Origin: Gemmatimonadota bacterium
GTDB lineage: Bacteria; Gemmatimonadota; Gemmatimonadetes; Longimicrobiales; Gaopeijiaceae
Length of the DNA: 34,216 nt
Direction of reading: 5' to 3'
Assembly: GCA_009841165.1 (NCBI GenBank)
Contig: VXMI01000089.1
Location: 1 to 34,216, forward strand
Positions 1-34,216 of the stretch are shown one piece after another. Made by a program: the position numbers and the translations under genes. The notes beneath the pieces are model-generated. The model saw only the letters and a list, made by a program, of their open reading frames with translations. It did no database searches and was not told the DNA's origin. Within the stretch, counting starts at the first letter, position 1; each line of letters starts with the position of its first letter.

Positions 1-121
1 CGTACTGGCCGCTGTCGTCGGTGACCGCGGTAGCGCTGGACACGCCCGAAAGCGCAACCGTCACGCCGCCGAGGCCCATGTTTTCGACCGTTACCGTCCC
101 CGCCGTGGAAAAAATGATGGT
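1..121 (-). pseudogene. Carboxypeptidase-regulatory-like repeat protein, start-less fragment running off the left edge
   Basis: Read on the minus strand, this segment encodes about 40 residues including GTVTVEN, GGVTVALSG and TDDSGQY. This is the typical first half of a carboxypeptidase-regulatory-like (Ig-like beta-sandwich) repeat, as found in large secreted repeat proteins. The frame continues off the window. Upstream of the domain the frame stays open to a TAG at 197-199, but it has no ATG, GTG or TTG and reads as basic, non-family sequence. The 5' part of the gene therefore looks lost, with the junction near 120-200, directly beside the recombinase gene. The domain is recognised from sequence; truncation by the neighbouring element is inference. 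Confidence 0.45.
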
Positions 122-221
122 TTCGTGATAGAACCACCTTGCCGAATGCCTTCGTTGTCTCCGATGATAGCGATTGTTCTTCTGCGGCTCAGACTGCTAG
201 TTGAACTTGAAGGACACCCGA

Positions 222-1232
222 ATGCCACACCGCACCATCCACCGCCAGCAGGGCCCCGGCGAACTCCGTTCACGCTATCTTGAAGCGATCCTCGGCGCTG
301 TGGAGGACAGCCGCCGCCCCGCCACGCGCCGTGTCTACACGAGTGCGTGGAAGCGCTTCCGAAGCTGGGCCGAAGCCGAAGGGCTGCAGTCACTCCCCGC
401 CGATCCCATGACCGTCGCCGCCTATCTCATCAGCCGCGCCGAGCAGGGTCTGTCCGCCTCCACCCTCTCCCTTGACCGCAAGGCGATAAGCCATTTCCAT
501 CGCGCCGAGGGCCTGCCCACCCCGACCAAGTCCGAGGGCGTCAAGCTCACCGTCGCCGGACTCCGCAACCAGGCTGCCGAGCAGGGGCGGGGCGAGCCGA
601 GCCAGGCCAGGGGACTTACCGCCGAGGACCTGAAGTCAATTATGAGGACAGCGCGACTTCGCCGTTCCGGAAAGAGCGGCCGCACCGAGTCCAGGGCTTT
701 CGCCCTGCGGCGGGGGAATGTCGACATCGCCATCGCTGCGGTCATGCGGGACGCCCTGCTGCGTCGCAGCGAAGCCGCCGAACTTCGCTGGCGCGACGTG
801 GAGTTCTCTCACGACGGTTCGTCGCTCGTCACCATCCGCCGCTCGAAGACCAGCAACATCTCGGCGGTGCAGTACGTGGGCGTCCAGGCCACCGCCGCAC
901 TGCGGCGCATCCGCCCGCTGAACGCGCGCTCCGACGCGCGGGTGTTCGGGCTGCGGTCCGGCCGCTCGATCTCGAACCGCATCGCTGCCATGGCCCACGC
1001 CGCCGGACTCGGCGAGGGCTACAGGGGGCACTCGCCGCGAGTGGGGATGGCCCAGGACCTGACCGCCGCCGGCGTCGGCCTCGCTGCCCTCATGGTGGCG
1101 GGCCGCTGGCGTTCCGAGCGCATGCCGGCGCACTACGCGCGAGGCGAGTCGGCACGGCGCGGGGCCGTGGCAAAGCTGTATCGAGAGGGGAGCTGGCGCG
1201 AGCAAGCGCAGGGCGGCCGCCAGGCGGGTTGA
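222..1232 (+). CDS. Tyrosine-type site-specific recombinase / integrase
   Basis: A 336-residue tyrosine recombinase that would cut and rejoin DNA through a 3'-phosphotyrosine. Residues about 15-125 form the N-terminal helical core-binding (SAM-like) domain. The rest is the catalytic domain: Arg181 in LLRRSE, Lys209 in RRSKTS, His270-x-x-Arg273 in HSPR, Trp296 in GRWRS and the nucleophile Tyr305 in HYARG. The full set R-K-H-R-W-Y is present, so it is probably active. I chose ATG 222 because AAGGA lies at a suitable distance; a TTG at 201 would add seven residues. It is flanked by a truncated repeat-protein gene and a truncated higB, which suggests a lone integrated element or a rearrangement scar. 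No excisionase or cargo gene is visible and no attachment site was identified. Confidence 0.9.
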   Translation: MPHRTIHRQQGPGELRSRYLEAILGAVEDSRRPATRRVYTSAWKRFRSWAEAEGLQSLPADPMTVAAYLISRAEQGLSASTLSLDRKAISHFHRAEGLPTPTKSEGVKLTVAGLRNQAAEQGRGEPSQARGLTAEDLKSIMRTARLRRSGKSGRTESRAFALRRGNVDIAIAAVMRDALLRRSEAAELRWRDVEFSHDGSSLVTIRRSKTSNISAVQYVGVQATAALRRIRPLNARSDARVFGLRSGRSISNRIAAMAHAAGLGEGYRGHSPRVGMAQDLTAAGVGLAALMVAGRWRSERMPAHYARGESARRGAVAKLYREGSWREQAQGGRQAG

Positions 1233-1315
1233 TCTGAGAATGTCGGGGCTGACGCTCGTGGCAGGGGCGCGCGCTCTTCGTAGGTAGATTCCTACTCGAT
1301 CCTCCACCTCACCAC

Positions 1316-1432
1316 ATTGGGGGGAACAGGTATCGCCTCATACTCCGCTTCGACTACCCGCGTCGAATCGGCTTCGTCCGGTTCGTGGGGACCCACGCCG
1401 AATACGACCGAATTGATGCCTCCCGAGTATAG
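1316..1432 (+). pseudogene. HigB-type mRNA interferase toxin, C-terminal remnant
   Basis: This stretch encodes IGGNRYRL, then IGFVRFVGTHAEYD and RIDA before TAG at 1430-1432. These match the C-terminal half of HigB toxins of the HigB_toxin (PF09907-type) family, whose genes normally precede a higA of the type found next. The frame is open only back to a TGA at 1250-1252 and upstream residues do not resemble HigB. The N-terminal half, including the start, is absent and the sequence runs directly into the end of the integrase gene. The toxin is therefore almost certainly non-functional. The stop overlaps the AGGAGG ribosome-binding site of the downstream higA, the normal arrangement of a higBA operon. 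Confidence 0.7.
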
Positions 1433-1444
1433 GAGGAAACCAGA

Positions 1445-1816
1445 ATGACAATCAGGCCGATCAGAAACGAGACGGACTACGACGCGGCACTGGCGGCGAT
1501 CGACCGCTTGATGGGGGTCGCCCCGGACACGCCGGAATCCGACAGATTAGAGGTGTTGGTGACCCTGGTCGAGAAGTACGAGTCGGCCCGGTGGCGCATC
1601 GACGCCCCGGATCCGATTGCGGCCATCCACCACATCATGGAGGCCCGTGGACTGCGACAAAAGGACCTGGCCGCTCTGATCGGCTCCCAGTCCCACGCCT
1701 CGGAAGTCCTGCGCCGACGGCGGCCACTCTCGCTGGCCATGATCCGGGCTTTGGCCACGGAATGGAGCGTTCCGGCCGAAGTGCTGGTGCGGGAATACGA
1801 GCTTGCAACGGCTTGA
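1445..1816 (+). CDS. higA: HigA-family antitoxin (helix-turn-helix), apparently orphaned
   Basis: A 123-residue protein with an acidic/helical N-terminal half and a C-terminal helix-turn-helix (about residues 55-115; DPIAAIHHIMEARGL, QKDLAALIGSQSHASEVL). This matches the long HigA/COG5499 antitoxin type, which neutralises a HigB mRNA interferase and represses the operon. Start ATG 1445 has an AGGAGG eight bases or so upstream. The partner higB immediately upstream survives only as a 3' remnant ending 12 bp before this start. The antitoxin may persist as a solitary regulator, or protect against other HigB-type toxins; that is inference. Confidence 0.8.
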   Translation: MTIRPIRNETDYDAALAAIDRLMGVAPDTPESDRLEVLVTLVEKYESARWRIDAPDPIAAIHHIMEARGLRQKDLAALIGSQSHASEVLRRRRPLSLAMIRALATEWSVPAEVLVREYELATA

Positions 1817-1995
1817 TGCGACCGCCCACGCGCTCGCCAGCGTGAACTCATGATCCCATCACACATCACCGTCGGTCGACCCGCGCCGGGCTACGAAGCG
1901 TGCGCCCTCACGCTGGTGGAGCCCGGTGCGGGGCTTCTACACGGCATCATCCCGCATCCCGACTACCGGCATCCCGGACGAGCAAGATCTGTCCC

Positions 1996-4425
1996 TCAAC
2001 TCACCGGCCTCCCCCGCGGCCGCAACACGAACAGCCCCTCACTCCAGCTCGACACCACCACGATCCCGCTCTCGAAGAACGGGTAGTTGCTCCACGCCCC
2101 GCCGAACGCAGGAAGGCCCGCATCGTCCGGCACGGTGTCGAAAAACCCGATCTCGACTGGATTCTCGACGTCGCTGATGTCGAGCACCCTGAGTCCACTC
2201 ATCAGATTCGCCTGGTAGAGACGATTGCCACGCACGTACTGGTTGTGGTCGATGGTTCCCGTCTCGGCGAAGTGTTCCTTGAGCAGCAGGGGGTCGTCCA
2301 GGTCGGCCACGTCCCAGATGAGGGTGCGGGTGCGGTCGACGCCGCCCTGCGCTTCGTCGGCCTCGTCTCCCATGAAGAAATGGCGGTGGTCCTCGGTCAG
2401 CCAGCCCTGGTGCGCGTAGGCGACGTTGGGGTACTCGCCGCGGGCGATGGCGACGGGGTTGTCGCGGTCGGTCACGTCGGCGATGCTGAGCGCGGTCTCG
2501 TTGGCGCCGAAGCAGATCTCGCGCCCCTGGTAGTCCTCGTCGGGGCCCCGGTAGATGACGCACTGGGCGTCGTGGGAGTAGCCGGTGCGCTGGCGTCCGG
2601 TGGCGGCGTCGGAGAAGCAGCCCAGGAAGACGGGCTCGGCAGGTGTGCGCACGTCGATCATGTGCAGGCCGCCGCCGCAGGTCTGGCCGCCCATGCTGCT
2701 GCCGACCGCGTACGCCATCCCCGTCTCCTCGTTGATGACGATGTTGTGGGAGCTGGCGATGCCGTCGTAGCGCGCGGTCTCGGCGAAGGTCACCGGCGGG
2801 CCCGAGGCGTCTCTGAGTTGTGTGAGGTCGAAGATCTGCACGCCGTGCGCCCCGGCGCCGTCGGCGACGATGAACGCGTGGTCGGCGTACACCTTGATGT
2901 CGCGCCAGAGGTTTTCGGTGGCGCCCTCGGTCAGCGGCAGCTCGCCGGCGTACCGTGGGTTGGCGGGATCGCTCACGTCGACGAAGGCCGTGGCGTCAGA
3001 GCGCCCGACCAGCGCCCAGTCCCGGCCGGTCACGGGGTCGCTCCAGCCCCAGATGTCGTTGAGGATCGTGCCCGGATCGGCTCCCAGCGACGCAAGCGGC
3101 ACGAACGCGACCAGGTCGACCTGCGAGCAGTCGAAGGGCCCGGTGGCGCCGTCGGTGCAGGGGGCTTCCTCGCCGGTCACTGCAGTGAGTGTTCGAGTGG
3201 ATTCTCGGAGGGTTGAGCTCTCCGCCCAGCCATCGTCCCCGCGCTCGAACACGACAGCCGCACCCAGCCGCATGTCAGCGTTGGAGGCGGCAACCACGGC
3301 GACATCGTCACGCAGGGCAACATGCGAGCCAAAGAGAGCGCCGCGGGAGAATCCGGGGGCAGGGATGGTGGATTGGGGCTCGAGGGCAACGGTGCCCGGC
3401 GGGCCCGTCTCCGCGACCCGGAAGACCTGTGCGCTGCCCGCGGCCTGGTTGACGGCGCTCGCACCGACCCACACGCTGCGGCCGTCGAAGGCCACCGCCG
3501 AGCCGTAGCCTGCCGGGCCGGATTCGGGGAAGGAGAGACGGGCGCTCGCATCCCACTCGCCGTCGTCGCTGCGGGTGAAGAGGAGAGCTGCGCCCGCTCC
3601 TTCGTCCGCGCCGGGGGCGCCGACGAGAACGGAGGTGCCCGAGGCGGCGAGGCTCGTGCCGAAGGCGTCGCCGCCGCGACCGTCGGGGAGCGCCAGGATC
3701 GTGGTGGGAGAAGGGCCGGTGGCCGGAAAGCCGGCGTTGAAGGCGTAGGCCGCGCCGCGATCGTCACGCGTCCCGGGCGCGCCGACGTAGACGAGGTCGC
3801 CGGTCAGGGAGAGCGCTGCGCCGAAACGGTCGATGGCAGAGACGACGGGGGAAGCGAGAAGCGTGGCGGATCCGCCGTCCGCGTCAAACCGCAGGATCGC
3901 TCCAGGGCCTGCGTCCGATGGCGCCCCGAGATAGACGGCATCACCGGACAGGGCGACGGAGGCACCCGCGCTCCGGATCTCCCGATCGGCTGGAGGCACG
4001 AACTCGACCGTCTGCACCCACGTGCCGTCGCTACCGCGCTCGAAGATGTAGGCTCCACCGACGCCATCGATCCGCCCCGGTGATCCCACCAGCAACCGGT
4101 CGCCGTCAACTGCCAGCGCCGCCCCGAACTCGTCGCCGATCTCGACATCGGCGCCGGCGATGATGTAGGCGAAATCCCACCCGTCGTTACCGCGTTCGAA
4201 GACATGGATACTGCCGGGCGATGGGTAGATCGCACCCGCGACTCCACCGCCCGTGCGTCCCACGAAGACCTCACCGTCGCCGATGGCGATCGCGGCACCG
4301 AAGCCGGCGGCGGCCCAGATGGATTCGAGGTCGGGGGAGCGGGATTGGGCGCTGAGAGGCGTGTGTAACGCAGGTCCGAACACCAGCGACACGCTGGCGA
4401 CGATTGCCTTGGCACGGAACTTCAT
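1996..4425 (-). CDS. Secreted FG-GAP repeat / choice-of-anchor B family protein
   Basis: An 809-residue exported protein with a signal peptide (about residues 1-26, ending LSAQ). Residues about 30-410 hold FG-GAP-type beta-propeller repeats; the pattern FGAALAVDGDRLLVGSPG and variants recurs roughly seven times. Residues about 425-805 match the choice-of-anchor B family: NDIWGWSDP, TAFVDVSDPANPRYAG, SHNIVIN, GYSHDAQCVIYRGPDEDY, AHQGWLTEDHRHFFMGDE and DHNQYVRGNRLYQAN. The conserved His and Asp residues of the last motifs suggest a metal-stabilised propeller, but the biochemical role of this family is unknown to me. The start has a strong GGAGGAGG site. The promoter region carries the 21-bp periodic operator also seen upstream of the TonB receptor and the solute-binding protein, so co-regulation with them is likely. 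Confidence 0.85.
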   Translation of the reverse strand: MKFRAKAIVASVSLVFGPALHTPLSAQSRSPDLESIWAAAGFGAAIAIGDGEVFVGRTGGGVAGAIYPSPGSIHVFERGNDGWDFAYIIAGADVEIGDEFGAALAVDGDRLLVGSPGRIDGVGGAYIFERGSDGTWVQTVEFVPPADREIRSAGASVALSGDAVYLGAPSDAGPGAILRFDADGGSATLLASPVVSAIDRFGAALSLTGDLVYVGAPGTRDDRGAAYAFNAGFPATGPSPTTILALPDGRGGDAFGTSLAASGTSVLVGAPGADEGAGAALLFTRSDDGEWDASARLSFPESGPAGYGSAVAFDGRSVWVGASAVNQAAGSAQVFRVAETGPPGTVALEPQSTIPAPGFSRGALFGSHVALRDDVAVVAASNADMRLGAAVVFERGDDGWAESSTLRESTRTLTAVTGEEAPCTDGATGPFDCSQVDLVAFVPLASLGADPGTILNDIWGWSDPVTGRDWALVGRSDATAFVDVSDPANPRYAGELPLTEGATENLWRDIKVYADHAFIVADGAGAHGVQIFDLTQLRDASGPPVTFAETARYDGIASSHNIVINEETGMAYAVGSSMGGQTCGGGLHMIDVRTPAEPVFLGCFSDAATGRQRTGYSHDAQCVIYRGPDEDYQGREICFGANETALSIADVTDRDNPVAIARGEYPNVAYAHQGWLTEDHRHFFMGDEADEAQGGVDRTRTLIWDVADLDDPLLLKEHFAETGTIDHNQYVRGNRLYQANLMSGLRVLDISDVENPVEIGFFDTVPDDAGLPAFGGAWSNYPFFESGIVVVSSWSEGLFVLRPRGRPVS

Positions 4426-4493
4426 GGTTGTCCTCCTCCTTCGAGATCGCGTCTGTAGTCACCAAGATCCGTCCTCCGGGGCGTGTGGCGCAA

Positions 4494-4536
4494 TGCGTAA
4501 AATCGACATTACACAATGTCATGTCGGCATTACATA
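4494..4536 (-). promoter_or_regulatory. Periodic ACATTA/TAATGT operator-promoter, copy A
   Basis: On the plus strand ACATTA-ca-CAATGT lies at 4506-4519. After a 7-bp spacer a second half-site pair starts at 4527 (GCATTA-ca), giving a 21-bp repeat distance. Read toward the downstream gene (start 4425), ATGACA (4522-4517) is followed 17 bp later by TACGCA (4499-4494). These occupy the same register as the -35 and -10 boxes of the two sister sites at 17.55 and 21.23 kb. This is the weakest of the three copies: one half-site has a mismatch and the -10 is poor. A shared repressor site is inferred. Confidence 0.6.
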
Positions 4537-4580
4537 TGGGCGATCACAAGGTGCGGCGCATGACAAACGCCCGACTGTAT

Positions 4581-5393
4581 CTATGAGAGACGGGCAGAGG
4601 CTATGGGCCTCCCCCACACAACCAGGCCCGCCACCTCTCCCAAGAGCCGCCCATCCTCCATCCTCGCGGAGCCCTCCTTGACCTGCTCGGCGATCCTCTT
4701 CCTCAAAGCGCGGTCGAACCTGGCAGCCTGATCGCGCGACATCCGATCCCTGGAGAATCCGTTCTGCGAGTGCCGTCGCTCTATATACTCGTCTACCGTC
4801 GGCGTCCACGGGACCGGACCTGTCTCCTCCTGGCCAAGCCGCTCGAACAGGCCTGCCTCCTCGAGCGCCGTCACCGGATTCCATCGCACGTATTCCCGGT
4901 TCAGCGAGTAGCGGGGGATGATGTCGTCCTCACGCAACCCGACATGAGCGGTCCGACCGACTACAGCGAGGACGCCATTCTCGGTCAATAGTCTGGCGAA
5001 CCTAGGGATGACAACATCCAGATCGAACCAGTGCAGACTCTCCGCCGCCGTGATGAGCGCATAGGGGCCGACCAGATCGGCCTCTTCGACCGGCGCGCAA
5101 ATCCAGCGGATGCGCGGGTCGTCACCCCCGGGAAGCCCACGTGCCGTCTCGATCATGCCACGCGAGAAGTCGACCGCGTCCACACGGTCGCAGTCCCGCG
5201 CGAGCCCTCGCGCGATGTCCCCGAGTCCGGTGCCGGCGTCCAGCAGCGACCTCGGCCGGTCCACGATCAGCTCGCGAAGGACCTCGAACGTGCCGGGCGG
5301 ATGCGGTGGGCGTTGCCGATAGGCGGCCACCACGCTGGGATCCTTGAAGGTCTCGGCAAACTCGACACTCCGGCAGGCGGGCCGGGTTACCAT
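4581..5393 (-). CDS. Class I SAM-dependent methyltransferase
   Basis: A 270-residue soluble methyltransferase. The AdoMet-binding motif I is LLDAGTGLGDI at residues 50-60. The acidic end of the second strand is VDAVDFSRGMI, and motif IV/V is PYALITAAESLHWFDLD, followed by a typical LLTENGVLAVVG strand. The pattern fits the Methyltransf_11/25 superfamily acting on an unidentified small molecule. I chose ATG 5393 because AGGAA lies seven bases upstream and the protein then begins at the conserved-looking MVTRPACRS; the frame is open for 30 more codons upstream without support. The first 30 codons are duplicated almost perfectly at 6249-6337. The divergent upstream neighbour is the Rpn-like gene. 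Confidence 0.85.
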   Translation of the reverse strand: MVTRPACRSVEFAETFKDPSVVAAYRQRPPHPPGTFEVLRELIVDRPRSLLDAGTGLGDIARGLARDCDRVDAVDFSRGMIETARGLPGGDDPRIRWICAPVEEADLVGPYALITAAESLHWFDLDVVIPRFARLLTENGVLAVVGRTAHVGLREDDIIPRYSLNREYVRWNPVTALEEAGLFERLGQEETGPVPWTPTVDEYIERRHSQNGFSRDRMSRDQAARFDRALRKRIAEQVKEGSARMEDGRLLGEVAGLVVWGRPIASARLS

Positions 5394-5462
5394 GTCCGAA
5401 TTCCTGTCGCGAGGGGAGCGTGTAACGCGAGTGCGCACACAAGCGCCCCGCCAGCGACAAGG

Positions 5463-6224
5463 ATGCAGCGTGCCCTGTCCCATGCAGCCATTCTAGCGCC
5501 CCCGGTTTCCAGACAGGTTGGTTCCTCGAATACCGCCAATCGGCCGTTAGCCGAGGAACTTGAGACAGACACGTTGCAAGATCCAGCGTTCAAGAGACTC
5601 TTCTGCCACCCCAAAGCCATGGAGAATGTGGTGCGCCGCTACGCCCCCACGGAGGCCGAAGGGATCGACTTCGCAACCTTGGAGGAACTGAACGCCGAGT
5701 TGGTCGGAGAGGCCCTGGTGCGACGCTATCCGGACATGCTTTGGACGGCCAGGCAAGCTGATGAAGGGGTGGAACCCGGCGACCTGGCTCGGATCATTCT
5801 GAAGCTGGAACAGGACCGGTCGGTGGTCGGGACGCTGGTGACCCTCTCAGAACTGGATCGGGTTGCCAACGAGACGGGTAGTCAGTACCACCGCCTGATG
5901 GCCGAGTGCGTCGCGGAGATGCTAGTTTCGAGCGGTCGGATCACAAGACGGCAGTCGCAGGAGGTGACGACAATGGCGCAGGTATCGACCGAGTACCAGC
6001 GGAGCCTGGAGGAGTGGGGGAGGAAGAGGCGTGAGCAAGCCCTGGGCGACATGCTGTGCAAACAGGTGAGCATAAGATTCGGTTCCGGCGTGGCCGCCGA
6101 AGTGCGTGCCCTAATCGTAGACATGTCGGAGTCTGGTGGCTTGGTGGAGGCCGCGAGCGCGGTCGTCGAGTGCTCCACGCCCGACGAACTTCTCACCCGG
6201 GTGCGCCGCATGACGTCCGCCTGA
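5463..6224 (+). CDS. Rpn-family (PD-(D/E)xK recombination-promoting nuclease-like) protein lacking its catalytic centre
   Basis: The N-terminal part (FKRLFCHPKAMENVVRRY, DFATLEELNAELV, RRYPDMLW) matches the start of Rpn/DUF4351-type putative transposase nucleases. The C-terminal part (LEQDRSVVGTLVTLSELD, VSIRFGSG, STPDELLTRV) matches their ends. In the family, DMLW is followed by a core strand with the catalytic E-x-Q/K residues. Here the sequence passes from PDMLWTAR straight to QADEGVEPGDLARIIL, so roughly 100 or more residues of the PD-(D/E)xK fold are missing in frame. The product (253 residues from ATG 5463) is probably inactive as a nuclease. The start is uncertain: no convincing ribosome-binding site, and the first 20 codons fall in a repeat shared with 15388-15436. 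Confidence 0.5.
   Translation: MQRALSHAAILAPPVSRQVGSSNTANRPLAEELETDTLQDPAFKRLFCHPKAMENVVRRYAPTEAEGIDFATLEELNAELVGEALVRRYPDMLWTARQADEGVEPGDLARIILKLEQDRSVVGTLVTLSELDRVANETGSQYHRLMAECVAEMLVSSGRITRRQSQEVTTMAQVSTEYQRSLEEWGRKRREQALGDMLCKQVSIRFGSGVAAEVRALIVDMSESGGLVEAASAVVECSTPDELLTRVRRMTSA
5475..5523. repeat. 49-bp dispersed repeat, copy 1
   Basis: This stretch matches 15388-15436 at 40 of 49 positions with no gaps; both copies begin CTGTCCCAT and end CAGGTTGGTT. Read on the minus strand both copies translate similarly (T-x-L-E ... M-A-x-W-D). Each copy lies just upstream of a toxin- or nuclease-like gene. Function unknown; it could be a remnant of a duplicated 5' region or a mobile promoter-like piece. 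Confidence 0.55.
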
Positions 6225-6248
6225 TCACTCGCCATGCGCAGACGCGGG

Positions 6249-6337
6249 GGGCGTTGCCGATAGGCGGCCACCACGCTGGGATCCTTGAAGGTCTCGGCAA
6301 ACTCGACACTCCGGCAGGCGGGCCGAGTCAGCATGTC
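6249..6337 (-). repeat. Duplicated 5' end of the methyltransferase gene
   Basis: Positions 6249-6325 are identical over 77 bp to 5308-5384 inside the methyltransferase gene, offset 941 bp. The copy continues with a few mismatches through the start codon to about 6337. On the minus strand it encodes MLTRPACRSVEF and the following residues to about codon 30 of the methyltransferase, then diverges into unrelated sequence. It is a dead gene fragment in the 258-bp gap between the Rpn-like gene and the aldo/keto reductase. Perfect identity suggests a recent duplication or gene conversion. Confidence 0.85.
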
Positions 6338-6482
6338 GCCGTTTCGTTCGCGGCACCGCTGCCGGGCACCTTGCCGCCGGGCTTTTTGAACAACATCCTC
6401 AATCCCCGCCAGCGGATTTGCTGGCTGACCATGTAGGCGCCCGCTCCGGTTGGCGTGGGCGGGCTGATCGAAGGAAGGTATC

Positions 6483-7421
6483 ATGGCGACCCGGGGCGAT
6501 ACGACACGCCGCGACTTCCTCCTGCGGATGGCGGGCGTCGGAGCGGCGTTGGCAACCCCGCGCGCGGTGATTGGGGAACGGCCGCGACAGCAGCCCACGC
6601 TCCCGACCCGAACAATCCCCGGCACCGACGAAACCCTTCCGATCGTCGGCTTCGGCTCGTCCAAGCCCGTACTCGAGATCCCGACCGAGGGGACCGAGCC
6701 CGTGGCGGCGGTGATCCGGGTGCTGCTGGAACACGGGGGGCGGGTGGTCGACACCTCGCCGCGCACGCCGGAGATCGACGCCGAGTTCGGACGGGTCCTG
6801 ACGGCGCCCGAGTTCCAGGGCCGCCTCTTCGTCGCGACGAAGATCAACACGGACGGGAGGATCGCAGGGATCACGCAGATGCGGCAGAATCAGCGGCTGG
6901 TCGGACGGCGCACGCTGGACCTGCTTCAGGTCGAGAGCATGCGCGATCTGGACGTGCACTGGCCCAGCGTGCTGCGGTGGAGGGACTCGGGCGAGGCGCG
7001 CTACATCGGCGTCACGGTGTCGAGCAACGGCCGGCACGACGACTTCGAGGCGGTGATGAGGTCGGAGCCCCTCGACTTCGTGCAGATCAACTATTCGGTC
7101 ATGGAGCCGGGTGCGGAGGATCGGCTGCTGCCGCTCGCGCAGGACCTCGGGATGGCCGTGCTCATCAACCGCCCGTTCATGAACGGGAGCTACTTCGGGC
7201 GGGTGAGCGGGCGGACGCTGCCCGACTGGGCGGCCGAGTTCGACTGCGCGACCTGGGCGCAGTTCTCGCTCAAGTACATCCTCGCGCATCCCGCGGTCAC
7301 GTGCGCGCTCACCGAGACGACCAATCCTGATCACATGGCGGACAACATCGGGGCCGGCTTCGGCCGCCTGCCGGACGAGGCGATGAAGCGGCGGATGCGG
7401 GAGCTGGTTCGGGGTTTCTGA
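6483..7421 (+). CDS. Tat-exported aldo/keto reductase-like protein with altered active site
   Basis: A 312-residue protein with a twin-arginine signal (TTRRDFLLRMAG, residues 7-18). It is followed by an aldo/keto reductase TIM barrel: VGFGSSKP, VVDTSP, LFVATK, YIGVTVSSN, DFVQINYSVMEP, VLINRPF. Of the usual Asp-Tyr-Lys-His tetrad, Asp90 and Lys120 are present. The tyrosine position (Asp+5) is Thr95, and the histidine of the LLQVH motif is Glu151 (LLQVES). The protein may bind a nicotinamide cofactor but is unlikely to do standard carbonyl reduction; this is inference. ATG 6483 has AAGGAAGG upstream. The lipoprotein gene starts 16 bp after the stop, so the two probably form an operon. Confidence 0.85.
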   Translation: MATRGDTTRRDFLLRMAGVGAALATPRAVIGERPRQQPTLPTRTIPGTDETLPIVGFGSSKPVLEIPTEGTEPVAAVIRVLLEHGGRVVDTSPRTPEIDAEFGRVLTAPEFQGRLFVATKINTDGRIAGITQMRQNQRLVGRRTLDLLQVESMRDLDVHWPSVLRWRDSGEARYIGVTVSSNGRHDDFEAVMRSEPLDFVQINYSVMEPGAEDRLLPLAQDLGMAVLINRPFMNGSYFGRVSGRTLPDWAAEFDCATWAQFSLKYILAHPAVTCALTETTNPDHMADNIGAGFGRLPDEAMKRRMRELVRGF

Positions 7422-7437
7422 AGAAGGAGGACTCCCA

Positions 7438-8466
7438 ATGACCCGTCAAGCAATCACCGCGCTGCTGCTGCTGGCTACCGCCTGCACACCCGCCCCCGAC
7501 CAGCCCGCGCCGGGCGCCGACGAATCCGCCCAGCCCGGCACCATCGACAAGGACAAACTCCACGGCGTCTGGCAGATCATGACGGTCAGGAATCTCGACA
7601 CCGGCGAGGTCGACTCGATCGCCAACCACCGCACGATCTGGACCCACTACACCGACTCGCACTGGACCTACGTCTGGATGGACGCCGGCCGCGAGGGCAG
7701 CACCCCCGCCGAATTCGCCGCGCTCGCGCCCGAGGCCCGGTACGCGGAGAACCGCGCCAAGATGCTCGACGACGAGGGCGAGTGGCGCTTCTGGGGCAGC
7801 GGCGGCGAGTGGTGGCTCGACAGCGACATGATGGGCTACACCAACGTCGTGTCCATCGAGCCCTACCAAGTGCAGATGGGCGGCGTGGAGAAGGTCGTGT
7901 ACGTCAACGACACCGCCTACGCTTACCACACCGTGCCCGCCGACGGCGAGGCGGTCGAGGAGTACACGCACCGGCGTCTCGACACGATGGGCGAGCTGGC
8001 CGTGACCCGTCAGGGCGACATCGATCCTGCGGACTTGCGGGGCAACTGGCAGATCACCTCCACACGCAATTTGGCGACCGGGGAGGTGGATGAGGTCTGG
8101 CAGCACCGCACGGCCTGGTTCCACGTCACCGACACCCACTGGACATATGTCTGGATGAAGAAGGGTCGGCCGGTCGTCACCCCCGGCGAAGTCGGGCGCA
8201 TGGCGCCGGAGCAGCGCATCACCACGCGCTATGCGCAGATCTGGGACGATCGCAACGAGCCTGTGTTCTGGGCGAGCGGCGGCACCTACAGCATCGTCGA
8301 CTCGATGTTCGTGGTGGGGCCGCGGGTCCTCTCGATCGAGCCGCACTGGATCGGGGTCGAAGGCGAGGAGCCGATCACGCGGCTCGACCGCGAGGCGTAC
8401 GTCTACCTGTCACCGCCCCGCGCCGACGGGACGGTCATCGAGACGACGCATCGGCGGATCGACTGA
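7438..8466 (+). CDS. Lipoprotein with two tandem lipocalin-like repeats
   Basis: A 342-residue predicted lipoprotein: a short signal ending in the lipobox LATAC (Cys16), then a Pro/Ala-rich linker. Two tandem repeats of about 145 residues follow. Repeat one starts LHGVWQIMTVRNLDTGEVDS (about residue 41) and repeat two LRGNWQITSTRNLATGEVDE (about residue 200). Both contain HWTYVWM, a W-D/E-x-G-x-W/F segment and a closing THRRLD/THRRID. The repeats resemble small beta-barrel ligand-binding domains, but I do not recognise a named family. The start has GGAGG upstream. It lies 16 bp after the aldo/keto reductase gene and converges with the propeller gene that ends at 8483. Confidence 0.75.
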   Translation: MTRQAITALLLLATACTPAPDQPAPGADESAQPGTIDKDKLHGVWQIMTVRNLDTGEVDSIANHRTIWTHYTDSHWTYVWMDAGREGSTPAEFAALAPEARYAENRAKMLDDEGEWRFWGSGGEWWLDSDMMGYTNVVSIEPYQVQMGGVEKVVYVNDTAYAYHTVPADGEAVEEYTHRRLDTMGELAVTRQGDIDPADLRGNWQITSTRNLATGEVDEVWQHRTAWFHVTDTHWTYVWMKKGRPVVTPGEVGRMAPEQRITTRYAQIWDDRNEPVFWASGGTYSIVDSMFVVGPRVLSIEPHWIGVEGEEPITRLDREAYVYLSPPRADGTVIETTHRRID

Positions 8467-8482
8467 GGGGGGACGGGCCCGG

Positions 8483-9691
8483 CTAGCGGACAGCGCCCAC
8501 CACACGATGCACGCTGACATACTCGACGCCCAGCTCGTCCCGATAGACCCCCGCCAGGAGCCCATCGCGAATCGCCAGCACCGTCAGGGCGCCGGGAGTC
8601 GATACGGGTCCCAGGTAGACGCCGGTCGGGTCGAATACATCCCACGTCGGGGACTCGCGTGACAGCGGATTCGACTGGAAGCGACGTGCCCAGATGGTCC
8701 CATCCGGTTCGGTCAGCAACTGGTCGAACGCGGGCTCTTGGCGGGGGATTTCCATGCGGTCCCGCCATTCCCGCCAGACCGCCGCGTCGGCACCTGACTG
8801 GCCGATCTCGACGAGGCTCTCGATCGTCCGTGCGACGTCTGCCCCGGATACCGGCTGGCGGTCGCGCACGATTCGGTGGCGAGCCACGAGCGATCCGGCC
8901 GCGTCGTGAAGCGATACCTGCGCGTCGGGGCCGCTGGCCACCGCGAGTCGGTTGCCCTCGATAGCCCGCAGCGGCCGTGGGCTGAAGGGCACGGGCAGCA
9001 TGTGGCGGCCCGTCCAGATCCACCGCTGGCCGAGAATCGTTGCCAGCCGGACCCGATCCTCCCGGACCGGATCGTAGCGCCACAGCCCGATCGTGTCGGC
9101 CCAGGTGTTCCCGGCCTCGGGCGGCGCGATGGAGACCGGCAAGGTGACGAGCCAGGCGCCATCGCCAAACTGCGCCTGGGCCACGAACTCCGAGCCGCCG
9201 ACCGACGGGCGCTCGGTGGCGATCAGGTCTCCCTGTTCTCCCAAGACGGAGAGTCGAGACAGGGCGCGGTCCCAGATCAGGAAGGCACCGTCCGGCCGCC
9301 GGCCCAGATACCGCGGGCTCCGGAACTCTCCCGGACCCTCTCCGCTGCCGCCAGCTGACCAGAGGTGGCGGCCGCCGGCGTCGTAGCGGCGGACCTCGGA
9401 CGTTCCGCCGTCGACGACAATGACATCGCCGCCAGCCAGCAACGCCACATCCAGGACGCGGAAGAACTGCGAGGAGGGGTCGTCTTCGTCATCGCCCAGA
9501 CGGAAGACCGGCTCCGGGTCGACGCGCCATTCCTCCCCGGGTGACCATGCCGCAGACGTGCTTTCCACGATACGCACACCGGCGCTGTCGACGCTGATGG
9601 AGGTGTCGGGTCCCTGCTGGACGCACGCGGTCGCGCAGAGCATGAACAGCGCTCCTGCCAGGTGCCCGATCCGTGGCAGGCGCCGACCCAC
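8483..9691 (-). CDS. Six-bladed beta-propeller lipoprotein
   Basis: A 402-residue exported protein with a lipobox (LFMLCATAC) and the VDSAGVRIVES segment typical of this group. NHL-like six-bladed propeller repeats follow: VIVVDGGTSEVRRYDAGGRH, GGSGEGPGEFRSPRYLG, IWDRALSRLSVLGEQGDL. Such proteins are abundant secreted proteins of unknown ligand. I chose GTG 9691 because GAGGTG lies about nine bases upstream and it avoids a 35-bp overlap with the M16 gene; an ATG at 9733 would add 14 residues. The gene follows the M16 pair by seven bases and is probably co-transcribed with it. Its 3' end converges with the two-repeat lipoprotein gene. Confidence 0.8.
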   Translation of the reverse strand: MGRRLPRIGHLAGALFMLCATACVQQGPDTSISVDSAGVRIVESTSAAWSPGEEWRVDPEPVFRLGDDEDDPSSQFFRVLDVALLAGGDVIVVDGGTSEVRRYDAGGRHLWSAGGSGEGPGEFRSPRYLGRRPDGAFLIWDRALSRLSVLGEQGDLIATERPSVGGSEFVAQAQFGDGAWLVTLPVSIAPPEAGNTWADTIGLWRYDPVREDRVRLATILGQRWIWTGRHMLPVPFSPRPLRAIEGNRLAVASGPDAQVSLHDAAGSLVARHRIVRDRQPVSGADVARTIESLVEIGQSGADAAVWREWRDRMEIPRQEPAFDQLLTEPDGTIWARRFQSNPLSRESPTWDVFDPTGVYLGPVSTPGALTVLAIRDGLLAGVYRDELGVEYVSVHRVVGAVR

Positions 9692-9698
9692 CCGACCG

Positions 9699-11204
9699 TC
9701 ACCTCGTGCCGGTGAGTTCCGCTTCCAGTTCATCCAGGGCTACCGGCCAGCGTGGGTGTCGCGCGGCTCTTATTCTCTCCAACGGTCCGGCCACGACTGT
9801 CACGAAGGCCACGGGGTCCAGGTACGCCTGCGCGACTGCCTTGACATCGTCGGGTGTGACGGTCTGAATGGCTGCCGGCCACGCCATCAGCTGGGCGGTG
9901 CCGCCGCGGCGGACGTGCTCCACCGCGAAGGTCACGCTTGCGGTTGTGGCGAGTTCGAGCGACCGGCGCCAGACCGCGTCGACCAGCCAGCCCTGAGCGC
10001 GCGTGACTTCGGATTCGGTGACGGGCTCGTCGGGATTGTGAATGCGCGTGATTTCGTCCAGGCTGTAGCGGACGAGCGGCGCCACGGCCTCGGGACGGCC
10101 GCCCGTGCGCACAAGGAGGAGGCCGGTTCCAGATCCGGTGATGGGTATCTCGAAGTCGTCGCGGTTGGCCAGGCCCCGTATCTCTCGCGCGGCGATGTTG
10201 AGGCGCTCGGCGAGAATGAACCGGAGGACGGCCAACGCGGCGCGGTCCGATTCCGGTACTGCGCCGATTGCTCGGCCGATGGCGATCCAGCCCTCCAGGC
10301 TCGGGACGTCTACGGCGTGAAAGCGGGTCGAGGGCTCGTGGGGGGTGATCGCGACGGGTTGCGGTGCGGGCTGGACGCTGGGTGCCCAGCCGTGGGTAGC
10401 GGCCTCGAGGGTCGCTTCCACTTCGTCGCGGGGCGCGGGGCCGCCGATGCCGAACACAACGCGGTCGGCTGCGAGGGCTCGGGAGGCCAGCGCTCGCGCC
10501 GCGGCTGGCGAGACCGTCGTGCCCGGGTCGGGAGGCGCCAGGGGATACCCCTGAATCCGCCGCTCGAGCTCGACCTTGGGGCGGTAGCCGGCGCCGCCGA
10601 TTCCGGCCATCGGCATGGTGTAGCCGGGGCCCGCACGGTGCGCGCGGATCGCAGCGGCATTCAGGTCGGGGTTGCGGACGAGCGCGATGAGCAATTCGAG
10701 ACCCGCCTGCCAGTCCTCGGGCAACACGTGGAGGGAGATGTGGACGGCGTCGAGGGTCTCCACAGTGGTCAGCGACGTCCCCAACTCGGCCAGGCGAAGC
10801 GATAGCGGGCGGGTGGCTCCGACCGGGGTTCGGGTCGTGAGGAGTCGGGTCAGGAGAGCGGACGCGCCTGCTTCGCCCTCGGCCTCGTGGAGACGGCCCA
10901 GGGGGAGCGCGGCGGTGAGGCGCACGAGCGGATGGGAATCGGCCCCAGGCACGATGTAGGCTCGGGTGCCGCTCGATGTCTCGAACATGGCCGCGGCAGG
11001 GTCGGGCGGTGTGAACGCGGAGGGTCCCAGGACGAGTTCGCCCGGATCGGGCCAGTCGTGCTCGAGGATCGGCCGCGAGCGGCCGGGGAGGGTGTCGCCG
11101 CCTTCGCATCCGATGAGTGCGGCGATCGCGAGTACCTGCGAGGCCACCACGGCTCGCGCAACCGGCCGCCGCCACGCGCACATCCCGCGCGCCGCGCCCC
11201 TCAT
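9699..11204 (-). CDS. M16-family peptidase-like lipoprotein, non-catalytic subunit
   Basis: A 501-residue M16 (insulinase/mitochondrial processing peptidase-like) protein with a signal and lipobox (LIGC, about residue 27). The place where the catalytic subunit has the zinc-binding H-x-x-E-H reads HEAEGEAGASALL here, so the zinc ligands are missing. C-terminal features such as SLEGWIAIGRAIG and LRFILAERLN fit the second M16 domain. Two-subunit M16 enzymes pair an active and an inactive chain, so this is probably the structural partner of the product of 11201-12850. The start ATG overlaps the upstream stop in ATGA, indicating translational coupling. A second in-frame ATG at 11183 is possible. 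Confidence 0.8.
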   Translation of the reverse strand: MRGAARGMCAWRRPVARAVVASQVLAIAALIGCEGGDTLPGRSRPILEHDWPDPGELVLGPSAFTPPDPAAAMFETSSGTRAYIVPGADSHPLVRLTAALPLGRLHEAEGEAGASALLTRLLTTRTPVGATRPLSLRLAELGTSLTTVETLDAVHISLHVLPEDWQAGLELLIALVRNPDLNAAAIRAHRAGPGYTMPMAGIGGAGYRPKVELERRIQGYPLAPPDPGTTVSPAAARALASRALAADRVVFGIGGPAPRDEVEATLEAATHGWAPSVQPAPQPVAITPHEPSTRFHAVDVPSLEGWIAIGRAIGAVPESDRAALAVLRFILAERLNIAAREIRGLANRDDFEIPITGSGTGLLLVRTGGRPEAVAPLVRYSLDEITRIHNPDEPVTESEVTRAQGWLVDAVWRRSLELATTASVTFAVEHVRRGGTAQLMAWPAAIQTVTPDDVKAVAQAYLDPVAFVTVVAGPLERIRAARHPRWPVALDELEAELTGTR

Positions 11205-12850
11205 CGCCCGTCTCCCGGCAGGTCCGCCCACAGGAAGTCGAGCCAGCTGGGCCCGCTTCCCTCTGGGGGCTCGGCGCGGGCGGTGGCGATCACCCGGTTG
11301 GACGGCACGAAGTACGTCGCCGCGACGCGCTGCACGTCCGCCACCGTCGCCGCGTCCCTCGCCGCGATCAGATCGGGAAGCACGCTCCAGTGGTTCATCG
11401 TATGGTGGTGCCCGATCAGGAATGCGAGTTCCTGGGGATTGTCCAGGAACTCCGCCCACTCGACGCGGAGGCGCTTGCGCGCCCGCTCCAGGGCACCGGC
11501 GTCGATCCGCCCCTCGCGCAGGTCGGCCACGACACCCAGCAGTGCGCGCTCGACAGTTGCGAGGTCGCCGTCCGACGCCGCCTGCGCTACCAGGTTGAAC
11601 GCGCCGGGCGCACCGAAGCGGTAGGTGTGGATGACGCGGAAGTCGGCCGATACCGCGGCCGGGGTGCCGGCGGCCGCCAGCGTCTGGCCGGCCATGCCGT
11701 GAGGACCGCCGGCGAGGGCGGCGATGAGGTCGAGCACCGGCCGGTCGGGATGACCCATCCCCGGGATCCGGTAGCGCACGTGCACCTGCGGCGACAGCGG
11801 TTCCGTCCAGTCGAGCCGAACCGATCCGCCCGGCACCTGCTCCGACTCGATGTCCAGATCGGCCGGGGGCTCCGGTCTCCTGGAGAGTGCCCCGAAGTAG
11901 CGCTCGGCGAGCGGCACGATTCCGTCCATTGTCGCGTCGCCGACGAGCACCAGCGTCGCGTTGTTGGGCACGAAGTAGTCGTCGTAGATCCGCCACATAG
12001 CGGCTCGCGTGAAGTTCGCGAAGTCCGGCAGGTGCCCGCCGTCCGGCGTATAGACCGGATGCGACTGCGCCGTGACGCCGTCGATCGCCTCGTTGAAGCG
12101 CGTCTGCGGCCGACTCAGTCCCCCGAGCACCTGCTCCAGCACGGTGAACCGCTGAGCCTCCCAACCGCGCATGACCGCGTTGACCATCCGTTCCGCCTCG
12201 AACCGGAAGAAGAGTTCCATGTGCTCCGGCGGGAGCGCCATGTTCATCTCCATGTAGTCCTGCTCGGTACTGGCGGGCACCGGATCGGTGTGTCGCACGT
12301 ATCCGCCGTGCTGCATGTACCACTTGTAGGTAGTCCAGAAGTCCCGGTACTCGTTGTCCCGGTCCTCCAGTTCGTAGAGCCGCTGCCTCAGCGCGTCCAT
12401 CTCTGGCGTGGTCGGCCAACCCAGTTCGTCGAAAAAGACCGCCCGCTCGCGCAGCCGGTTGCGCTCCCGGTTCCGAACCGCGATCAGCTCCTGCTCGGTG
12501 TCGTGAATCTCCTGCAGGATGGGAAGCTCGGCGGCCAGATCGCGGGTGCCGAGCGTCGTCGTCCCCTGGTGGATCACGTGCTCCAGAAAGTGAACGATGC
12601 CGTGCAGCCCCTCAGGCTCCAGCATCGACCCGACCCGAAACCACAGGTTGGCGGCCACCCGAGGCGCCCGGTGATCCTCGACGAGCAGGATCGTGAAGCC
12701 GTTGCCGAGGACGTGTTCCTGGACCTGGAGGGGCGGGGAAGGGGATTGGGGGACCGGATTGGTTGATGCCACCGAGTTGCGTACCGGTAGCACTCCAATG
12801 GCGGCCAATGCACACGCCAGAACGATGACGAGCGGGATTCTGATTGCCAT
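11201..12850 (-). CDS. M16-family zinc metallopeptidase, catalytic subunit
   Basis: A 549-residue exported peptidase with a signal peptide (about residues 1-28). The inverted zinc motif H-x-x-E-H is visible as HFLEH (His87, Glu90, His91). A charged, helical insertion of about 80 residues (roughly 105-185, rich in E/R, e.g. HDTEQELIAVRNRERNRL) follows, then the rest of the M16 core: PPEHMELFFRFEAERM, FTRAAMWRIYDDYFVPNNAT, LVLVGDATMDGIVPLAERYF, RYRIPGMGHPDRPVLDL. It should cleave small peptides in the periplasm, together with the inactive subunit encoded directly downstream. ATG 12850 is preceded by GGAGGAG; upstream codons lack support. Confidence 0.85.
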   Translation of the reverse strand: MAIRIPLVIVLACALAAIGVLPVRNSVASTNPVPQSPSPPLQVQEHVLGNGFTILLVEDHRAPRVAANLWFRVGSMLEPEGLHGIVHFLEHVIHQGTTTLGTRDLAAELPILQEIHDTEQELIAVRNRERNRLRERAVFFDELGWPTTPEMDALRQRLYELEDRDNEYRDFWTTYKWYMQHGGYVRHTDPVPASTEQDYMEMNMALPPEHMELFFRFEAERMVNAVMRGWEAQRFTVLEQVLGGLSRPQTRFNEAIDGVTAQSHPVYTPDGGHLPDFANFTRAAMWRIYDDYFVPNNATLVLVGDATMDGIVPLAERYFGALSRRPEPPADLDIESEQVPGGSVRLDWTEPLSPQVHVRYRIPGMGHPDRPVLDLIAALAGGPHGMAGQTLAAAGTPAAVSADFRVIHTYRFGAPGAFNLVAQAASDGDLATVERALLGVVADLREGRIDAGALERARKRLRVEWAEFLDNPQELAFLIGHHHTMNHWSVLPDLIAARDAATVADVQRVAATYFVPSNRVIATARAEPPEGSGPSWLDFLWADLPGDGR

Positions 12851-13024
12851 GGCGTCTCCTCCCTTGTCCGAGGCAGGCTCCTGCAAGGTCGGGATTTGCT
12901 GACGGAGCGCGAGGGTCGCAACCTTTACCTTCAGAATGCGACAAGGCCCGGCGTCGGGCCAGCGGTTCAGGACGATGGCGTATTGGGGACGGCGAAGATG
13001 GCCAACTGGAAAGGTGCGAGTCCG

Positions 13025-14053
13025 ATGAAGATCCTGCGTGCATTGAGTGGCCTGCTCGTACTATTTGTGGCAACGACGGCGCAGGGTGCCGGTCAAGTCA
13101 TCGCGGGGCCGGACGGCCCGGTCGAGTTCATCGGGTTGGAACGTTGGGGGGCTCAAGACCTGTTCGACGCCATCCAGGCTATCGATCCCGACCGTCCCTT
13201 CCATGCGTGTGCCATCGTCATGAGGGAGGACCTCGGATTCGCGGATGCGGCGGCCATCCGCACTATGGATGTCCTGACACGCGGCGACTATACGATCATG
13301 ATCGGCGTGGAAGACAGTGCCCGAGTCCGCCATCGCCCAACAGGAGATGAAACGGTTGCTGTGCCGGAGTCCTGGCAGAACCTGAGTGCAGTCGCGGGCG
13401 ATGATCCGAGAACGCTGAATGCGATTGAGATCGCACTCCCTTCGCGCGGTGGCTTCCTCGACCGAATACTCAGGACCTCCCGGCGCAGCGGCCAACGCAT
13501 GGGTGTCGACCCCGGGACCCTCGATCAGGCTTGGGATGTCATCGACAGTGCCGACAGCGAGGAGGATCGTCGCCTCGCCCACGAAGTACTCGCAAAGGAC
13601 TCGTTGTGGTCGGCACGAACCGTCGCGACCCTCGTGCTCGGCAATTTCGGTGACGATGCCACTACATGGCACGCTTTGGCGGGATCGCTGATTGATCCCC
13701 ATGCGCGGGTCAGCTCGGCGGCGAGGAGCGTGCTCAAGAGACTGATCAAGCACAGGAAGGACCCCGTCGATTGGTCTGGAGCCCGCACACATCTGGTGGC
13801 ACTCCTCGATGGCACGAATGCGTTCGCGTTCCGAGAGATCCTACGAATCATGGTCGCTACAGACATCGACCCCGATTTTGGGCGGCAATTGATCCGCGAG
13901 AGCCCCGAGCTGCTCCTCGCGCACGTGGGAGCCGTGCATGAAACTGCCCGGGAGCCGGCACTGGACTTCCTGAAGGCCGTGAGCGGCGAAGATTTCGGCG
14001 CGGATGTCGAGGCCTGGACCGCATGGATCAACGGTCTGGGAGCAGTTGGCTAG
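13025..14053 (+). CDS. Secreted helical-repeat protein, paralogue 1 of an unnamed family
   Basis: A 342-residue protein with a signal peptide (MKILRALSGLLVLFVATTAQ). The mature start is GAGQVIAGPDGPVEFIGL, then DRPFHACAIVMREDLGFADA. An alpha-helical, HEAT-like second half follows: RLAHEVLAKDSLWSARTVAT, LVLGNF, DPVDWSGARTHLVAL, GTNAFAFREIL, LLLAHVGAVHE, SGEDFGADVEAWTAW. The copy at 21295-22332 shares nearly all these blocks, and a 3' remnant lies at 16162-16233. I do not recognise the family. The spacing of short helical units suggests a protein-binding solenoid, but this is inference. ATG 13025 has AGGTG about ten bases upstream and gives the best signal peptide. Confidence 0.7.
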   Translation: MKILRALSGLLVLFVATTAQGAGQVIAGPDGPVEFIGLERWGAQDLFDAIQAIDPDRPFHACAIVMREDLGFADAAAIRTMDVLTRGDYTIMIGVEDSARVRHRPTGDETVAVPESWQNLSAVAGDDPRTLNAIEIALPSRGGFLDRILRTSRRSGQRMGVDPGTLDQAWDVIDSADSEEDRRLAHEVLAKDSLWSARTVATLVLGNFGDDATTWHALAGSLIDPHARVSSAARSVLKRLIKHRKDPVDWSGARTHLVALLDGTNAFAFREILRIMVATDIDPDFGRQLIRESPELLLAHVGAVHETAREPALDFLKAVSGEDFGADVEAWTAWINGLGAVG

Positions 14054-14158
14054 CTCGACCCGACTCCTGCTTGCCGGTTGATCCTTCACGCCACAGGGCC
14101 CATTCTCTCCTAAGGAATTAGGAAATAGGCAGGGATCTGTCTCGGGGAGAAGCCAGGA

Positions 14159-15349
14159 ATGCGTTCGACCATGGTGCAGGGTTGGGCAGGTCGTACCGCC
14201 AGGTTGATCGTCGTGGCCCTGCCAGCCTCGTGTGGAGGACCGATCAACGTCGAAACGACCGTAGCCGATTCGGCAGGGGTCGCCATCGTCACGAACGTCG
14301 GCGAGCCCACAGTCCTCCGGTGGACGCTCGACACGGTCCGAATCTTCGGCGGAGAGGAATCAGGGCCCGCGACCTTCCACCTGGCCCAGCCATCACTCGT
14401 GGATGTCGATTCCCGGGGCCGAATCTACGTCCTGGAGCCCTTCGAATACCGTGTGACCGTCTTCGATTCGACGGGTGCGCCGCTCGGTTCCATGGGGAGA
14501 CAGGGCGAGGGGCCCGGCGAACTGGAGTGGGCGATGTCCGTGTCCGTCCGGGACGATGGCCGCGCCTACGTGCACGACGGTGCGGGCCAGATCGTGGAGC
14601 TTCGGATGGGCGACCAGGCAGGCACCGAGTCCGCGTTCAACTATGCGGTGATCCTTGCGAGTCTGCGCCATGTGGAAGCGACTTCACGCGGGTTCCTCAT
14701 ATGGGCCCGGAGGCGAATCAACCCGACGGGCCCGAACGTGGGCCATGACGACTGGGTGGAACGACTTCTTTCCGTGACGGGCCGCGACACGGTCGAACTG
14801 ATCAGCGGCAAGTCTTCCCATAGCACTACGGCATACTATCCGCGCTGCAGCTTCACGTTCTCGATCCGCCGACCGCTGGCACCGCAGAATCGTTGGTCCC
14901 ATTGGGGAGACCGGGTGGCCTTGACCGCGTGGGGCGGGTTCCGGATCGACATTCTGGACGATCATCGGCTGAACACGAGCGTGCGCTGGGCTGGTGTCGG
15001 TGATCGGGAGCTAACCCGCTCGGAGGCGAAAGCACTGCTCGAAGCCCGCGGGTATCTTGGGCCGTGCGACGACGACCTTGACGAGACGCTCGAGAAGCAC
15101 GGCTTCCATCCGCGACCTCAGTTGGTGGGCGAGCTGGCGGTCGCTCCCGATGGCTACGTGTGGGCCCAGCTGCTCACCCGCGACAACGCCTTTCGCGTCC
15201 TCTTGCTGGATCCTGAAGGTCGGATCGCGGGTGTATTGCCCGACGGGTTCCCGATGCCTTTGACGTTTCTGCCCGACGGTCGTCCCCTGATTGCGGTCGT
15301 GGACTCGCTGGACATCGAGCGCATCGGGGTGGGTCGGGTGGTGAGATAG
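14159..15349 (+). CDS. Six-bladed beta-propeller lipoprotein
   Basis: A 396-residue secreted propeller protein. The N-terminus is hydrophobic and ends in a lipobox-like VALPASCGGP, followed by TTVADSAGVAIVTN and propeller strands: PSLVDVDSRGRIYVLEPF, YRVTVFDSTGAPLGSMGRQG, EGPGELEWAMSVSVRDDG. The last blade carries APDGYVWAQLLTRDNAFRVL. It shares the D-S-A-G-V-x-I-V and G-E-G-P-G-E motifs with the propeller encoded at 8483-9691, so both belong to one expanded family. The ligand is unknown. ATG 14159 follows GGGGAGAAGCCAGGA; an ATG at 14171 is also possible. Confidence 0.75.
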   Translation: MRSTMVQGWAGRTARLIVVALPASCGGPINVETTVADSAGVAIVTNVGEPTVLRWTLDTVRIFGGEESGPATFHLAQPSLVDVDSRGRIYVLEPFEYRVTVFDSTGAPLGSMGRQGEGPGELEWAMSVSVRDDGRAYVHDGAGQIVELRMGDQAGTESAFNYAVILASLRHVEATSRGFLIWARRRINPTGPNVGHDDWVERLLSVTGRDTVELISGKSSHSTTAYYPRCSFTFSIRRPLAPQNRWSHWGDRVALTAWGGFRIDILDDHRLNTSVRWAGVGDRELTRSEAKALLEARGYLGPCDDDLDETLEKHGFHPRPQLVGELAVAPDGYVWAQLLTRDNAFRVLLLDPEGRIAGVLPDGFPMPLTFLPDGRPLIAVVDSLDIERIGVGRVVR

Positions 15350-15387
15350 CGGGAGCGCGGGAACCCAGGTTGCTGCTCCGCGTCAAT

Positions 15388-15436
15388 CTGTCCCATTCAG
15401 CCATTTGATCGCCCGTGTTTTCTAGCCAGGTTGGTT
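15388..15436. repeat. 49-bp dispersed repeat, copy 2
   Basis: This copy matches 5475-5523 at 40 of 49 positions. It lies in the 207-bp gap between a propeller gene and higB, about 120 bp before the higB start. In both places the repeat sits upstream of a toxin- or nuclease-type accessory gene. No open frame or known element was recognised. Confidence 0.55.
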
Positions 15437-15521
15437 TCCGCATCTGCCGCTGCGTCCAGTTCAGTCGCGTCAGTCACGAACCGGGAGACCCCTCATGGGC
15501 CAGAACGCTTCCAGACCATCG

Positions 15522-15551
15522 TTGCTACAGTGTACCGCACTACGGTACATT
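15522..15551 (+). promoter_or_regulatory. higBA promoter with perfect 7-bp inverted repeat operator
   Basis: TGTACCG-CACTA-CGGTACA at 15531-15549 is a perfect inverted repeat with a 5-bp spacer, ending eight bases before the higB start. A possible promoter, TTGCTA (15522) with an 18-bp gap to TACATT (15546-15551), would place the repeat between and over the core boxes, as expected for autorepression by HigA. With such a promoter the transcript would start almost at the GTG, so higB could be leaderless; that is speculative. Confidence 0.55.
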
Positions 15552-15556
15552 TCACC

Positions 15557-15835
15557 GTGATCCGATCGCTTCGGCACAGGGGTCTGAAGCGGTTCCATGG
15601 CCGTGGAGACCGCCGCTGGCTCCGACCGGATCTGGTGGCACGGGTTTCGTCAGTATTGTCAGCTCTCGATGTTGCCAACAGTCCGTCAGACCTCGATTTG
15701 CCGCGCTATCGGACCCACCCGCTGAAGGGTGAGCGAGAGGGCTATTGGAGCATCGCCGTTTCGGGGAATTGGCGGATCGTCTTCCGCTTCTGGAACGGTG
15801 ATGTCTACGATGTCGACTTGGTCGACTACCACTGA
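15557..15835 (+). CDS. higB: HigB/RelE-family toxin (ribosome-dependent mRNA interferase)
   Basis: A 92-residue toxin of the HigB-1/'plasmid maintenance system killer' type. It begins VIRSLRHRGLKRFHGRGD and ends SVSG-like in AVSGNWRIVFRF then YDVDLVDYH, with RYRTHPLKGEREGYWSI between. These are the usual blocks of the family, and family members begin M-I-R-S-F, which supports GTG 15557. A GTG at 15530 would add nine residues inside the operator. Toxins of this family cut mRNA on the ribosome. The cognate antitoxin gene begins 21 bp after the stop. No damage is visible, so the module is probably functional. Confidence 0.85.
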   Translation: MIRSLRHRGLKRFHGRGDRRWLRPDLVARVSSVLSALDVANSPSDLDLPRYRTHPLKGEREGYWSIAVSGNWRIVFRFWNGDVYDVDLVDYH

Positions 15836-15856
15836 CCACAACGGAGAAGCACCACC

Positions 15857-16165
15857 ATGCCGATGAAGGATCCCCCCCACCCCGGACTGAGCATCTTGAT
15901 AGACTGTTTGGAGCCCTTGGGCCTGACTGTCACCAAGGCGTCTGAACTCCTCGGGGTGGCCCGCCATACGCTTTCGCGAGTTCTCCATGGTCACGCGGCG
16001 ATCTCGCCGGAGATGGCGATCCGCTTGGAGAAGGCCGGTTGGTCCAACGCCGACTTCTGGATGCGTCGTCAGGCCGCGTACGATCTCGCCCAGGCCCGGA
16101 AGCACGAGGACCGGATCAAGGTCGAGCGATGCTGGCCGCCTGACGCGCACCCGGCTGACCGCTAA
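15857..16165 (+). CDS. higA: HigA-family antitoxin
   Basis: A 102-residue antitoxin of the VapI/HigA type. After [18 protein letters not shown] comes a helix-turn-helix ([19 protein letters not shown], about residues 26-44), then [20 protein letters not shown] and a helical tail. It should bind and neutralise the upstream HigB and repress transcription at the inverted repeat 15531-15549. A GGAGA lies upstream of ATG 15857; an ATG six bases later is also possible. It differs in family from the HigA at 1445-1816. Its stop overlaps by four bases the 3' end of a dead gene fragment on the other strand. Confidence 0.85.
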
Positions 16166-16233
16166 TCTACGCTCGCCCAGCTCTCGACGTCCGTCCCGAA
16201 GTCCTCGCCGCCGATCGCACTGAGGAGTTTCAC
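16162..16233 (-). pseudogene. 3' remnant of a third copy of the secreted helical-repeat family
   Basis: On the minus strand this stretch encodes VKLLSAIGGEDFGTDVESWA and a stop at 16162-16164. It matches the C-terminal block of the two full-length paralogues (FLKAVSGEDFGADVEAWTAW and FLKAISGEDHGTDVEAWTAW). The similarity ends near 16233, where the upstream region of the next propeller gene begins. Only about 23 codons are left, so it is a scar of a lost gene. Confidence 0.7.
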
Positions 16234-16263
16234 GGTCGGTCCAGAAACCAAGGAAGGCGTAAC

Positions 16264-17526
16264 GTGACAAGAGCCACCTACCCTATCGTGGCCACCCTGC
16301 TCGCGACGCCGGCCGTCGCACAGGACCATCCGCTGACCCTGGACCTGACCGAGCTTTACCGCGTGGGCGGTTTGAACGCGCAAGAGTGGGCCTTTTTCGG
16401 GCCTCGCCTGGAGATGAGCTTCGATGGAGCCGGCAACCTGCTGGTGCTGGATGTTGTGAACCAGCGCGTCCTTGTAATCGGACCCGACGGTCGACTTGTG
16501 CGTGTCGTCGGGCGTGAGGGCGAAGGGCCGGGCGAGTTCCAGATGAGTTTGGTAATTGCGGTGTGGCGCGATGGCCGCTTTGCGGTGCCCGACATGGGCC
16601 ATTCCGCAATCCAGGTGTTCAACGCCGACGGCGAACTTGAGCGTTTCGTCAGGCTGGCCGACGAGAACATTCCGCTGGCCGCCACCCTCGGTTTCAGAGA
16701 GAGGATTCGGGCCGATCCGCTGGGCGACGGGATCATCGCCCAGGGGGTCGGCGGCGTGCTGGCCCAAATGGCAAGCTTTGCCAATCGCCGCATGGGACAA
16801 CCGGAAGACGAGAATCCGGCGGGAGTCGATGACCGCGCGCTTGAGATGTTGGACCTCTCCGGGGATGTGATGACATCGAGCCCGATCCTGCATGGATGGA
16901 GGGCACCGCACCCCGACGTCAGCCTGTCCTCGGCCGACGCTGCAGACTGGTCGAGGGTGGTCGCAACGACGGAAGACCGGCACTTCGAGCCGGGGTTTCA
17001 CTGGGATGTGCTACCCGACGGCACCATCGTCTACTCCGACTCCTCCGCGTACGCCATCAAACTCGCCCGTCCAGATGGATCAATGATCGACGTCCTCGGC
17101 CGGCCGCTCTCGCCACAGGCGGTCTCCGAGCGGGTCCAGCAAGAGGTGGTCGCGTCGCGACTTCAGCTCCTCGAGGAACGGTTGGCGCGAGGTTCGTTTT
17201 CGGCTGGGGCCTTGCCCCCGCAGGATCCCGAAGCGGGTCGCCGCAGGATTCGGGATCGCGGGTTCTACCACGAAGTCCCCGTGGTAAGGGGGATCGCGGT
17301 CACCTGGGAAGGCGGGCTGTGGATCCAGCGTCGTGGAGAGGATCCGTGGGATGACGATGGACCGATCGATGTCTTCAACGCGGATCGCGAGTACCTGGGC
17401 ACGCTCCCCGTCGGCCAACCGGAGATGCCGACTGCTTTCGGACCCGATGGTCTCGTAGTCCAATTGGAACGGGATGCACTGGACGTGCCAACGCTCGTCG
17501 TGAGCCAACTGGTAGAAGCCAGGTAG
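16264..17526 (+). CDS. Secreted six-bladed beta-propeller protein
   Basis: A 420-residue protein with a cleavable signal peptide ending AVAQ (about residue 20) and no lipobox, so it is probably periplasmic or released. Propeller strands include LEMSFDGAGNLLVLDVVNQR, VLVIGPDGRLVRVVG, REGEGPGEFQMSLVIAVWRD and FAVPDMGHSAIQVFNADGEL. The G-E-G-P-G-E motif links it to the propeller lipoproteins at 8483-9691 and 14159-15349. GTG 16264 is preceded by a strong AAGGAAGG. It is the last plus-strand gene before the TonB receptor, which has its own operator-promoter. Confidence 0.8.
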   Translation: MTRATYPIVATLLATPAVAQDHPLTLDLTELYRVGGLNAQEWAFFGPRLEMSFDGAGNLLVLDVVNQRVLVIGPDGRLVRVVGREGEGPGEFQMSLVIAVWRDGRFAVPDMGHSAIQVFNADGELERFVRLADENIPLAATLGFRERIRADPLGDGIIAQGVGGVLAQMASFANRRMGQPEDENPAGVDDRALEMLDLSGDVMTSSPILHGWRAPHPDVSLSSADAADWSRVVATTEDRHFEPGFHWDVLPDGTIVYSDSSAYAIKLARPDGSMIDVLGRPLSPQAVSERVQQEVVASRLQLLEERLARGSFSAGALPPQDPEAGRRRIRDRGFYHEVPVVRGIAVTWEGGLWIQRRGEDPWDDDGPIDVFNADREYLGTLPVGQPEMPTAFGPDGLVVQLERDALDVPTLVVSQLVEAR

Positions 17527-17550
17527 GGGGACAACTACCGGGATGTCATC

Positions 17551-17581
17551 TTAACATTACATAATGTAAATCAAACATTAC
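17551..17581 (+). promoter_or_regulatory. Periodic ACATTA/TAATGT operator-promoter, copy B
   Basis: ACATTA-ca-TAATGT at 17554-17567 is followed by a 7-bp spacer (aaatcaa) and a second ACATTA at 17575, 21 bp from the first. TTAACA (17551-17556) with a 17-bp gap to AACATT (17574-17579) gives a -35/-10 pair in the same register as the sister site at 21.23 kb. A protein bound to the half-sites would cover both boxes. It lies 90 bp upstream of the TonB receptor start used here. Confidence 0.65.
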
Positions 17582-17670
17582 GCTGCTGCATCCATGAGCT
17601 TTCTCGTGGAACCCGATTGGGACACCTCAGCTTGCGGAGGTCAGCCAAGTAGGCCAGGAGTTAGACCTGG

Positions 17671-20031
17671 ATGACGCTTGTTGGCTCGCGGATATCCACG
17701 CTGTCCGAACAACGGCCCGCCTCGCCTGCGATAATTCCCATGCATAGAGTCTCTTCCACGGCGGTTCATCCGTGTATCGGCGGAATCCGTCGGCACCTGC
17801 TCGCGCTCGTCTTGTCTTTTGCGGTCGCTCCCGCGCTCGACATTCCCCATCTCTCCGCTCAGGAGGCGGAGCAAGTGCATGTGTTCGAGGGCAATGTCCG
17901 CGACGCGGGTACCGGTCAACCGCTGGCGGGTGCACACGTATCGGTGGTCGGAAGGGAGACCTGGGCGGTCACCCGCGGGGACGGGAGCTTCCACCTGACC
18001 GGGTTGGCCGCGGGTGCCTACATCCTTCGAGCCGACCGCCTGGGATACCGGGGCGCCACCGCGGTAGTAACCGTGGGGACCGAGCGCGCGCGCCGGGCGG
18101 TGGCGGAGTCGGCAGAGGTCGTGATCGAGTTGGCACCGTCTCCCATTGCGCTGGATGACCTGGTGGTGACGGCCACGATCACCGAGCGAGCCGCGGCCGA
18201 GGCGCTCCGGCCGGTCAGCGTCATGACGGGCGATGTCCTGCAGCGCCAGATGACGGCGACCGTCGCCGGGACACTGGCGTCGATGCCGGGGATGGCCGCT
18301 ACCAGGATGGGTCCATCGGTTGCGCAACCGGTGATCCGGGGACTGAGCGGGGATCGCGTACTGATGCTCGAGGACGGGATTGCGGTTGGGGATGCCTCCA
18401 ACCAGGGCGCGGATCACACCACCGCGCTCGATCCGTCGTCGGCGCGGCGGATCGAGGTTGTGCGGGGTCCGGGTGCGCTGCTCTACGGGGGCAACGCGCT
18501 GGGCGGAGTCATCAACGTCATCCGCGACGAGATTCCGTCTGCCGCGCCGCACCACCTGACGGGCTCGGCGACTCTGCAGACACAGACCGCGACTGGCTCG
18601 CTGGCCGGCAGCGCCACGGCCGTGTTCGCCATCGCGGAGCGCGTGCCGCTGCGTGTGGAGGTGGCCGCGCGGACGGCGGGAGATCTGAAGACACCGATCG
18701 GAACACTTCTCAACACCGACGGAGAACTGTGGAGCGGGGGTGCGGGGACGGCCTACGTGGGCGATTGGGGTCGCGTGGGGGCGTCCTTCCGCGGCTACCG
18801 CAACTACTACGGCATCCCGGGCGGTTTCGTGGGTGGGCACGAGGAGGGGGTGCGGATCGAAATGGAGCGCGTGTCATCCAGGAGCCGGACCGTGATCGAT
18901 GACCCGGTCGGGCCCTTTCACAACCTCCGCTTCGACGCGACTCACTCCTGGTACACTCACCGCGAGATCGAAGCATCGGGCATTCTGGGCACGCTCTTCG
19001 AGCAACAGAGCGCGAGCGCGGACGTCCTGGGTCGGCATCGGAGGTGGGGACCGTTTGCGGCGGGCGCGATGGGCGGCCGTGCATCGTGGGAGGATTTCGG
19101 ATACGGGGGATCCCTGCATACGCCGGACACACGTCGGCTCAAAGCGGCCCTGTACCTGCTCGAGGAGGTCGATCTGGGCTCCTTCCAGATCGAGTCGGGA
19201 CTGCGCTACGACTGGACTCTGATCGATCCCGGGGAAGAGCGGGTTTCGGACATCGGTGAGATTCATGAACGCGGATTCCCCTCCCTTTCGGGATCGCTGG
19301 GTGTCCTGTACAAGTCCGCCTCCGGGCTGGTGCTCGGTGCCAGCCTTGTCCGCGCGTTTCGCACGCCCGACGTCACCGAACTCTATTCGGAGGGGCCGCA
19401 TCTGGCGGCCTACGTGTTCGAAGTCGGAAACCCGTCTCTGGAGGGCGAGGTCGGGAGGGGGCTCGACGTCTTCCTCCGCTTCGAGTCCGACCGGCTGAGG
19501 GCCGAGGTGACCGGCTTCCACAACGACATCAGGAACCACATCTACGGGGAGGACACGGGCCGCCTGAGCCGCGTGCTCCTACCCATCTATCAATTCCGGG
19601 GCAGCGACGCCGTGTTCAGCGGCTTCGAAGCCGGTGTGGACGTGGACGCCGGGAGGGGGCTGGCGCTGGAGGGGGTGGCCTCAATGGTGAACGGCCGTCT
19701 CAAGGGGACCGATCAGCCCTTGCCTCTCGTTCCTCCGCTCAAGGGACACGTTGCCGTGAAGTACGAGAGGCCGTCGTGGTATGTCCGGGCGGAGGCCGAG
19801 ATGGCCGACCAGCAGGACAGGGTTGGCGAATTCGAGACGGCGACTGCCGGGTACACCGTCTTCAACGCCGCAGCAGGCGTGCGGATTACCTTCGGCGGGC
19901 GTCTGAACGTGCTGACCGTGAACCTCGTCAACGCCGCGAATGCCGAGTACCGTAACCACCTGTCGCGGGTTAAGGAGATCATGCCGGAGGCCGGACGGAG
20001 TCTGAACGTCATGTACCGGGTGGTGTTCTAG
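17671..20031 (+). CDS. ZnuD-like TonB-dependent outer-membrane receptor
   Basis: A 786-residue receptor. An export signal (core about residues 45-64, ending LSAQ) precedes a carboxypeptidase-regulatory-like domain (about 70-145; GNVRDAGTGQPLAGAHVSVV), a plug (about 165-285; PVIRGLSGDRVLMLEDGI, ASNQGADHTTALDP, RIEVVRGPGALLYGGNALGG) and a beta-barrel ending MYRVVF. The plug, the NYYGIPGG and HREIEASG segments and the PEAGRS end resemble the ZnuD zinc receptor group. Transport would use TonB energy. Zinc as substrate is inference; copper or another metal complex is possible. ATG 17671 has AGGAG upstream and keeps a leader of the same length as the co-regulated genes. ATG 17740 would give a shorter, more usual signal peptide but has no visible ribosome-binding site. 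Confidence 0.85.
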   Translation: MTLVGSRISTLSEQRPASPAIIPMHRVSSTAVHPCIGGIRRHLLALVLSFAVAPALDIPHLSAQEAEQVHVFEGNVRDAGTGQPLAGAHVSVVGRETWAVTRGDGSFHLTGLAAGAYILRADRLGYRGATAVVTVGTERARRAVAESAEVVIELAPSPIALDDLVVTATITERAAAEALRPVSVMTGDVLQRQMTATVAGTLASMPGMAATRMGPSVAQPVIRGLSGDRVLMLEDGIAVGDASNQGADHTTALDPSSARRIEVVRGPGALLYGGNALGGVINVIRDEIPSAAPHHLTGSATLQTQTATGSLAGSATAVFAIAERVPLRVEVAARTAGDLKTPIGTLLNTDGELWSGGAGTAYVGDWGRVGASFRGYRNYYGIPGGFVGGHEEGVRIEMERVSSRSRTVIDDPVGPFHNLRFDATHSWYTHREIEASGILGTLFEQQSASADVLGRHRRWGPFAAGAMGGRASWEDFGYGGSLHTPDTRRLKAALYLLEEVDLGSFQIESGLRYDWTLIDPGEERVSDIGEIHERGFPSLSGSLGVLYKSASGLVLGASLVRAFRTPDVTELYSEGPHLAAYVFEVGNPSLEGEVGRGLDVFLRFESDRLRAEVTGFHNDIRNHIYGEDTGRLSRVLLPIYQFRGSDAVFSGFEAGVDVDAGRGLALEGVASMVNGRLKGTDQPLPLVPPLKGHVAVKYERPSWYVRAEAEMADQQDRVGEFETATAGYTVFNAAAGVRITFGGRLNVLTVNLVNAANAEYRNHLSRVKEIMPEAGRSLNVMYRVVF

Positions 20032-20045
20032 TGTGCGCTTGCTAG

Positions 20046-21137
20046 CTACCGTGCCAGCCAGGCGCTGAAGCGCTCGTTCAGTTCGTCCTGGTTGTCGACC
20101 CAGAATGCCCAGTCGTACCGAAGCGCGCGATCCATGTTGCCCGCGCTGGCCGGCATGTGGGGCGCCATGTCGACCCCCGCGACTACATGGGTCGTCACCA
20201 GCGGCATACCTGATCTGCGCGCCGGGGAATAGGAGATGCGGCGGCCGATTCGCGCCAGGGACTCGGCGCTGGTGCTGAAGGCCACGTATTCCAGAGCCTC
20301 TTCCAGCCTCGGAGTACCCGCGACGATCCCGATCTGACCCACGTCCAGCAACTGTCCGTCCCACACGATCACGAACGGTTGGTTTTCCAGGATCTGGGCA
20401 TTGAAGATGCGACCGTTATACGCCGTGCTCATGACCACTTCCCTGTCGGCCAACATCTGGGGTGGCTGGGCGCCCGCCTCCCACCAGACCACCTCGTCCT
20501 TGATCGTTGCGAGCCTGGCAAAGGCCCGGTCCAGGCCCGCCGGCGTTTCCAGCGTGCTGTACACCTCGTCAAGCGGCACGCCATCGGCGATCAGTGCGAA
20601 CTCCAGGTTCACCTGCGGTACGCGCCGCATCCCGCGGCGGCCCGGGAACTTCTGCAGGTCGAAGAAATCGGCCATGGTGGTGGGCTTTTCGTCCGGGAAG
20701 TTCTCGTCGTTGTACGCGTAGACGGTCGCCCAGTACAGATTGCCCACCCCGCACTCGGTGTGGCTTTCGGCCACGAAGTCGTCGGCCGCGGGAGTGCCGT
20801 CGGGCCCGGCCGGCAGATCGCTGATGTCTATCGGCTCCAGCAGTCCCTCGTCGCAACCGCGCACGGCGTCGGCCATCTCCAGGTCGACCACATCCCAATG
20901 GATGTTGCCGATGTCCACCTGCGCCCGTATCTGGGCCAGACCGCCGTTGTAGGCCTCCAGGCTGATGCGGATGCCGGTCGCCTCGCTGAACGGAATGTTG
21001 GCGCCCTCGTTGACGGCGCGGGCGTAGGATCCGCCCCAGGACACGACGGTGATCGACTGCCCGGCGATGGGGAGGAACGGGACGCTGGACAGGAGCGCAC
21101 CAAAGCCCAGGGCGGCCACCACCGGCAAGCGTCTCAC
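20046..21137 (-). CDS. Periplasmic solute-binding protein of the spermidine/putrescine (PotD-like) type, orphan
   Basis: A 363-residue binding protein. The signal peptide (VRRLPVVAALGFGALLSSVP ... IAGQ) is followed by ITVVSWGGSYARAVNEG, NIHWDVVDLEMADAVRGCDE, NLYWATVYAYNDENFPDEKP and FPGRRGMRRVPQVNLEFALI, the usual pattern of COG0687 proteins that feed an ABC importer. No permease or ATPase gene is nearby, so the partner is elsewhere or absent. The frame is open to 21227, but I chose GTG 21137: it has GGAG at good distance, starts the signal peptide cleanly, and leaves the operator-promoter at 21216-21260 outside the gene. It converges with the TonB receptor, 14 bp apart, and shares its operator. 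Confidence 0.8.
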   Translation of the reverse strand: MRRLPVVAALGFGALLSSVPFLPIAGQSITVVSWGGSYARAVNEGANIPFSEATGIRISLEAYNGGLAQIRAQVDIGNIHWDVVDLEMADAVRGCDEGLLEPIDISDLPAGPDGTPAADDFVAESHTECGVGNLYWATVYAYNDENFPDEKPTTMADFFDLQKFPGRRGMRRVPQVNLEFALIADGVPLDEVYSTLETPAGLDRAFARLATIKDEVVWWEAGAQPPQMLADREVVMSTAYNGRIFNAQILENQPFVIVWDGQLLDVGQIGIVAGTPRLEEALEYVAFSTSAESLARIGRRISYSPARRSGMPLVTTHVVAGVDMAPHMPASAGNMDRALRYDWAFWVDNQDELNERFSAWLAR

Positions 21138-21215
21138 GACTATGCTCCCATACCGTCTCTGTTCAGCATTGTGGCGATAAAGCCCCCGCCGCGCGCGTCG
21201 AGCCGAAGATCCGTG

Positions 21216-21260
21216 AATGTAAATCAAACATTACATAATGTCAATCAGACATTACATCAT
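21216..21260 (-). promoter_or_regulatory. Periodic ACATTA/TAATGT operator-promoter, copy C
   Basis: The best copy. On the plus strand GAATGT-N7-ACATTA-ca-TAATGT-N7-ACATTA-ca runs from 21215 to 21256, with the ACATTA units at 21228 and 21249, exactly 21 bp apart. Toward the solute-binding protein gene, TTGACA (21244-21239) and TACATT (21221-21216) are separated by 17 bp, a near-ideal sigma-70-type promoter. The -35 and -10 both overlap half-sites. The expected transcript start is about 70 bases before GTG 21137. Confidence 0.7.
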
Positions 21261-21294
21261 CTTGGCCTGGATTGTCGCGCGTGATGCCCGGCCG

Positions 21295-22332
21295 TCAGTC
21301 CGGTTGACCGGTGACCCACGCGGTCCAGGCCTCGACATCCGTTCCATGGTCCTCGCCGCTGATTGCTTTCAAAAATGCCAGAGCCCGCTCTCGAGTGTAC
21401 TCATGTTCGGCCCCGACGTGCGCCAGCAGCAGGTCGGGGGTCTCATGCACCAGCTGTCGTGCGAACTCCGGGTCTGTGTCGGTCGCAACCAGGGCACTGA
21501 GCATACTTCGGAAAGCAAACGGATTCGTCCCCCCGAAGATGGCCGACAAATGGGAGCGGGCCTGAAACCAATCGACAGGATCCCTCTCAAATGTGGTTGG
21601 CCCATCCAGCATGGCCATGGCCACCGAGCTGGCCGGCGCGAGTGGATCGATCAGGGAAGCAACCAGGGCATGCCATGAAGTGTCATAGTCCAGGAAGTTG
21701 CCCAGAACGAGGGTTGCGACCGATCGCGCTGCCCACGACGAATCCCTCGCGAGCACTTCGTGGGCAAGCTGGCGGTCCTCTTCGCCTTCTGCGGTGTGAA
21801 CGAGCTCCCAAACGTGGTCGAACGTCTCCAGATCGGCGCCCATGCGTGCGGCAAGCTCCCGCGAAGTCATGGACACGCCATCGATGGTGAGATTGCCCCA
21901 GTTGAGCGTACGCGCGACGGCGGTCAGCGTACGCAGATCCTCTGTCGCGACCGTCTTTAGCATCTGCCATGCCTCGGGCAGACCAACCGTTTCGGTTCCT
22001 GTCTGGCGGTAGTGGACTCGGGTGCTGTCTTCCACGCTGACCACGACCGTGTACCAGTCGTCCGATCCGTCGGTCGAAAAGCGAAAGGCGCCCGCGTCGG
22101 CGAATCCGAGTTCGAACCTCATGACTGCGGCACAGGCGTGGAAGGGACGGTCGGGAGCCAGCTCCCGAATGGTGTCGAAGAGTTCCTTAGCATCCCAGTC
22201 CTTCAACCCGATGAACTCGACGGGGCCGTTGGGCCCGGCAATGACCTGGCCGGCTCCCTGCGATGTCGTCAAGGCAAATACCGCGGCCAATCCGGCTACT
22301 GCGCTCAGGACTTTCCTTCCGGCTGTCTTCAT
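21295..22332 (-). CDS. Secreted helical-repeat protein, paralogue 2 of an unnamed family
   Basis: A 345-residue protein with a signal peptide (core SAVAGLAAVFALTTSQ). It then follows the same plan as the product of 13025-14053: GAGQVIAGPNGPVEFIGL, DRPFHACAAVMRFELGFADA, VSVEDSTRVHYRQTGTETVG, RQLAHEVLARDSSWAARSVA, DPVDWFQARSHLSAIFGGTN, LLLAHVGAEHE, SGEDHGTDVEAWTAW. A conserved Cys/His pair (FHAC) and the C-terminal SGED block are the most constant parts. Function unknown. It stands between the Tricorn-like peptidase gene and the operator-controlled binding protein. GAGG lies upstream of ATG 22332. Confidence 0.7.
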   Translation of the reverse strand: MKTAGRKVLSAVAGLAAVFALTTSQGAGQVIAGPNGPVEFIGLKDWDAKELFDTIRELAPDRPFHACAAVMRFELGFADAGAFRFSTDGSDDWYTVVVSVEDSTRVHYRQTGTETVGLPEAWQMLKTVATEDLRTLTAVARTLNWGNLTIDGVSMTSRELAARMGADLETFDHVWELVHTAEGEEDRQLAHEVLARDSSWAARSVATLVLGNFLDYDTSWHALVASLIDPLAPASSVAMAMLDGPTTFERDPVDWFQARSHLSAIFGGTNPFAFRSMLSALVATDTDPEFARQLVHETPDLLLAHVGAEHEYTRERALAFLKAISGEDHGTDVEAWTAWVTGQPD

Positions 22333-22384
22333 TCCACGAATCCTCTGAATGAACCCTCGGCCCCGGATCGCGGCCCGGACAGTC

Positions 22385-25300
22385 TTACATACCTCCCGGC
22401 CTCCTCGCTCTTACCGGCGGATCCGGCTCCGCCAGGATCTCCACCGCCTCTGTTTCCAGCAGTCGCATCGCTTCGGCCACCGCGGCCTCCAACTGCGGAT
22501 CCCGCCCCGCGATCACATCGGCGGGGACCTGCCGCACCTCGATGTCCGGCGCGACGCCCTCATTTTCCACCTTCCACTCGCCGTTCAGGTCGAAGAACCC
22601 GCCGCGCGGCGCCGTCACCAGCCCGCCGTCGATCAGCGGGGGCACGTCCCAGATGCCGACCAGGCCGCCCCACGTGCGCGTTCCCACCAGCGGGCCGACC
22701 CCGCGCAGGCGGAACATGTACGGAAGCAGGTCGCCGCCCGATCCCGCGGCGTCGTTGATGATCATGACCTTCGGGCCCCAGATCCCCGCGGCCGGGAGAC
22801 GGAACGGCTCGCGGTCGCCGGCGGGGTTGTTGAAGTAGCCCATGAGCGGGCGCGCCATGAGGTCGACGATGTAGTCGGCCGCCGAGCCGCCGCCGTTGTA
22901 GCGCTCGTCGACAACCGCGCCGTCGCGGTCCTGCTGGGCGAAGTAGTAGCGGTTGAAATAGGTGTAGCCGCCCTGCGCGGTGTTGGGCAGCCAGACGTAG
23001 GCGAGGCGGCCGCCGGACATCTCGTCGACCTTGCGGCGGTTGTCCTCGACCCACTCGCGACTCCGCAGCGCGCCCTCGTTGCCCACCGGGACGACCTGCA
23101 CGACCCTCGACCCCTCGCCGTCCGCCGTCGCGCCCACCCGCAGCGCCACCTGCCTGCCGACCGTGCCCTCGAAGAGGCTGTACGGGTTGGTCGGCGCGCG
23201 CAGTTCGACCCCGTCGACCGCGATGATGTAGTCGCCCTCCGCGACATCAATCCCGGGGGCGCTCAGCGGGGACTCGAGCCCGGGGTTCCAGTTCTCGCCA
23301 GTGTAGATGTGGGCGATGCGGTAGCGCCCCGCGTCCTCCTCCAGGTCCGCGCCGAGGAGCCCCACGGGCACCACATCGACGTCGGGGTTGTCGCCACCGA
23401 ACACGTACGAGTGCCCGATCGCGACTTCGCCCGCCAGCACGTCGAGGAGGTAGTTCATGTCGGAGCGGTGCGCGACGTGCTCGATCCAGGGCTCGTACAT
23501 GTCGTGAACGGCCGGCCAGTCGGCGCCGTGGACGTTCTCGACATAGAGAAAGTCGCGCTGGTAGCGCCACGCCTCCCGGAAGAGCTGCCGCCACTCCTCG
23601 CGTGGGTCGACGCGCATGCGCACCGCGGTGTCGAGACGGCCCTCGCCGACGCTCGGGCTGCCGGAGGTGCCGACCACGCCCCACGACGGGCCGCTCCGGT
23701 AGAGCAGCTTCTGCCCGTCCGCCGAGACGCTGAACTGCTGCACCGGCGTCAGGAACGGGGTCGCCTCGTCGTCGTCCAGCGAATAGCGGTACAGCGTGCC
23801 CGCGCCGGGTCCCGTCAGGGCCGCCGTGGCCGACTCGCCGCCCGCGCCCGGGCCCGTGAAGAAGACGACACCCTCGGGCCCCGCCGCGAGGCCCGAGTAG
23901 TTGCGCGCCGGGACCCCCGCCGCGAGGATGCGCTGGTCCATCCCCTCGAAGTCGATGCGGATGTCGTCGCCGCCCGTGTCGGCCGCGTCGCCGCCGCCCA
24001 TGTCTCCGCCCTCATCCCCCTCATCCTCGTCCGCCGTGTCGTCCGCCGCGGCCTCTTCGTCGCTGACCGGCAGGAAGGGCGACGGCTCGTCGGCCTGGAG
24101 CACGGCCAGGTAGAGCGCTCGGCGCACCGGACGCTCGTAGGAGGTCATGTCGAGCCAGCCGCTGCTCAGCCCGTAGTCGGTGCTGGCGAGGAAGTAGAGG
24201 TACTTGCCGCCCGCGTCCCAGGCGGGGGCGAGCGCGTCCGAGAGGCCGTCGGTGAACTGGCGCGTGCTGCCGTCGGCGAGCGAGTGGACCATGACGACGT
24301 GGAACTGGCTGTCGAGGCGCTTGGCATAGGCCAGCCAGCGGGAGTCGGGGGACCACACGGGGTCGATCGTGCGCAGCGGGTGCGCGTACCGGTCGGTGTC
24401 GACGAGGGTGACGTCGCCGCTCGCGACCTCGACGCGCCAGAGATTGAGGTCGGTGTCGGTGAAGGCGAGGTGCTCGGAGTCGGGGGACCAGGTGGGGGTG
24501 AAGAAGAAGGTCGGGTTCGGGATGACGATTTCACGGGGCTCGCCCAGGCCGTCCTGGGAGCCGATCATGAGCCGGTACTCGCCCGACGCGTCCGAGAACC
24601 AGGAGACGTGGCGGCCGTCGGGGGACCACGCGGGGCTGCGGTCGGCGACGCCGGAGGTGCGGGTCAGGTTGCGCCAGTCGCCGTCCTCGGCGGGCACGGT
24701 GAAGATGTCGCCGCGCGCTTCGAAGAGGGCGCGGACGCCGGTTGGGGAGAGGGACGCGTTCTGCAGCGCGCCGCCAACGTCCTCCCAGTGGGCGCGCAGC
24801 CAGGGGAAGTCGCCGCGCACGGTGATGTCGACCTGTTCGGCCGCGCCGCTTGCGGGGTCAAGGAGGTGAATGTAGCCGCCCTGCTCGTAGACCACCGCGC
24901 CGCCGCCCGCGTCGAGGCCCTTGACGTCGAAGTCGGCGTGCCGGGTGACCTGCCGGACGGTGCGCGCACCGGTGTCGTACGCCCAGATGTTCGTGGCCCA
25001 GTCGCGGTCCGAAAGGAAGAAGACCTCGTCGCCGAGCCAGACGGGATCGAGGTCGTTGCTGTCGTCCCACGGGATCTCCTCGAGCGCCCAGTCGTCCGTG
25101 TCGACGATCCACACCGGGTTGACCTGACCGCCCCGGTAGCCCCGCCACTCGGCGTCGTTGAGCTGCCGCTGCTGGTAGGCGAAGCGCGACCCGTCGGCCG
25201 AGAAGTCGCCGGTCTTCCCGCGCGGAATCGGCATCTCCTCGGGCAGCCCGCCGTCGAGCCCGACCGTGAAGAAGCGGGGGTACGCGATCGGCGCGCTGGT

Positions 25301-25723
25301 GCGCCCGGAGTTGAACACGACGCTGCCGCCGTCGTGGGTCCAGCCGACGACCTGATCGGCTCCGGGATGCCAGGTAAGGCGTTTGGGGTTCCCTCCTTCG
25401 GAGGGCAGGACGTAGACATCGACATTGCCGTCGTACTGGGCGCTGAAGGCGATGTGCCGTCCGTCAGGAGAGAAGTGAGGGTCGGTCTCCTGGCCCTGGA
25501 AGGTGGTGAGGCGCCTGGCCTCGCCTCCGGCCCGGTCCACGATCCACAGGTCGTTGGCGTACGCGAACGCGATGTGGGTGGCGCTGACCGTGGGCTGGCG
25601 CAGGAGGCGTGTGGACTCCTGGGCGCTGGCGGGGGGCGGGGCGAGGGTGAGCGCCGCCGTGGCGAGCAGCGCGGAGGCGAGGGTGACTCGCGCGATTGGC
25701 GCGGATACGGTTCGTGTGGTCAC
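22385..25723 (-). CDS. Tricorn-like S41 family serine peptidase with beta-propeller and PDZ domains
   Basis: A 1112-residue exported peptidase. The signal peptide ends ASAQE (about residue 35). PD40/WD40-like propeller blades fill about 40-540 (repeats such as DPHFSPDGRHIAFSAQYDG, RSPAWSPDGRHVSWFSD). A very acidic insert follows at about 551-586 (DDTADEDEGDEGGD, Gly/Asp-rich). A PDZ domain lies at about 810-870 (YIIAVDGVELRAPTNP) and the S41 core at about 900-1070 (VVDERYNGGGSAADYIVDL). The likely nucleophile Ser is about residue 995 in DAAGSGGD, and GHSYVFGG near 770 may hold the His. It would degrade peptides in the periplasm. GTG 25723 has GGGAG upstream. It follows cocE-1 on the same strand by 149 bp. 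Confidence 0.9.
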   Translation of the reverse strand: MTTRTVSAPIARVTLASALLATAALTLAPPPASAQESTRLLRQPTVSATHIAFAYANDLWIVDRAGGEARRLTTFQGQETDPHFSPDGRHIAFSAQYDGNVDVYVLPSEGGNPKRLTWHPGADQVVGWTHDGGSVVFNSGRTSAPIAYPRFFTVGLDGGLPEEMPIPRGKTGDFSADGSRFAYQQRQLNDAEWRGYRGGQVNPVWIVDTDDWALEEIPWDDSNDLDPVWLGDEVFFLSDRDWATNIWAYDTGARTVRQVTRHADFDVKGLDAGGGAVVYEQGGYIHLLDPASGAAEQVDITVRGDFPWLRAHWEDVGGALQNASLSPTGVRALFEARGDIFTVPAEDGDWRNLTRTSGVADRSPAWSPDGRHVSWFSDASGEYRLMIGSQDGLGEPREIVIPNPTFFFTPTWSPDSEHLAFTDTDLNLWRVEVASGDVTLVDTDRYAHPLRTIDPVWSPDSRWLAYAKRLDSQFHVVMVHSLADGSTRQFTDGLSDALAPAWDAGGKYLYFLASTDYGLSSGWLDMTSYERPVRRALYLAVLQADEPSPFLPVSDEEAAADDTADEDEGDEGGDMGGGDAADTGGDDIRIDFEGMDQRILAAGVPARNYSGLAAGPEGVVFFTGPGAGGESATAALTGPGAGTLYRYSLDDDEATPFLTPVQQFSVSADGQKLLYRSGPSWGVVGTSGSPSVGEGRLDTAVRMRVDPREEWRQLFREAWRYQRDFLYVENVHGADWPAVHDMYEPWIEHVAHRSDMNYLLDVLAGEVAIGHSYVFGGDNPDVDVVPVGLLGADLEEDAGRYRIAHIYTGENWNPGLESPLSAPGIDVAEGDYIIAVDGVELRAPTNPYSLFEGTVGRQVALRVGATADGEGSRVVQVVPVGNEGALRSREWVEDNRRKVDEMSGGRLAYVWLPNTAQGGYTYFNRYYFAQQDRDGAVVDERYNGGGSAADYIVDLMARPLMGYFNNPAGDREPFRLPAAGIWGPKVMIINDAAGSGGDLLPYMFRLRGVGPLVGTRTWGGLVGIWDVPPLIDGGLVTAPRGGFFDLNGEWKVENEGVAPDIEVRQVPADVIAGRDPQLEAAVAEAMRLLETEAVEILAEPDPPVRARRPGGM

Positions 25724-25872
25724 GGCTGGGACTCCCTTGAGCGCGACTGTTGTTGATGATGTCCCGCCTCACGGGTGGAAGCGGGCAGTTTACGATAGTC
25801 GCTTCCGGTGCTCAGCGCAGTGTGGCCCCATTCATCCGCGCCGGAATGTCCCGTCGGCCATTCAAGCGCGGC

Positions 25873-27702
25873 CTACCGCTCCCTTCGGATCACCGGCAGC
25901 ACGATGTGCGACGCCCTTTCACCCCCGTGGTACACACGCTGGGTGGCCACCACCGCCTCATCGGCGGTCGCCATCGCCACATTGTCCGCGCCCGCGTTGA
26001 AATTGGGCAGATAGTACGGATACCAGCTCGAAGAGATCTCGATGCCGATGCGGTGGCCTTCCCGAAACAGGTTGCCGGTGCCGCGCCAGAAGCGGAGGGT
26101 GTATTCGTAGACCTCGTCCGGCTCGATGGTGCTCAGCTGCGCGCTGTTGAAGCGGCCGTCGTTGTCGGGGTCGCGGTTGCGGGCGCGCATGACGGCCTCG
26201 GTGAGCAGGGCGGAGTAGCCGTCGGGGCCGATGTCGACGAGCCGGATGAACCAGTCGGTGTCGCGGGCGGAGGTGGAGGCGTAGAGCCTCGCTTCGATCG
26301 GGCCGGTGACCTCGACCGCTTCTTCGAGTGGGGGCGTGCGGAAGACGAGGACTTCGTCGCCGGCTGCCGAGGCGCGGGTGTCGAGGGCGCCGTCGATGTG
26401 GCCGTTCTTGTTGGGCCAGGTGTCGAAGGGGTCGCGTGTGGGGTCGAGCGGGTCGTAGACGTAGGTGTCGTGGCCTTCCGCGGCAGGGGCGTCGGTGGTG
26501 AGGAGGCCGTCGCCGGCGGAGGAGTTCGCTCCGGTGGTGCTGCTCAGGTAGTAGTTGGTCCACTCGGTCTGGGGCAACGGCCAGTCGTCCTCGGCGTACC
26601 ACCTGTTCTCTCCCATGACGAAGACGTGGACGGGCGGGTCGTTCTCGACACCGTTGTCTTCGCCCTTCAGGAAGTGGTCGAACCAGCGGACGACGTAGCC
26701 GTCGACGTCGATCACGGCGTCGGGGCCGTAGTCGATTCCGCCGGACGACTGCGTGTTGATGCCGTGCACCCAGGGACCGATGATCAGGCTTGGGCGCCTT
26801 GCTTCGGGGGTGGCGCCGTACTGCTTCATCCCCTGGTAGTTCATGGGCGAGCCGGGGTAGTTGGCGTCGAACCAACCGGTGAACGACAGCGAGGGGACGG
26901 TGATGTTGGCGTACGATTCCGGCGTCTGATAGGCGATGCCCTGCCACAGCGGTGCGGTCGAGAGATTGCTGCGGTACCAGTCCTCGAACCAGGGGCCGGA
27001 ACGCAGGCCGCGTGACGCGTTGATCTCGATGTACGGGGAGTGGGGCGGGTCCTGGCGGTTTTCCGACCAGCCGAGGTAGCCTCCGGCGCCTGCAATCTGC
27101 ATGGTGCGTCCGGAGAGCATGGCCGCCCAATCGAGCATCCAGCCGCCCACGAGGACGCCGTTCTGGTAGGGCAGGTTCTCGAAGTGGTCGGGAGGCGCCA
27201 CCTTCGGCGCAATCGCTGCGAGGTGGGGCGGGGCGGTGCTGGCCGTCCACCACTGCGTCCACCCGAGATACGATCCGCCGATCATGCCGACCTTGCAGGT
27301 ACACCACGGCTGGGTCGCGATCCACTCCACGAGATCGTACCCGTCGCTCTTGTGGAGTGCGTTGAAGGGTCGCCATTCGCCCTCCGAGTCAAAGCGCCCG
27401 CGCACGTCCGCAGCGACCACGACGTACCCGCGCTGCGCGAACCAGATGGCGGATTCGCGCGATCCGTTGTTGTCGTACGGGGTAGAGGTGAGAATGGCGG
27501 GAAAAGGACCGGACTCCCCCCGGGGGGTATATACGTCCACGGAAAGGCGCACTCCGTCCCGCATGGGCACGAGGACGCCCCGGGTCACGTCGACTTGATA
27601 GTCCGCTCCCGAGTAGTCGCCCGCGTCGGGCATCTGCGCGCCGATGTCGCACGATGCCGTGGCGGCAACGAGCAGGATCAGGGGGGCGAGTTTCCTGGTC
27701 AT
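25873..27702 (-). CDS. CocE/NonD-family hydrolase lipoprotein (X-Pro dipeptidyl-peptidase/esterase type), copy 1
   Basis: A 609-residue alpha/beta hydrolase anchored as a lipoprotein (lipobox ATASC, Cys18). The catalytic triad reads Ser144 in GGSYLG, Asp279 in FTGWFD and His313 in GPWVHG. The C-terminal third is the jelly-roll domain of the X-Pro dipeptidyl-peptidase/cocaine-esterase group (TDWFIRLVDIGPDGY, YEYTLRFWRGTGNLF, REGHRIGIEISSSWY). Enzymes of this family cleave esters or N-terminal X-Pro dipeptides; which applies is not visible. Start ATG 27702 is supported by GGGAG. It lies downstream of susCD, so it probably acts on the imported substrate. A close paralogue lies at 32387-34216, upstream of susC. 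Confidence 0.9.
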   Translation of the reverse strand: MTRKLAPLILLVAATASCDIGAQMPDAGDYSGADYQVDVTRGVLVPMRDGVRLSVDVYTPRGESGPFPAILTSTPYDNNGSRESAIWFAQRGYVVVAADVRGRFDSEGEWRPFNALHKSDGYDLVEWIATQPWCTCKVGMIGGSYLGWTQWWTASTAPPHLAAIAPKVAPPDHFENLPYQNGVLVGGWMLDWAAMLSGRTMQIAGAGGYLGWSENRQDPPHSPYIEINASRGLRSGPWFEDWYRSNLSTAPLWQGIAYQTPESYANITVPSLSFTGWFDANYPGSPMNYQGMKQYGATPEARRPSLIIGPWVHGINTQSSGGIDYGPDAVIDVDGYVVRWFDHFLKGEDNGVENDPPVHVFVMGENRWYAEDDWPLPQTEWTNYYLSSTTGANSSAGDGLLTTDAPAAEGHDTYVYDPLDPTRDPFDTWPNKNGHIDGALDTRASAAGDEVLVFRTPPLEEAVEVTGPIEARLYASTSARDTDWFIRLVDIGPDGYSALLTEAVMRARNRDPDNDGRFNSAQLSTIEPDEVYEYTLRFWRGTGNLFREGHRIGIEISSSWYPYYLPNFNAGADNVAMATADEAVVATQRVYHGGERASHIVLPVIRRER

Positions 27703-27721
27703 TGGTGTCTCCCGTTGATGG

Positions 27722-27754
27722 GCGGGGCCACCCCGGTGGTTGGGGTGACCCCGC
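27722..27754. other. Strong 13-bp stem-loop between susD and cocE-1
   Basis: GCGGGGCCACCCC (27722-27734) pairs with GGGGTGACCCCGC (27742-27754) at 12 of 13 positions, with a G-T wobble, around a 7-base loop. No T-run follows on the minus-strand transcript, so it is not a classic terminator. Placed between susD and the hydrolase gene it could stabilise the upstream mRNA or attenuate read-through. Confidence 0.5.
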
Positions 27755-27785
27755 TCTGGCTTTTGGGCCCCGGCGGACCTTGATC

Positions 27786-29084
27786 CTAGGTGATGTTCGG
27801 GTTGGAGTCCCGCTCCCGGCGCGGGATCTGGATGCATGTGGTGGTGCCGTAGGTGTTGCCGTCGTACGGATGGGTTCCCGAGGCGAACGGAAGGTCGTGG
27901 CGCAGGAAGTCCGGCAGGCGCCTCCCTTCGAGAAACAGTTCGCGGGTCCGCTCTTCCATCACCTGCTTCATGATCTCCTCGCCGTCGTTCACATTCGCCG
28001 GCTCGTATGCCGGGAGCCCGGCGGCTGCGTGGAAATCGTTGATGATGTCCACCGCAGTCTGTCCCAGCTCGATTTCGGCGATGATCAGCTTTGCTTCCGC
28101 CGCGTTCGCGATCGCAATGGGGCTCGTCCACGACGGGTACTTGTGAATGTGCCGCAGCGGCGAACCGTCCTGCCCGATCCCCGAAGGAGTACTTGCCACG
28201 CGCGGATCGACCACGCCGCCGAAGGTGAGGTTGTCACCGTCCAGTGTAGGCTGGAGGCTCTCGTCGTTGAACTCGGGCGAGAGGAACCCGTCCACGATGT
28301 TGTGCTGGTAGATGCGGTTGTAGCGGTAGAAGTCGGCGGACGAGTAGTTGGCGTCGAAGCGGAAGCCGTTCGGCACCGCCGAAGCGTCCGACATCGCCCC
28401 GGAGTTGTCTCCGAGGTGGAGGCGCACCGCCGCTCGCCGGATTCGGGCCGCCTCGGCCAGGTCGGACCGTCCCGCCGACTGTGCCAGCGACATCGCCTCG
28501 CCCAGGGCGGCCTCGGCGTTCTGCATCATTTCGGTCTTCGGCATGATGGGACCGACGTCGATCGTCATTTCACAGAAGGCCTCGCCGAGAATGGCGCGCG
28601 AGAAGGCGCCGTAGGCTGCGACCGTCGCGATCTTTTCCGTACGCTCCGACACGTCGGCGTCGTCCCAACCCTCCAGGCGCGTGCGCGACGACTCGGCTGA
28701 CACCCGCGCCTTCTGCATCGGCGTGAACACACCGTAACCGAAGTTCGTGTTGCACTCCCGGACGTCCCGGTCCTGTCCGATCTTGCGGTGGTCCCATTCC
28801 GTCATGACCAGCCAGCCCGAGCTGTGGCGGAGTTCGTCGGTGAGCTGTCCGGAGGCAGCAACGTACTGGCTGAAGGCGCACTCGAATTCGCCGATCGCGC
28901 TATTGACCAGCACCTGGGCGACGGAGGAGTTCTCGAGGTTCTCGGCGGCGACCTTGGTGGGAAGCTCCACCTGCAACAGGTCTTCGCACGCGGAATTGGT
29001 GATTGCGAGCATGAGCGCAAGACCGACCGCCGAAAGGCGCGTCCGGTTCCGCCCGGGGGCGTTGGTCATTTCATGGGTATACAT
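27786..29084 (-). CDS. SusD/RagB-family outer-membrane substrate-binding lipoprotein
   Basis: A 432-residue surface lipoprotein: signal peptide with lipobox ITNSAC (Cys33), followed by EDLLQVELPTKVAAENLENS. Helical, tetratricopeptide-like segments of the SusD fold include YGAFSRAILGEAFCEMTI, AALGEAMSLAQSAGRSDLAE and AARIRRAAVRLHLGD. The C-terminal signature is EERTRELFLEGRRLPDFLRH. SusD proteins form a lid on the SusC channel and bind the substrate; the nature of the substrate is not visible here. ATG 29084 has AAGGAGAG upstream. It lies 30 bp downstream of the susC stop, so the two are co-transcribed. Confidence 0.9.
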   Translation of the reverse strand: MYTHEMTNAPGRNRTRLSAVGLALMLAITNSACEDLLQVELPTKVAAENLENSSVAQVLVNSAIGEFECAFSQYVAASGQLTDELRHSSGWLVMTEWDHRKIGQDRDVRECNTNFGYGVFTPMQKARVSAESSRTRLEGWDDADVSERTEKIATVAAYGAFSRAILGEAFCEMTIDVGPIMPKTEMMQNAEAALGEAMSLAQSAGRSDLAEAARIRRAAVRLHLGDNSGAMSDASAVPNGFRFDANYSSADFYRYNRIYQHNIVDGFLSPEFNDESLQPTLDGDNLTFGGVVDPRVASTPSGIGQDGSPLRHIHKYPSWTSPIAIANAAEAKLIIAEIELGQTAVDIINDFHAAAGLPAYEPANVNDGEEIMKQVMEERTRELFLEGRRLPDFLRHDLPFASGTHPYDGNTYGTTTCIQIPRRERDSNPNIT

Positions 29085-29114
29085 GATTCCCGTCTCTCCT
29101 TTCCTTGCGGTGGG

Positions 29115-32100
29115 TCAATAGTTGAGGCGCACGGTCATGGCCACGGTGGTGGCGGGCGGCATCGAGGTCTGGTGGTACACTCCTCCCTCGCGTGACGCGT
29201 TCCACTGGCGGGTCAGTTCTACATCGATTTCCCGGCGGCCGAAGGTTCCCGACTGGGCTTCCCAGAGGTTGAACAGGTTGCGCGCGGAGATCGTCAGCGA
29301 TCCGCCGTCGCTTCCGGCCAGGGACGCGATCTCGTCCGAGAGCGTGTAGGAGAGCGAGAGCTCGCGCAGCTTGGCGAGTCCGCCCTTGAGTACCCCGGCC
29401 TGGAGCCAGTTGCCCACGATTTCGCTCATGGCTGCCAACTGCGCATCCTCGCGCTCCAGGATCTGCTGGGAGTTCTGGAAAAGCAGGTGGGAGGCGGCCA
29501 GATCGCCGCTGATCTTGGTGTATCCACCCGAGAAGTCGACGAGGGCGAAAACGCGGAAGTTCTGCAGGAACCGGACGGATGTGTTGACGCCCCCGTACCA
29601 GGTGGGGACCGAGGGCCCGCGGTAGACGGGCTGCGCCATCGAGCAGGGCACCATGCCGCCACCCTGTTCGGGTGTGGCCTCGCACTGGTCGTTGACGATG
29701 TTGCCGTTGGCGTCGAATTCCGCCGAAACGACGTTTTCGACGAACACGGCACCCACCGGCAGCCCCTCCTGGTGCCGCTGGCCAAAGAGGAAGATCGTGG
29801 GCAGCCCGCCGAGGTCGACCACTTCGCTGTTGTTGGTCGCGTAGTTGAAGCCGATGTCCCAGTCCACGCTGCCGCTTCGCACCAGCGTCGCGCTGGCCTC
29901 GATCTCGATTCCCCTGTTGTTGAGCTGCCCGACATTGACGAACTGGGTGCCCGCGAACCCGCTCGACGGGGACACCGGCCGCGCAATGATCGCGTCCCTG
30001 GTGTCCTTGTTGTAGACGGTGAAACCAATGCCGATCCGGTCATCGAGCAGGCTGGCGTCGAATCCGACCTCCAATTCCTCGCCGACCTCGGGCTTGAGGT
30101 CCGGGTTCCCGACCGCATCGGTGGTGAGCCCCGGCTGGTCGCCGCCGGCGGTTATCGGCGCGTACAGCCGGCGTGCGGCGAAGACATCGGGCTGCCTCCC
30201 GGCGCGTCCCCACGCTGCACGCAGCTTCAGGTTGTTGACCAACGAAAGGTTGAAGAAGGATTCCTCGCTGAGGACCCATGACCCGCTGACCTTCGGGTAC
30301 AGGATGAAGTCGAAGTTCTCACCGAACGCGCTGTTGTCGTCCCCCCGGAAGGCCACGGTCGCGAAAAGCCGATTGTTCCAGCTGAGCTGTTCCTGCACGT
30401 AGAGGCCGAAGGTCTTGTTCTCGATGAAATCTTCCCACCCCGTCTTGACCGCGGCGGACGAGACCGTGCCGGGTCCGGGGGCGGGGAACTGGTCTCCCAC
30501 GGCGCCGAACTCGTGCGTCTTCTTCACATAGTACTGCGCGCCGACCGAGGTCTCGGAGGTCGTGCCGAGGAACGGCAGATCGAAGGTGGCGGTCGCGCCG
30601 TAGTCCACGTTGGCCTGCGTGACGGAGCGCTCGGTGGTCTCCACATGCCCGAGACTCATTGCGCCGAAGAAATCGGCGGAGCCGAGAGGCGACCGCGGCA
30701 CCATGCGGCCGGAGACGGCGCTTCCGAAGTCCGCGCCCCCCGTGACGCGGTGAACGAGCCAGGGGAACGGATTGTGACGAACGGTGCCGCTCGCGATGAT
30801 CCGGTCGATTCCCTCGGTGACGTCCACCGTCTCCATGGCCCACGGGGGCGTCCAGTTCCAGCCCCGCCGCCGTTCGTCCTCGGCTGCGGCCGGCGTGCCC
30901 CAGTAGATGGACGAGACGAACTCGATGGGGAACGGACCTCCACCGTTGAACCGCGACTTGGAGCGGAGGAAGCCCATGTTGGTGGAGATGCTGAGTTGCT
31001 CGTTCGGCGTTATCTCGAGGTTCGCGCGCGCGGAGTACTTGTTCTGGTGATTCCATTCGACGAATCCTTCGTCACGGTCGACCTGCGCCGAGAAGTAGTA
31101 CCGGAGCAGGTCGGTGCCGCCCCGCGATGATATCCCGTAGGTCTGGTCGTGTCCGTAGGTGAACGGAATGCCGTGACCCAGAGCCTGCTCGGACTTCAGG
31201 ACCTCGAATTTTCGCACACCACTGGAGAGGATCTCGCAGTTGGGACAGGGGTTCGTCCCCTTGTCGTAGACTGCGGGCCAACGGTCCACCGCGTTCGACA
31301 GGTATGAGACCCCCTGCCTCACGGTGAACTCCCACTGTGGTGCGCCCACCGTCCCCCTCTTGGTCGTGATCTGGATCACGCCGGCTGAAGCCTCGGTGCC
31401 GTAGAGGGTTGCAGCGGCGGGGCCCTTGATGACCTCCACGCTCTGGATCTCCTCGGGGTTCAGGTCGTTGAGTCGGCTGACCGAGCCCCCGCGCATCGTG
31501 CCGTTCCCCTGGTCGCTGCCGATGCGGGCGTTCGAGTTGTTGTCGATCCTGACCCCGTCGACGTAGACCAGCGGGCCGCTCCCCAGGGTCACGCTGCCGA
31601 TACCGCGGATCTTCATGGCTCCCCCGGTGCCGACATTGCCCGGCCCGCTGGCCATGTTCAGTCCGGAGACGTTCGAGTTCAGCATCTCCTGGAAGGTGCC
31701 CGACTGGCCTGCCTGGAGCGCCTCGGTCATGTCGAGCTGCGCGATCGTGGTGCCGATCGCCCGCGTCTGGGAACCGCCGGCCGTGCCGGTCACGACGATG
31801 GCGTCCAGGTCGATCGCGGTCTCCTCCAGTTCGATCTGGATGGTCGCATCGCCGGCCTGGTAGACCTCGGTGTACTCGCGATAGCCGATCAGGACCACTC
31901 GCAGAGTCACGGTGGCCCCGGAAATGCCGGTGATGAGGAACCGGCCCGAGGAGTTGGTGGCGACGCCCTGTCCCGTGCCTTCGACGGCGACCTGCGCGCC
32001 GGCGAGTGGCTGGCCCGTACGGGCCGAGACGACAATTCCCGTGACCACCTCCTGCATAGGCGTAGACTCTGCTCCGACCGGAGCCGCGGCCACCAGCGCA

Positions 32101-32138
32101 AGGCAGCCTGCTGACAGAAGTCTTCTAAAGCTCTGCAT
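29115..32138 (-). CDS. SusC/RagA-family TonB-linked outer-membrane transporter
   Basis: A 1007-residue transporter. Signal peptide (to about residue 24, VGAES), then a carboxypeptidase-regulatory-like domain (TGIVVSARTGQPLAGAQVAV), a TonB-box-like DLDAIVVTGTA, and a plug (about 130-260; FQEMLNSNVSGLNMASGPGN, MKIRGIGSV, GPLVYVDGVRIDNNS, SVEVIKGPAAATLYGTEASA). A 22-strand-type barrel follows, ending VAMTVRLNY. It imports oligomeric substrates together with the SusD lid encoded next. A CPNC motif in the early barrel (NPCPNCEILSS) may form a disulfide. ATG 32138 is preceded by GGAGGAG; upstream in-frame codons lack support. A predicted promoter lies at 32325-32353. Confidence 0.9.
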   Translation of the reverse strand: MQSFRRLLSAGCLALVAAAPVGAESTPMQEVVTGIVVSARTGQPLAGAQVAVEGTGQGVATNSSGRFLITGISGATVTLRVVLIGYREYTEVYQAGDATIQIELEETAIDLDAIVVTGTAGGSQTRAIGTTIAQLDMTEALQAGQSGTFQEMLNSNVSGLNMASGPGNVGTGGAMKIRGIGSVTLGSGPLVYVDGVRIDNNSNARIGSDQGNGTMRGGSVSRLNDLNPEEIQSVEVIKGPAAATLYGTEASAGVIQITTKRGTVGAPQWEFTVRQGVSYLSNAVDRWPAVYDKGTNPCPNCEILSSGVRKFEVLKSEQALGHGIPFTYGHDQTYGISSRGGTDLLRYYFSAQVDRDEGFVEWNHQNKYSARANLEITPNEQLSISTNMGFLRSKSRFNGGGPFPIEFVSSIYWGTPAAAEDERRRGWNWTPPWAMETVDVTEGIDRIIASGTVRHNPFPWLVHRVTGGADFGSAVSGRMVPRSPLGSADFFGAMSLGHVETTERSVTQANVDYGATATFDLPFLGTTSETSVGAQYYVKKTHEFGAVGDQFPAPGPGTVSSAAVKTGWEDFIENKTFGLYVQEQLSWNNRLFATVAFRGDDNSAFGENFDFILYPKVSGSWVLSEESFFNLSLVNNLKLRAAWGRAGRQPDVFAARRLYAPITAGGDQPGLTTDAVGNPDLKPEVGEELEVGFDASLLDDRIGIGFTVYNKDTRDAIIARPVSPSSGFAGTQFVNVGQLNNRGIEIEASATLVRSGSVDWDIGFNYATNNSEVVDLGGLPTIFLFGQRHQEGLPVGAVFVENVVSAEFDANGNIVNDQCEATPEQGGGMVPCSMAQPVYRGPSVPTWYGGVNTSVRFLQNFRVFALVDFSGGYTKISGDLAASHLLFQNSQQILEREDAQLAAMSEIVGNWLQAGVLKGGLAKLRELSLSYTLSDEIASLAGSDGGSLTISARNLFNLWEAQSGTFGRREIDVELTRQWNASREGGVYHQTSMPPATTVAMTVRLNY

Positions 32139-32276
32139 GGGTACACACTCCTCCCGGCGAGGGGTCAAATGGGGCTCCAAAGGACGGACCGATCCCCCGA
32201 CGGGATCGACCAACAGCTAGCCCGGCCCACCATGGGCAACTCCATCAAGTGCCTGCGTCAACCGTGGCGCACTGCG

Positions 32277-32311
32277 GTGACGCCGTGGTTCAGGGGTTCC
32301 GGTGGCGTCAC
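32277..32311. other. Stem-loop in the susC leader
   Basis: GTGACGCC (32277-32284) and GGCGTCAC (32304-32311) form a perfect 8-bp stem around a 19-base loop. It falls between the predicted susC promoter and the susC start, within an untranslated leader of about 180 bases. No U-tract follows it. It could be a regulatory leader structure or the end signal of cocE-2 transcription. Confidence 0.35.
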
Positions 32312-32324
32312 TGCGCCGTCAGGC

Positions 32325-32353
32325 AGAATACGTCTGTGTATACATTTATGCAA
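32325..32353 (-). promoter_or_regulatory. Predicted sigma-70-type promoter for susCD
   Basis: On the minus strand TTGCAT (32353-32348) is separated by exactly 17 bp from TATTCT (32330-32325). It lies in the only AT-rich stretch of the gap between cocE-2 and susC. It would give a leader of about 180 bases before ATG 32138. Prediction rests on spacing and consensus only. Confidence 0.4.
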
Positions 32354-32386
32354 GCATTTGATGCCGGATGCGTTCTGCCGGAGCCG

Positions 32387-34216
32387 CTACCTCGCTCTCC
32401 GAATCACGGGCAGCACGATGTGCGACGCTCGCTGGCCCCCGTGGTACACGCGCTGGGTGGCCACCACCGCCTCGTCCCGTGTTACCATCGCAACGTTGTC
32501 GGCCCCCGTGTTGAGGTTGGGGAGGTAGTACGAGTACCAGCTCGACGAGATCTCGATGCCGATGCGGTGACCCTCCCTGAACAGGTTCCCGGTGCCGCGC
32601 CAGAACCGGATCGTGTATTCGTAGACCTCGCCGGGCTCGATCGTGCTGAGTTGCGCGCCGTTGAAGCGCCCCTCGTCGTCCGGGTCGCGGTTGCGTGCAC
32701 GCATGATGCCCTCGGTGAGCAGCGCCGAATGGCCGTCGGGGTGGACATCGACCAGGCGCACGAACCAGTCCGTATCGCGGGCCGAGGTCGAAGCGTAGAG
32801 TTTGGCCTCGATCGGACCCGTGACCTCGACCGCCTCCGCCAGCGGTGGGGTGCGGTAGACCAGGACCTCGTCGCCCGACGCCGAAACGCGCGTGTCCAGA
32901 GCCCCATCGATGTGCCCGTTCGTGTTGGGCCAGCTGTCGAAGGGTGTGCGGGTGGGGTTCAGCGGGTCGTAGACGTACGTGTCGTGGCCCTCGGTCACGG
33001 GAGGTGTAGTCGAGAGCAGGCCATCGCCGTTCAGGGAGTTGGCGCCTGCTTCGGAGGTGAGGTAGAAGCGGGTCCATTCGGTTCCCGGCAGGGGCCAGTC
33101 GTCCTCGGCGTACCACCTGTTTTCGCCCATGACGAAGACGTAGACGGGCGGATCATCCTCAACCCCGTTGTCGATGCCCTTGAGGAAGTGGTCGAACCAG
33201 CGCATGACGTACCCGTCGATGTCGATCACCGCGTCGTGGCCGTAGTCGATTCCACCGAGGGTGCGCGTGTTGATTCCATGCGTCCACGGTCCGATCACCA
33301 GGCTGGGCCGCCGCGCCTCCGGAGTCGCGCCGTGCTGCTTCATGCCCACGTAGTTCATGGGCGATCCGGGGTGATTGCCGTCGAACCAGCCCGTGAAGGC
33401 GAGGGAAGGGACGGTGATCCGCGAATACGACTCGGGCGTCTGGTACCGGATCGCGCTCCAGTAGGGGTCGGTGGTCCGGTTCTGACGGTACCAGGTCTCG
33501 AACCAAGGGGCCGAGCGCAGTCCGCGCGCCTCGTTGATCTCGATGTAGGGCGTGTGGGGCGGATCCGCGCGGTGCTGGGGCCAGCCGTTGTAGTAGCCGG
33601 TGTCGGCGACCTGCGCCGTGCGGCCCGAGGACCCCGCGGCCCAGTCGAGCATCCAGCCGCCCAGGAGCACGCCATGCTGGTAGGGCAGGTTCTCGAAGGG
33701 GTCGGGGGGCGAGACCCTGGGCGCGATCGCCGCGAGGTGGCGCGGGGCCATGCTCGCCGCCCACCACTGTGTCCACCCCAGATACGACCCGCCGATCATG
33801 CCCACCTTGCCGGTGCACCACGGCTGGGCCGCGACCCACTCGACCAGGTCGTAGCCGTCCACCCGGTGCAGGGCTCCGAACGGATCCCACTCGCCTTCCG
33901 AGTCGTAGCGCCCGCGCGCATCGGCCGAGACGACCACGTAGCCGCGCCGTGCAAACCAGGTCGCGGTCTCTCGCTGCCCGTTGTTGTCGTACGGGGTGTG
34001 CGCCAGGATGCCGGGGAACGGGCCTGCGGACCCCCGTGGGGAATAGATGTCGACCGAAAGGCGCACGCCGTCCCGCATCGGCACGAGGACGCCGCGGGTC
34101 ACGACCACCTCGTATTCGGCCTGGGAGTATTCGCCGGGATCAGGGGCTTGGGCGCGGGTTTCGCCACTGTTGGGAGCACATGAATTGTCCGGTTTCGTAG
34201 CACAACATCTGTCCGG
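32387..34216 (-). CDS. CocE/NonD-family hydrolase, copy 2, 5' end beyond the window
   Basis: A second hydrolase of the X-Pro dipeptidyl-peptidase/cocaine-esterase group, very close to copy 1. The same triad motifs are present: GGSYLG (Ser), FTGWFD (Asp), GPWTHG (His). The jelly-roll C-terminus (FREGHRIGIEISSSWYSYYL, ASHIVLPVIRR) is almost the same. The frame is open to the right edge (609 or more codons) without a convincing start: upstream of GVLVPMRDG it reads through EYSQAEYEVV and SCAPNSG. A lipobox cysteine may lie near there, so the signal peptide is cut off by the window end. A GTG at 34108 is an internal codon, not the likely start. It reads toward susC on the same strand. Confidence 0.85.
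   Translation of the reverse strand, partial: PDRCCATKPDNSCAPNSGETRAQAPDPGEYSQAEYEVVVTRGVLVPMRDGVRLSVDIYSPRGSAGPFPGILAHTPYDNNGQRETATWFARRGYVVVSADARGRYDSEGEWDPFGALHRVDGYDLVEWVAAQPWCTGKVGMIGGSYLGWTQWWAASMAPRHLAAIAPRVSPPDPFENLPYQHGVLLGGWMLDWAAGSSGRTAQVADTGYYNGWPQHRADPPHTPYIEINEARGLRSAPWFETWYRQNRTTDPYWSAIRYQTPESYSRITVPSLAFTGWFDGNHPGSPMNYVGMKQHGATPEARRPSLVIGPWTHGINTRTLGGIDYGHDAVIDIDGYVMRWFDHFLKGIDNGVEDDPPVYVFVMGENRWYAEDDWPLPGTEWTRFYLTSEAGANSLNGDGLLSTTPPVTEGHDTYVYDPLNPTRTPFDSWPNTNGHIDGALDTRVSASGDEVLVYRTPPLAEAVEVTGPIEAKLYASTSARDTDWFVRLVDVHPDGHSALLTEGIMRARNRDPDDEGRFNGAQLSTIEPGEVYEYTIRFWRGTGNLFREGHRIGIEISSSWYSYYLPNLNTGADNVAMVTRDEAVVATQRVYHGGQRASHIVLPVIRRAR

Follow-up and report, generated by a model that had tools for sequence, protein, structure and literature searches.

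Autorepressors of the XRE family are already known, and the nearest solved relatives of the XRE proteins linked to the element described here are CylR2 (PDB 1utx and 2xiu) and a PbsX family protein (9k3w), which are XRE repressors of 66–72 aa. CylR2 acts at its own promoter region, a behaviour similar to that proposed below. Its partner, CylR1, is a membrane protein encoded beside it (PMC3709268). This pairing resembles the organization of many element-linked XRE operons, which are led by a membrane protein gene. However, CylR2 has one known target region, whereas the operator found in this study is 39 bp long, contains two dyads and is present in up to 265 copies in Candidatus Palauibacter, a genus of sponge-associated bacteria.

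In cluster A mycobacteriophages (L5, Bxb1), approximately 30 dispersed sites called stoperators are bound by a repressor that also stops elongation, and the stoperator motif drifts among relatives (PMC9283540, PMC6550527). Stoperators are 13-bp, asymmetric sites that are located in a phage genome and mostly oriented with transcription, whereas the present element consists of symmetric double dyads, resides in a bacterial chromosome in up to 265 copies and is known here from its placement near gene ends. The phage stoperator is the nearest working counterpart of the dispersed copies. The element also resembles REPs and BIMEs in its high copy number, intergenic location and proximity to the 3′ ends of genes. 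However, REPs form hairpins and are associated with RAYT (Y1) transposases, whereas the element shows no pairing covariation and no Y1 transposase was found in the genus. TyrR boxes have the sequence TGTAAA-N6-TTTACA, and their outer half-sites and length match one dyad of the element; TyrR is, however, a Fis-type HTH protein of Enterobacteriaceae, whereas the gene linked to the element encodes an XRE protein. No cross-phylum description of this operator was found in the open-access literature searched, and to our knowledge, no bacterial chromosome has previously been described on which such an operator is dispersed on a large scale. The paper that describes the order of Palauibacter makes no mention of repeats, palindromes or motifs (PMC10469786).

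The 39-bp element and its distribution

The window, i.e. the whole 34,216-bp stretch of DNA analysed, contains three sites at which a sequence-only reading had recognized the hexamers ACATTA and TAATGT recurring with a 21-bp period. These three sites are real and the period is exact, except that the hexamer at position 4527 is GCATTA and not ACATTA. Within the window, the only positions of ACATTA are 4506, 17554, 17575, 21228 and 21249, and those of TAATGT are 17562 and 21236. The motif had been delimited too narrowly, however. A weight matrix and an alignment of the copies in the window's own genome (G000, 4.27 Mb) defined a unit of 39 bp, TGTMA-N8-TKACA-N3-TGTMA-N8-TKACA, which comprises two 18-bp dyads (TGTMA-N8-TKACA) with 3 bp between them and a pitch of 21 bp. 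Read toward the SBP_bac_8 gene, element 3 forms TTGACA-N17-TACATT (Table 1).

Table 1. Elements and adjacent genes in the window
Feature	Position	Strand	Mismatches	Location	Other flank
Element 1	4496..4534	.	1	70 bp upstream of the LVIVD/FG-GAP (choice-of-anchor-B) gene	46 bp past the stop of a methyltransferase gene
Element 2	17544..17582	.	1	17 bp past the stop of the 16264-17526 gene	TonB-receptor gene, called start 88 bp away
Element 3	21218..21256	.	0	38 bp past the stop of the 21295-22332 gene	SBP_bac_8 (PotD-like) gene, start 80 bp away
LVIVD/FG-GAP gene	1996..4425	-		Downstream of element 1	
TonB-dependent receptor gene	17671..20031	+		Downstream of element 2	
Solute-binding protein (SBP_bac_8) gene	20046..21137	-		Downstream of element 3	

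The three sites have flanks that are not duplicates of one another, and 8 of the 12 orthologues keep element 1 at the same place, 70–110 bp ahead of the LVIVD gene; both findings agree with independent conservation of the sites rather than recent duplication, which the sequence-only reading had named as the contrary outcome. The DNA past element 1 differs by clade, and this element is located at a synteny break. In genome G002, the right dyad of element 2 is nearly identical to that of G000, while the left dyad and the adjoining 42 bp are different. Between these two very close species, the stretch from the integrase to the LVIVD gene (window positions 1257–1958 versus L188:1078–1460 in G002) has been swapped; it contains an HTH_3 (HigA-like) gene in G000 and an element plus a short tandem repeat in G002. 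The TonB-receptor and solute-binding protein genes (window positions 17671–21137) are also found together in G004 and G008 (L160, L161), with no element nearby.

In the whole G000 genome, TAATGT-N7-ACATTA was detected at 172 places with ≤2 mismatches compared with 14 for the reversed pattern, which served as the control, a number far above chance. The 39-mer was detected in 107 copies at ≤2 mismatches (control, 0) and in 117 copies at ≤3 mismatches (control, 1). The regulon of three genes that had been proposed from the window is therefore not tenable; the number three arose because the window represents only 0.8% of the genome. Most context statistics given below were obtained from 1.41 Mb of G000, which was partly chosen for containing sites. 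ACATTA is the most over-represented hexamer in this portion and recurs at offsets of 5, 8, 13, 16 and 21. It contains 57 copies that deviate at ≤4 of the 20 defined positions (none for the reversed control), 55 with ≤2 mismatches and two with 3–4. Past four mismatches, little except register-shifted echoes was detected, and decayed copies are almost absent.

Among the 23 genomes of Candidatus Palauibacter, 22 contain 29–265 copies, and no copy was found in G009 even with a looser pattern. The other genera of the family and order contain 0–2 copies each. On two complete chromosomes, the copies are distributed over the full length; those of G021 and G001 are irregularly spaced, and the positions listed show no evident excluded region. 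Identical copies are present at two places in G001, and three identical copies in G021 (C1:207279, 207528 and 207777), with an exact period of 249 bp, represent a tandem triplication.

Association with XRE repressor genes

An exact-pattern scan of a collection of species genomes provided 50 non-Gemmatimonadota loci among the matches listed. In 37 of these 50 loci, a small XRE gene is located −20 to 1600 bp downstream of the element in the right orientation, and the 50 loci contain just 39 small XRE genes (p ~2e-33 versus random placement). The 37 listed loci are derived from lactobacilli, Exiguobacterium, Bacteroidota, Planctomycetes, Spirochaetes, Acidobacteria, Chloroflexi and Patescibacteria, and also from archaea. 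The element facing the XRE gene forms TTGACA-N17-TACATT, and the first gene of the operon in many of these loci encodes a membrane protein with 3–5 predicted TM helices. Within the order, two other genera (L141, L142) carry a single copy upstream of an operon that encodes a 72–74-aa XRE-family regulator. Because of this recurrent XRE gene downstream and the promoter-like boxes formed by the element, the element is the predicted autoregulatory promoter-operator of a widespread CylR2/PbsX-like XRE family. The earlier idea of a repressor-type operator with built-in −35 and −10 boxes was thus supported by loci from unrelated phyla. This assignment would provide a precise long operator for a family of tiny repressors that is among the most widespread in bacteria and archaea, and would make the targets of that family predictable from sequence.

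The exact element was also found on viral contigs, and 9 of 40 have a small XRE gene 25–83 bp downstream (L245, L246, L253, L254, L257, L259, L262, L283 and L284), so the autoregulated repressor may also be present in phages or prophages. The downstream XRE genes rule out a chance origin for most of the listed genome matches outside Gemmatimonadota and for these 9 of the 40 viral matches.

In approximately 2 Mb of Palauibacter DNA, the sole match to the small-XRE profile was an XRE-PBP_like fusion protein of 388–391 aa (PF01381/PF13560 plus PF12727), whose HTH is ∼40–53% identical to those of the small XREs. Its gene (e.g. L346:4212-5375) was found in two Palauibacter species, each time with a perfect element ∼80–85 bp upstream, a link that is partly selected because both loci were sampled for containing an element. 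The gene was not found in the third of G000 examined (1.41 Mb). With moderate confidence, we regard XRE-PBP_like as the likely cognate protein of the Palauibacter elements. PadR and BlaI were also considered as binders and were dropped when the XRE link was found.

Gene context and sequence constraint in Palauibacter

According to our own gene calls, 33 of the 57 copies are located between co-directional genes, 13 between convergent genes and 6 between divergent genes, while 3 fall within called genes and 2 lie at the edge of a contig. When compared with the available intergenic gaps (≥39 bp), convergent gaps are over-used (p = 0.03) and divergent gaps under-used (p = 0.01). The gaps on the stop side are short, and in ten or eleven copies, TGTAA supplies the TAA stop codon of the neighbouring gene; in loci from other species, the median gaps are 32 bp to the stop and 125 bp to the start. 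A copy between convergent genes cannot be a promoter operator, and this convergent, stop-hugging placement argues against a promoter operator as the main role.

The superposition of the half-sites on −35 and −10 boxes had been taken as evidence of promoter function in the window. This argument did not hold, because the element by construction contains a TTGACA-like/TACATT-like pair in both directions, and promoter-likeness is accordingly equal, with values of 7.58 when the copy is read toward the gene, 7.52 when it is read in the other direction and 7.65 for copies between convergent genes. No directional promoter signal was found at the G000 copies, nor was any −35/−10 signal fixed outside the element. 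The flanking genes are unrelated (e.g. those for DNA Pol I, Pol III alpha, PGAM, citrate synthase and ThyX), and we found no common function and no enrichment in metal or TonB functions among them. The suggested metal or TonB regulon was thus abandoned, and a Fur/Zur/MntR-type metal operator was rejected on the same grounds. Among the element-flanking genes of L345–L424, four match Transposase_31 (YhgA-like) and three match DUF4143/AAA_14, which are accessory or mobile families.

Two convergent sites were traced through approximately 20 genomes. At site A, the element is present with diverged spacers in 11 of the 21 genomes; some of the other genomes have remnants, and the remainder have no element. 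Site B is restricted to the clade of G000, G002 and G014. In the 1.41 Mb of G000, hairpin-plus-T-run terminators were found at only 2 of 376 element-free gene ends.

In 23 orthologue-like pairs from G000 and G002, only 1 of 368 bases at the 16 invariant core positions was changed, versus 57 of 437 in the dyad interiors and centres (p = 6e-15). The pairs were picked among copies with few core mismatches, a biased choice that would still have permitted a core change of approximately 10%. This pattern places the presumed contact bases under strong purifying selection. No base-pairing covariation was found at the variable positions, and the combination of C at position 3 with G at position 14 is almost never seen in the G000 dyads; 3/14 pairing in this genome is rarer than expected. 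Because of this lack of covariation, the site is most simply a double-stranded protein target. The two dyads of the G000 copies behave as independent draws, no pair of copies is closer than the motif predicts and the flanks share nothing in most cases.

Alternative explanations and a proposed model

Each copy could be an ordinary promoter operator of one master regulator that controls approximately 100 genes. The conserved position of element 1, the frequent placement between co-directional genes and the operator nature of the ancestral single copy are consistent with such a global regulon, but the excess of convergent and scarcity of divergent placements, the neighbours without common function and the promoter-likeness without direction make it rather unlikely. 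The copy number of 0–265 inside one genus, the presence or absence at syntenic convergent sites and the duplicated copies in G001 and G021 might instead suggest a selfish, MITE-like repeat, in which the element is the recognition end of mobile DNA without a cellular role, and many elements of G011 indeed reside inside a longer repeat that is also found alone. However, the resemblance among the G000 copies does not exceed that of independent draws from the motif, with mostly unrelated flanks (MITE copies in this genome were rejected for this reason), their core bases are conserved at orthologous sites with almost no decayed copies, the same element marks XRE genes across phyla, and neither the window's integrase nor any Y1 transposase accounts for the elements, the former not tracking them and the latter not being found in the genus. 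We therefore consider a purely selfish origin unlikely. An attC/dif-like recombination site of the integrase was likewise rejected, because the integrase is phyletically unmatched and the G000/G002 breakpoints are off the element, although a synteny break is present at element 1.

It is very unlikely that the element is the site of a chromosome-organising protein (matS-, Noc- or parS-like). The strict motif, the intergenic placement and the spread over the whole complete chromosome of G021 would fit such a site, but there is no evident excluded region, the spacing is irregular in G021 and G001, and the copy number falls to zero within the genus. ParB is essentially single-copy and also present in the element-free G009; no extra ParB paralogue was found, with one ParB per Palauibacter genome plus one sub-threshold match in G015, and the XRE protein linked across phyla is a simpler binder. 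A macrodomain mark was rejected because the copies cover the entire chromosome. An RNA or single-strand hairpin element (terminator, REP or attC-like) would explain the palindromic dyads and their placement right after stop codons, but it is hardly credible in view of the missing covariation, the deficit of 3/14 pairing in G000, the absence of a T-run and the lack of any Rfam match in the window. Specifically, an intrinsic terminator was rejected because the T-run is absent and such terminators are nearly missing from the genome, and a REP element because there is neither pairing constraint nor a RAYT transposase.

We regard the element as a probable two-dimer operator of the small XRE (Cro/CI-type, CylR2/PbsX-related) family, dispersed in Palauibacter with XRE-PBP_like as the probable binder. 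One dimer would bind each 18-bp dyad, and the two dimers, positioned two helical turns apart on the same DNA face, would bind cooperatively. In the ancestral state, which most lineages would retain, one copy overlies the −35 and −10 boxes of the repressor's own operon, which often opens with a small membrane protein gene, and would mediate autoregulation by closing this promoter. In Palauibacter, the operator has been copied, or has arisen, at many gene ends, and selection on the contact bases maintains the ∼30–265 intergenic copies; some of this multiplication may have occurred by hitch-hiking in a longer repeat, as in G011 with its 265 copies. Where a copy is located 50–150 bp upstream of a start codon, as are the three in the window, the bound protein would probably adjust the expression of the gene that follows. 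Copies between convergent genes would more likely act as a roadblock or insulator at transcript ends, or as a genome-wide protein sink. Elsewhere a single copy fronts a tiny repressor gene, and many of the intergenic copies of Palauibacter cannot be ordinary on/off switches. The motif, its copy number and phylogenetic range, the constraint, the gene context and the link to XRE genes across phyla are observations; from them, we infer the binding itself, the role of XRE-PBP_like as the Palauibacter binder and the roadblock, insulator or sink action.

The near-absence of hairpin-plus-T-run terminators makes a protein roadblock attractive, although it proves nothing. As a more speculative extension, which we offer tentatively, the operator may have left its own promoter and been exapted as a chromosome-wide gene-end mark, such that one small-molecule-responsive XRE-PBP_like protein, bound to hundreds of constrained double operators, insulates or terminates transcription between neighbouring genes across a genus with almost no intrinsic terminators. 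With a high-copy, selectively maintained operator and a natural variation of 0–265 copies, Palauibacter represents a ready system for the question of how a local switch becomes a global one and whether bound repressors replace terminators at gene ends.

A second dispersed intergenic repeat of ∼70–80 bp (..GAGCGAAGCGGTCCAGCCCGGATGCATCGCCGCTCGAATGCC..TGTCCACGGGCTG) often adjoins the 39-bp element and is also found alone, and some element copies may be passengers of a mobile repeat. In G011 (COS4_bin_2), this second repeat is present at L364, L377, L413, L423 and other loci; in G000, it is present at L082:16414-16493, L078:18480-18544 and L057:8037-8104.
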